Positions 1-45,740 of a stretch of DNA of 45,740 nt are shown here, piece after piece. Source of the stretch: Holophagaceae bacterium (GTDB taxonomy: Bacteria > Acidobacteriota > Holophagae > Holophagales > Holophagaceae); the NCBI GenBank assembly GCA_003165415.1, contig PLUC01000074.1, forward strand, positions 1-45,740. The letters run 5' to 3'. The translations under genes were made by a program, and so were the position numbers. Below the pieces are notes generated by a model. That model was not told where the DNA came from. It ran no database searches and saw nothing but the letters and a program-made list of their open reading frames with translations. Positions within the stretch are counted from its first letter, which is position 1. Each line of letters begins with the position of its first letter.

Positions 1-83
1 CGGACGAAAAGTCCAAACTGCAGCGGCTGGAAAGCAGTGCTTTCCAGCCTGTCACCCCTGGGGGTCCCATGCCGGGCCCCCAG
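1..83. other. Cluster of three hairpins at the window edge, possible end of a structured RNA
   Basis: Three stem-loops lie back to back. Bases 2-14 can form a 4-bp GGAC/GTCC hairpin. Bases 25-49 form a perfect 11-bp stem (GGCTGGAAAGC with its complement) closed by a 3-nt AGT loop. Bases 58-83 form a CTGGGGG/CCCCCAG stem that extends through a bulged T into a CCC/GGG pair. No T-tract follows, so a simple intrinsic terminator is not supported on the plus strand. I do not recognise an RNA family. The structure could be the 3' part of an RNA gene whose beginning lies outside the window, or the leader of the gene at 164. Confidence 0.35.
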
Positions 84-163
84 ACCCCCGGCAAGTGCCG
101 CTTCCATTGACTTCGGATTATTCCAGGGTGTTGGTGGACGCGGCACTCGGGCACACTGGTCGC

Positions 164-793
164 ATGGCGTTTCTTTTTACCATCTTGGGGAGAGGCCGGG
201 TCGGACGGGCCCTGGCCTCTGCCTGGGCGGACCGGGTGGCGCTCATGCCCGGGGAGGCCTGCCCGGAAGGGCTGGTGCTCCTGGCCCTGCCGGACCGGGA
301 ACTGGAAGCGGCCTCCCGGCGATTTCCCGGCCGCTGCGTGCACCTGTCCGGAAGCATCCACCTGGAGGGGGTGCCTTCGGCCCACCCCCTCACCAGTTTC
401 GACGGAGAGCCCGCAGACTGGACCGGCACCCCCCTGGGCCTCACCGGGCCGGTGCCCGAAGTGGTGGTGGGCGCCTTCATGGTGCTGGGCTTCCTCCCGT
501 TCCAGCTGCCCCCGGAGCGCAAGGCCCTCTACCACGCCTGCGCGGTCCTCACCTCCAGCCATTCCTCGGCCCTCTGGCTGGGGGCCGCGGCTCTGCTGGC
601 CCAGGCGGGGGTGGCCCTGCCGGGGCGGGGGCTGATCCCCCTGGTGGAGGCCACGGTGCGCAACATCGAAAGGCACGGCGCCGGGGGCCGCACCGGTCCG
701 TTCGTGCGCGGCGACGCCGCCACTATCGCCCGGGACGCCGCCGCGCTGCCCGAGCCATGGCGGGACATCTTCCTCCGCCTGGGCGGGCTTTGA
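164..793 (+). CDS. Rossmann-fold DUF2520-like NAD(P)-binding protein
   Basis: The 209-residue product opens with a dinucleotide-binding Rossmann fold: a short beta strand followed by ILGRGRVGRAL, the classic GxGxxG turn. It then has motifs typical of the DUF2520/NADP-oxidoreductase group (HLSGS, SAHPLTSF, and an all-helical second half beginning near YHACAV). Proteins of this family usually run to about 280-300 residues, so this one is short. Substrate is unknown; some relatives sit beside pantothenate genes but no such neighbours exist here. The ATG at 164 is chosen because the fold begins at once; an upstream in-frame GTG at 95 would add 23 residues of no recognisable domain. No strong ribosome-binding site is visible. 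The M61 gene follows after 21 bp, so the two are probably co-transcribed. Confidence 0.7.
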   Translation: MAFLFTILGRGRVGRALASAWADRVALMPGEACPEGLVLLALPDRELEAASRRFPGRCVHLSGSIHLEGVPSAHPLTSFDGEPADWTGTPLGLTGPVPEVVVGAFMVLGFLPFQLPPERKALYHACAVLTSSHSSALWLGAAALLAQAGVALPGRGLIPLVEATVRNIERHGAGGRTGPFVRGDAATIARDAAALPEPWRDIFLRLGGL

Positions 794-814
794 CCATTCC
801 ACTGGAGGCTCCGC

Positions 815-2635
815 ATGCCCCGAACCCACAGCCAGCCCGAGCCCGTGCAGGCCACCCTCCGCCCGCTGGACCTGGGCCAGCATGAAATCCAGGCCACCCT
901 GGTCCTCCCCGCCGAGGCGGTGGCGCAGGGAGCGGTGCTGGCGCTTCCCGCCTGGACCCCGGGCTCCTACCTGATCCGCGACTATTCCCGCTTCCTGGAC
1001 CGGCTGGCGGCGGTGGACGCGGAGGGCTTGCCCCTGGCCCTGGAGAAGCTCGACAAGCAGCGCTGGCGCCTGCCCCCCGCCCGGGGCCCGGTCACCGTCA
1101 GCTACCGCCTGTTCTGCAACGACCTCACCGTGCGCACCAACCACGTGGACGCCGGTCACGCCCACCTGGTCGGCGCGGCCACCTTCCTGTACCTGGAGGA
1201 GGGGGCCCCGCGCCCCTTCCGGGTGGGGTTCGCGGGCTGGCCCGAGGGCTGGCGGGTCGCCACCGCCCTGCCAGAGGCGGAGGGCGCCTACAGGGCCGCC
1301 GACCACGACACCCTGGTGGACTCCCCGTTCGAGCTCGGCACCTTCCGGACCCACTGCTTCAGCCACCAGGACTGCGAGTTCCGACTAGCCGTCACCGGCG
1401 ACCACCCCGGGGACGAGACCCGGATCCTGGAAGGCACCCGGGCCCTGGTGGCGGCCTGCGCCGACCTGTTCGGGGGCTTCCCCTGCCGCCACTTCCTGTT
1501 CCTGCTCACCTTCAGTCCCGGCCTGCGCGGCGGGCTCGAGCACCGGGACTGCACCTCGCTGCTGGCAGATCCCCAGCAGATGGAGAGGGCCGAAGGCTAC
1601 TGGGACCTGTTCACCCTCATCGCCCACGAGTTCTTCCACGTCTGGAACGTCAAGCGCCTGCGGGACTCCGCCCTGAGGCCGTTCGACTACCAGCGGGAGA
1701 CCATGACCCGGCTGCTCTGGTTCCACGAGGGGTTCACCAGCTTCATGCAGTTCACCCTCGCCCTGCGCGCCGGCGTGGCGCCCTGGGCCTGGGTGGCCAA
1801 GAAGCTGGGCACCTCCTGGACCGACAACGTCACCCGCGCCGGCCGCAAGGAGGAGAGCCTGGAGGAGGCCAGCTTCGACGCCTGGATCCGGCACTACAAG
1901 CCCACCGAGTTCACCCCCAACAGCACCGTCAGCTACTACGACAAGGGGGCCATGGTGGCCTGGATGATGGATGCTGAACTGCGCCTGGCCTCCGGGGGCG
2001 AGCACGGCCTCGACCAGCTGTTCGCCCTCCTCTGGCGGCGCATCGGGGACGGTCCGGTCACCGACGGGGATCTGCGCGCGGCCTACGGAGAACTGACCGG
2101 GGCCGATCCCGCCCCGTTCTGGAGCCGCTTCGTCCAGGGCACGGCGGAACTGGACCCAGGGCCCATCGAACGGGCCTACGGGCTCAGGTTCGCGGCCAAG
2201 GCGCCCTGGGAGCTGCTGGGCAACGGCGAGGCCGGCGACCCCGACGCGATGCGCCGCGCCCGGGTCTACGCCGGCCTCGCCTTTTCCGGCGACGCGCCCA
2301 GCGTGGTCAACGTGCTCCCCGGGTCGCCCGCGGCCGCCGCGGGCCTGGGCTACGGCATGGCGATCCTGGCCGTGGACGGCTGGCGCACCGCGACCGCATC
2401 GGAAATCCAGCGGCGCCTGGGCGACCGCGCCCCGGGGGACCGGGTGGAGTTCCTGGCGGTGGACCGGGGGCGGGTCAGGACCTTTGTCCTCACCCTGGAG
2501 GAGAACCCCCACCGCACCACCCTGATCGGGGCGGACCCGGCGGCCGCGATCGTCCAGCGGGAAGCCTTCAGCGCCTGGACTGGCCAGCCCTTCCCGGTGC
2601 CGGCGCTGAATGCCCCGATGAAAGACCTGCCGTGA
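815..2635 (+). CDS. M61-family (glycyl aminopeptidase-like) zinc metallopeptidase with PDZ domain
   Basis: The 606-residue protein has the M61 layout: a beta-rich N-terminal domain (about 1-190, with the family-typical WTPGSYLIRDYSR segment near 45-60), a thermolysin-like catalytic domain and a C-terminal PDZ domain (about 480-575, SPAAAAGLGYGMAILAVDG). The zinc site is HEFFH at residues 271-275, and the third ligand is probably Glu305 in FHEGFT. GLEH upstream is also typical. No signal peptide is evident, so it is probably cytoplasmic; relatives remove N-terminal Gly or Ala from peptides. The stop overlaps the GTG start of rnhB (GTGA), which suggests translational coupling. Physiological substrate cannot be read from sequence. 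Confidence 0.88.
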   Translation: MPRTHSQPEPVQATLRPLDLGQHEIQATLVLPAEAVAQGAVLALPAWTPGSYLIRDYSRFLDRLAAVDAEGLPLALEKLDKQRWRLPPARGPVTVSYRLFCNDLTVRTNHVDAGHAHLVGAATFLYLEEGAPRPFRVGFAGWPEGWRVATALPEAEGAYRAADHDTLVDSPFELGTFRTHCFSHQDCEFRLAVTGDHPGDETRILEGTRALVAACADLFGGFPCRHFLFLLTFSPGLRGGLEHRDCTSLLADPQQMERAEGYWDLFTLIAHEFFHVWNVKRLRDSALRPFDYQRETMTRLLWFHEGFTSFMQFTLALRAGVAPWAWVAKKLGTSWTDNVTRAGRKEESLEEASFDAWIRHYKPTEFTPNSTVSYYDKGAMVAWMMDAELRLASGGEHGLDQLFALLWRRIGDGPVTDGDLRAAYGELTGADPAPFWSRFVQGTAELDPGPIERAYGLRFAAKAPWELLGNGEAGDPDAMRRARVYAGLAFSGDAPSVVNVLPGSPAAAAGLGYGMAILAVDGWRTATASEIQRRLGDRAPGDRVEFLAVDRGRVRTFVLTLEENPHRTTLIGADPAAAIVQREAFSAWTGQPFPVPALNAPMKDLP

Positions 2636-3441
2636 ATCCGCTGGACTGGGACCTGGGCAACACCCCGCCGGGCATCTCCTGGGCGGGCGTGGATGAGGCC
2701 GGCCGCGGCGCCTGGGCCGGGCCGGTGGTGGCCGCCTGCGCGGTCCTGGACCGGGAGGTGGCCGGACGCTGGGGGCACGTGCTGCGCGCCGCCAGGGACA
2801 GCAAGCAGCTCGCTCCGGACCGGCGCGAGGCCCTGGCCGCCGAGCTCCGGATGGTCCTGCCCGGGTGGGCCGTGGCCGAAGTGGACAACCTGGGCATCGA
2901 CCGGGAGAACATCCTGGAGGCCTCCCTGTCCGCCATGCGCCAGTCGGTGGCGGCCCTGAAGGCGCGGCCACGCATCCTCCTGGTGGACGGCGACCGGGCG
3001 CCGCGCACCGGGCTGCCGGAGCGGCTGGTGGTGGACGGCGACGCCCTGAGCTGCGCCATCGCCTGCGCCTCAATCCTGGCCAAGACCCACCGGGACGCGC
3101 TCATGCGCGACCTGGACGGCCAGCTCCCCGGCTACGGTTTCGCCCGGCACAAGGGCTACGGCACCCAGGTCCACCGGCAGGCCCTGCGCGCCCTGGGGGC
3201 ATCCCCCGCGCACCGCCTGAGCTACGCGCCGGTGGCGGCCCTGGTGCGCCCGGAGGAGGGCCTGCGCGGCTCGCTCATGGCCCAGATCGAACTGTGCGGG
3301 TCGGTGGCGGAGCTCCAGGCGTGGGTGGCCCACAGCCTGCGCCCCGCCTACGGCCGCCTGCGGCTGGCCTGGGTCGAGGCGCTTCGGGCCCGCTACGGCG
3401 AGCGGCTGGCGGTCCTCGCCGGCGGCGGGGTTCCGCAATGA
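2632..3441 (+). CDS. rnhB: Ribonuclease HII with a C-terminal extension
   Basis: This enzyme cleaves RNA in RNA-DNA hybrids and starts removal of single ribonucleotides misincorporated in DNA. The type-2 RNase H signature GVDEAGRGAWAGPV gives catalytic Asp21 and Glu22; further acidic residues sit in LLVDGD and in the HRDALM region, and DSKQL and GYGTQVHRQAL are standard family blocks. The canonical fold ends near the SYAPVAALV segment (about residue 205). The remaining roughly 60 residues, helical and rich in Arg and Leu, exceed the usual RNase HII length of about 200 and match nothing I know. Start is GTG at 2632, overlapping the previous stop by 4 bp; the 3' end overlaps the Nudix gene by 4 bp. 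Confidence 0.93.
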   Translation: MNPLDWDLGNTPPGISWAGVDEAGRGAWAGPVVAACAVLDREVAGRWGHVLRAARDSKQLAPDRREALAAELRMVLPGWAVAEVDNLGIDRENILEASLSAMRQSVAALKARPRILLVDGDRAPRTGLPERLVVDGDALSCAIACASILAKTHRDALMRDLDGQLPGYGFARHKGYGTQVHRQALRALGASPAHRLSYAPVAALVRPEEGLRGSLMAQIELCGSVAELQAWVAHSLRPAYGRLRLAWVEALRARYGERLAVLAGGGVPQ

Positions 3442-3812
3442 CCGGGGTGGACGTGGCGGTGGCGCTCATCCTCAGCCGCGGGCGGTGCTTCGTCCAGAGG
3501 AGGGATCCGGCGGCCCGGCGCTTTCCAGGCCTGTGGGAGTTCCCCGGCGGCAAGCTGGAGCCGGGGGAATCGTCCCGGGAGGCCCTGGAGAGGGAACTGC
3601 TGGAGGAGCTCCGCTGGCGCCCCGGGAAGGCGGCTTCGCGGCCGGCCCTGGCCCACGCCTACCCTGGCTTTTCCGTCGTTCTCCATCCCTTCCTGTGCGA
3701 AGGGGCCGAGGCCCCGCGCTGCGCCCTGGCCTGGGGCTGGTTCACCCGCGCCGAACTGGCCCGCCTGCCCATGCCGGAAGCCAGCCGGGGCCTGCTGGAA
3801 CTGATCCCATGA
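3438..3812 (+). CDS. MutT-like Nudix hydrolase
   Basis: The 124-residue protein carries a Nudix box, GKLEPGESSREALERELLEEL, which fits G-x5-E-x7-REUxEE well; the Gly normally found two positions after the last box Glu is replaced by Arg. The preceding FPGLWEFPGG is the hallmark of MutT/8-oxo-dGTP diphosphatases, which sanitise the nucleotide pool. Size and position fit the MutT group, but substrate preference among 8-oxo-dGTP, CTP or other nucleotides cannot be told from sequence. The ATG overlaps the rnhB stop (ATGA). With mutY in the same window it would complete two arms of 8-oxoguanine defence, although the genes are not adjacent. Confidence 0.82.
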   Translation: MTGVDVAVALILSRGRCFVQRRDPAARRFPGLWEFPGGKLEPGESSREALERELLEELRWRPGKAASRPALAHAYPGFSVVLHPFLCEGAEAPRCALAWGWFTRAELARLPMPEASRGLLELIP

Positions 3813-3838
3813 CTTTTACCGGGGCGAGGGTATATGAT
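3809..3838 (+). promoter_or_regulatory. Candidate sigma-70-type promoter for the tolB-pal operon
   Basis: A -35-like ATGACT (3809-3814, overlapping the Nudix stop codon) and a -10-like TATGAT (3833-3838) are separated by 18 bp. They lie in an unusually AT-rich stretch about 65 bp before tolB. A second TTGACA at 3866-3871 has no good -10 at the right distance. The call rests on pattern match alone. Confidence 0.4.
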
Positions 3839-3903
3839 GAGATTTTCCATGCTGGTTGGCTGGTGTTGACAAGATGCGACGCATAGGTGTTACCGGAGAG
3901 TTC

Positions 3904-5220
3904 ATGCAGAAACTGGTCCTCGGACTTCTTCTCGTTCTCGCACCCCTCCTTCACGCCCAGGCCCCCCCCAACCAGGAGGTAGTGCTCACCGCCTCGGCCG
4001 GGTCCAAGCTGGGCGTCGCCTTGTCCCAGCCCAGGATCGCGGGCGTGCCGGAAGCCACTGTCGCCAAGGACTACCAGGAAGTCCTCAACCGGGACCTGGA
4101 GGAAGCCGGACCCTTCGCCGTGATCCGCAAGGACCTGCCGGCCGCCACCGATCCGGCCAGCTACCCGGCCTGGGCCGCCACCGGGACCGAATGGCTGCTC
4201 ACCAGCGCCATCAGCCGGAGCGATCGCGGCGACCTGGAGGTGATGATCCAGGTGGTGGACGTGGTGGCCGCCCAGGCCAAGAACGCCAAGGCGGTGGTCA
4301 GCAAGCTCTACACCAGCAAGGACGGCAGCCGGGACGGCGCCCTGCGCCGCATCGCCCACAAGATCTCCGACGACCTCATGGCCCGGCTCACCGGCGAGCA
4401 GGGGGTCGCCTCCACCCGGATCGTGTTCGTCCGGGAGGGCGGCCGGGGCATCAAGGATATCTGGCAGGTGGACCGGGACGGGGCCAACGCCAGGCCACTC
4501 ACCGCCTTCAAGAGCCTGACCATCTCCCCGGCGGTGGCCGCCGACGGCCGGCTGGCCTACGTCACCTACAAGGGCGGGGCCCCCGAGATCTGGGGCCAGC
4601 GCGTCCCCGGCGGGCCCCAGGTGAAGCTCTTCCCCCCGTCCGGCAAGGCGGAGGGGCACTGCTTCTGTCCGTCCTGGTCGCCGGACGGCAAGCGCCTGGC
4701 CCTGGTGCAGGGGGACCGCCGGGGCAACACCGACATCGTGGTGCTGGAGATGGAGAGCGGCCGGGTCCGCCGCCTCACCGACAGCAACTGCATCAACACC
4801 GACCCCAGCTGGAATCCCGCCGGCAACCAGCTAGCCTTCACCTCCGACCGGGAGGGGGGCCCCCAGGTGTTCCTGATGGGGGACGACGGGTCCAATGTCC
4901 GCCGGCTGACCCAGGAAGGCACCTACAACGGCAGCCCGGCCTGGAGCCCCATGGGCTCGATGATCGCCTATGTCTCGCGGTTCGAAGGGAAGTTCGACCT
5001 TTTCGTCTATAAACTTGGAGAAGGCAAGTCCTACCAGATCACCACCGGGCTGGCCAGTTCCGAGTCGCCGGCATGGTCGCCAGACGAACACAGGATCGTG
5101 TTCACCAGTGGCAGCCGGGGCGGAATGCAGTTGTATACCACTGATCTTTCAGGCAATACCCTGCGAAAATTAATTGATCTTGACGGGTGTCAGAGTCCAA
5201 AATGGACGCGATCTCACTGA
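3904..5220 (+). CDS. tolB: Tol-Pal system beta-propeller protein TolB
   Basis: Periplasmic TolB links Pal to the TolA complex during outer-membrane constriction at division. The 438-residue product begins with a Sec signal peptide (MQKLVLGLLLVLAPLLHAQA), continues with the small alpha/beta N-terminal domain (about 25-150) and then a propeller built of WD40-like PD40 repeats recognisable as PSWSPDG, PSWNPAG, PAWSPMG and PAWSPDE, each followed by a strand such as LAFTSDR or IVFTSGS. The ATG at 3904 follows a GGAGAG ribosome-binding site; a more upstream start would place 16 polar residues before the signal peptide. pal follows after 64 bp. tolQ, tolR and tolA are not in the window. Confidence 0.95.
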   Translation: MQKLVLGLLLVLAPLLHAQAPPNQEVVLTASAGSKLGVALSQPRIAGVPEATVAKDYQEVLNRDLEEAGPFAVIRKDLPAATDPASYPAWAATGTEWLLTSAISRSDRGDLEVMIQVVDVVAAQAKNAKAVVSKLYTSKDGSRDGALRRIAHKISDDLMARLTGEQGVASTRIVFVREGGRGIKDIWQVDRDGANARPLTAFKSLTISPAVAADGRLAYVTYKGGAPEIWGQRVPGGPQVKLFPPSGKAEGHCFCPSWSPDGKRLALVQGDRRGNTDIVVLEMESGRVRRLTDSNCINTDPSWNPAGNQLAFTSDREGGPQVFLMGDDGSNVRRLTQEGTYNGSPAWSPMGSMIAYVSRFEGKFDLFVYKLGEGKSYQITTGLASSESPAWSPDEHRIVFTSGSRGGMQLYTTDLSGNTLRKLIDLDGCQSPKWTRSH

Positions 5221-5284
5221 GAAAAAAAAGAGTGCCCGGATTCCCTGGGTCTTGTTAACCTTATCCGCGTTGGAGGAACTAAAC

Positions 5285-5881
5285 ATGCGATTCGTCCGAA
5301 ACCTCATTCCCCTTGCCGTGATTTTGACCTTGGGGGTGGGAGTGGCGTGCAAGAAGCCAGCCCCCGCTCCGGCTGAGCCGGCCCAGCCGGCCGCCATGGC
5401 GCCGGCGCCCGCGCCCACCGACGCCAATGCCCAGCAGCGGGCCGACCAGGAAGCCGCCCGCGCCAAGGCCGAAGCCGAGGCCGAAGCCGCCCGCAAGGCC
5501 GCCGCCGCCGCCGAGATGGCCAGGGCCAACAAGTTCAAGAGCGATGCCGAAGCCGCCCTCAAGGACATCAACTTCGAGTTCGACAAGTCCGACATCCGTG
5601 AAGTGGACAAGCCCAAGCTCCAGGCCATCGCCGACTTCCTCAAGGGCAATGTCCAGGCCAAGATCCAGATCGCCGGCAACTGCGACGAGCGCGGCACGGT
5701 GGAATACAACCTGGCCCTGGGCGAGCGCCGCGCCCATGCCGCCCAGAACTACCTGACCGGCCTCGGCGTGACCGAAGCCCGCCTCTCCAGCATCAGCTAC
5801 GGCAAGGAGAAGCCCAAGGTCCAGAGCCACGACGAGGAGAGCTGGCTGATCAACCGCAATTGCCAGTTCACCCTCCAGTAG
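5285..5881 (+). CDS. pal: Peptidoglycan-associated lipoprotein Pal
   Basis: The 198-residue lipoprotein has an N-terminal hydrophobic segment ending in GVGVAC, so the acylated Cys is probably at residue 22; Gly at -3 is less usual than Leu. A low-complexity linker of Pro/Ala and then Ala/Lys/Glu (about 25-85) resembles a helical spacer. The OmpA-C domain follows (about 90-198) with INFEFDKSDI, GNCDERGTVEYN and LGERRA, the residues that bind meso-diaminopimelate peptidoglycan. The ATG at 5285 has a strong GGAGGA site 6 bp upstream. It is placed between tolB and cpoB as in classical tol-pal operons. Confidence 0.94.
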   Translation: MRFVRNLIPLAVILTLGVGVACKKPAPAPAEPAQPAAMAPAPAPTDANAQQRADQEAARAKAEAEAEAARKAAAAAEMARANKFKSDAEAALKDINFEFDKSDIREVDKPKLQAIADFLKGNVQAKIQIAGNCDERGTVEYNLALGERRAHAAQNYLTGLGVTEARLSSISYGKEKPKVQSHDEESWLINRNCQFTLQ

Positions 5882-5900
5882 GTTCAGGATCCATAGCGTC

Positions 5901-5929
5901 GAGCGGAGGAACCGGGTTCCTCCGCTCTT
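5901..5929 (+). terminator. Intrinsic-terminator-like hairpin between pal and cpoB
   Basis: Bases 5901-5912 pair with 5916-5927 (a 12-bp stem of the GAGCGGAGGAAC type with a 3-nt loop) and are followed by CTTGTTGG, a short and imperfect T-run. It could cause partial termination or protect the pal transcript 3' end, lowering cpoB expression relative to pal. Confidence 0.55.
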
Positions 5930-5952
5930 GTTGGACATTGGAGGAGTAGCCC

Positions 5953-6687
5953 ATGCGAGCTCGCCCTTGGATCGCCGGATTGGCCCTGAGCGGACTGGTC
6001 GTCTGCGTCGGTTGCGTGTCCGGCGACCAGCTGAAGCAGGCGGAAGACGAGGTCGGCGACCTGAAGCTCGAGGTGTTCAAGCTGCGCAGCCAGGTGGAGG
6101 AAGCCAACAAGAAGGCCGACGAGGACCGGACCGCCAGCTCCGAAGCGCGGACCCAGGACCGGCGCTTCCAGGCGGACCTGCAGGAGACCATGCGCCAGCT
6201 TCAGGACACCACCCGGATCCTCAGCAACCGCATGGGCGACGCGGGGGTGCGCAAGCCCGCCCCGCCCTCCGCCCGGCCCGGCCCCGCGGCCGAGGCGCCG
6301 GCCCCCGCCAGCGACGACGACAAGGCCTTCACCGCCGCCGTGCTGGACTACAACCGCGGCAACTACGCCCTGGCCGCCGACGGCCTGGCGCTCTTCCTCA
6401 AGGCCAGCCCCCAGTCCAGCCAGCGTCCCGACGCGCTGTTCTACCTCGGCCTGTGCTTCTTCAACCAGAAGCTGTACGACAAGGCCAAGCCGGCCTTCGA
6501 GCAGATCCTGCGGGAGCACGCCAGCTCCTCCCAGTTCCTCCCGGCCAAGCTCAAGCGCGCCCAGTGCCTGCAGCACATGGGCCTGAAGCCCGCCGCCATC
6601 ACGGCCTTCAAGGAGATCACCAGCGGTTTCCCCGGCTCCCCCGAGGCCCGCACCGCCCAGCAGGAACTGGCCGACCTGGGGTTCTGA
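5953..6687 (+). CDS. cpoB: Tol-Pal cell division coordinator CpoB/YbgF-like TPR lipoprotein
   Basis: The 244-residue product has a lipoprotein-type N-terminus (LVVCVGC, probable lipidated Cys21). A heptad-rich coiled coil from about 25 to 95 (KQAEDEVGDLKLEVFKLRS) corresponds to the trimerising domain of YbgF/CpoB. A Pro/Ala linker follows, and three TPR-like repeats fill about 125-244 (DYNRGNYALAADGLALFL, FYLGLCFFNQKLYDKAKPAF, KRAQCLQHMGLKPAAITAF). In Escherichia coli CpoB is a soluble periplasmic protein that couples peptidoglycan synthesis to Tol-driven constriction; a lipid anchor, as inferred here, would fix it to a membrane. GAGGAG precedes the ATG. Confidence 0.88.
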   Translation: MRARPWIAGLALSGLVVCVGCVSGDQLKQAEDEVGDLKLEVFKLRSQVEEANKKADEDRTASSEARTQDRRFQADLQETMRQLQDTTRILSNRMGDAGVRKPAPPSARPGPAAEAPAPASDDDKAFTAAVLDYNRGNYALAADGLALFLKASPQSSQRPDALFYLGLCFFNQKLYDKAKPAFEQILREHASSSQFLPAKLKRAQCLQHMGLKPAAITAFKEITSGFPGSPEARTAQQELADLGF

Positions 6688-6747
6688 GATTGATATAACC
6701 ATTCCCCGGCTCCCGGCATCCAAATGCTGTGAGATGGGGGAGGTTCC

Positions 6748-8010
6748 ATGGTTGTCGCAACCGTACCGGAACTGGCCGCCCTGGCGGCCGCGCGCCCGCA
6801 TCCCCCTGGCCCGCATGGCGGTGGAGGAGACCGGCATGGGCGTGCTGGAGGACAAGGTCATCAAGAACCACTTCGCCTCCGAGTACATCTACAACGCCTA
6901 CAAGGACGAGCGCACCTGCGGTACCCTCGCGGTGGACGACCTGTTCGGGACCATGACCATCGCCGAGCCGGTGGGGCTCATCTGCGGCATCGTGCCCACC
7001 ACCAACCCCACCTCCACCGCCATCTTCAAGGCGCTCATCAGCCTCAAGACCCGCAACGGCATCATCTTCAGCCCACACCCCAGGGCCCGGCGCTCCACCT
7101 GCGCCACCGCGCGCATCCTCAAGGGCCTGGGGCTGGAGGTGGAGATCTTCCACGAAGTGGAGGCGGACCCCACCCTGGCGGTGGTGCGCAAGGGCGTCGC
7201 CATGTTCGCCGCCTTCCGGCCCGATGTCATTGTGGCCCTGGGCGGGGGCTCGCCCATGGATGCCGCCAAGATCATGGGCGTGCTCTACGAGCACCCCGAG
7301 ATCCAGTTCGAGGACCTGGCCCTGCGCTTCATGGATATCCGCAAGCGCATCTACAAGTTTCCGAAGATGGGCGTGAAGTCCCTGCTGGTGGCCATCCCCA
7401 CCACCTCGGGCACCGGCTCCGAGGTGACCCCGTTCGCCGTGGTCACCGACGAGGCCACCGGCGTGAATTACCCCATCGCCGACTACGAGCTCACCCCCAC
7501 CATGGCCATCGTCGACCCCGACCTGGTGCTGGATCTGCCCCGCAGCCTCACGGCCTTCGGCGGCATCGACGCAGTGACCCACGGGCTGGAGGCCTACGTC
7601 TCGGTCATGGCCAACGAGTATTCCGATCCCCAGGCGCTCCAGGCCCTGCGCCTGCTCAAGGAACACCTGCCCGCCGCCTACCTGGAGGGCTGCCGGAACC
7701 CCAAGGCCCGGGAGCTGGTGCACAACGCCGCCACCATCGCCGGCATCGCTTTCGCCAACGCCTTCCTGGGGGTGTGCCACTCCATGGCGCACAAGCTGGG
7801 GGCCGAGTTCCACCTGGCCCACGGCCTGGCCAACGCCCTGCTCATCTGCAACATGATCCGCTACAACGCCACCGACACCCCCACCAAGCAGACCGCCTTC
7901 AGCCAGTACGACCGGCCCCAGGCGCGCCACCGCTACGGCGAGATCGCCCTGCACCTGGGCCTGTCCGGGCGGAACACCGCCGAGCGGATCGACAGCCTGG
8001 TGGCCTGGAA
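6748..8010 (+). pseudogene. adhE: Remnant of bifunctional acetaldehyde/alcohol dehydrogenase adhE with internal deletion and truncated C-terminus
   Basis: The start MVVATVPELAAL matches the first residues of AdhE, but the sequence then skips about 24 codons and shifts frame near 6780-6800 (AAARP in one frame, ARIPLARMAV in the next). The aldehyde-dehydrogenase part runs only to FSPHPRA near 7085. About 365 residues, including the CoA-aldehyde active site, are missing in frame, and the text resumes at LKGLGLEVEIFHEVEADP. The iron-dependent alcohol dehydrogenase domain is then well kept, with GGGSPMDAAK, the metal-ligand region GIDAVTHGLEAY and GVCHSMAHKLG. It stops at AERIDSLVAW (about 8005), losing roughly the last 65 residues, and runs into CHAT coding in another frame. 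Fermentative ethanol/acetyl-CoA conversion from this locus is therefore not expected. Confidence 0.85.
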
Positions 8011-8808
8011 CAGGCCATCACCGAATGGCGGCGCGAATTGCATGGTTTTGATCCGGGCCGGACCAGCATGGAGCATGCCCGCGGGCGCCTGGACGACCGT
8101 GGCCGGAAGGTGGCGGCCTTGTTGTGGGACCCGGTGGCGGCCGGGGGCGAACTGTCCGGCAAGCGGGTCGTCTTCATCGCGCCGGACGGTCCGATGCACC
8201 TGATGCCCTTCGCCGCATTGCCGGCCGGGCCGGGCTACCTCATCGAGCAGGTCAACCTGGCTTGCGTCTCGACCGGCAAGGACTTCCTGCGCAGCCGGCG
8301 GCCGGGATCCCACGCCGGCGCGCTGCTGGTGGGCGGGGTCGACTTCAATTCGAGGCCGTCCCTGGCCCAGGCCCCGGCCACCCGCGCCCGCGGGCGGCTC
8401 AGCCGGCTGAACGACCTGGAATGGAACCCGCTGCCGGGCACCACCGAGGAAGTGGACGCCATCGCCGCCGCGATGGCCGGCGCCAGCCTGCCGACCGCCC
8501 TGCTGAAAGGCGGCCTGGCTCAGAAGGCCACCGTGAGCGCCTGCGAGACCGGGCTCGGGGAAATCAAGCGGGGGGAGGGCGTGTTCGGCCTCCAGCGCAG
8601 CTTCGTGATGGCTGGGGCGGAAGCGCTGGTCATGAGCCTCTGGAGCGTGCCGGACCAGGAGACCCGTGACCTGATGGTGAGTTTCTACCGTCACATCCTG
8701 GCCGGCGGCTCCAAGCGCGAAGGGTTCCGCCAGAGTCAGCTCGGGATGCTGAAGGCCAGGGCGCATCCATTCTTCTGGGCCGCCTTCCAGTATCTTGGCG
8801 TGGACTAG
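8008..8808 (+). pseudogene. CHAT-domain (caspase HetF-associated with TPR) protein remnant lacking its catalytic His segment
   Basis: From about 8008 a frame different from that of the dehydrogenase encodes the C-terminal part of a CHAT protein: KRVVFIAPDGPMHLMPFAALP, then LNDLEWNPLPGTTEEVDAIA, and the Cys motif SACETGLGEIKRGEGVFGLQR, ending FFWAAFQYLGVD. CHAT domains are C14-like cysteine proteases, usually behind TPR repeats, and need a His in an HLATHG motif located 60-100 residues before the Cys. Here LLKGGLAQKAT runs directly into SACETG (junction about 8510-8533), so the His segment is deleted, and the TPR part and start codon are also absent. It ends overlapping the mutY stop by 4 bp. 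The fragment should be inactive as a protease. Confidence 0.8.
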
Positions 8809-9905
8809 GCGCCCAGCACCGCCAGCGCGGCATCCCAGTCCTCGGCGGTCCACGGCAGGAAGGTAGGCTGCGCCAGGTGCTCCCGCAGCCGCTGGTCCCG
8901 CTTGCCCATGGGCAGCTTCGCCAGTTCCCCGGCCGCCACCCACACCAGGCCCTCCGGGGCTGAGCGCGGGTCCCCCAGGCGCAGGGCCAGGGGGTGGATG
9001 GTCTGCCTGAGGTGGGTGTACACCTGCACCCACCCGGGCCAGGCGCGGCACTCCCCGGCCCGGTAGGGGATGCCCCGCTCGGCGGCGCCGGCGGCGGTCC
9101 CGGCCAGGACCCAGGGCCAGTTCCACAGGCCCGCCAGCAGGCCCTTGGATTCGGGGGGACGCAGCAGCCACCCGGCGGGGGAGGCGATGGCCACCAGGTA
9201 GAGTTCCGTCGACCTGGGCCTGGCCCGGGGCAGGACGGGGGGGATGCGGTCCGTGCTGCCCTGCAGGTGGGCCCGGCAGGCGGAACGGAGGGGGCAGGCG
9301 GAGCACCTTGGCGCCGGGGCGCAGAGGGTGGCCCCCAGTTCCATGAGCGCCTGGGTGACGCGGGAGGGCCCATGGGCGGCCAGGGCCGGCTGGAGCCAGG
9401 CGCGCAGGGCCGCGGCCTCCCGCCGGGGATCGCCCTCAAGGGCCAGGAGCCGGGCCGCGACCCGGAACGTGTTGCCGTCCAGGGCCGGGGTGGGCCACTG
9501 GAAGGCCTGGGCGGCCAGGGCCGCGGCGGTGTAGGGCCCCAGCCCGGGCAGGGCCAGCAGGGCGTCCAGGTCGGCGGGCCAGCCCTGCCTAGCCAGGATC
9601 CCCGCGGCCAGGTGGAGGTTGCGGGCGCGCCGGTAGTAGCCGAGCCCGGCCCAGAGGCCGTGGATCTCGTCCTCGCCCGCCGCGGCCAGCGCCGACAGCG
9701 TCGGGAACCGGGCCATCCAGCGCTGGAAATAGGGAATGACCGTGGCCACCTGGGTCTGCTGCAGCATCACTTCGGATACCAGCACCGCGTAGGGGTCCGG
9801 ATGCGGGAGGTCCAGGTCCGGGCTGCGCCAGGGCAGGGTGCGTTTCACGGCTTCGAACCAGGGCCCCAGGGGTGCCAGGAGAGCTTGGGCGTCGGGAAAT
9901 GGCAT
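8805..9905 (-). CDS. mutY: A/G-specific adenine glycosylase MutY
   Basis: MutY removes adenine mispaired with 8-oxoguanine. The 366-residue protein has catalytic Glu45 (SEVMLQQTQ), the helix-hairpin-helix LPGLGPYTAAAL (119-130), catalytic Asp143 (LDGN) and a 4Fe-4S cluster motif with Cys195, Cys201, Cys204 and Cys210. The first spacing is Cys-x5-Cys rather than the usual x6. The C-terminal Nudix-like 8-oxoG-recognition domain begins near TELYLVAIA (about 230). ATG start at 9905. The gene lies downstream of the tRNA-Leu terminator on the same strand, so it probably has its own promoter in 9906-10035. Confidence 0.94.
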   Translation of the reverse strand: MPFPDAQALLAPLGPWFEAVKRTLPWRSPDLDLPHPDPYAVLVSEVMLQQTQVATVIPYFQRWMARFPTLSALAAAGEDEIHGLWAGLGYYRRARNLHLAAGILARQGWPADLDALLALPGLGPYTAAALAAQAFQWPTPALDGNTFRVAARLLALEGDPRREAAALRAWLQPALAAHGPSRVTQALMELGATLCAPAPRCSACPLRSACRAHLQGSTDRIPPVLPRARPRSTELYLVAIASPAGWLLRPPESKGLLAGLWNWPWVLAGTAAGAAERGIPYRAGECRAWPGWVQVYTHLRQTIHPLALRLGDPRSAPEGLVWVAAGELAKLPMGKRDQRLREHLAQPTFLPWTAEDWDAALAVLGA

Positions 9906-10033
9906 CCCGATAGTGGAACCTGGAGCGGTCCCGATGGCAAGCCTTCAGTCGATGGCCATGCCGCGGATCTCGGCGGCTCCAGGCAGGCTCGGGACGGTGA
10001 TGTGGGGGTGGCCCTTGTTCGCGGCCCATGACA

Positions 10034-10063
10034 AAAAAAGCGCCCCGAAGGGCGCTTCCTTTT
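10034..10063. terminator. Bidirectional intrinsic terminator after tRNA-Leu
   Basis: AAGCGCCC (10038-10045) pairs with GGGCGCTT (10050-10057) around a CGAA tetraloop. An A-run upstream (10033-10039) reads as a T-run on the minus strand, ending the secG/tRNA transcript. A CCTTTTTCC tract downstream serves the plus strand as well. Confidence 0.85.
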
Positions 10064-10075
10064 TCCTGGCTACCT

Positions 10076-10161
10076 TGGTGCCCGCGAGCGGACTCGAACC
10101 GCTACGGCTTGTGGCCACCACCCCCTCAAGATGGCGTGTCTACCAATTTCACCACGCGGGC
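10076..10161 (-). tRNA. tRNA-Leu (anticodon GAG)
   Basis: The minus strand folds into an 86-nt class II tRNA. The acceptor GCCCGCG (10161-10155) pairs with CGCGGGC (10086-10080), followed by discriminator A and an encoded CCA (10078-10076). The anticodon stem CCATC/GGTGG encloses the loop TTGAGGG, giving anticodon GAG, which reads CUC and CUU leucine codons. The T arm is AGCGG-TTCGAGT-CCGCT. A long variable arm is present, as required for leucine tRNAs. The gene follows secG by about 40 bp and ends in a strong terminator. Confidence 0.96.
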
Positions 10162-10202
10162 AGTTCAAGCAGGATGCCACGGCACGCGGCACCCGTCAAC
10201 GC

Positions 10203-10586
10203 TCACTTTTTGGGCGCGGCCGGGGCTGGGGCATGGGAGGGCGCGGGTGCCGGGGCGGCCGGCGCGGTGGAAGCGGGGGCCGGGGCGGGAACGGCGGGCT
10301 TGGGGGCGGGGGCCGCGATGGGCGCCGCGGCGCGGTCCAGGACCGAGCGGTTCTGCTTGACGATGAGCACCTCGATCACCAGAGACGTGGCCATGACGCC
10401 CGCGGCCAGGTAGTAGGTGAACTTGGCCAGGAACGGGGCGGAGCCCCGGGCGCCGAAGGCCGAATTAGCCCCGCCGCCGCCGAAGGAGGCGCCCAGGCCG
10501 CCGCCCTTGGCCCCGGGCTGGAGCAGGATCACCGCCACCAGCAGGACGCTCACGATCACGTGCAATGTTAAAAGAAATCCACTCAT
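10203..10586 (-). CDS. secG: Protein-export membrane protein SecG
   Basis: SecG is the small accessory subunit of the SecYEG translocon. The 127-residue product shows two membrane helices (about 4-23, LLTLHVIVSVLLVAVILL, and 52-72, FTYYLAAGVMATSLVIEVLI) joined by the conserved Gly-rich cytosolic loop LQPGAKGGGLGASFGGG. A C-terminal tail from about 85 is an Ala/Pro low-complexity repeat ending in PKK, longer than in Escherichia coli SecG. It lies 24 bp after the TPR gene and directly upstream of tRNA-Leu(GAG). Confidence 0.93.
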   Translation of the reverse strand: MSGFLLTLHVIVSVLLVAVILLQPGAKGGGLGASFGGGGANSAFGARGSAPFLAKFTYYLAAGVMATSLVIEVLIVKQNRSVLDRAAAPIAAPAPKPAVPAPAPASTAPAAPAPAPSHAPAPAAPKK

Positions 10587-10610
10587 GAATACTCCGAACC
10601 CACCATCTTA

Positions 10611-12143
10611 TCAGGAACCGGGCGTTGGGTCATGCTCCAACCACCAGCGGATCGTTTCCTCGGCCACGCCCAGCTTGGCCAGGTGCTCCGTGGCCTTCTT
10701 GATGCTCTGGCCTTCGTCGCGGCAGATCAGCAGCCGCAGCTTCCAGGCGTCGGTGGCGCGCTGGTGCAGGTCGGGCTCGCCGGCCTGCATGCGTTTTTCA
10801 AGAAGGAAGCCGAGGTTGTTGGCGGCCTTCCGGTGCAGCGGGGCGAGGCTCAAGGCGCGCTCGTAGGCCTCGGTGGCCTCCACGCACATGCCGCGCACCT
10901 CCTGGGCGACCCCCAGGGCGTTCCACACGTCCGGGTCTTCGGGAGCCAGGGCCAGGGCCTGCTTGACCATGGCGAACTGGTCTTCGGGCCGCTGCAGGTT
11001 GCGGTAGCATTCGGACAGCCCCAGGTAGGCGCTGTACTCGCCGGGGTCGGCCTCCAGGGCGGTGAGGAAGAGCTGCTCGCCTTCCGCGTATTGGCCGGTG
11101 TTCAGCAGGATGTAGCCCATCTGCACCTGCAGGTCGGCGGCGTCGGGCTTGCGGGCCAGGGCCTCGTGGTAGCAGCGCAGGGCGTCCTCCCAGCGGCAGT
11201 CGGCCCGGGCCATGTCGCCCAGCGCCGCCCAGGGGTCGGGGGCCTGGGGATCGGTCTCGGTGGCCAGGGAGAAGTAGGAGGTGGCGCCCTCCTGGTCGCC
11301 CAGGTCCCGGCGGATCTCCCCGAGCATGGCGTAGGCCTCGGCCAGGACGTCCAGCGGCGGGGCCAGGGCGGTGAGGTGGTGCAGTTCGGCCATGGCCAGC
11401 TCCAGGTGGCCCTGCTCGGCGAACAGCTCCGAGAGGATGAAGTAGCTGGCGGATTCCCTGGCCTGGATGCTGCGGGCCCGGTGGATGCACTTCAGGCCGT
11501 CCTCCAGCTCCCCCTTCTTGAGCAGGAGCTCGCCCAGGCTGTGCCAGCCCCAGAAATAGGCGCTGTCCACTTCCAGCGCCGCCAGGAACTGGGATTCGGC
11601 GCACTTGAAATCCCCAAGGTGCTCGCAGGTGATCCCCAGCAGGCGCAGGGTGCGCGGGTCCCGGGGCTGGAGGCTCAGGGCCTTGAGCAGCCAGGTCTTG
11701 GCTTCCTGCGGATTGTCCCGCTGCACGCAGAGCAGGCCCATGAGCTCCAGCGCCCTGGGATCGGCGCCGTTCAGGGCCAGGGACTTGCGCAGGGCCCGCT
11801 CGGCCTCGTCGCCGCGCTGCTGCAGGATCCGGATGAAGCCCAGGTTGCGCAGCACCGGCGCATCCTCGGGGCGCTCATCGCGCAGGTCGGAGAGGCGCCG
11901 GTAGAGATCTTCCGTCTCCTCGGCGGAGGCGTGGTCGCCCAGGGCCATGATCCGCTCGAACCAGAGGTCCGGGTCGTCCTTGCTTTCGGCCAGGCTGCCC
12001 TCCAGGATGGCCCGGGCCTCCTCGTGCATGCAGCGCCCGTTGAGGGCCCGGATGAACTGGATGCGGGATTCGGGCGAATCTCCCGCGCGCTGTTTCAACT
12101 CATGGATTCTGGGATCAAGCAGCCGGAGCCATTGACGGAGCAT
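10611..12143 (-). CDS. Tetratricopeptide-repeat protein
   Basis: The 510-residue protein is made almost wholly of TPR repeats. The clearest are LRNLGFIRILQQRGDEAERALRKSL, LLGITCEHLGDFKCAESQFLAAL and LGVAQEVRGMCVEATEAYERAL. There is no signal peptide or membrane segment, so it is likely a cytoplasmic scaffold. The last about 60 residues (LRLLICRDEGQSIKKATEHLAKLG) resemble a small helical cap rather than a TPR. Start ATG at 12143 has a GGAGG site 7 bp upstream; an in-frame ATG at 12188 lacks one. The gene sits between ruvA and secG on the same strand. Specific function unknown. Confidence 0.8.
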   Translation of the reverse strand: MLRQWLRLLDPRIHELKQRAGDSPESRIQFIRALNGRCMHEEARAILEGSLAESKDDPDLWFERIMALGDHASAEETEDLYRRLSDLRDERPEDAPVLRNLGFIRILQQRGDEAERALRKSLALNGADPRALELMGLLCVQRDNPQEAKTWLLKALSLQPRDPRTLRLLGITCEHLGDFKCAESQFLAALEVDSAYFWGWHSLGELLLKKGELEDGLKCIHRARSIQARESASYFILSELFAEQGHLELAMAELHHLTALAPPLDVLAEAYAMLGEIRRDLGDQEGATSYFSLATETDPQAPDPWAALGDMARADCRWEDALRCYHEALARKPDAADLQVQMGYILLNTGQYAEGEQLFLTALEADPGEYSAYLGLSECYRNLQRPEDQFAMVKQALALAPEDPDVWNALGVAQEVRGMCVEATEAYERALSLAPLHRKAANNLGFLLEKRMQAGEPDLHQRATDAWKLRLLICRDEGQSIKKATEHLAKLGVAEETIRWWLEHDPTPGS

Positions 12144-12216
12144 TGCGAACCTCCAGCGGAATGACCCAAGCTTACCCCCCAGGGTCATGGGGATGCCATC
12201 CCAAAGAAATCCGGAG

Positions 12217-12807
12217 TCATCGCTGCAGGGCCTTCAGGGACCGGCGGATGGCTTCCGCCAGCGGGGGCCGGTCCGCCTTCAGCGCGGCGACCACCGGGAG
12301 CACGGCATCCTCCCGGAACCCGAGGTTGGTGAGCGCCGAGCGCAGGTCGCTCTCCCAGGCGTCCCGGGGGCCGGCTGTTCCCGCCAGGCCCTCCAGCCCG
12401 CCCAGGCCGCCCAGCTTCTCGGACAGCTCGAAGCAGAGTTTCTCCGCGGTCTTCTTGCCCACCCCGGGAACGCGGCAGAGGGTCTTCACGTCCCGGCCGC
12501 GGATGGCCTGCAGCAGGTCGGCCAGGGGCAGGGAGCCCAGGGCGGCCAGGGCCAGCTTGGGCCCGACCCCGTCCACCTTCACCAGCAGCCGGTAGAGCTG
12601 GCGCTCCTCCTGGGTGGCGAAGCCCAGGAGGCTGAGATCGTTCTCCCGGAGCAGGGTCTCCACCTGGAGGATCACCTCCCGCCCCTCTTCGGGCAGGGCG
12701 CCGTAGGTGCCCAGGGAGATGGCACAGACGTACCCGACGCCCCCGCACTCGATGAGGGCGTGGCCCGGGCTTTTCTGGATGAGGCACCCTCGCAGTCGAC
12801 CGATCAT
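12217..12807 (-). CDS. ruvA: Holliday junction DNA helicase subunit RuvA
   Basis: RuvA binds four-way junctions and loads the RuvB motor for branch migration. The 196-residue protein starts with the OB-fold MIGRLRGCLIQKSPGHALIE, followed by two helix-hairpin-helix motifs, VDGVGPKLALAAL and VPGVGKKTAEKL, then a linker and the C-terminal three-helix RuvB-binding domain (DLRSALTNLGF onward). The acidic pin region includes EEGREV. ruvB and ruvC are not nearby. ATG at 12807, divergent from purD with only 27 bp between start codons, so promoters of both genes must overlap or lie in coding sequence. Confidence 0.95.
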   Translation of the reverse strand: MIGRLRGCLIQKSPGHALIECGGVGYVCAISLGTYGALPEEGREVILQVETLLRENDLSLLGFATQEERQLYRLLVKVDGVGPKLALAALGSLPLADLLQAIRGRDVKTLCRVPGVGKKTAEKLCFELSEKLGGLGGLEGLAGTAGPRDAWESDLRSALTNLGFREDAVLPVVAALKADRPPLAEAIRRSLKALQR

Positions 12808-12834
12808 TCTTCTAGGATAGCCTGAGGGGGAGTC

Positions 12835-14148
12835 ATGAAAATCCTGATCATCGGGTCCGGCGGCCGGGAATATGCGATCGCGCTGAAGTTGAAGGCGGGG
12901 AGCCAGCCGGTGGAGCTGTTCGCGGCCCCGGGCAGCGACGCGCTGGCCGAGCTGGGCACCTGCCTGCCATTCCAGGTCCTGGACGTCCCGGGCATCGCCG
13001 CCTGGTGCGCGGAGCACCGGCCCGACCTGGCACTGGTGGGGCCCGAGGCGCCCCTGGTGGCGGGGCTGGCGGACGCCTTGCGGCGGGAGGGGATCGCGGT
13101 GTTCGGCCACGACGCGGCCACCGCCCGTCTGGAAGGCAGCAAGGACTTCGCCAAGTCCTTCATGTTCCGGCACGGCATCCCCGCGGCCGAAAGCGAGACC
13201 TTCTCGGAACGGGAGCCTGCCGAGGCGGCCATCAGGGCCTGGCCCCACGGGTTTCCCATCGTGCTGAAGGCCGACGGCCTGGCCGCGGGCAAGGGCGTGG
13301 TGCTGGCCTCCAGCAAGGCCGAGGCCCAGGCCACCCTGCGCGCCTTCATGGCCGGCCAGTTCGGCGACGCCTCACGCACCGTGGTGCTGGAGCAGCCGCT
13401 GATCGGCATGGAGCTGTCCCTGCACGTGCTGGCGGACGTGGACGGCGACCACGCCGCCTTCGCCGTGCTGCCGCCCTGCCAGGACCACAAGCGCATCTTC
13501 GACGGGGACAAGGGGCCCAACACCGGGGGCATGGGCGCCTTCGGCCCGCTGCCCTTCCTGCGCGAGCAGGACCTGACCCGGCTCACCCGGGACCTGGTGG
13601 AGCCCACCATCCGCGGGCTGCGCCAGGACGGCCTCACCGCCCGGGGCGTGCTGTTCCTGGGGGTCATGTGGACGCCCCGGGGGCCGAAGCTGCTGGAGTA
13701 CAACGTGCGCTTCGGCGACCCCGAGACCCAGGTGCTCATGGAGCTCCTGGACGAGGACCTGGCCCCGCTCCTGCTGGAAGTGGCCCAGGGGCGCCTGGAC
13801 CGCCCCGCCATCGCCCTGCGGGACGGCTGCGCCATCGCCGTGGTGCTGGCGGCCGAGGGCTATCCCGAGACCCCCAAGCGCGACGTCCCCATCACCATCG
13901 CCGAGCCCGCCGGCGCCACCGTGGTCCACGCCGGCACCCGCCGGGGCGCGGACGGGGTCTGGCGCACCAGCGGCGGCCGGGTGCTGAACCTGGTGGCCAC
14001 GGCGCCTGACCTGGCCCAGGCCCGGGAGCGGATCGAGGCCGCCATCGCCCGGGTGCAGTGGCCGGGCATGCAGGTGCGGCACGACATCGGGCTGAGGGCG
14101 CTCAACCACGCCAGGGCCGGGCGGACGGTCACGGATCAGTTCGTATAG
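12835..14148 (+). CDS. purD: Phosphoribosylamine-glycine ligase (GAR synthetase)
   Basis: PurD ligates glycine to phosphoribosylamine with ATP, the second step of de novo purine synthesis. All domains are present in 437 residues: N domain (MKILIIGSGGREYAIA), ATP-grasp A/B domains with KADGLAAGKGV and GPNTGGMGAFGP, the metal-binding LEYNVRFGDPETQ, and C domain (HAGTRRGADGVWRTSGGRVLNLV). GGGGAG lies just upstream of the ATG. No other pur genes are present, so it seems to stand alone. Confidence 0.96.
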   Translation: MKILIIGSGGREYAIALKLKAGSQPVELFAAPGSDALAELGTCLPFQVLDVPGIAAWCAEHRPDLALVGPEAPLVAGLADALRREGIAVFGHDAATARLEGSKDFAKSFMFRHGIPAAESETFSEREPAEAAIRAWPHGFPIVLKADGLAAGKGVVLASSKAEAQATLRAFMAGQFGDASRTVVLEQPLIGMELSLHVLADVDGDHAAFAVLPPCQDHKRIFDGDKGPNTGGMGAFGPLPFLREQDLTRLTRDLVEPTIRGLRQDGLTARGVLFLGVMWTPRGPKLLEYNVRFGDPETQVLMELLDEDLAPLLLEVAQGRLDRPAIALRDGCAIAVVLAAEGYPETPKRDVPITIAEPAGATVVHAGTRRGADGVWRTSGGRVLNLVATAPDLAQARERIEAAIARVQWPGMQVRHDIGLRALNHARAGRTVTDQFV

Positions 14149-14163
14149 GAAACCTGTCTGCTT

Positions 14164-14194
14164 CCTCCAGCATCCCTCTGGGGTTCGTTGGAGG
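14164..14194 (+). promoter_or_regulatory. Hairpin that can mask the ribosome-binding site of the NHL gene
   Basis: CCTCCA (14164-14169) is complementary to TGGAGG (14189-14194), which contains the ribosome-binding site of the gene at 14200. An inner CCC/GGG pair (14174-14176 with 14181-14183) can extend the fold. This could limit translation unless opened, but it may be chance in such GC-rich DNA. Confidence 0.3.
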
Positions 14195-14199
14195 ATTCC

Positions 14200-16434
14200 A
14201 TGACCCGTTCCATCCAGCCAGGGCGCCGGCCGGGCAAGTCCTGGCGATTGACCGTCCTCCTCCTGCTCCCGCAGACCGGGGCCTTGGCCGGGGTGAAGGT
14301 CACGCCCCGCGGGGCCACCGTCGCCGCGGGCTCCACCTGCGCCTTCGAAGCCACCCTGGAAGGAAAGGATCTGGATGTCACGGCCACCGGAGGGTGGCGG
14401 TGGACCCTTCTGGAAGGCCCAGGGGAACTGGATGAAACCACCGGCCTCTACCGGGCCCCCGGCCCGGAAACCGTGGCGCCGATCCGGGTGCAGGCGTCCC
14501 CCAGGGGCAGGCCGGACCTCACCGGCGAGGTGTCCGCCCTGGTGCTGCCGCTGCCCCCGGAAGTGCCCGGCCTGGTCTCCGCGACCATGGGCGAGGCCTG
14601 GGCGCTGCCCTATGCTTCGACGCTCCCCTTCCTGGACCTGGAAACAGGCAAGCGCGTCCTGCCCGGTTCCCGGATCACTCCATGTCCCAATCCCTATGTG
14701 GTCAAGGTTAGAGATGCGTGGCTGGTGGCGTACGGCATCCCCTTCACCTTCCCCTTTGCCAGGTTTGAGGACCATGACGCCATGCGGCTCTCCTACCGGG
14801 AGGGGGACCAGGTCATCCGCAGGGATTTCGACGGCCGGGGCCTCCGGGTGATCCAGGAGTTCGAACTGGTGTGCCATGGCAAGGTGCGGACCTTCACCTT
14901 GGAAGCGCTCAAACGATGCGCCGGGCATCCCGACGCGTGGCGCAGCACCATCCTGACCTACCCGGCCAGCGTCCGGGGCCTGCTCCCCTTCTGCGGGAAC
15001 CCCGTGGCCCCGGGGGGACACCAGGACGGCACCGGGTTCTCCGCCCGCTTCCGGCAGCCCTTCGGCCTGGGTTACCTCTACGGGCAGGATAGCCTTTCCG
15101 GGGACGACAAGCGGCTCCTCCTGGTCACCGATGCCCAAAGCCATGTGGTCCGGAGCGTCACCGCCCAGGGGGAGGTGGGAACCTTCTGCGGCCAGCCGGA
15201 CCAGGCCGGGCACCAGGACTCCCCTTTCTGTCTGTCCAGGATGGCCGCCCTGTTCGGAAGGCCTTCCCCGCCGCCGCTGTTCCATTCGCCCACCCACATG
15301 GCCGTCCGCTGGATCCCCGAGTTCTCGTTCATCTTTCCCCAACAGGAAGCCCTGGTGGCCGACAGCGGCAACCATGTCATCCGGAAGGTGAGGCTCAATG
15401 GAACGGTCACGACCCTGGCGGGGACTCCCGGGCGGGCCGGCGATCAGGATTCCCCCGACCCGGCCGCCGCGTCCTTCAACGACCCCCAGGGGCTTGCGGC
15501 GGACAACGACGGCTGGGTCTTCGTGGCCGACCGGGGCAACCGGTTGATCCGCACCATCGCCCCGTGGGGGCAGGTGGGGACCCTGGCCGGCAGCGCGGCC
15601 GCGGCCGGCAGCCTGGACGGGGTGGGCCGGCAGGCCCGGTTCTCCCGGCTCAAGGGGCTGTGCCTGGATCCGATCCGTCCCTGCCTGTATGTGCTGGACG
15701 GCCATGCCCTGCGCAGGGTCGAGCTGCCCGGGGGCCAGGTGACCACCCTCCTGGGGGTGGCGGACCAGCCGGGTTTCAGGGACATCCGGGAGGCGGACCA
15801 CGCGCTCCGGTTGGAGGCATCCCGCGGGCCCTGCCTGAACGACCCCACCGGCATCATCTGGTCCGGCGGGCTGCTCAAGATCGCGGATCGCGGCAACAAC
15901 GCCGTGCGCAAATTCAACCCGGAGGATCTGAGGCTGGATACCCTCCTGGGCGACCCCGGCCAGTGCGCCACCCGGTGGGGCCTGGTCCGGGACAGCCTTC
16001 CGGGTCCGCTGGACGCGCGCTACGGTGCCCTGGAGGGCCCCTGGACCTTGGCTGAGCGAAGCGGTGAGGTCGTGGTCACCTCCGGCCGCTGCGTGGCCGA
16101 GCTCAACCACCACGAGGAAGGCCGGGACCGGCTGGTCCTGACCGGCAGCGCGGAGCCCCTGGAGGCGGTGGTGGGGGAGAGCTGCGCCGCGACGTTCACC
16201 GTAGCCACGCTGACCTCCGCCCGGCGGGCCAGCAGCCGCGCCGTCCACTATACCGCGGACTTCATGGACCCGGACGGGGAACGGTGCGTCCAGGTCCAGG
16301 GCAGGGCCGCCGGGGGCGAAACCGTGGTGGTCCAGGGGCGCTTCGCCCAGGCGGGAACGGGGACGATCCTGCTCCGGGGCGTGAGCGCGCAGGGCCTCTC
16401 CGCCTGGGCCGAGGTGAAGGTGCGGATCCGCTGA
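14200..16434 (+). CDS. Secreted NHL-repeat beta-propeller protein
   Basis: The 744-residue product has a twin-basic N-terminus and signal peptide (LTVLLLLPQTGALA). A short Ig-like domain follows (about 30-110, TPRGATVAAGSTCAFEATL, GLYRAPG, typical of Holophaga-type secreted proteins), then an uncharacterised part. NHL-type propeller blades run from about 265 onward: LLVTDAQSHVVRSVTAQGEV, ALVADSGNHVIRKVRLNGTV, VFVADRGNRLIRTIAPWGQV and KIADRGNNAVRKF, each followed by a GTxxGxxxxAG(xx)D turn. A second Ig-like domain ends the protein. Role unknown; extracellular binding or structural roles fit. GGAGGA precedes the ATG. It lies between purD and hisD without obvious functional tie. Confidence 0.75.
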   Translation: MTRSIQPGRRPGKSWRLTVLLLLPQTGALAGVKVTPRGATVAAGSTCAFEATLEGKDLDVTATGGWRWTLLEGPGELDETTGLYRAPGPETVAPIRVQASPRGRPDLTGEVSALVLPLPPEVPGLVSATMGEAWALPYASTLPFLDLETGKRVLPGSRITPCPNPYVVKVRDAWLVAYGIPFTFPFARFEDHDAMRLSYREGDQVIRRDFDGRGLRVIQEFELVCHGKVRTFTLEALKRCAGHPDAWRSTILTYPASVRGLLPFCGNPVAPGGHQDGTGFSARFRQPFGLGYLYGQDSLSGDDKRLLLVTDAQSHVVRSVTAQGEVGTFCGQPDQAGHQDSPFCLSRMAALFGRPSPPPLFHSPTHMAVRWIPEFSFIFPQQEALVADSGNHVIRKVRLNGTVTTLAGTPGRAGDQDSPDPAAASFNDPQGLAADNDGWVFVADRGNRLIRTIAPWGQVGTLAGSAAAAGSLDGVGRQARFSRLKGLCLDPIRPCLYVLDGHALRRVELPGGQVTTLLGVADQPGFRDIREADHALRLEASRGPCLNDPTGIIWSGGLLKIADRGNNAVRKFNPEDLRLDTLLGDPGQCATRWGLVRDSLPGPLDARYGALEGPWTLAERSGEVVVTSGRCVAELNHHEEGRDRLVLTGSAEPLEAVVGESCAATFTVATLTSARRASSRAVHYTADFMDPDGERCVQVQGRAAGGETVVVQGRFAQAGTGTILLRGVSAQGLSAWAEVKVRIR

Positions 16435-16448
16435 ACCTGAAGTTTGGA

Positions 16449-16477
16449 TTGAACTTTGAGCCGGGACATGGAAAAAT
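16449..16477 (+). promoter_or_regulatory. Candidate promoter of the histidine operon
   Basis: TTGAAC (16449-16454) and AAAAAT (16472-16477) are 17 bp apart, each 4/6 to consensus, in the only AT-rich stretch before hisD. The transcript would start about 10 nt before the hisD GTG, leaving no room for a leader peptide or T-box attenuator. Confidence 0.35.
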
Positions 16478-16494
16478 GAATCGTCCCCTTCGAG

Positions 16495-17811
16495 GTGTCA
16501 CGGTGTTACTTCATCCCAATCCAGCTGCTTGACCGAGTCCAACTGACCGGAATGCTTGCCTCGCTGGCGAGGGACACCAAGGTGGAAAGCGAGACCCGCG
16601 GCACCGTCGCCCGGATCCTCGAGGACGTGCGCCTGGAGGGGCTGGATGCGGTGTTCCGGCTCACCCGGGAACTGGACGGGGTTTCCCTGGACGTCGGCAG
16701 CTTCAGGGTGGACCCCCGAGCCGCCCGGGCGGCCCTGGCCGGCCTGCGGGTCAGCAATCCGGACCTCATCGGCGACCTTGAAGGCATGCTGGAAGGCATC
16801 CGCCGGTTCGCCCACGCACAAAAATCGGCCCTGCGCGACGTGGATCTGCAGCTGCCCGGCGGCGGCAGGGCCCGGGAGCGCTGGCTGCCCATGCGCACCG
16901 CCGGCGTCTACATCCCCGGCGGCCGGGCCTTCTATCCCTCGACCCTGGCCATGACCGTGATCCCGGCCCAGGTGGCCGGGGTGGCGCGGATCGTAGGGGT
17001 CACCCCGCCCAAGGCCGGCGGGCCCGATCCCCTGGTGCTGGCCACCGCCGCGCTGCTGGAACTGGAAGAGCTCTACACCGTGGGCGGCGCCCAGGCGGTG
17101 GGCTGGATGGTGTTCGGCGAACCCCGGGTGGACCTGGTGGCCGGACCCGGCAACCGCTTCGTGGCCGAGGCCAAGCGCCAGCTGGTGGGCAGCTGCGGCA
17201 TCGATTCCGTGGCCGGGCCTTCGGAGGTGCTGGTGATCGCCGACGCCGGCGCCGACCCCGCCACCGTGGCCGAGGACCTGCTGGCCCAGGCCGAGCACGA
17301 TCCCGACGCCGCGGCGGTGCTGGTGTCCGCCGACCCCGGGCTGCTCGCGGCGGTGGCCGGGATCCTGGCCGAACGGGTCCAGGCCAGCCCGCGCCGGACC
17401 ATCCTGGAAGCCAGCCTGGGCCGCCACGGCCGCCTCATCCAGGCCGACCGGGAAATGGCGGTGGCCTTCGCCCAGGCCTGGGCCCCCGAGCACCTGGAGT
17501 TGTCGGTGGTGGACCCCGAGGCCTGGCTGCCCCTGCTCACCACCGCCGGCGCCGTGTTCATGGGCGAGACCAGCGCCGAGGTGTTCGGCGACTACGGCGC
17601 AGGACCCAACCACGTCCTGCCCACCGGCGGTTCCGGCCGGTTCTCCAGCCCCCTGGGGGTGGCCACCTTCATGAAGCGACAGACGGTCCTGGAACTGGAC
17701 CCGGCCCTGGCCGGCACCCTGGCGCCGCGGGTGGCCCGCCTGGCCGAGGCCGAGGGCCTGGTCCACCACGCGCAAAGCGCCCGCCGCCGTGCCCTCCGGC
17801 ATCATTCCTAG
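16495..17811 (+). CDS. hisD: Histidinol dehydrogenase
   Basis: HisD oxidises L-histidinol to L-histidine in two NAD-dependent steps, the last in the pathway. The 438-residue protein shows GVYIPGGRAFYPSTLAM, AGPGNRFVAEAKRQL, the zinc/substrate block LAQAEHDPDA (Gln and His), the base pair Glu-His in WAPEHLEL, FGDYGAGPNHVLPT with the ligand Asp, and the C-terminal EAEGLVHHAQS. Start is GTG at 16495; there is no clear ribosome-binding site, and ATG at 16552 is a shorter alternative that would cut into the conserved N-terminus. First gene of the his operon; the next start is 66 bp downstream. Confidence 0.94.
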   Translation: MSRCYFIPIQLLDRVQLTGMLASLARDTKVESETRGTVARILEDVRLEGLDAVFRLTRELDGVSLDVGSFRVDPRAARAALAGLRVSNPDLIGDLEGMLEGIRRFAHAQKSALRDVDLQLPGGGRARERWLPMRTAGVYIPGGRAFYPSTLAMTVIPAQVAGVARIVGVTPPKAGGPDPLVLATAALLELEELYTVGGAQAVGWMVFGEPRVDLVAGPGNRFVAEAKRQLVGSCGIDSVAGPSEVLVIADAGADPATVAEDLLAQAEHDPDAAAVLVSADPGLLAAVAGILAERVQASPRRTILEASLGRHGRLIQADREMAVAFAQAWAPEHLELSVVDPEAWLPLLTTAGAVFMGETSAEVFGDYGAGPNHVLPTGGSGRFSSPLGVATFMKRQTVLELDPALAGTLAPRVARLAEAEGLVHHAQSARRRALRHHS

Positions 17812-17877
17812 GGTCCCGGCGGGTTGCCAAGCGCCGGTCCGACCCCTGAGTTCCGTCTGTCCATCCCTGGAGAGGAA

Positions 17878-19647
17878 ATGCCCCTGATCCGACCTGAATT
17901 CCAGCAGCTTCGCGGCTATGTCCGCCCCCAGGGCGAGGCCAGGGGCCAGGCCATGGCCCGGCTGCACCTGAACGAAGCCGCCAAGGGCTGGCCGGACAGC
18001 GCCCGGCAGGCGCTCCTGGCCCGCCTGGGCAGCCAGTGCTTCCAGAACTACCCCGAGCGCCAGGAGGAACTCACCCATCGGCTGGTCCAGAGCCTCGGCG
18101 CGCCGGAGGGCGGCGTGCTGCTGGGTCCGTCCAGCGGGGCGCTGCTGGACCTGGTGGTGCTGGCCGGCGTGGCGCCCGGGGAAGCGGCGGCCTTTCCGGA
18201 GCCGGGCTTCAGCCTGTATCCGGCCCTGGCGGCCCGGCACGGGGTCCGGCCGGTGCCGGTGGCGGTGGGCGACGGCTGGACCCTGGAGCCCTGGCTGGAG
18301 CTGCTGGAACAGGCTCCCCCCCGCCAACTCTGGATCACCCTGCCCAACAACCCCACCGGCGCCTGGCTCTCCCCCGGGGAGCTGGAGCCCCTGCTCCAGG
18401 CCGCTTTGCGCTGCCCGGATCCGCCCCTGGTGGTGCTGGACGAGGCCTACGCTGAGTTCGCCCCGCTCACCCACCGCCTGGCCGTGGACCGCTACCCCAA
18501 CCTGATCCTGCTGCGCACCTTCAGCAAGGCCCTGGCCAGCGCCGGCTGGCGCCTGGGCTACCTCATCGGCGCCCCGGAGCTGATCGCCCCCCTGGCCGCC
18601 CTGCAGCTGCCCTTCAGCATCCCCGCCCCGGCCCTGGAAGCCCTGGACGTGGCCCTGGACTTCAAGGCCGCCTTCGCCCGGCAGGCCCGGGAAGTGCCCG
18701 AGCGCCGGGAGCGCCTGGCCGCCGCCCTGGGCGCGCGGGTCGCCGCCCGCAGCGCGGCCAATTTCCTGTTCCTGCGTCCCGACCCCGGCCCCGAACTGAA
18801 GGCGGCCGGGATCCTGTCCCGGGCCCTGCCGGAGCTGGGCGCGGGGCGGGTCACCGTGGGCACCGAAGCCGAGGCCCGGCGCACCGCCGAAGCCCTGGGC
18901 GCCGGCCTGGCGGAACCCCAGCCCCGGGGTCCGCGCCGGCTGCTGGCCCTGGACATGGACGGGGTCCTGGTGGACGGCGACCCCGGCTTCATGAACGCGG
19001 TGGCCAAGGCCCTGGCCGAGCTGGTGCCGGGCCTGCCCTGGATGGACGCCCACTACCTGGGCTTCAAGCAGGTGGCCGGCTTCAACAACGACTACCGGGT
19101 CTGCGCCGCGGCCGTGGCCCTGGCCGAGCGGGGCGAGCTGGACCGGCTCTGGACCGCCCAGGGCACCGGATTCCCCGACCTGGAGGAGCGCATCCAGGCC
19201 CTGGAGCCCGGCTGCGCGGAGGCCGTGGTGCGCGCCTACAAGTCGGTGCCGGTGCCGGACACCCCCCTGGTCACCCTGGCGGAGCTGGAAGCCCTGGGCT
19301 GGGACCTGGCGGTGCTCACCGGGCGCAACGACGAGGAGATGGAATCGGGCTTCCAGGTGCTGGGCTTCCGCCTGCCGGCGGTGGCCGACCGCGCCCCGCA
19401 CCTGCGCAAGCCCCAGCCTGGAGGCCTGCTGCAGCTGGCCGACGCGTTCCAGGCCGAGGAGATCGTGTTCGTGGGCGACACCCGGGATGACGCCATGGCC
19501 CTGCGCCTGGCCCGGGAAGCCCGGCCCGACCTGGTGTGGACCTTCGCCGCGGTGGGACCGCAGCGGGACGCCATCGCCAGGGAAGGGGACCTGCGGGCCC
19601 CCAGCCTCAGAGCCCTGCTGTCCGTCCTGAAAGGAGCGCCGAAATGA
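17878..19647 (+). CDS. hisC: Histidinol-phosphate aminotransferase fused to a HAD-family phosphatase domain
   Basis: Residues 1 to about 345 are a HisC-type fold-I PLP aminotransferase: NYPERQEEL, LPNNPTGAWLS, DEAYAEF, and RTFSKALASAGWRLGY with the PLP lysine at 217. From about 352 to 589 a HAD hydrolase follows with motif I LDMDGVLVD (Asp359, Asp361), motif II LTGR (Thr481), motif III Lys511 (LRKPQPG) and motif IV VGDTRDDA (Asp534, Asp537/538). All four catalytic motifs are intact. The aminotransferase makes histidinol phosphate; the HAD part is well placed to dephosphorylate it, since no HisN or HisB-N phosphatase appears in this operon. ATG at 17878 has AGAGGA just upstream. The stop overlaps hisB (ATGA). 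The phosphatase role is inference. Confidence 0.9.
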   Translation: MPLIRPEFQQLRGYVRPQGEARGQAMARLHLNEAAKGWPDSARQALLARLGSQCFQNYPERQEELTHRLVQSLGAPEGGVLLGPSSGALLDLVVLAGVAPGEAAAFPEPGFSLYPALAARHGVRPVPVAVGDGWTLEPWLELLEQAPPRQLWITLPNNPTGAWLSPGELEPLLQAALRCPDPPLVVLDEAYAEFAPLTHRLAVDRYPNLILLRTFSKALASAGWRLGYLIGAPELIAPLAALQLPFSIPAPALEALDVALDFKAAFARQAREVPERRERLAAALGARVAARSAANFLFLRPDPGPELKAAGILSRALPELGAGRVTVGTEAEARRTAEALGAGLAEPQPRGPRRLLALDMDGVLVDGDPGFMNAVAKALAELVPGLPWMDAHYLGFKQVAGFNNDYRVCAAAVALAERGELDRLWTAQGTGFPDLEERIQALEPGCAEAVVRAYKSVPVPDTPLVTLAELEALGWDLAVLTGRNDEEMESGFQVLGFRLPAVADRAPHLRKPQPGGLLQLADAFQAEEIVFVGDTRDDAMALRLAREARPDLVWTFAAVGPQRDAIAREGDLRAPSLRALLSVLKGAPK

Positions 19648-20228
19648 GAACCGCCTCGCTGGAACGCGTCACCGGAGAAACCAGGGTGCGGGTCGCCCTG
19701 GATTTGGACGGCGGCCCCGCTCGGGTCGCCACCGGCCTGGCATTTTTCGACCACATGCTGATGCAGCTGGCCAGGCACGGCGGCCTGGGGCTGGAGGTGG
19801 AGGCCACCGGCGACCTGGAAGTGGACGGCCACCACCTGGTGGAGGACGTGGGCCTGTGCCTGGGCGAGGCCCTGAAGGCGGCCCTGGGCGACAAGGCCGG
19901 CATCGCCCGGTTCGGCGAGGCCCACGTGCCCCTGGACGAATCCCTGGCCCGGGTGGTCATCGACCTGTCCGGGCGGCCCTGGTGCCGCTACGACGTCAAG
20001 CTGCCGGCGCTGATCCTGGGCAACGGCTTCCACCCCGAGCTGGCCCGGGAGTTCTTCATTGCCTTCGCCCAGCGCGGCGCCTTCGACCTGCACGCCACCA
20101 TCCTCTACGGCGAGAACACCCACCACCAGCTGGAGGCCCTGTTCAAGGCCCTGGCCGTGGCCCTCAAGCGCGCCCTCAAGCGGGAAGGGAACGACATTCC
20201 CTCCACCAAGGGCACGCTGACTTCCTAG
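19644..20228 (+). CDS. hisB: Imidazoleglycerol-phosphate dehydratase (monofunctional)
   Basis: The enzyme dehydrates IGP to imidazole-acetol phosphate. The 194-residue protein is of the single-function type, without the N-terminal HAD phosphatase of enterobacterial HisB. Metal-binding repeats are visible: FFDHMLMQLARHGGL, GHHLVEDVGLCLGEAL, and the second half NTHHQLEALFKALA. Usual motif residues His-His, Glu-Asp and Lys are kept. The ATG overlaps the hisC-HAD stop by 4 bp, so the HAD domain and the dehydratase remain neighbours as in fused HisB. Confidence 0.96.
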   Translation: MRTASLERVTGETRVRVALDLDGGPARVATGLAFFDHMLMQLARHGGLGLEVEATGDLEVDGHHLVEDVGLCLGEALKAALGDKAGIARFGEAHVPLDESLARVVIDLSGRPWCRYDVKLPALILGNGFHPELAREFFIAFAQRGAFDLHATILYGENTHHQLEALFKALAVALKRALKREGNDIPSTKGTLTS

Positions 20229-20236
20229 GAGTCCCC

Positions 20237-20845
20237 ATGATCACGCTCATCGACTACGGCGCCGGCAACCTGCACTCCCTGCAGGGCGCCCTCACCCGTC
20301 TGGGGTTCAAGAGCATCCGCGCCGTGACCCCCGCCGACGCTCCGGAATCCGGCACCCTGGTCCTGCCCGGGGTCGGCCACTTCACCGCGGCCCGGGCCGC
20401 GCTGGTGGCGCGCGGCTGGTGGGACGTGCTGCCGGGCATGGCGGCCACGCGCCCCCTGCTGGGCATCTGCCTGGGCCTGCAGCTGCTGGCCGAAGGCAGC
20501 GAGGAGAGCCCCGGCGCCACCGGCCTGGGCCTGGTGCCCGGCATGTCCCGGCTGCTGGGTCCCGGGGTCAAAGTGCCGAACATGGGCTGGGCCAAGGTGA
20601 AGGCGCGCATGGCCCACCCCGCGCTCCCGGATTTCAAGGAGGACTGGCTCTACTTCGTGCACAGCTACGCCTTGGACACCGACGGCGAGACCGTCCTGGA
20701 ATCCACCCACGGCCGGCCCTTCTCGGCCATGCAGGCCCGGGGCCGGGTGCTGGGCTTCCAGGGCCACCCGGAGAAGTCCGGACCTTTTGGCGAAAGCCTG
20801 CTGCGGGGCGTGCTGGGCTGGATGGGGGAGGTCCCGTGCGCCTGA
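20237..20845 (+). CDS. hisH: Imidazole glycerol phosphate synthase, glutaminase subunit
   Basis: HisH hydrolyses glutamine and channels ammonia to HisF. Class I glutamine amidotransferase in 202 residues, with nucleophile Cys in LLGICLGLQLLAEGS, oxyanion-associated LPGVGHF and the His/Glu of QGHPEKS. YGAGNLHSL at the N-terminus is diagnostic. A GGAG site 8 bp upstream supports ATG at 20237. It overlaps hisA by 10 bp. Confidence 0.96.
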   Translation: MITLIDYGAGNLHSLQGALTRLGFKSIRAVTPADAPESGTLVLPGVGHFTAARAALVARGWWDVLPGMAATRPLLGICLGLQLLAEGSEESPGATGLGLVPGMSRLLGPGVKVPNMGWAKVKARMAHPALPDFKEDWLYFVHSYALDTDGETVLESTHGRPFSAMQARGRVLGFQGHPEKSGPFGESLLRGVLGWMGEVPCA

Positions 20846-21552
20846 TCCCCTCCATGGACCTCCTGGGCGGCCAAGTGGTGCGCCTGCTCAAGGGCGAACG
20901 CAATACCGCCTTCGTCTACCCCTTCACCCCCGAAGCCTGGATCAAGCGCCTGGTGGACGCCGGCGCCCGGCGCATCCACCTGGTGGACCTGGATGCGGCA
21001 TTTGGCGAAGGGCCCCAGGAGAAGCTGCGCGGCTTCGCGAAGGCCTGGCCCGGGGTGCGCTTCCAGCTGGGCGGAGGCCTGCGCTCCCGGGAAGCGGTGC
21101 TGAAGGTCCAGGCCGACGGCTTCGACGCCGTGGTGGGCACCCTGGCCCTGGAGACCCCCGAGGCGCTCCAGGGCCTGGACCCGTCCCGGCTCATCGCCGC
21201 CCTGGACCTGCGCCACGGCGCCCCGGTGGTGCGCGGCTGGACCAAGGCCTCGCCCCTGTCCCTGGAAGCGGTATCCGCGCCACTGCGCGACCTGGGGGTT
21301 CCACTGGCCCTGGTCACCGATGTGGAGCGGGACGGCGCCATGACCGGTCCGGGCGTCGAGGCGCTGGCCCTGGTGGCCGCCCAGGGCTTCCGGGTGCAGG
21401 CCTCCGGCGGGCTGCGCGACCTGTCCGACCTTGCCCTGATCGCCGGGGTGGCGGAATCCGCCATTTCCGGAAAAGCCCTGCTGGATGGGCGCATGCTGCC
21501 GGAGGATCCGGCGGTGCGGGAGGCCATGGCCGCCCCTGAAGGAGTCGACTGA
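20836..21552 (+). CDS. hisA: ProFAR isomerase
   Basis: HisA catalyses the Amadori isomerisation of ProFAR to PRFAR. The 238-residue TIM barrel carries Asp8 in PSMDLLGGQVVRL, LGGGLRS, ALDLRHG with the second catalytic Asp, TDVERDGAMTGP and QASGGLRDLSDL, showing the half-barrel duplication shared with HisF. PSMD replaces the more common PAID. GTG start at 20836 after GGGGGAGG; overlaps the hisH end by 10 bp and hisF by 1 bp (TGATG). Confidence 0.95.
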   Translation: MRLIPSMDLLGGQVVRLLKGERNTAFVYPFTPEAWIKRLVDAGARRIHLVDLDAAFGEGPQEKLRGFAKAWPGVRFQLGGGLRSREAVLKVQADGFDAVVGTLALETPEALQGLDPSRLIAALDLRHGAPVVRGWTKASPLSLEAVSAPLRDLGVPLALVTDVERDGAMTGPGVEALALVAAQGFRVQASGGLRDLSDLALIAGVAESAISGKALLDGRMLPEDPAVREAMAAPEGVD

Positions 21553-22304
21553 TGGCCGCCAAACGCATCATCCCCTGCCTCGACGTCAAGGACGCCCGGG
21601 TGGTCAAGGGCATCAACTTCAAGGGCCTCCGGGACATGGGGCACCCCGCCGAGATGGGCGTGCGCTACGGGCTGGAGGGCGCCGACGAGCTGGTGTTCCT
21701 GGACATCGTCGCCTCCGAGGAGGGCCGCACCACCCGGGAAGCCTGGGTCTCGGAAGTGGCCGGCACCCTGAGCATCCCCTTCACCGTGGGCGGCGGCGTC
21801 GCCAGCGTGGAGGGCATCCGCCGGCTGCTGCGGGCCGGAGCCGACAAGGTGGCGCTCAACACCGCCGCCGTGGCCGATCCCGGCCTGGTCACCGAGGCCG
21901 CCGCGGCCTTCGGCCGCCAGTGCGTGGTGGTGGCCGTGGACGTGGCCCGGGATCCCAAGCTGGGCTGGCGGGTGTTCGTCAAGGGCGGCAACGTCCCCAC
22001 CGAGCGCGACGCCGCCTCCTGGCTGCGCGAGCTGGAAGACCGGGGCGCGGGCGAGATCCTGCTCACCTCCATCGACCGGGACGGCACCGAGCTGGGCTTC
22101 GACCTGGACATCCTGGACACCGCCAACGGCCTGTCCATCCCGGTGATCGCCTCGGGCGGCGCGGGAACCCGCGAGCACTTCCTGGAGGCCTTCCGGCACG
22201 GGGCCGAAGGGGCGCTGGCCGCCACCCTGTTCCACGAGGAGCGGCTGCGCATTTCCGAACTGAAGACCTATCTGGCCCAAGAGGGCATCGAGGTAAGACC
22301 GTGA
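21552..22304 (+). CDS. hisF: Imidazole glycerol phosphate synthase, cyclase subunit
   Basis: HisF joins ammonia from HisH with PRFAR, giving IGP and AICAR. It is a 250-residue barrel with Asp11 in PCLDVKDARVVKG, FTVGGGVAS, VVAVDVARDPK (second Asp), LTSIDRDGTELGFD and ASGGAGTREHF. The start overlaps the hisA stop by one base and its stop overlaps the GTG of hisIE (GTGA). Confidence 0.97.
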   Translation: MAAKRIIPCLDVKDARVVKGINFKGLRDMGHPAEMGVRYGLEGADELVFLDIVASEEGRTTREAWVSEVAGTLSIPFTVGGGVASVEGIRRLLRAGADKVALNTAAVADPGLVTEAAAAFGRQCVVVAVDVARDPKLGWRVFVKGGNVPTERDAASWLRELEDRGAGEILLTSIDRDGTELGFDLDILDTANGLSIPVIASGGAGTREHFLEAFRHGAEGALAATLFHEERLRISELKTYLAQEGIEVRP

Positions 22305-22924
22305 GCATTCCCGCGATGGACAAGATCAAGTTCGGGCCCCAGGGCCTGATTCCGGCGGTGGTGCAGGCCCCCGGCGGCGAAGTGCGCATGGTCGGCTACA
22401 TGAGCGCCGAGGCCCTGGCCCTCACCCTGGAGACCGGCTGGGTCACCTTCTGGAGCCGCAGCCGCAACCAGCTCTGGGTCAAGGGCGAGACCAGCGGCAA
22501 CCGGCTCCGGTTCCTGGACGCCTTCCTGGACTGCGACGGCGACACCCTGCTGGTGCTGGCCGAGCCCCAGGGGCCCACCTGCCACCGGGGCACGCCCTCC
22601 TGCTTCGACGGCCTGGCCCCGGTGGCCTGGCTGGGCCACCTGCAGGACACCCTGAAGCAGCGCAAGGCCGGCGCCGGCCCCGACGGCAGCTACACCCAGA
22701 AGCTGTTCCACCGCGGCCCCGAGCGCATCGGCAAGAAGGTGGTGGAGGAGGCCGGGGAAGTGGCCATCGCCGCCATGGCCCTGCGCTTCGAGCCGACCCC
22801 GGCCCGGCGCGAGGACTTCATCAACGAGGCGGCCGACCTGCTGTTCCACCTGCAGGTGCTGCTGGTGGACCAGGGGCTCGGCCTGGAAGACCTGGCCGCG
22901 GCCCTCAAAGCCCGGCACAAGTAG
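22301..22924 (+). CDS. hisIE: Bifunctional phosphoribosyl-AMP cyclohydrolase / phosphoribosyl-ATP pyrophosphatase
   Basis: Two domains are fused in 207 residues. HisI (about 1-115) has VGYMSAEAL, VTFWSRSRNQLWVKGETSGN, the metal site DCDGD and the zinc Cys pair GPTCHRGTPSC. HisE (about 125-207) has FHRGPERIGKKVVEEAGEVAIAA and the acidic NEAADLLFHLQVLL, typical of all-alpha NTP pyrophosphatases. Together they carry out steps 2 and 3. GTG start coupled to hisF. Confidence 0.96.
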   Translation: MSIPAMDKIKFGPQGLIPAVVQAPGGEVRMVGYMSAEALALTLETGWVTFWSRSRNQLWVKGETSGNRLRFLDAFLDCDGDTLLVLAEPQGPTCHRGTPSCFDGLAPVAWLGHLQDTLKQRKAGAGPDGSYTQKLFHRGPERIGKKVVEEAGEVAIAAMALRFEPTPARREDFINEAADLLFHLQVLLVDQGLGLEDLAAALKARHK

Positions 22925-22933
22925 GACACGCCC

Positions 22934-23890
22934 ATGCCCACCCACACCCCCAGTTTCCCCGACCTGCTGTTCGACGACGCCGCCCGGCTGCGCCGCTGGG
23001 AGGCCCTGCTCATGGGCCACCTGGACAAAGCGGGCTACCGCGAGCTGCACCCCAGCCTGGTGATGCGCAACCCCACCAACCCGTCCACCGTGCGCTTCTT
23101 CGACGGCGACCAGCTGGTGGCGCTGCGCTGGGACTTCACCGAGGCCCTGGCCCGCACCCTGGTGCGCCGTTTCCAGGAGCCGCCCCGGCGCATCAGCTAC
23201 GCCGGCCCGGTGTTCCGCCGTCCGGCCAACTCCTGGGACCCGGTGGAGCGGCTGGAGGTGGGCTGCGAGCACATCCAGGTGGAGCGCGAGGAACGCACCG
23301 AGGCCGACCGCGAGCTGGCGCGGCTGCTCATGGCGGTCCCGGCCCTGCTGGGGCTGGAGGGCTGCCTGCTGCACATCGGCCACGCGGCCTTGCTGCGCCG
23401 CCCCATGGAAGCCGAGGGGATTCCCGCCGAGCTGGGCCTGGAAGTGGCCCGGGTGCTGGACCGGCGCGCCATCCACCGCGCCGCCGAGCTGCTGGACGGG
23501 CACCCGGCCAAGGCCCGGCTGCTGGCCCACGCCGAGATCCTGCTGTCCGGCCCCGACGGCCCCGGCAGCCTGGCGGACCTGGCCCGGGGCCCCTACGGCG
23601 GCCTGCTGGAGGCCGAGGCCGAGCAGCTGGCCCGGGTGCTGAGCGTGCTGTCCAAACAGCTGCCCAAGGGCCTCACCCTGCGCCTGGACCTGGGCGACCT
23701 GCGCGGCCTGGCCTTCTACACCGGCCCGACCCTGCGCCTGTGGGCCCCCGGCGCCCAGCGCGAGCTGGCCTCGGGCGGCCGCTACGACGGCCTGTTCCCG
23801 GAAATGGGCCGGCCCTGGTACGCCGCCGGCTTCTGCGTGCGCCTCACCACCCTGCTGGAGCTGGGTGACAACCGCGAAGGTGGAAAATGA
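22934..23890 (+). CDS. hisZ: ATP phosphoribosyltransferase regulatory subunit HisZ
   Basis: HisZ is a catalytically inactive relative of histidyl-tRNA synthetase that binds histidine and is required by short-form HisG. The 318-residue protein shows class II motifs: LVMRNPTNPSTVRFFDGDQLVALRWDFT (motif 2-like region), RISYAGPVFRR, and SGGRYDGLFPEMGRPWYAAGF near the C-terminus. It is shorter than HisRS and lacks an anticodon-binding domain. GTGDN-type tail overlaps hisG by 4 bp. Confidence 0.9.
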   Translation: MPTHTPSFPDLLFDDAARLRRWEALLMGHLDKAGYRELHPSLVMRNPTNPSTVRFFDGDQLVALRWDFTEALARTLVRRFQEPPRRISYAGPVFRRPANSWDPVERLEVGCEHIQVEREERTEADRELARLLMAVPALLGLEGCLLHIGHAALLRRPMEAEGIPAELGLEVARVLDRRAIHRAAELLDGHPAKARLLAHAEILLSGPDGPGSLADLARGPYGGLLEAEAEQLARVLSVLSKQLPKGLTLRLDLGDLRGLAFYTGPTLRLWAPGAQRELASGGRYDGLFPEMGRPWYAAGFCVRLTTLLELGDNREGGK

Positions 23891-24543
23891 AGCCGCTGCT
23901 GATCGCCCTGCCCAAGGGCCGCCTGGAAGAGGAACTGCTGCCCCGCCTCAAGGGCAGCCGCTTCGAGCTGGACCCCCGCGCCCTCAAGTCGCGCAAGCTG
24001 CGCATCCCCATGGCCGACCCCGCCCTGGCGGCCATCCTGCTCAAGGGGGCGGACCTGCCCCGCTACGTGGCCGGCGGCGTGGCCGCCCTGGGCGTGGTCG
24101 GCTCGGACATCCTGGACGAGTGCCCGGTGGACCTCATGGAGCTGGCCGACCTGAACTTCGGCGTCTGCCGGCTGTCCCTGTGCGCCCCCGAACACACCAC
24201 CCTGGAGCAGCTGCGGCACCTGCCGCACCTGCGCATCGCCACCAAGTTCCTGGGCGCCACCGGCCGCTGGCTGCGCCAGGAGGGCATCACCGCCGAGCTG
24301 GTGCCCCTGCAGAGCAGCGTGGAACTGGCCCCGGTGCTGGGCCTGGCCGACGCCATCGTCGACCTGGTGCAGAGCGGCCGGACCCTGCAGGCCCATCACC
24401 TGGCGGAGTTCGCCACCCTGGGCAAGGCCTCGGCCCGGCTGGTGGCCTGCCGGGGCACCTTCCTCAGCGAGCCAGACCGCATTGGGCCCCTGGCCAAGGG
24501 GTTGGCCGAACTGCTGAAAGCGGAGCCGGCCCAGGCAGGGTGA
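23887..24543 (+). CDS. hisG: ATP phosphoribosyltransferase, short form
   Basis: HisG commits ATP and PRPP to histidine synthesis. The 218-residue protein is the short form, lacking the C-terminal regulatory domain, which fits the adjacent hisZ. Motifs: ALPKGRLEEELLP, the periplasmic-binding-protein-like VAALGVVGSDILDE, IATKFLGATGRWL, and the PRPP-binding region LADAIVDLVQSGRTL. It ends the operon and converges on a decayed minus-strand gene. Confidence 0.96.
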   Translation: MKPLLIALPKGRLEEELLPRLKGSRFELDPRALKSRKLRIPMADPALAAILLKGADLPRYVAGGVAALGVVGSDILDECPVDLMELADLNFGVCRLSLCAPEHTTLEQLRHLPHLRIATKFLGATGRWLRQEGITAELVPLQSSVELAPVLGLADAIVDLVQSGRTLQAHHLAEFATLGKASARLVACRGTFLSEPDRIGPLAKGLAELLKAEPAQAG

Positions 24544-25011
24544 CCGGCACCGTTCGGACCGTGGTGCGCACCCCGTCGGACATGAGGAGTTCCAGTTCCG
24601 GGGCTTCGGTGTCCAAGTCCGCCTCGCCGCCGCTGGCGTCGGCCAGCACCTGCCCGGACCGGGGTTCCCGCACCAGCACCAGGGGGCTGGCCTCGGCATC
24701 CCAGTCCACCCGGACCTTGCCCGGCGCCATGGCCACCGCGACGGGGTCCCGGCCGCGGTGGTGAAGGTGGGGCGCCCTCCGGGACCGGTGCCTTGAACCG
24801 GACCTCGGTGCGTTCCCGAAGGTCGGTGGTGGCGACCCCGCCGAAAGAGACGGCGGCGACCTGGTCGAGAAAGGTGCCCGAGAAGGCCACCAGGGTTCCC
24901 GCCGGTGACGATGGGGAGCCTGCCGGGTTCCTGGCCCCGGCCGGGGAGACCCAGGAGCAGGCCGGCGGTGAGGACTGGGAACAGGGGCTTCAGGATCTTG
25001 GACATGGGCAT
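24540..25011 (-). pseudogene. Frameshifted secreted IPT/TIG-domain protein remnant
   Basis: Read on the minus strand from 25011, a signal peptide (MSKILKPLFPVLTAGLLLGLPG) leads to PIVTGGN. The sense then moves to another frame, TLVAFSGTFLDQVAAVSFGG and VRFKAPVPEGAP, an IPT/TIG Ig-like fold pattern. A second shift leads to VRVDWDAEASPLVLVREP and ELELLMSDGVRTTV. Three frames are thus needed to read one protein, so it is broken. The 3' end is lost against hisG. The shifts lie near 24915-24925 and 24735-24790. It keeps a promoter-like region upstream. Confidence 0.65.
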
Positions 25012-25034
25012 GGGAACCCGGGGATGATCATTGA

Positions 25035-25062
25035 ATATTATTTATTAATTTATTAATGTCAA
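25035..25062 (-). promoter_or_regulatory. Strong AT-rich promoter-like region facing the TIG pseudogene
   Basis: On the minus strand a perfect TTGACA (25062-25057) is followed after 16 bp by TAATAT (25040-25035). This A/T island (25028-25060) is the most AT-rich stretch of the region. Bases 25063-25190 hold no gene; an ACCGATCCAGCCC direct repeat (near 25084 and 25142) is the only other thing I see there. Confidence 0.5.
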
Positions 25063-25190
25063 GACCACCTGCCGGCGCGCCCGACCGATCCAGCCCCAGC
25101 CTCACTCCGGGAGGACCCGGGCCTTGCGTCCCTTGCCTCAAACCGATCCAGCCCAGAGCCAGTCATTTGAGTCTGTAGCTGGACTTAAAC

Positions 25191-25223
25191 TTGAAAATAG
25201 TCCATCCTGGACGTATCCTGGAT
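25191..25223 (+). promoter_or_regulatory. Promoter and operator-like repeats before the toxin-antitoxin pair
   Basis: TTGAAA (25191-25196) and TATCCT (25214-25219) are 17 bp apart. Over them lie two copies of ATCCTGGA (25204-25211 and 25215-25222) spaced 11 bp, one helical turn, and a perfect inverted repeat GTCCA-TCC-TGGAC (25200-25212). This is what an autorepressing antitoxin would bind. Confidence 0.45.
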
Positions 25224-25239
25224 GAGGAGGCGGTTCGCG

Positions 25240-25653
25240 ATGCCGTATCAAACCCACCTAGTCCAGCCGGAAAGCAAGAAGTACACGCCTCTGGAAGCGG
25301 GCGAGGCGGCCCTGGCAGGCTTTTTCTTCCTCGCAGACCGATGGGGGCTCGACACCCGCCAGCAGCTGGCCCTGCTGGGGCAGCCGCCCCGTTCCACCTT
25401 CTTCGCCTGGAAGAAGTCCACCCAGGCGGTGCTCTCCCAGGACACCCTGGAGCGGATCAGCTATCTCCTGGGCATCTGGAAGGCGCTCCGGATCCTGATC
25501 CCGGATGACAGTCAGGCCGAGGCCTGGGTGAAAAAGCCCAACGACAACCCGCTCTTCGAGGGCGCTGCTCCCATAGAAAGGATGACCCGGGGACGGATCA
25601 TGGATCTGGCGGATGTGCGCCGGCTGCTGGATGCCCGGAGGGGCGTTTGGTAG
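25240..25653 (+). CDS. Xre/MbcA/ParS-type antitoxin
   Basis: The 137-residue protein has an N-terminal helix-turn-helix-like part (TRQQLALLGQPPRSTFFAWKK, about 45-65) and the C-terminal DUF2384/MbcA toxin-binding segment (ERISYLLGIWKAL, WVKKPNDNPLFEGAAPIERM, ending DLADVRRLLDARRGVW). NPLF, GxxP and the terminal ARRGVW tail are characteristic; in this family the tail inserts into the RES toxin active site. ATG at 25240 has AGGAGG at 25225-25230. The RES gene start overlaps its stop codon. Confidence 0.87.
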   Translation: MPYQTHLVQPESKKYTPLEAGEAALAGFFFLADRWGLDTRQQLALLGQPPRSTFFAWKKSTQAVLSQDTLERISYLLGIWKALRILIPDDSQAEAWVKKPNDNPLFEGAAPIERMTRGRIMDLADVRRLLDARRGVW

Positions 25654-26312
25654 GATCCGGTCCCGGCCAGTCGGCCATCAAATGGAGCAAGGCCATCAGG
25701 ATCGTCGCCACCCGGTTTCCCGCCGTGGATCTCTGGGAAGGTCTTCCGCAAGCGCTGTGGGAGCGGCTGGACCAGCTTGAAGCCATGACCAACCCGAGGC
25801 TCAGCCATGCTCCCGCGGAGGCCTCCAGCTTCATCCAGTGGCCGTTCAGCAACCCGCGCCCGGGACGCTTCTCCACCGAGTCCCTGGGCGCTTTCTATGC
25901 CGCCCACGGGGAAGCGGCCGCCATCGCCGAGACGGTCCACTACCAGGCGATCCGCTGCCGGGAGGATCACCTGGATCCCCACGATTTCGACATGAGGGTG
26001 CTGGCGGCCCGGATCGAAGGGCGCTTTCATGATGTCCGGGGAGCCAAGGCCCAAGCTTTCTCAGGAATCATGGAACCTGATTTCCATCGGGCTTCCCGGA
26101 TCCTGGCCGAGGATCTGGCCAGGGCCGGGTCAGCGGGGATCCTGTTCGATTCGGTGCGGGACCCGGCTCATGGAGCCTGCGTTGCGGCGTTCACGCCTTC
26201 GGTGGTGCTCGCATGCGGCCACCTGCGCTACCTGACCTACCGCTGGACCGGGGAGGGGGTGAGGGTGGTCTTCGAGAAATTGCCATATTCAGCTCACGGC
26301 AACCCGGGTTAG
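25647..26312 (+). CDS. RES-domain toxin (NAD-degrading family)
   Basis: RES toxins of the MbcT/ParT group consume or transfer from NAD+. The 221-residue product has the three residues naming the family: Arg in NPRPGRFSTESLGAFYAAHG, Glu in AIAETVHYQ, and Ser in GILFDSVRDP. The N-terminal HATRF-type motif appears as RIVATRFPAVDLWEGL, slightly diverged. Start TTG at 25647 overlaps the antitoxin stop (TTGGTAG), the only start giving a full N-terminus. Forms a coupled toxin-antitoxin pair. Confidence 0.87.
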   Translation: MVGSGPGQSAIKWSKAIRIVATRFPAVDLWEGLPQALWERLDQLEAMTNPRLSHAPAEASSFIQWPFSNPRPGRFSTESLGAFYAAHGEAAAIAETVHYQAIRCREDHLDPHDFDMRVLAARIEGRFHDVRGAKAQAFSGIMEPDFHRASRILAEDLARAGSAGILFDSVRDPAHGACVAAFTPSVVLACGHLRYLTYRWTGEGVRVVFEKLPYSAHGNPG

Positions 26313-26344
26313 TCTGGGCCACCAAACCTGAGGAGTCCACGCCC

Positions 26345-27565
26345 ATGGCTACGCTCGCCCGCCGACTCCAGCACGTGGTGCTGCTCACCCTGGCCCTGGC
26401 GGCCCTGCCCGCCATGGCCGAGAAGAAGTACGACTCCGGCGCCTCCGACACCGAGATCCGGGTGGGCAACCTGGTGCCCTACACCGGCCCCTTCGCTGAG
26501 TACGGGGCCGTCGGCCGGGCCGAGGCGGCCTATTTCCGGATGGTGAACGACCACGGCGGGATCAACGGGCGCAAGGTGGTCTTCGTGAGCCTGGACAGCG
26601 GCGCGAAGCTGGAGACCCCGGTGGAGCTGGCCCAGCGGCTGGTGCAGCAGGAGCGGGTGCTGCTGTTCGTGAGCACCTGGGGCGGCCCCGTCAACCGGCT
26701 CATCCGCCCCTTCCTCAACCAGCAGGGCATACCCCAGCTGTTTGTGGCCGCCAACGACGCGGAGTTCGACGATCCCGCCCACTACCCGTGGACCATGGGC
26801 TTCGCGCCGTCCAAGCGCACCGAGGCCGCGCAGTACGCCCGGTACCTGCTGGCCAACCGGCCCGATGCCAGGATCGCCGTGCTCTATTCCGACGACGCGG
26901 AAGGCGCCGAATACCGCGCCGGACTGCGTGAAGGCCTGGGCTCCCGGGCCGAGGCGATGATCGTCAAGGAGGGCGCCTTCCATTACAGCGATCCCTCCGG
27001 CATCGACCCGCTGGTGGCCGGCTTCAAGGCCGCCGGGGCGGACGTGTTCATGAACCTGGCCGTGGGCCGCTTCGCCACCCACGGCATCCGCGCGGCCTAC
27101 GACCAGGGCTGGCGGCCCCTCCAGTTCGTGCCCAACGCCTCGCTGTCCATCGCCGCCTTCCTGGACCCCGCGGGCCTGGAAAAGGCGGCAGGGCTGATCT
27201 GCAACGCCCGCTCCAAGGCCTGGGGCACCGGCGAGGCGCGCCGGGACCCGGGGGTGCGCGCGTTCCTGGCCTGGATGAAGCATTACCTGCCCGCCGGCAG
27301 CGAGCGCGACGCCCAGAACGTGTTCGGCTACGAGGTGGCGCAGACGCTGGAGGCGGTGCTGAAGCGCTGTGGCGACGATCTCACCCGCGCCAACGTCATG
27401 GCCCAGGCCACCCACCTGGACCTGGACCTGGACATGCTCCGGCCGGGCATCCGCATCCGCACCAGCCCGGCCGACTACCGGCCCATCAAGGACCTCTACC
27501 TGGTTCGCTTCCAGGGCCAGGACTGGGTCTCCCTGGAGGCTACCCCCGGTGCCAAGGCACGGTGA
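26345..27565 (+). CDS. Periplasmic substrate-binding protein of branched-chain amino-acid type
   Basis: The 406-residue protein has a signal peptide (VVLLTLALAALPAMA) and the Peripla_BP_6 fold: IRVGNLVPYTGPFAEYG, HGGINGRKVVFVSLDSG, VSTWGGPVNRLIRPFLNQ, and AVLYSDDAEGAEY. This suggests binding of an amino acid, amide or aromatic acid for a LivFGHM-type ABC transporter. No permease or ATPase gene is adjacent, so it is an orphan that may act with a transporter elsewhere or as a sensor. Its 3' end overlaps the convergent lipoprotein gene by 26 bp. It starts 32 bp after the RES toxin. Confidence 0.86.
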   Translation: MATLARRLQHVVLLTLALAALPAMAEKKYDSGASDTEIRVGNLVPYTGPFAEYGAVGRAEAAYFRMVNDHGGINGRKVVFVSLDSGAKLETPVELAQRLVQQERVLLFVSTWGGPVNRLIRPFLNQQGIPQLFVAANDAEFDDPAHYPWTMGFAPSKRTEAAQYARYLLANRPDARIAVLYSDDAEGAEYRAGLREGLGSRAEAMIVKEGAFHYSDPSGIDPLVAGFKAAGADVFMNLAVGRFATHGIRAAYDQGWRPLQFVPNASLSIAAFLDPAGLEKAAGLICNARSKAWGTGEARRDPGVRAFLAWMKHYLPAGSERDAQNVFGYEVAQTLEAVLKRCGDDLTRANVMAQATHLDLDLDMLRPGIRIRTSPADYRPIKDLYLVRFQGQDWVSLEATPGAKAR

Positions 27566-28001
27566 CCGGCTTGCCCGGCGCCGGCAGCTCGGCCCAGTGG
27601 TCGCTGATGTAGACCTTGTACTGCCCCCCCGGCTTCAGGTCCAGGGCGATGAGGTTGGTTGCGGCGTCCCGGGTCCCGCTCCGGGTCATGTGCCCGTAGG
27701 CCGCGGCCTGGTAGCCGGTGAACCCGTAGTGGTAGTCGTCCGGCGCTTCCACCAGCCGGGCGTAGAACACATAGGTGCCGGGCCGCTGTATCTCCACGGT
27801 CATGGACGGCGTATGGGGACCGTAGGCGAAGGTGGTGGTGGCGCCGGTGCTGACCTCCTGGGCGTAGACGGTTGCCGCGAAGGAGTTGTCGTTGTCGTAG
27901 ATGGTGAACTTGATGTGCACCTGGGGGGGCTTGGGGCCGCAGCCGGCCAGGGCAAGCAGGGCCAGGGCGGCCGCGGTACGGATTCCATGGGTGGTGCGCA
28001 T
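27540..28001 (-). CDS. Small lipoprotein of unknown function
   Basis: The 153-residue product begins MRTTHGIRTAAALALLALAGC, a clear lipobox with Cys21. The mature part is beta-rich (HIKFTIYDNDNSFAATVYAQ, TPSMTVEIQRPGTYVFYARL), compatible with a single Ig-like or jelly-roll domain. I do not recognise a family. It is only 2 bp downstream of the GlxA-type regulator on the same strand and could be co-transcribed with it. Confidence 0.72.
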   Translation of the reverse strand: MRTTHGIRTAAALALLALAGCGPKPPQVHIKFTIYDNDNSFAATVYAQEVSTGATTTFAYGPHTPSMTVEIQRPGTYVFYARLVEAPDDYHYGFTGYQAAAYGHMTRSGTRDAATNLIALDLKPGGQYKVYISDHWAELPAPGKPVTVPWHRG

Positions 28002-28003
28002 GG

Positions 28004-28957
28004 TCAGGCTCCCTGCAGGGCCCGGTGCCGGGCCGGGGTGGCAGGTTCGAAGCGCTTCCAGGCCCGGCGAAGCTGCTCGGCGGAGGAGAAGCCCACCATC
28101 TCAGCCACCCGGTCCAGGTTCAGGTCCGGCTGGGCCAGCAGCTCCCGGGCGGCGGCGGTGCGGATCTTGCGGACATAGGCCTGGGGCGAGATGCCGGCGT
28201 GCCGGCGGAACAGCCGGCCCAGGTTGCGCGGGCTGGTGTGCGCCCGGTCCGCCAGTTCATCCACCGTCCAGCCGTGGGCCGGGTCGCGCAGCACCAGGTC
28301 CTGGGCGCTGTGCACCCGCCCGTCGATGTGGTTCCGGTGGCACAGCCACGGGGACAGCTGGGGATCCGCCCCGGAGCGGCGGAAGTACAGCACCAGCAGC
28401 CGTGCCACCGCCACCGCCACCTGGGCCCCAGCCAGCTCGGAGATGAGGTGCAGGGCCAGGTCCACCCCGGCGGTCACCCCGGCGCTGGTGAACACGTTGC
28501 CGTCCCGCACGAAGATCCGGTTCTCCAGCACCTTCACCCGGGGGAAGTCCCGGGCCAGGCGTTGGACGAGGCTGTGGTGGGTGGTGCAGCTCAGGCCGTC
28601 CAGCAGGCCGCTCTCGGCCGCCAGGAACGCCCCGGAGCAGACCGTGCACAGCATCTGGCCGGGCCCGACCGTGGCCGCCAGCCAGCGCGCGGCCGTCACC
28701 GCCTCGGGCAGCCGGTAGTCCTTGGCCGAGCAGGCGACCCCGGGGATGAAGACGATGGCCCCGTCCGGAAGCTGGCCGGGCAGGGGCTTCATCCCGCCCA
28801 GGGTCAGGCCGAGGGAGGAAGGGGCCTGGCTGGAGGGGGCGATGTAGTGGAGCTGGAACGGGGCGCCGAACTCCGCGGCGACCCGGAACGATTCGGCGGT
28901 GCCGGCGAAGTCCAGCAGCATGGTGCCCGGCAGGACCAGGAAGTAGATGGGAGTCAT
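28004..28957 (-). CDS. GlxA-family transcriptional regulator (DJ-1/PfpI + AraC HTH)
   Basis: The 317-residue regulator has an N-terminal DJ-1/PfpI-like amidotransferase-fold domain (about 1-190: FLVLPGTMLLDFAG, GAIVFIPGV, and the nucleophile-elbow-like LCTVCSGAFLAAESGLLDG, whose Cys is usually not catalytic here). A C-terminal AraC domain has two helix-turn-helix motifs (TVDELADRAHTSPRNLGRLF and VAEMVGFSSAEQLRRAWKRF). Its target could be the neighbouring lipoprotein or substrate-binding gene. AGGGAC precedes the ATG, and an imperfect CCTAAATAATTTCAGG palindrome at about 28968-28983 may be an operator. Confidence 0.88.
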   Translation of the reverse strand: MTPIYFLVLPGTMLLDFAGTAESFRVAAEFGAPFQLHYIAPSSQAPSSLGLTLGGMKPLPGQLPDGAIVFIPGVACSAKDYRLPEAVTAARWLAATVGPGQMLCTVCSGAFLAAESGLLDGLSCTTHHSLVQRLARDFPRVKVLENRIFVRDGNVFTSAGVTAGVDLALHLISELAGAQVAVAVARLLVLYFRRSGADPQLSPWLCHRNHIDGRVHSAQDLVLRDPAHGWTVDELADRAHTSPRNLGRLFRRHAGISPQAYVRKIRTAAARELLAQPDLNLDRVAEMVGFSSAEQLRRAWKRFEPATPARHRALQGA

Positions 28958-29074
28958 GGCTGTCCCTAAATAATTTCAGGACATAAGCGTGGGTTCCGCG
29001 GGCCGGGCGGGCAAGGGCGTTGCCGGACCATTTGCCTGCGAATACGGACAGGATTGTTCGTACCATGTGCTTTC

Positions 29075-29094
29075 AATCAGGTGCTAATCTGATT
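29075..29094. promoter_or_regulatory. AATCAG/CTGATT inverted repeat in the 28958-29185 gap
   Basis: A perfect 6-bp inverted repeat (29075-29080 and 29089-29094) with an 8-bp spacer lies in the gap between the GlxA-type gene and the chimeric remnant. A weak promoter pair, TGGACC (29141-29146) and TTTAAT (29163-29168, 16-bp spacer), faces the remnant. The gap holds no gene. Confidence 0.3.
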
Positions 29095-29185
29095 CATTGT
29101 CTTCGATCCGTTCGCATGGATTCCGTGCCCCCACCGGAAGTGGACCGTTTCAATAAATAAATTTTAATACGGGGTCAGGATTCAA

Positions 29186-29530
29186 ATGCCGCCTGAGCTT
29201 TCCAAAAACCCGCCCGGGTGAAGCCCTTCGCGCTGGATCAACGCCAGCCCGGGCCGCCTTTGGCTCCTGCTGGGAGCGGCCTGCCTGCTGCTGTTCCTCA
29301 CCGGCCTGGGCAACCACGGCTTCTGGGGCGCCGAGGAACCCTATGTGGGCGGCATCATCCGGGAGATGGCCGACTCCCGGGACTGGGTGGTGCCCACCCT
29401 CAACGGGATCCCGTTCCTGGAGAAACCGCCCCTCTACTACGTCACCGGGGTCCTGATCGCCAAAGGGGCTTCCAGCTTCGCGCCCTGGGTGCTGAGGCTG
29501 CCTTCGGCGCTGTTCGCCCTGGCCACCCTC
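29186..29530 (+). pseudogene. N-terminal remnant of an ArnT/PMT-like membrane glycosyltransferase
   Basis: ATG at 29186 has AGGA 5 bp upstream but meets an in-frame TGA at 29219. Reading through gives a membrane helix (LWLLLGAACLLLFLTGLG) followed by the first-loop signature of family GT83/PMT enzymes: WGAEEPYVGGIIREMADSRD, and NGIPFLEKPPLYY. It ends in LRLPSALFALATLA and a TGA, where the next membrane helices should start. Roughly 110 of the usual 500 or so residues remain. The rest is replaced by an efflux-adaptor piece. Confidence 0.75.
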
Positions 29531-29808
29531 GCCTGAATCGCTCCTTCGGCGAGGTGCGGTTCAAGATCGGCTCCAGCGCCGACAAGGTCACGATTCCGGT
29601 GAACACCCTGCTGTTCCGCGCCGAGGGCGCGCGGGTGGCCGTGGTCGGGGCCGAGGGCAAGGTGGCGCTGCGCCCCATCACCATCGGCCGCGACTTCGGC
29701 AACACCCTGGAGATCCTGAGCGGCCTTACGCCCGCGGACCGGATCGTCGTCAACCCGGCGGATTCCCTTGAAGACGGACAGCAGGTGCTGGTGGCTCGGC
29801 CGATTTGA
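29527..29808 (+). pseudogene. C-terminal remnant of an RND efflux membrane-fusion (adaptor) protein
   Basis: In a frame different from the glycosyltransferase, LNRSFGEVRFKIGSSADKVTIP, then NTLLFRAEGARVAVVG and PITIGRDFGNTLEILSGL, form the beta-barrel and membrane-proximal end of an HlyD/AcrA-type adaptor, ending DSLEDGQQVLVARPI. The N-terminal barrel, hairpin and lipoyl parts are absent and there is no start codon of its own. It overlaps, tail to tail, the 3' end of the outer-membrane channel gene by 59 bp. It is not part of the intact adaptor at 35622-36752. Confidence 0.75.
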
Positions 29809-31210
29809 CGGGCCCGGCGGTCCATGCCCCCGGATCCTTGAGGTTCCATCCGCCCCCCAGCGCCTTGTAGAGCTGGACCAGGGTGACCAGCCTGGACAGC
29901 CGCGCCTGGGAAAGGCTGTTCTCGGCGGGATACAACTGCTGCTGGGCCTCCAGCACCTCCATGTAGCTGGACAGTCCGGCGGTGTAGCGCATGGTGGCCA
30001 GCTTCACCGCCTCCTGGTAGGCGGCCACCGAGCGGGCCTGCTGGTTTTCCACCCCCTCGAGCTTCTGGTACGCCGCGAGCCCGGTGGCCACTTCGCCCAT
30101 GGCGCCGGTGACGGCGGCCTCGTAGCGGGTCCTGGCCTGCTCCCACTGGGCGACGGCGGCGGCCTTCTGGTACTTCAGCCGCGGCCCCTGGAACGGCGCG
30201 AGATTGAGCACCGGGCCGATGGTCCACTCCTTGCCGCGGCCGAACAGTTCGCTCATCTGGGGCGCCTCGCCCCCCAGCAGGCCGGTGAGGCTGAGGGTGG
30301 GGAAGTAGTTGGCCTGGGCCACCCCCACCTGGGCGTTGGCGGCCACCAGCTCCTGTTCCGCCTCGCGCAGGTCGGGACGGCGCTCCAGCAGGGCCGAGGG
30401 CAGCCCGGCCGGGATCCGGGGGGGCAGGGGCTGGGCGTTGAGCGCGGCGCCCCTGGGGATCGCGCCGGGGCCGCGCCCCACCAGGAAGCACAGCAGGTTC
30501 TCCTGGGCCTGGATCTGCCGCTCCAGGTCGGGAACGGACGCCGCCGCGGTGGCCTGGGCCGCCTCGGCCCGGGAGGTCTCCAGGGCCGAGGCCGCGCCGC
30601 CCTGGAGGCGGCGGTTGAACAGGTCGTAGGTGCCCTGGAAGGCCTGGGTGGCCTCCTGGGCGATCTCCAGCCGGGCGTCCAGGTTCCTAAGCTCGAAGTA
30701 GGCCTGGGCCACCTGGGCCGCTGTGGCCAGGAAGACCCCGCGCTGGGTCTCCTGGGTGGCCAGGTACTGGGCCAGGGAAGCTTCGTTCAGCCGCCGGAGC
30801 CGGCCCCAGAGGTCGATCTCCCAGGAGAGGGCGGCCTGGGCGTTGATGATGTTGCCGGTGACGCCGCCGTCGGCGGCATAGTCGGAATAGCGGCCCCGGG
30901 TGTACCCGGCGCCCACGTCGATCTCGGGATAGTAGACGCTGCGCTCGATCCCGGCCCGGGCCCGGTACTCCTCCACCCGCTGCGCGGCGACGCGCGCATC
31001 GAAATTGCTGGCCAGGGCCTGGCCGATGAGGGTCTTCAGGACCGGGTCGCCGAACACTTCCCACCAGGGCTGGTCCGCGAAGGAGGCCGCCTCCGCCTGG
31101 GCCTGGGCGCGGAACTGCCCGGTGAGCTCAAACTGCGGCCGCCGGTAGTTGGGGCCCACTTCGCAGCCGGTCAGGAGCAGGGCGAGGAGGGGAAGCGCCA
31201 GCCGTTTCAT
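29750..31210 (-). CDS. Outer-membrane efflux channel lipoprotein, NodT/OprM family
   Basis: The 486-residue TolC-like channel begins with MKRLALPLLALLLTGC (lipidated Cys16) and GPNYRRP. It then shows two copies of the outer-membrane efflux repeat: WEIDLWGRLRRLNEASLAQYLA near 120, and LLERRPDLREAEQELVAANAQVGVAQANYFP near 275. The usual end LYKALGGGW is followed by about 28 extra residues that lie partly antisense to the adaptor remnant. It works with the adaptor and pump at 32462-36752. No good ribosome-binding site precedes the ATG at 31210, perhaps because the TnpB element displaced it. Confidence 0.9.
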   Translation of the reverse strand: MKRLALPLLALLLTGCEVGPNYRRPQFELTGQFRAQAQAEAASFADQPWWEVFGDPVLKTLIGQALASNFDARVAAQRVEEYRARAGIERSVYYPEIDVGAGYTRGRYSDYAADGGVTGNIINAQAALSWEIDLWGRLRRLNEASLAQYLATQETQRGVFLATAAQVAQAYFELRNLDARLEIAQEATQAFQGTYDLFNRRLQGGAASALETSRAEAAQATAAASVPDLERQIQAQENLLCFLVGRGPGAIPRGAALNAQPLPPRIPAGLPSALLERRPDLREAEQELVAANAQVGVAQANYFPTLSLTGLLGGEAPQMSELFGRGKEWTIGPVLNLAPFQGPRLKYQKAAAVAQWEQARTRYEAAVTGAMGEVATGLAAYQKLEGVENQQARSVAAYQEAVKLATMRYTAGLSSYMEVLEAQQQLYPAENSLSQARLSRLVTLVQLYKALGGGWNLKDPGAWTAGPVKSAEPPAPAVRLQGNPPG

Positions 31211-31259
31211 CGGATTGTCCAGGAAACCCCGTCCTTCAGGTCGGGGAGGAATGGATGCT

Positions 31260-31288
31260 TGACACCCATTCGGATTGACGAAAAAATA
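31260..31288 (+). promoter_or_regulatory. Candidate tnpB promoter
   Basis: TTGACA (31260-31265), 17 bp, then AAAAAT (31283-31288), which would start transcription at or next to the tnpB ATG, implying a leaderless message. Confidence 0.35.
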
Positions 31289-31293
31289 GCGAA

Positions 31294-32397
31294 ATGAAAC
31301 GAACCGCTTCCCTCAAACTCCTGGCGACACCTCGGCAAACGGAGGCGTTCTCGGCTCTGGCGAATCTCTTCGTGGAGGCCTGCGAGGCCATCGTTCCGTT
31401 CGTTCTGGCACACCGCTGCTGGAACCGTGTTGCGCTCCACCATCTGGTCTATTACCCGTTGCGGGAACGCTTCCCTGCCCTCGGAAGCCAGATGGTCTGT
31501 CAGGCCATCCATCGGGTGGCCGATGCCTACAAGACCCTTCGCGCCAACGAAGGGATACCCAAGGACCAGCCCGTCCCTGCGCTCAAATTCGCGCCCGCTT
31601 CCGTCAACTTTGATCACCGTACCTATTCGATCAAGGGAGACACCTTCACCCTCTTTACCCTTGTGGGCCGCACTTCCGTTGGCTTTGCCTGTGGCTCGCT
31701 TCAGAAGGCGCTTCTGGAGGCCGGCAAGCCGAAGGAGGCCAGGCTCATTGAGCGCAAGGGAACCTGGTATTTCAACTTGGTGTTCGACCTCCCGGACCCC
31801 ACAACCCTTCCGGGCGCGGTGGCCATGGGCCTGGATGTCGGGGAAAACAACCTCGCCGCTACGAGCACCGGCAAGGTCTTTGGTGGCGAAAAACTCCGGG
31901 ATAAACGGGATCGCTACCTTGCCAAACGTCGTCGCCTCCAGTCCAACGGCAGCCGTGCTTCCAAACGGAAGCTGAAGGCTATCTCTGGCCGGGAGCAGCG
32001 GCATGTCCGCCACGTCAACCATGAGGTCAGCAAAGCCGTCGTCGCTCAAGCCCTTCAAGCAGGAGCCCCCACTATCCGCATGGAGGATCTCACCCATGTC
32101 CGGGACCGCATCAAGGCCGGGCTTCGGGTGAGGACGCGGCTGCATCGCTGGGCTTTCCGTCAGCTTCAGGACTTTGTCCGGTACAAGGCAATAGCGGCAG
32201 GCATCATGGTGGAATTCGTGGATCCGGCCTATACCTCCCAGACGTGCAACGCCTGTGGAAGGCTTGGAAAACGGGTGAAGCATCGCTTTACCTGTTCCTG
32301 TGGGAACCTTGCCCACAGCGACGTCAACGCGAGTCGGAACATAGCTAGGTTTGCAAAACTTTCCAGTTCTGCAAGGGGCGTTGTAAACCGTCCTTAA
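31294..32397 (+). CDS. tnpB: RNA-guided endonuclease TnpB
   Basis: TnpB is the Cas12-related nuclease encoded by IS200/IS605 and IS607 elements; it uses a right-end-derived omega-RNA. The 367-residue protein keeps all three RuvC residues: Asp181 (GLDVGENN), Glu264 (RMEDLTHV) and Asp343 (AHSDVNASRN). The zinc finger is CNAC (318-321) with Cys334 and Cys336. The N-terminal helix-turn-helix-like part MKRTASLKLLATPRQTEAF and the Arg/Lys-rich bridge RDRYLAKRRRLQS are present. The frame is intact, so it is probably active. It lies antisense to the efflux operon. Confidence 0.93.
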   Translation: MKRTASLKLLATPRQTEAFSALANLFVEACEAIVPFVLAHRCWNRVALHHLVYYPLRERFPALGSQMVCQAIHRVADAYKTLRANEGIPKDQPVPALKFAPASVNFDHRTYSIKGDTFTLFTLVGRTSVGFACGSLQKALLEAGKPKEARLIERKGTWYFNLVFDLPDPTTLPGAVAMGLDVGENNLAATSTGKVFGGEKLRDKRDRYLAKRRRLQSNGSRASKRKLKAISGREQRHVRHVNHEVSKAVVAQALQAGAPTIRMEDLTHVRDRIKAGLRVRTRLHRWAFRQLQDFVRYKAIAAGIMVEFVDPAYTSQTCNACGRLGKRVKHRFTCSCGNLAHSDVNASRNIARFAKLSSSARGVVNRP

Positions 32398-32460
32398 TTC
32401 GCGCATGGGGTAGATCCTTGTGTAGTGGAAAGCTCCTTCCTTGAGGAAGGGGTTGTTTAC
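32300..32460 (+). ncRNA. Predicted omega-RNA at the 3' end of tnpB
   Basis: In this family the guide RNA overlaps the tnpB 3' end and the right end of the element, and its guide is the first roughly 16-20 nt of flanking DNA. The hairpin at 32433-32452 followed by TTGTTTAC fits the scaffold end. The guide would then be about 32461-32480, the last bases of the RND pump gene. The 5' limit is a guess. Confidence 0.5.
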
Positions 32461-32461
32461 G

Positions 32462-35400
32462 TCAGCTCTCCTCATCAATGATGCCCTCGGGGTCGGGCGC
32501 GCCGTGGCCCTTGGCCTTGGTCCCCGCGATCCGTTCCACCACCACGAACAGGACCGGGATCAGGAACACCGCGATGAGGGTGGCGGCCAGCATGCCGACC
32601 ACCACCACGGTGCCCAGGATGCGCCGGGACACCGCCCCGGAGCCCTCGGCGATCCACAGGGGCATACAGCCCATGATGAAGGCGAACGAAGTCATGAGGA
32701 TGGGCCGCAGCCTGATCTTGGCCCCCTCCAGCGCCGCCTCCACCAGCGGCTTCCCCTTCTCCATCTCATCCCGGGCGAACTCGACGATGAGGATGGCATT
32801 CTTGGCCGAAAGGCCGATGAGCATGATCAGGCCGATCTGGGCGAAAACGCCGAAATCCATGTGGCGCATCCACAGGCCGGCGAAGGCCCCGAAGATCGCC
32901 ACCGGCACCGAAAGCAGCACCGAGAAGGGCAGGGACCAGCTCTCGTAGAGCGCGGCCAGGATCAGGAACACGAACACCAGAGACAGCGCCAGCAGCAGAC
33001 CGGTGGTGCCGGTCGCCTTCTTCTCTTGGTAGGACAGATCGCCCCAATCATAGCTCATATTGCTGGGTAGCACCTGCTTGGCCACCTGTTCCAGGGCGGC
33101 CATGGCTTGGCCAGAGCTGTAGCCGGGGGCGGCCTGGCCGATCACCTGGGCGGCGCGCATCAGGTTGAACCGGGTGATGTACTCCGGCCCTTGGATCCGG
33201 CGGATGGTCACCAGGGAGGAAAGGGGCACCATGACCCCATCCCGGGTGCGCACGTGGAACTTGGCGATGTCGTCCACGCCGGTGCGGTCCTCCCCCTCCG
33301 CCTGCATGTAGACCTGCCACTGCCGGCCGAAGCGGTTGAACTGGTTCAGGTAGAACCCGCCCAGGTAGGTCTGCAGGGCGAGGTACACGTCGGCCACCGG
33401 CACGCCCTGCTTGAGCGCCTTGTCCCGGTCCACGTCCGCGTAGATCTGGGGCGTGTTGGCCGTATACAGGGCGTTGACGCCGCTGAGCTCGGGCCGTTTG
33501 CGGGCCGCGGCCAGGAAGGTCGCGAGGTTCTGGGCCAGAAACGCCGGGTCCCCGCCGCTGCGGTCCTGGAGCCACAGGGAGAACCCGCTGGAACTGCCCA
33601 TGCCGGGAATGGCCGGAGGCAGGAAGCCGAACACGTTGGCGTCGGGGATCTCCCGGCTGAACCGGGCGTTGAGCCGGCGCATGATGCTTTCGGCCTCCAT
33701 GCCGGACTTCTTGCGATCGTCCCAGGGCTTGAGGGACACGAAGGCGAACCCGTTGTAGGAGGCGGACACCCGGGACAGCAGGCTGAACCCTTCCACGTTG
33801 CTCACGTAGCGAATGCCGTCGGTCTCTTTCAGGATCGCCTCCACCTTGCGGCCGACGGCGTCCGTGCGCTGGAGCGAGGCGGCCGGAGGCAGCTGGATGT
33901 TGAGGAAGAAATAGCCCATGTCCTCGGTGGGCACGAAGCTGGTGGGCAGATAGTGGCCCATGGCGCCGTCCACCAGGAAGAACAGGAGCAGCACCGAAAG
34001 GGCGATGGCGGCCCGGCGGATGAGCGTGTGCGAAAGGCTCACATAGCCTTTGGTGGCCTTGGCGAAGGTGGTGTTGAAGCCCTTGAACAGGCGGCCCATG
34101 CGTCCGGTCACCTGCTCCCTGGGCTTCAGGATCAGGGCCGACAGGGCCGGGGACAGGGACAGGGCGTTGAAGGCGGAGATGAGTACGGAGATGGCGATGG
34201 TGACGGCGAACTGCCGGTTGAGCCGGCCCTGGATGCCGCCCATGAGGCCCACCGGAAGGAACACGGCGGAGAGCACCAGGGCGATGCCCACCACGGGGCC
34301 GGCCACTTCCTTCATGGCCTGGAGGGTCGCCTCCCGGGGCAGCATGCCCTGCTCGATGTGATGCTCCACCGCCTCCACCACCACGATGGCGTCATCCACC
34401 ACCAGGCCGATGGCCAGCACCAGGCCGAACAGGGACAAGGTGTTGATGGAAAAGCCCAGGAGCGGGAACACGGCGAAGGTGCCGATGAGGGACACCGGCA
34501 CGGCGATCATGGGGATGAGGGTGGCCCGCCAGTTCTGCAGGAACACGAAGACCACCAGGATCACCAGGGTCATGGCCTCCAGCAGGGTCCAGAGGATTTC
34601 AGTGATGCCGGCGGTGATGGGCAGGGTGGTGTCGATGGAGACAACGTAGTCCATGCCGGCCGGGAAACGGGCCTTGAGGATCGCCATTTCCTTCTTCACC
34701 CCGTCGCCCACCGCCAGGGAGTTGGAACCCGGGGTTTGGAAGATGGCCAGCATGCAGCTGGGCTGTCCGTTGAGCCGGGCGATCTGCTTGTAGGCCAGGG
34801 CGCCCAGTTCCACCCGGGCCACGTCGCCCAGGCGCACCACCGAGCCGTCCCGGTTGGCCCGCACGACGATGTGCTCGAATTCCTCCGGGGTCAGCAGCCG
34901 GCCTTGGCTGCGCACCGTGTAGGTCATCTCCTGGCCCTTGGGCAGGGGCTCGGCGCCGATCTGACCGGCGGGGTTGACGGTGTTCTGCTGCTGTACCGCC
35001 TCGTTGATGTCACCGACGGTGAGGCCCAGCTTGGCCAGCAGGTCGGGCTTCAGCCAGATGCGCATGGCGTAGTCGCCCGCGCCGAACACCAGCACCTGCC
35101 CGACCCCGGGCACCCGGTAGATGGCGTCGGTCAGATTGATGGTCGCGTAGTTGGAGAGGTAGAGGGAATCGTAGCTGCTGGTGGGGGAGTACAGCGCAAC
35201 CAGCAGGAGCGGCATGCCCGTGGACTTGCGCATGGTCATCCCGTACTGGTTCACGATCGGAGGCAGGAACGGCTGGGCCTGGGCCAGGCGGTTCTGGGTG
35301 TTCACCTCGTCCATGTTCGGATCGGTGCTCACGTCGAAGGTGACGATCTCCGACATGGTGCCGTCATTGGCGTTGATGGACTGCATGTAGAGCATGTTGT

Positions 35401-35617
35401 CCACGCCGTTGAGCTGCTGCTCCAGCGGCGCTGTCACCGACTGCTCGATGGTGAGGGCGTCGGCGCCGGTGTAGGCGGTCGATACCAGGATCTGGGGCGG
35501 AACGATCTCCGGAAACTGGGCGATGGGCAGGCCGGTCATCGACACCAGCCCGGCGATCAGGGTGATGATGGCGATGACGATCGCGACGATGGGGCGGTTG
35601 ATGAAGAATTTGGGCAC
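32462..35617 (-). CDS. RND multidrug efflux pump, HAE1 (AcrB/MexB) family
   Basis: The 1051-residue inner-membrane transporter exports hydrophobic compounds using the proton gradient. N-terminal FFINRPIVAIVIAIITLIAG is the first membrane helix. The porter domain shows LPIAQFPEIVPPQ and GAGDYAMRIWLKP; the proton relay in helix 4 is seen as LVLAIGLVVDDAIVVVE (double Asp); the C-terminal half has QIGLIMLIGLSAKNAILIVEF. Start is GTG at 35617, 4 bp after the adaptor stop. Its stop codon lies directly at the right end of the TnpB element, so the last residues may have been altered by the insertion. Confidence 0.95.
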   Translation of the reverse strand: MPKFFINRPIVAIVIAIITLIAGLVSMTGLPIAQFPEIVPPQILVSTAYTGADALTIEQSVTAPLEQQLNGVDNMLYMQSINANDGTMSEIVTFDVSTDPNMDEVNTQNRLAQAQPFLPPIVNQYGMTMRKSTGMPLLLVALYSPTSSYDSLYLSNYATINLTDAIYRVPGVGQVLVFGAGDYAMRIWLKPDLLAKLGLTVGDINEAVQQQNTVNPAGQIGAEPLPKGQEMTYTVRSQGRLLTPEEFEHIVVRANRDGSVVRLGDVARVELGALAYKQIARLNGQPSCMLAIFQTPGSNSLAVGDGVKKEMAILKARFPAGMDYVVSIDTTLPITAGITEILWTLLEAMTLVILVVFVFLQNWRATLIPMIAVPVSLIGTFAVFPLLGFSINTLSLFGLVLAIGLVVDDAIVVVEAVEHHIEQGMLPREATLQAMKEVAGPVVGIALVLSAVFLPVGLMGGIQGRLNRQFAVTIAISVLISAFNALSLSPALSALILKPREQVTGRMGRLFKGFNTTFAKATKGYVSLSHTLIRRAAIALSVLLLFFLVDGAMGHYLPTSFVPTEDMGYFFLNIQLPPAASLQRTDAVGRKVEAILKETDGIRYVSNVEGFSLLSRVSASYNGFAFVSLKPWDDRKKSGMEAESIMRRLNARFSREIPDANVFGFLPPAIPGMGSSSGFSLWLQDRSGGDPAFLAQNLATFLAAARKRPELSGVNALYTANTPQIYADVDRDKALKQGVPVADVYLALQTYLGGFYLNQFNRFGRQWQVYMQAEGEDRTGVDDIAKFHVRTRDGVMVPLSSLVTIRRIQGPEYITRFNLMRAAQVIGQAAPGYSSGQAMAALEQVAKQVLPSNMSYDWGDLSYQEKKATGTTGLLLALSLVFVFLILAALYESWSLPFSVLLSVPVAIFGAFAGLWMRHMDFGVFAQIGLIMLIGLSAKNAILIVEFARDEMEKGKPLVEAALEGAKIRLRPILMTSFAFIMGCMPLWIAEGSGAVSRRILGTVVVVGMLAATLIAVFLIPVLFVVVERIAGTKAKGHGAPDPEGIIDEES

Positions 35618-35621
35618 GGCG

Positions 35622-36752
35622 TTACCTGGCTGCCTGAACTGGCTTCACCAGGAGGCCGGTGCTGACTTTCTGGACGCCCTCCACCACGACCCGATCCGCT
35701 GGCTGGAGCCCCTTCTGGATCGCCATCAAGGCGCCCACGATGGGGCCGGTGGTCACCGGGCGTATCTGGACCTTGTTGTCCGTGCCCACCACGGCCACCT
35801 GGGGGACGCCCTGGATCTCCCACACGGAGCGCAGGGGCACCATGATCGCGTTCTTCTCCACCCCCAGCACGGCCCGCACCTTGGCATACTGGCCGGGACG
35901 GAGCAGGTGGTCCGGGTTGGGGAACAGTCCGGCCAGCATGATGGTGCCGGTCTTGAGATCAACGTTGCGGTCGGTCATGAAGGGATCGCCCTTGTGCGGG
36001 TACACGGTGTTGTCCGACAGGACCAGCTGCAGCGAGCCCTTGCCCCCGCCCTTGGCGCTCCAGGATTGCGCCCAGGACATGTACTCCGCTTCGCTGGCGC
36101 TGAAGTAGACCTTCACCGGATCCACGGTGGAGACGGTGGTCATGACGTTCTGGCCGTTGACCAGATCGCCCACCTGGGCCTTGGCCATGCCGGCGATGCC
36201 GTCGATGGGGGAGACCACCCGGGTCCATTCCAGGTTGAGCTGCAGCTTTTGATAGGCGGCCTGGGAGGCGTCCCGGACGGCCTGGGCCTGGCTGCGGGCG
36301 GCCAGCGCGTTGTCCAGTTCCTGCTGGGAGATGGCCCGTTCCGACGCCAGGGGGGTGTAGCGGTCCACGTCGAGCCGGGCCTTGTCCAGGGTCGCCTGGT
36401 CCCGGGCCACGGCCGCCTTGGCCTCGTTGGCGGCCGCCTGGAACTGCCGGGGATCGATCTGGAACAGCAGTTGTCCGCGTTTCACCGGGAAGCCTTCCCT
36501 GTAGGTCTGCTTGAGTACGTAGCCCTCCACCTGGGGGCGGATCTCGGCATTGACGAAGCCGTCCACCGTGCCGATCCACTCGTGGATGAGGGGAACGTCC
36601 TGCTGGACGGCCGCCGTCACCTCCACCTGCAGGGGCGGAGCCGCGGCCGGCTTAGTGCGGCCGCAGGAGACGCCCACGGCCGCGATGAGGATGAGGGCGG
36701 AGCGATGAACGCTGGTTCGGGATCTTCCGGGAATAGCCGTAGCTACCTCCAT
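35622..36752 (-). CDS. RND efflux periplasmic adaptor (membrane-fusion) lipoprotein
   Basis: The 376-residue adaptor links pump and channel. A hydrophobic segment ending AAVGVSC marks the lipidation site (about Cys30). Next come the barrel-lipoyl region (GFVNAEIRPQVEGYVLKQTY, VKRGQLLFQIDPRQFQA), a hairpin of alternating Ala-rich helices (about 100-165) and the mirror lipoyl half (VSPIDGIAGMAKAQVGDLV). C-terminal beta domains include LRPGQYAKVRAVLG and LQPADRVVVEGVQKV. The likely start is ATG at 36752, without a good ribosome-binding site. It sits 96 bp after the LysR gene. Confidence 0.93.
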   Translation of the reverse strand: MEVATAIPGRSRTSVHRSALILIAAVGVSCGRTKPAAAPPLQVEVTAAVQQDVPLIHEWIGTVDGFVNAEIRPQVEGYVLKQTYREGFPVKRGQLLFQIDPRQFQAAANEAKAAVARDQATLDKARLDVDRYTPLASERAISQQELDNALAARSQAQAVRDASQAAYQKLQLNLEWTRVVSPIDGIAGMAKAQVGDLVNGQNVMTTVSTVDPVKVYFSASEAEYMSWAQSWSAKGGGKGSLQLVLSDNTVYPHKGDPFMTDRNVDLKTGTIMLAGLFPNPDHLLRPGQYAKVRAVLGVEKNAIMVPLRSVWEIQGVPQVAVVGTDNKVQIRPVTTGPIVGALMAIQKGLQPADRVVVEGVQKVSTGLLVKPVQAAR

Positions 36753-36848
36753 TCCATCGAAACGGGACTGATACTATCCTTACCGGTCCGGCGTTGGGCA
36801 GCAACGGAAAGCTCCTGGAAATGGCTTTCCACATGGGCTGCCCATAGC

Positions 36849-37775
36849 TTAAATGCCGCTTCTTTCCACTCCGGCCTGTTCCAGTTCCGGATCGTTCCTC
36901 AGCGCCAGCGAGCAGAAATCCAGGAAGGCCCGCACCGAGGCGCCGACCACGTGCTGGGGGTTCCAGACCAGGTGGGTGGCCACCTCCAGGGGCTGGTCCG
37001 CCCAGGCCAGCCGCGCCAGGCGGCCGTCACGCCGTTCTTCCGCGACGGCGATGTCCGGCAGCGGGGCGATGCCCATGCCAAGCTCCACGCAGCGCTTGAT
37101 CGCCTCAATGCTCTGGAACTCCAGCCGGGTGGCGGGGTGGGCCCCGGCGGCGATCAGGGCCCGTTCGAACTGGTTGCGGTAGCTGCAGCCCGAGTCCGTG
37201 AGCAGGCACTGCTCGCCCAGGAGGTCCAGGGCCGTCACCCGCCCGGCGGCGGCCAGCCGGTGGCCGGGCGGGGCGTAGATGCCCACCGGCTCGCTGCGCA
37301 GCCATTCCACCGCCAGTCCCGAGTGGCTGAACGGCTCCTCCAGCACGAAGGCGGCGCCCAGGGCCCCCTCCAGCAGCTGGCGCTTGAAATCGCGCACCGG
37401 CATCGGCACGAACTGCAGACGCACGTGGGGGTGCAGCTTGGCAAAGGCGCTCAGGACCGCGGGCAGCCGGTAGCTGCACACCGTCTCGGCGGCGGTGAAG
37501 CGCACCAGACCTTCGGTGCCGCCGCCCTTGACCGCGCCCTGGGCCTCTTCCATGAGCGCGAGCATGCGGTCGGCGTAGTCCAGGAACTTGCGCCCGGGCT
37601 CGGTGAGCTCGATCCGGTTGCCCACCCGCTCGAACAGGGGCACGCCCAGATCCTGCTCCAGGTTCTTCATCTGGGCGGTGATGCTGGACTGGGCATAGTT
37701 CAGCAGTTCCGCCGTGCGGGTGAAGCTGAGAGTGCGGGCGGCGGTGCGGAAGGTGGCGAGGGTGCGCATGTCCAT
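36849..37775 (-). CDS. LysR-type transcriptional regulator
   Basis: The 308-residue protein has the LysR winged helix-turn-helix (MRTLATFRTAARTLSFTRTAELLNYAQSSI, FERVGNRIELTEPG) and a two-lobed co-inducer domain from about 90 (VRFTAAETVCSYRLPAVLSAF, ECQ-type lobe ending GIAPLPDIAVAEE). It is upstream of the efflux genes on the same strand and divergent from ridA, so either may be a target. Start at 37775; ATG at 37769 is equally good by spacing. Inducer unknown. Confidence 0.9.
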   Translation of the reverse strand: MDMRTLATFRTAARTLSFTRTAELLNYAQSSITAQMKNLEQDLGVPLFERVGNRIELTEPGRKFLDYADRMLALMEEAQGAVKGGGTEGLVRFTAAETVCSYRLPAVLSAFAKLHPHVRLQFVPMPVRDFKRQLLEGALGAAFVLEEPFSHSGLAVEWLRSEPVGIYAPPGHRLAAAGRVTALDLLGEQCLLTDSGCSYRNQFERALIAAGAHPATRLEFQSIEAIKRCVELGMGIAPLPDIAVAEERRDGRLARLAWADQPLEVATHLVWNPQHVVGASVRAFLDFCSLALRNDPELEQAGVERSGI

Positions 37776-37781
37776 GGCCCT

Positions 37782-37824
37782 ATTATCATCTTTTTCGATG
37801 AAGCCTAGCAAAACAATTCGTTTG
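37782..37824 (-). promoter_or_regulatory. LysR gene promoter overlapped by a palindrome
   Basis: On the minus strand, TTGCTA (37811-37806) and GATAAT (37787-37782) are 18 bp apart. The imperfect palindrome CAAAACAATTCGTTTG (37809-37824, 12 of 16 positions symmetric) overlaps the -35 and suits an autoregulatory LysR site. The rest of the gap to 38050 contains TAGAAT (37861-37866), a possible -10 for ridA, and nothing else I can identify. Confidence 0.42.
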
Positions 37825-38050
37825 CTTCGATTGATCCACCCCAGGGGCATCGCTGTCGTCTAGAATCAACCTGAACCGCACAGGTTATTCCGCTACGACC
37901 GTGGGATGGGGCGCAAGAGGCTGGATTCAACTTTCGGCAAAGAATCCCAGGCTGGCGGCAGCGCACGAACCTTACGCCACGTTATCCTACCGCTCGCCGA
38001 GGATTCCTCCCTGGTGGCGACATGGCCCCGAATCAATGGCTGGTGACCCG

Positions 38051-38467
38051 ATGCCGAAAAAGTCCCTAGCACCCATCGAACATATCTCCACGCCATCAGC
38101 GCCCAAGCCTGGCGGCCACTATTCGCAGGCCGCCGCCTGGGGCGATCTGGTGTACGTCTCCGGTCAGTTGCCTGGCCGCACGGATGGCAGTTCCACGGCC
38201 GATCTGCCCTTCGAGGCCCAAGCCCGGCAGGCCATCGCCAACCTTCTGGCCACCCTGGCCGCCGCTGGCAGCGGTCCGGACCACACGCTGAAGGTGACCG
38301 CCTACATCGTCGGCATTGACCATTGGACCAGCTTCAACCAGGTCTACGCGGAACTCTTCGGGCAAGCCTGCCCGGCCCGCGCGGTCGTGCCTGTGCCGGC
38401 GCTTCACCATGGCTATCTGATCGAGATCGAGGCGGTGGCTGTGCGTGAGGCCATGTCCCCAAGCTAG
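38051..38467 (+). CDS. RidA/YjgF-family reactive enamine/imine deaminase
   Basis: The 138-residue protein fits the trimeric RidA family, which hydrolyses reactive enamines formed by PLP enzymes. Seen: GGHYSQAAAWGDLVYVSGQLPG, the Arg that binds the carboxylate in ACPARAVVPVPAL and the Glu in YLIEIEAVAV. Subfamily members differ in activity, so the substrate is uncertain. The ATG at 38051 is chosen; ATG at 38036 would add five residues. It is divergent from lysR and convergent with asnS (15 bp between stops). Confidence 0.88.
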   Translation: MPKKSLAPIEHISTPSAPKPGGHYSQAAAWGDLVYVSGQLPGRTDGSSTADLPFEAQARQAIANLLATLAAAGSGPDHTLKVTAYIVGIDHWTSFNQVYAELFGQACPARAVVPVPALHHGYLIEIEAVAVREAMSPS

Positions 38468-38482
38468 ACTGACCCGTCGCCT

Positions 38483-39880
<1,398 letters not shown>

Positions 39881-39890
39881 GACTTTTATT

Positions 39891-40118
39891 CTAGCCTCCA
39901 CTGACCGGCGGCATAAGGGCCACCTCGTCCCCGTCCCTCAACATCGCGTCCCGCCCTGCGAAAGCCTGGTTCACCGCCAGCAGCGCGTCCCCGGGCAGCC
40001 CCGCCAGCCGCGGATCCTCCAGCAGGGCGGCCAGGGTGCCGGGAGGGGGCAGCGGCAGCTCCAGCCGCTGGAATCCCAGCCGTTCCCGGTAGCGGGCGAA
40101 GGCGAGCAGGACGATCAT
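39891..40118 (-). CDS. MoaD/ThiS-family small sulfur-carrier-like protein
   Basis: The 75-residue protein has a ubiquitin-like fold pattern ([21 protein letters not shown], then [21 protein letters not shown]) and ends in the Gly-Gly needed for thiocarboxylate formation. PPVSGG is characteristic of MoaD, the molybdopterin synthase small subunit; a role in another sulfur relay is possible. No moaE or other cofactor genes are in the window. ATG overlaps the tamB stop by 4 bp, so it is translationally coupled. Confidence 0.82.
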
Positions 40119-43100
40119 TTCGGGCTCCAGGAATGGCGGATCTCGCCCGAGGGGGAGAGGCTGTTGGCGGTGCTCTGGGTGGCACCCAGGCGCAGCACGA
40201 AATCGCCGAACCGCCACTCCACCTGGCCGCTGATGGTGGTCACTTCACCTTCCTTGTCGTGGGTGAACACCAGCGGGGCGTGGTAGCCGAACAGGTCGAC
40301 GGTCTTGCCCAGGGTGATGGTGGTCTCCGGGGTGCCGACGCCGGCCAGGAACGCCACGCTCACCCGGTCCAGGCTCAGGGCCTTGCGCAGCTGCTCCTGG
40401 AAGTCGGCCAGGGCCAGGGAGGTGAGCAGGCCGGTGCTGGTGCCGGCCAGGCCGGTGTTCATGACCGCCTGGGTGGACGAGCCCGGAGCGCCGCCCACCT
40501 GCGTCACAGCGGAAGGGTTGATGAGGATGGCGAAGATCTCGTCCTGGCGCAGGGAAGGGGTGGAGTAAGGCTTGGCCTGCAGGGCGTCCAGGGGCCCGGA
40601 GATGTTCAGGGTCACCAGGTAGGGCGGGATGTCGATCTCCCCGCTGATGTCGAGGATGGGGTTGAACACGGCCGGATCCAGAAATTCCACCGTGCCCCGC
40701 TCCAGGACGATGTCCCCGGCCGGGAACAGGTTGGTCAGGCGGCCGCCGGGCAGCAGCTCCATGCGGCCCTTGAGTCCGGGCTTGACCAGGTTGCCGCGGA
40801 TCCAGAACGGCCCCTTGGGCCGTCCCTGCAGCTTCAGCAGGTTGGTGTCCAGTTCCCAGGGTTCCGCCAGGTGCAGTTCCAGGTTCAGGTCGATGCGGGT
40901 CAGGGGGTCGGAGGGATCCAGGGTGGAAAGGGTGTTGCCCGAACCCAGGGCGTTGGCCAGGATCAGGTCGCCCAGATTGAACTCGGTGTGGTACAGGGTC
41001 CGCTTGGCCCAGATGCTGCCGCTGAGGACCCCGCCGTCCTGGTCGCTGCCCTTGAGGTTGGCGTCCAGGCTGCCCTGCAGCTCGAAGCCGTCCGGGAGGT
41101 CCCTGAGCTGGAAGTCCTCCAGGCTGGAGTGCAGGTCGTAGGAGGAGATGCCGCCCAGACGCCAGGTCATCTGGCCCCAGACAGTGAGCGCGCCCTGGGC
41201 CAGAGTCCCGCGCAGCGGCGCGGACTTGGGTATGAAGATGTCCCGCCCCTTGAACTGAGCGGTGAAATTCAGGTCGTTGATGCTGATCGGATAGCTGTGC
41301 ACCACCGCGCTTCCGCCGGTGAGGGTCAGGGCGCCGTCCAGGGTGGTCTCCCGGAGGCTCCCGCCCAGGTTCAGGTCGAAGGTCGCCCTCCCTTCGGGGT
41401 GGAGATCCGCCAGCAGGCTGTACTGGCCCGGCTGCACCACCCGGTCCAGGATGGTCTTCAGGTTGGCCAGGTCGCAGGATCCGGCCAGGGACAGGGCCAG
41501 GGGAGCCGTCCCGGAGAAAGGCAGATGGCCGCGCAGGGCGATGCTGGTGACGGGCGCGGTGCGGCCGGGCCTGGCGCCCTCCGCGGGCGCGGCCCGGCCC
41601 TCCAGGGCCATGGCGGCCTGCAGCCCGGAGGCGTCCCCGGAGATCTGCCCGGGGCGGGACTGGACCAGGTAGAACCCTTCGAACTGGCCGGTGAACTGGT
41701 CCATCTGCCCGCGCCAGCGGAGGCCTTCGGGGGTCCAGTCGCCCTGGGCGTGGAACCGGAAGTGGGCATCCTTGAGGAAGTCCTGGGTGAGCCGGGCGGC
41801 CAGCTGCGGTGTGTCCGCGGATTCCTGCCCCAGCTCCACCGCCACGGTTCCGCGCATCTGCTTCGGGCCCTGCTGCCGGGCATCCAGGGTGAGCAGCTGC
41901 GCCGGCTTGCCGGCCACGCCCAGGCTCACGCTCAGGTTGCCGCCGCTGAAGGCGGCGGACCCCTCCAGTCCCTCCAGGCTCTGGTCGCCCTGGAAGACCC
42001 GGCCCTGGGTCAGGGTGAGGGTGCCGGTGGGCGCCTGGAAGGGCCCCAGGGGCGAGGTGAAGGGGCCTTCCAGGCGGGTGTCCACCTGGGCCTGGAAGCC
42101 GGGGCCCTTGAGCCCCAGGGTGCGGGAATCCACGGCTCCCTTCAGGGCCACCTGCCAGGTCTTGCGCTTGACGTCCATGTCCATGGAGCCCACCAGCGCC
42201 AGGGGCCCGGCGGGCGCGCCCGCGGCGGAGCCCAGGTGCTCGACGCTGTCGGCGATGCGCACGTCCGTGGTGCGCAGCCGGTCGCCGTTGATGTCCATGA
42301 AGAAATCCGCCGAGGCCGCGGGCACCTTCAGGCCGAACACCTGGGCCTGTTCGGCCATGCACTGCCCGTGCATGATGATGCGCTTGAAGGGGCCATGCAG
42401 GCGGACCCAGCCGGTGCCGGTGCCGTCCAGGGGCAGATCGCCCAAGTCCGCCGCCTTGAGCCCTTCCCGCACCGGCAGGCGGTAGGCCCGGTAGCACATG
42501 TCGATCTGGTCCTCGCCCTCGGCAGTGTCGGCCCAGGTGAGCCAGAGATCTCCGTCGCCCTGGCCCGTTCCCTTGTCCAGCACGATGTCTGAGACCCGCA
42601 GGACATTCCGGTCGATGCTCACCCCGGCCTGGAGCTGGTCGGCCTGGGCCCCATGCCAGCGGGGCGCCTGCACCTGCACCTGGCCCTTGAGCTGGAGCCC
42701 GCCGGCCCGGTCCCAGCCGCACCGGGCCTGGACCTGGGCCCGGCCCGACATGTCCAGGGCGGCCAGCCCCCCGGCGTCGTCATCCATGCCGATGTCCCAG
42801 GCCCGCAGCACTGCGGCCACCTCCGCCGCGTCCGTGGCCACCGATGCCTCGCTTTCCACCGCTGCCACCCCGTGCCTGCCCAGGGTGCCCGAGGCCTTGG
42901 CGTGGACTTCCAGCTCCGGCAGGCTCAGGTCCACCGCCGGCGCCTGGAAGCGGCCCTGGGCCAGGTTCACAGCCAGCCCGCCGACCCGCCGGCCGCCCTG
43001 CAGGAACTGGCCGGTGCCGTGGAAGGTCGCCCGTTCCAGGCTGGGGAGGGCCCAGGGGGCGCCGGGCAGCCCGGCGCGCAGCCTGGCTTCCCCGGTCATG

Positions 43101-44227
43101 CCCACGGTGAGGCCATTGAGAAAGCCTGCGCGGGCCTTGCCGGCCAGGGGGGCGAGGGGAACGGCGCTGACGCTGGCGTCCAGCTGGTAGCCGGCCAGGG
43201 CGGTCCAGTTGCCGGTGGCCTCCAGCCTGCCTTCCGGGGACGTCCAGGCCAGGTGCGCCAGGCGGATCTCCGAGGGCTTGCCCCGGATTTCCGCCAGGAG
43301 CCGGCCCGAATGCATCGCCACTCCCTTGGCCTGGAGCCCGGCGCCCTGCAGGGTGGCGTTCCAGGCCGGATGGTCCAGGGGGCCGTCCACCTGGGCCTGG
43401 AAATCCAGCAGGCCGGAAGCGGCGGCGGGCCCCGCCGGGCGGACCAGGCGCTGCGCCTGGACCAGGTCCAGATGGCCGTTGGTGGTGAGGTTCAGCTGCC
43501 GCTCCCGGTACTGGAAACCGCCCTTGAACTCCAGCCGGTTGTCGCCCAGGCTGAGCTGGCCCAGCGCCACCTCCAGCTTCTGGTCGGTGAGGCCGCCGGT
43601 GAGGGACAGTTCGCCGCGGATGGCGCCGGGGCCCTCTCCGAGGGTGATCCCGGGCACCCGCAGGTCCACCTGGAGCTGGTTGGCGGTCCAGCCGCGGCCG
43701 GTGACCTGGAACTGGAAATCGCCCCGCGGAATGCCCCAGGCCGGTTCCCGCACATGGGCCTCGCCATGGCCGATCTCCAGCCGGTCCAGCCGGAACAGCG
43801 ACGGCTTCTGGTTCTTGGGATGGGGCCTGAGCTTGATCTGGGCCAGGCGCCCCCGGTCCAGGTTCAGGACCGGGTCCTGGAGCAGGATCCTGCGGAAGTG
43901 GGGAGTCCGGAGCAGGGCGGGCCATTCCAGGTCCAGTTCCAGCAGGCTGGCCTGCAGCAGATCGCCGCCCACGGTCAGCTGGTGCAGCAGGATCCGGCCC
44001 TCGAAGGGATGGATCTCCAGCCGTCCGGCCTGCACCCCCAGGCCGGTCTCCAGCCTGACGTAATGATCCAGCTTGCCCACCACCCAGCGGTCCACTTCCG
44101 GTCGGCGCACGGCCCAGGCGGTGAGGCCGGTCAGGGCCGCCCCCGAGGCGATCAGGTAGGTGGTGCGCCGGAACCAGCGCCGGGACCACATGCCGGGATG
44201 GGCGCCAGGGGCGGGGACTTCGGTCAT
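40115..44227 (-). CDS. tamB: Translocation and assembly module TamB-like protein (AsmA/DUF490 family)
   Basis: The 1370-residue protein has one N-terminal membrane helix ([19 protein letters not shown], about 22-40) followed by a very long repetitive beta-groove of LDLxGxL-type strands, typical of bridge-like lipid-transfer proteins. The C-terminal DUF490 end is clear: [49 protein letters not shown] and [18 protein letters not shown]. TamB-like proteins span the periplasm and move phospholipids or help insert outer-membrane proteins. tamA is not nearby. It overlaps the kinase and moaD-like genes by 4 bp each. Confidence 0.9.
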
Positions 44228-45201
44228 GTCGGGTTCTTTTCCCCGCAGGCAGGACAGGTGACGGCCATCCGGGGCAGGGGGCGGTAGCAGAAGCGGCAGA
44301 GCCGCTGCTGAGTGTTGGCCGGCACCCGCTGGCCCTGACCGGGAGTGTTGAGGTGGGCGGCCAGGATGGCCGTGCCCACCGGGCGGGTCTCGCGGGTCAT
44401 GCCCTCCTTGAGTCCCTGCAGGGCCTTGAGGAACTCCTGGGCGGAAAGGTAGCGGTCGCCCAGATTGATGGCCAGGGCCTTCATCACCACTTCGCTCAGG
44501 GTCCTGGGCACCGCCGCGTTGCGCAGGTGGGGTGGCACCACCGGGGTGTTCTGGAAGGACTGGGCGATCTTGATGGGATCGGCGTCGTAGAAGGGAACCG
44601 TCCCCGTGAGCATTTCATACATGGTGATGCCCAGGGACCAGAGGTCGCTCTGGAACACCGCCCGCCCCCGGAAGTGCTCCGGGGCCATGTACGGCGGCGA
44701 GCCGATGCGGGTGCGGGCGAAGCCGTCCCGCTGCATCTCCAGGAACCGGCTGGTGCCGAAATCGGTGACCTTGGCCACCCCTTCCCGGGTGATGAGGATG
44801 TTGGCCGGCCGCAGGTCCCGGTGGATCACCTGGCGGCCGTGGGCGAAGCCGATGGCGGCGCACACGTCCATGCCGATCTCCAGGGCCCGGCCCGGGGCCA
44901 GGCAGCGCTCCCGGCGGATCAGCTTGTCCAGGCTTTCCCCGTCCACGTATTCCAGCACCATGAAGAAGGTGTCGTCCTTCTTCTCCACCGTGATCAGTTC
45001 GACGATGTTCGGGTGCTTGAGCGCCGCCATGATCCGCGGCTCCAGCAGCAGCCCCTGCTCATCCGCCTGGTGGTGGGGGATCTTAAGCGCCACCTTGCGG
45101 TTCAGCAGCCGGTCCTGGGCCAGGTACACCGATCCGAAGCCCCCCGCGCCGAGCCGGTCGATGATCTGATATTTCCCCAGGGTCTGGTCTTTGGAAAGCA
45201 C
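44224..45201 (-). CDS. Hanks-type Ser/Thr protein kinase with C-terminal zinc ribbon
   Basis: The kinase domain fills residues 8 to about 265: P-loop GAGGFGSV (18-25), VALK with Lys40, catalytic loop HRDLRPAN (Asp129; Arg replaces the usual Lys at +2), DFG (147-149), and [10 protein letters not shown]. There is no membrane helix or PASTA domain. The end is a zinc ribbon, Cys302-x2-Cys305 and Cys316-x2-Cys319. Start GTG at 45201 has GAGGAA 4 bp upstream, whereas a TTG at 45246 has none. The gene overlaps tamB by 4 bp. Targets unknown. Confidence 0.9.
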
Positions 45202-45269
45202 GGCATTCCTCACTATGAGCGTCCCTTGGTGCCATGCGGAAGTCAATGCCGTTGTTGCGGCCCGCGCCT

Positions 45270-45740
45270 TTATCCGAGGAACGCCTTGAGGGTTTTCGAA
45301 TACCGCGGATGGCGTATCTTACGTAATGCCTTGCTCTCTATTTGCCGGATACGCTCGCGGGTGACGGCGAACTCGCTGCCGACCTCCTCCAGGGTGTGCT
45401 CCGAGGCCTCGTCGCCCACCCCGAAGCGCATGCGCAGGACCTTCTCCTCGCGCTCGGTGAGGGTCTGCAGCACCAGGTTCACGGTCTCCTTGAGACGCTG
45501 GCTCACCACCTGCTCCACCGGGGAGACCACGCCCTTGTCCTCGATGAAATCCCCCAGGTGGGAATCCTCCTCCTCGCCGATGGGGGTTTCCAGGCTGATG
45601 GGCTCCTGGGCGATCTTCATGACCTTGCGGACCTTGCCCACGGGCATGTCCATGGCGTGGGCGATCTCCTCGCTGGAGGGCTCCCGGCCCAGCTTCTGCA
45701 CCAGCTCGCGCTGGGTGCGGATCAGCTTGTTGATGGTCTC
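45270..45740 (-). CDS. rpoD: RNA polymerase primary sigma factor RpoD (C-terminal part)
   Basis: The gene runs off the right edge; 156 C-terminal residues are visible. Region 3 ([41 protein letters not shown]) and region 4 ([17 protein letters not shown], then the -35-binding helix-turn-helix [30 protein letters not shown]) match group 1 sigma-70 factors closely. The kinase gene starts 68 bp downstream on the same strand with no obvious terminator between, so read-through is possible. Confidence 0.96.

Follow-up and report, generated by a model that had tools for sequence, protein, structure and literature searches.

The histidine operon described here raises the question of which enzyme carries out step 8, the dephosphorylation of histidinol phosphate. 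The gene for this step is often missing from genome annotations, and HisN/histidinol-phosphate phosphatase is the commonest low-confidence step in GapMind, affecting 42 of 148 organisms (PMC7311316). The operon lies in a 45,740-nucleotide stretch (contig PLUC01000074.1, hereafter the window) of a MAG from the Holophagaceae, the Geothrix family of soil and sediment bacteria. An initial annotation had described the operon as entire but for a classical histidinol-phosphate phosphatase, which NCBIfam and Pfam searches bore out, and had proposed that a HAD domain fused to HisC fills this step. The gene order is hisD, hisC-HAD, hisB, hisH, hisA, hisF, hisIE, hisZ, hisG, and the features are as follows.

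16495..17811, + strand: hisD, histidinol dehydrogenase (TIGR00069, 403.8 bits, over cut-off; PF00815)
17878..19647, + strand: hisC-HAD fusion gene, 589 aa plus stop (translation, Pfam, NCBIfam, homologue alignment)
17878..18897, + strand: HisC aminotransferase domain, residues 1-340, with PLP lysine K217 at 18526-18528 (PF00155 at 38-340; RTFSK; PDB matches)
18898..18933, + strand: short linker, residues 341-352, the gap between the two Pfam matches, variable among fused homologues
18934..19644, + strand: HAD phosphatase domain with C1 cap, residues 353-589 (PF00702; TIGR01548-like; AlphaFold pLDDT 93)
18952-18960 (D359/D361), 19318 (T481), 19408 (K511) and 19477-19491 (D534/D538), + strand: HAD motif positions
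19084-19092, + strand: cap signature N403-N404-D405
19644..20228, + strand: hisB, monofunctional IGP dehydratase without a HAD N-domain (NCBIfam, Pfam)
20237..20845, + strand: hisH with the catalytic GICLG cysteine (TIGR01855, 159 bits, over cut-off)
20836..21552, + strand: hisA, start approximate (TIGR00007)
21552..22304, + strand: hisF (TIGR00735, 313 bits)
22309..22924, + strand: hisIE, start approximate (PRK02759, 209 bits, over cut-off)
22934..23890, + strand: hisZ (TIGR00443)
23887..24543, + strand: hisG, short form (TIGR00070, 168 bits, over cut-off)

The start codon of the fusion ORF was consistent with an alignment of 14 homologues, and a GGAGAGG stretch lies 5′ of the ATG. Because the fusion gene and hisB share four nucleotides (ATGA, 19644-19647), the two are likely translationally coupled. 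Pfam placed Aminotran_1_2 at residues 38-340 (E 2.6e-36) and Hydrolase/HAD at residues 355-545 (E 1.7e-16). For the HisC half the top NCBIfam model was hisC TIGR01141 (E 5e-54), with a score of 183.4 bits that lies below the cut-off of 276.6. This half has the fold-type I aminotransferase domain and the PLP lysine, its top PDB matches were histidinol-phosphate aminotransferases, and its gene is flanked by hisD and hisB here as in relatives. The RTFSK motif with K217 was invariant in the 15 fused homologues aligned.

The HAD half was found where the initial annotation had placed it, with all four motifs correctly located and numbered, and D538 is also present. D359, D361, K511, D534 and D538 were invariant among 45 diverse HAD homologues, as were N403 and D405 of the cap signature GxN[ND]D. 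Position 481 is T or S in this set, and position 461 is E in 44 of the 45 and D in the window protein. The four catalytic motifs, together with a helical cap between motifs I and II, identify the domain as a C1-cap (subfamily I) HAD. In its AlphaFold model helices 18-106 sit between strand 4-8 and strand 126-130, and the Foldseek matches were HADs of the C1-cap kind. The model of the full-length fusion had a pLDDT of 78 and a pTM of 0.72. The suggested comparison with TIGR01548 (HAD-SF-IA-hyp1, an NCBIfam hypothetical equivalog with no assigned function) succeeded in part: this was the top named model (E 2.4e-12, 193 of 197 positions matched), but the score of 46.8 bits fell far under the curated cut-off of 140.2, and we therefore call the domain TIGR01548-like rather than a member of the family. 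Homologues in other his operons reach the cut-off (G420, 146.5 bits) or nearly do so (G317, 130 bits). The domain is not a HisB-N (HAD-IIIA) phosphatase, as the C-terminal half matched TIGR01548 best and the genome-wide TIGR01656 matches did not include the fusion locus.

We surveyed 77 Holophagaceae genomes for the HAD and for HisD, which were found in 71 and 64 of them. All 64 HisD-positive genomes carried the HAD (nominal hypergeometric p 7e-6, uncorrected for relatedness). Both genes were absent from six genomes, three of them small (0.9-1.2 Mb), and seven had the HAD without HisD. Three of these seven (G023, G062, G065) may be incomplete genomes; the other four make up genus g11, apparently a genuine exception, whose HAD may serve a different or additional function, since HisD is lacking. 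The g11 HAD (L056, L057, L061, L066) has all motifs and is a separate gene in four different contexts, the L066 copy running off its contig end. The same two-domain ORF was present in about 55 Holophagaceae genomes, and the matches listed include the isolates Geothrix fermentans and G. oryzisoli.

Outside the family we examined 27 loci from Acidobacteriota and two Myxococcales. At 23 of these a homologous HAD lies in a his operon, either fused to hisC or between hisC and hisB, while four have no adjacent his genes. The fused operon recurs in one Myxococcales MAG (L120). The other Myxococcales genome (L122) and four members of Acidobacteriota family f5 (L125-L128) encode the HAD separately, with hisC on one side and hisB on the other; G317 (L129) shares this arrangement within an operon of different gene order. 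As a context-blind approach, 396 Acidobacteriota genomes were searched with TIGR01548 and 20 non-family matches were picked by score alone. Sixteen of the 20 belong to his operons, where the HAD either occupies the gap from hisC to hisB or forms part of a long ORF that precedes hisB. Pfam scans of seven long ORFs identified an aminotransferase-HAD fusion in every case; six of the seven were in his operons, and the remaining one, a 571-aa fusion in G082 (L142), had no adjacent his genes. In three genomes (G370, G377 and G428; L151-L153) the region between motifs I and II of the his-operon HAD is about 130 residues larger, with a match of ~319 rather than ~180 aa. A plasmid search for TIGR01548 relatives returned generic Rhizobium HADs only. 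The survey of relatives that the initial annotation had proposed thus tied the HAD to the histidine pathway, as would be expected of an EC 3.1.3.15 enzyme, both within the family (64/64) and beyond it (23/27).

In a tree of the aminotransferase halves the fused proteins fell into two deep clades, and a single fused clade was rejected (p-AU 0.005). Both deep clades of the HAD tree hold fused as well as separate forms. This topology implies at least two independent HisC-HAD fusions, or fission events. The Holophagaceae fusion likely derived from an f5-like hisC-HAD pair, and would have arisen by the joining of two genes already located between hisD and hisB.

The Holophagaceae also provide a natural experiment, in which HisC was lost or the operon replaced and the phosphatase was retained. 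Genus g4 has kept the native operon except for the HisC half; the HAD still lies between hisD and hisB, and an aminotransferase is encoded elsewhere. Genera g1 and g8 have an operon of a different type, hisG-C-B-H-F-A-D, whose HisD is 44-47% identical and which contains no phosphatase gene. We observed this replacement operon at L130-L132 (g1) and L055 (g8), and in the G070 copy hisC was also not detected. The g8 HAD is a separate gene ~2 kb from the replacement operon, and in g1 the HAD was kept in the old lpxC-linked locus. The window MAG itself has a second HAD of the same family on another contig (C190), where it is joined to a catalytically inactive HisC. At the relic locus of g1, HisC is without its lysine and both ends, HisH is without its cysteine and HisF is shortened, and the HAD has all motifs intact; in G066 the HisH and HisF remnants are gone and the HAD is retained. 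The activity kept each time HisC or the operon was lost is the one that the rest of the pathway is without.

Estimates of dN/dS (Nei-Gojobori) from three close genomes were 0.09-0.18 for the neighbouring LpxC and 0.21-0.27 for the HAD; the remnants gave 0.19-0.29 (HisH), 0.31-0.42 (HisC) and 0.40-0.55 (HisF). As the HisH remnant is under no less constraint than the HAD, selection at the relic locus is not peculiar to the HAD.

We next considered which other phosphatases could perform step 8. The window MAG is 4.84 Mb, 94% complete and 7.4% contaminated, and genome-wide profile searches of it found no clear HisN, HisJ or HisB-N. Its single IMPase family protein scored higher against SuhB (209 bits) than against HisN (159 bits, cut-off 275). 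Its two PHP proteins are DnaE and a nucleoside-bisphosphatase-like one, and its single strong HAD-IIIA protein matched GmhB best. In the complete (closed) relatives G036 and G066, too, neither HisN nor HisJ gave a strong match. Family f5 and G376 have, besides the TIGR01548-like HAD, PHP proteins that exceed the HisJ cut-off, those of f5 barely. We also considered mutual exclusion between the HAD and known histidinol-phosphate phosphatases and set it aside as weak support. The HisN and TIGR01548 sets were disjoint in the phylum (0/29 versus 62/396, nominal p 0.006), which is weak evidence because relatives are not independent, and the HisJ and TIGR01548 sets overlap in five Acidobacteriota genomes (p 0.18).

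From these data we conclude, with a probability of roughly 0.87, that the fusion protein is a bifunctional histidine enzyme whose HAD half performs step 8 as a histidinol-phosphate phosphatase. This sequence-based reading, which agrees with the initial annotation, draws on the gene context in many lineages, the repeated fusion, the retention of the HAD after loss of HisC or of the operon, and the lack of a clear alternative. Weighing against it are the g11 HAD without HisD, the two HADs in the window MAG, the HisJ-level PHP proteins of f5 and G376, the four of 27 outside loci away from his operons, the score under the TIGR01548 cut-off and the diverse specificity of the closest solved structure (see below).

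The HAD might instead act on another phosphate ester, with a scattered SuhB-like IMPase or GmhB-like HAD-IIIA protein doing step 8. Proteins of both kinds are encoded in the MAG and could have a side activity on histidinol phosphate; IMPase-like histidinol-phosphate phosphatases are known (PMC5516325), a common origin of hisN and gmhB has been proposed (PMC8305728), and g11 keeps the HAD in genomes without HisD. We consider this explanation unlikely, as it accounts neither for the position of the HAD in the hisC/hisB gap or fused to HisC in many lineages nor for its presence in every HisD-positive Holophagaceae genome, and the IMPase is closer to SuhB than to HisN and far below the HisN cut-off. 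Less probable again, and very unlikely in our estimate, is that the HAD is a housekeeping or damage-control phosphatase that removes by-products of HisC or PLP chemistry, linked to HisC and taking no part in the pathway. The HAD superfamily is promiscuous, which would suit such a role, as would the g11 genomes. However, the HAD stays in the native operon after the deletion of HisC in g4 and beside the replaced operons of g8 and g1, and a damage-control role would leave the pathway still without step 8.

Least probable of all, and in our view highly improbable, is that misassembly or contamination of the MAG produced the fusion. The contamination estimate of the bin and the absence of the operon from other g1 genomes would be in keeping with an artefact, whereas the purD and mutY genes of the window are closest to, and syntenic with, those of g1 genomes and the composition of the window agrees with other contigs of the bin, which rules out a contaminating contig. 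An assembly artefact was ruled out by the occurrence of the same ORF in about 55 Holophagaceae genomes, the isolates named above among them, and in the Myxococcales MAG.

If the HAD half is the step-8 enzyme, the HisC domain would convert imidazole-acetol phosphate to L-histidinol phosphate by transamination (step 7) and the HAD domain would dephosphorylate the latter to L-histidinol. By the usual HAD route, D359 would attack the phosphate with D361 as acid/base, T481 and K511 would hold the phosphoryl group, and D534/D538 would bind Mg2+. The acidic cap signature (N403, D405) probably aids substrate recognition, and its acidic residues may help to hold the positively charged imidazole/amino end of histidinol phosphate. 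The initial annotation had further suggested that the product passes from one active site to the other. We found no support for channelling as the reason for the fusion, because other his operons encode the HAD as a separate protein, and it is kept beside a dead HisC at the relic locus.

The proposed enzyme resembles the HisB N-domain of bifunctional HisNB in being a HAD-type phosphatase fused to another histidine enzyme. The HisB domain differs in belonging to subfamily IIIA (TIGR01261/TIGR01656) and in its partner, IGP dehydratase (step 6) rather than an aminotransferase. HisN (IMPase-type) and HisJ/HisK (PHP-type) would catalyse the same reaction with unrelated folds. The window gene joins a histidine enzyme to a HAD phosphatase from a different subclass than HisB-N, a fusion that we did not find described in the literature searched; the parts consulted of four histidine gene-fusion reviews (PMC1963479, PMC8305728, PMC11237513, PMC6029752) made no mention of a HisC-phosphatase fusion. 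The closest solved structure was Tt82, a HAD phosphatase of Thermococcus thioreducens (PDB 6iah; profile E 2.5e-15; fold E 3.4e-10, TM 0.68), which is stand-alone and 23% identical to the window HAD. In the passage of PMC9226320 that cites it, Tt82 is credited with diverse substrate specificity, which calls for caution in assigning a substrate to the window HAD.

TIGR01548 was over its cut-off in two of 14 control genomes, Haloferax volcanii and Synechococcus elongatus. Transposon disruption of the H. volcanii HAD hydrolase HVO_0431 resulted in histidine auxotrophy (PMC4300041), and a later paper put the gene forward to fill the histidinol-phosphatase gap (PMC8305020). HVO_0431 is likely the TIGR01548 match of H. 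volcanii, and on that condition the Haloferax genetics point the same way as our data. Like the window domain it is a HAD hydrolase proposed to fill a gap at the same step; unlike it, it is archaeal, and the hisC of H. volcanii lies in a lipid operon (PMC8305020). For S. elongatus, a novel HisN gap is on record (PMC7311316). On balance we lean towards a broader proposal, that TIGR01548-like HADs are a further widespread family of histidinol-phosphate phosphatases, present in much of the Acidobacteriota, some Myxococcota and, through TIGR01548 proper, cyanobacteria and haloarchaea, that fills many HisN gaps and underwent at least two independent fusions to HisC. A named, testable family for step 8 would close the annotation gap in many genomes, probably including that of S. 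elongatus.

Inspection of the relic and native loci yielded some further observations. The relic his locus beside lpxC occupies about 45.5-49.2 kb of contig C190 in the window MAG (G000; L048, L002) and was also seen in relatives (L049-L051, L105). It consists of the HisC remnant fused to the intact HAD, then HisH with GICLG changed to GINLG or GIGLG, then the short HisF, and all of its frames are open in G000, G067, G070 and UBA692. The open frames, together with the low dN/dS of the dead HisH, suggest that this protein may have acquired a new function that is not catalytic. When the window was compared with L133-L135, the native-type his operon was found to follow purD, with an RND efflux locus on its other side (window 14.2-29 kb). 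G067 and G070 have no his genes at the purD site and a different his operon elsewhere, which suggests that the his operon moved or was regained in the window lineage.
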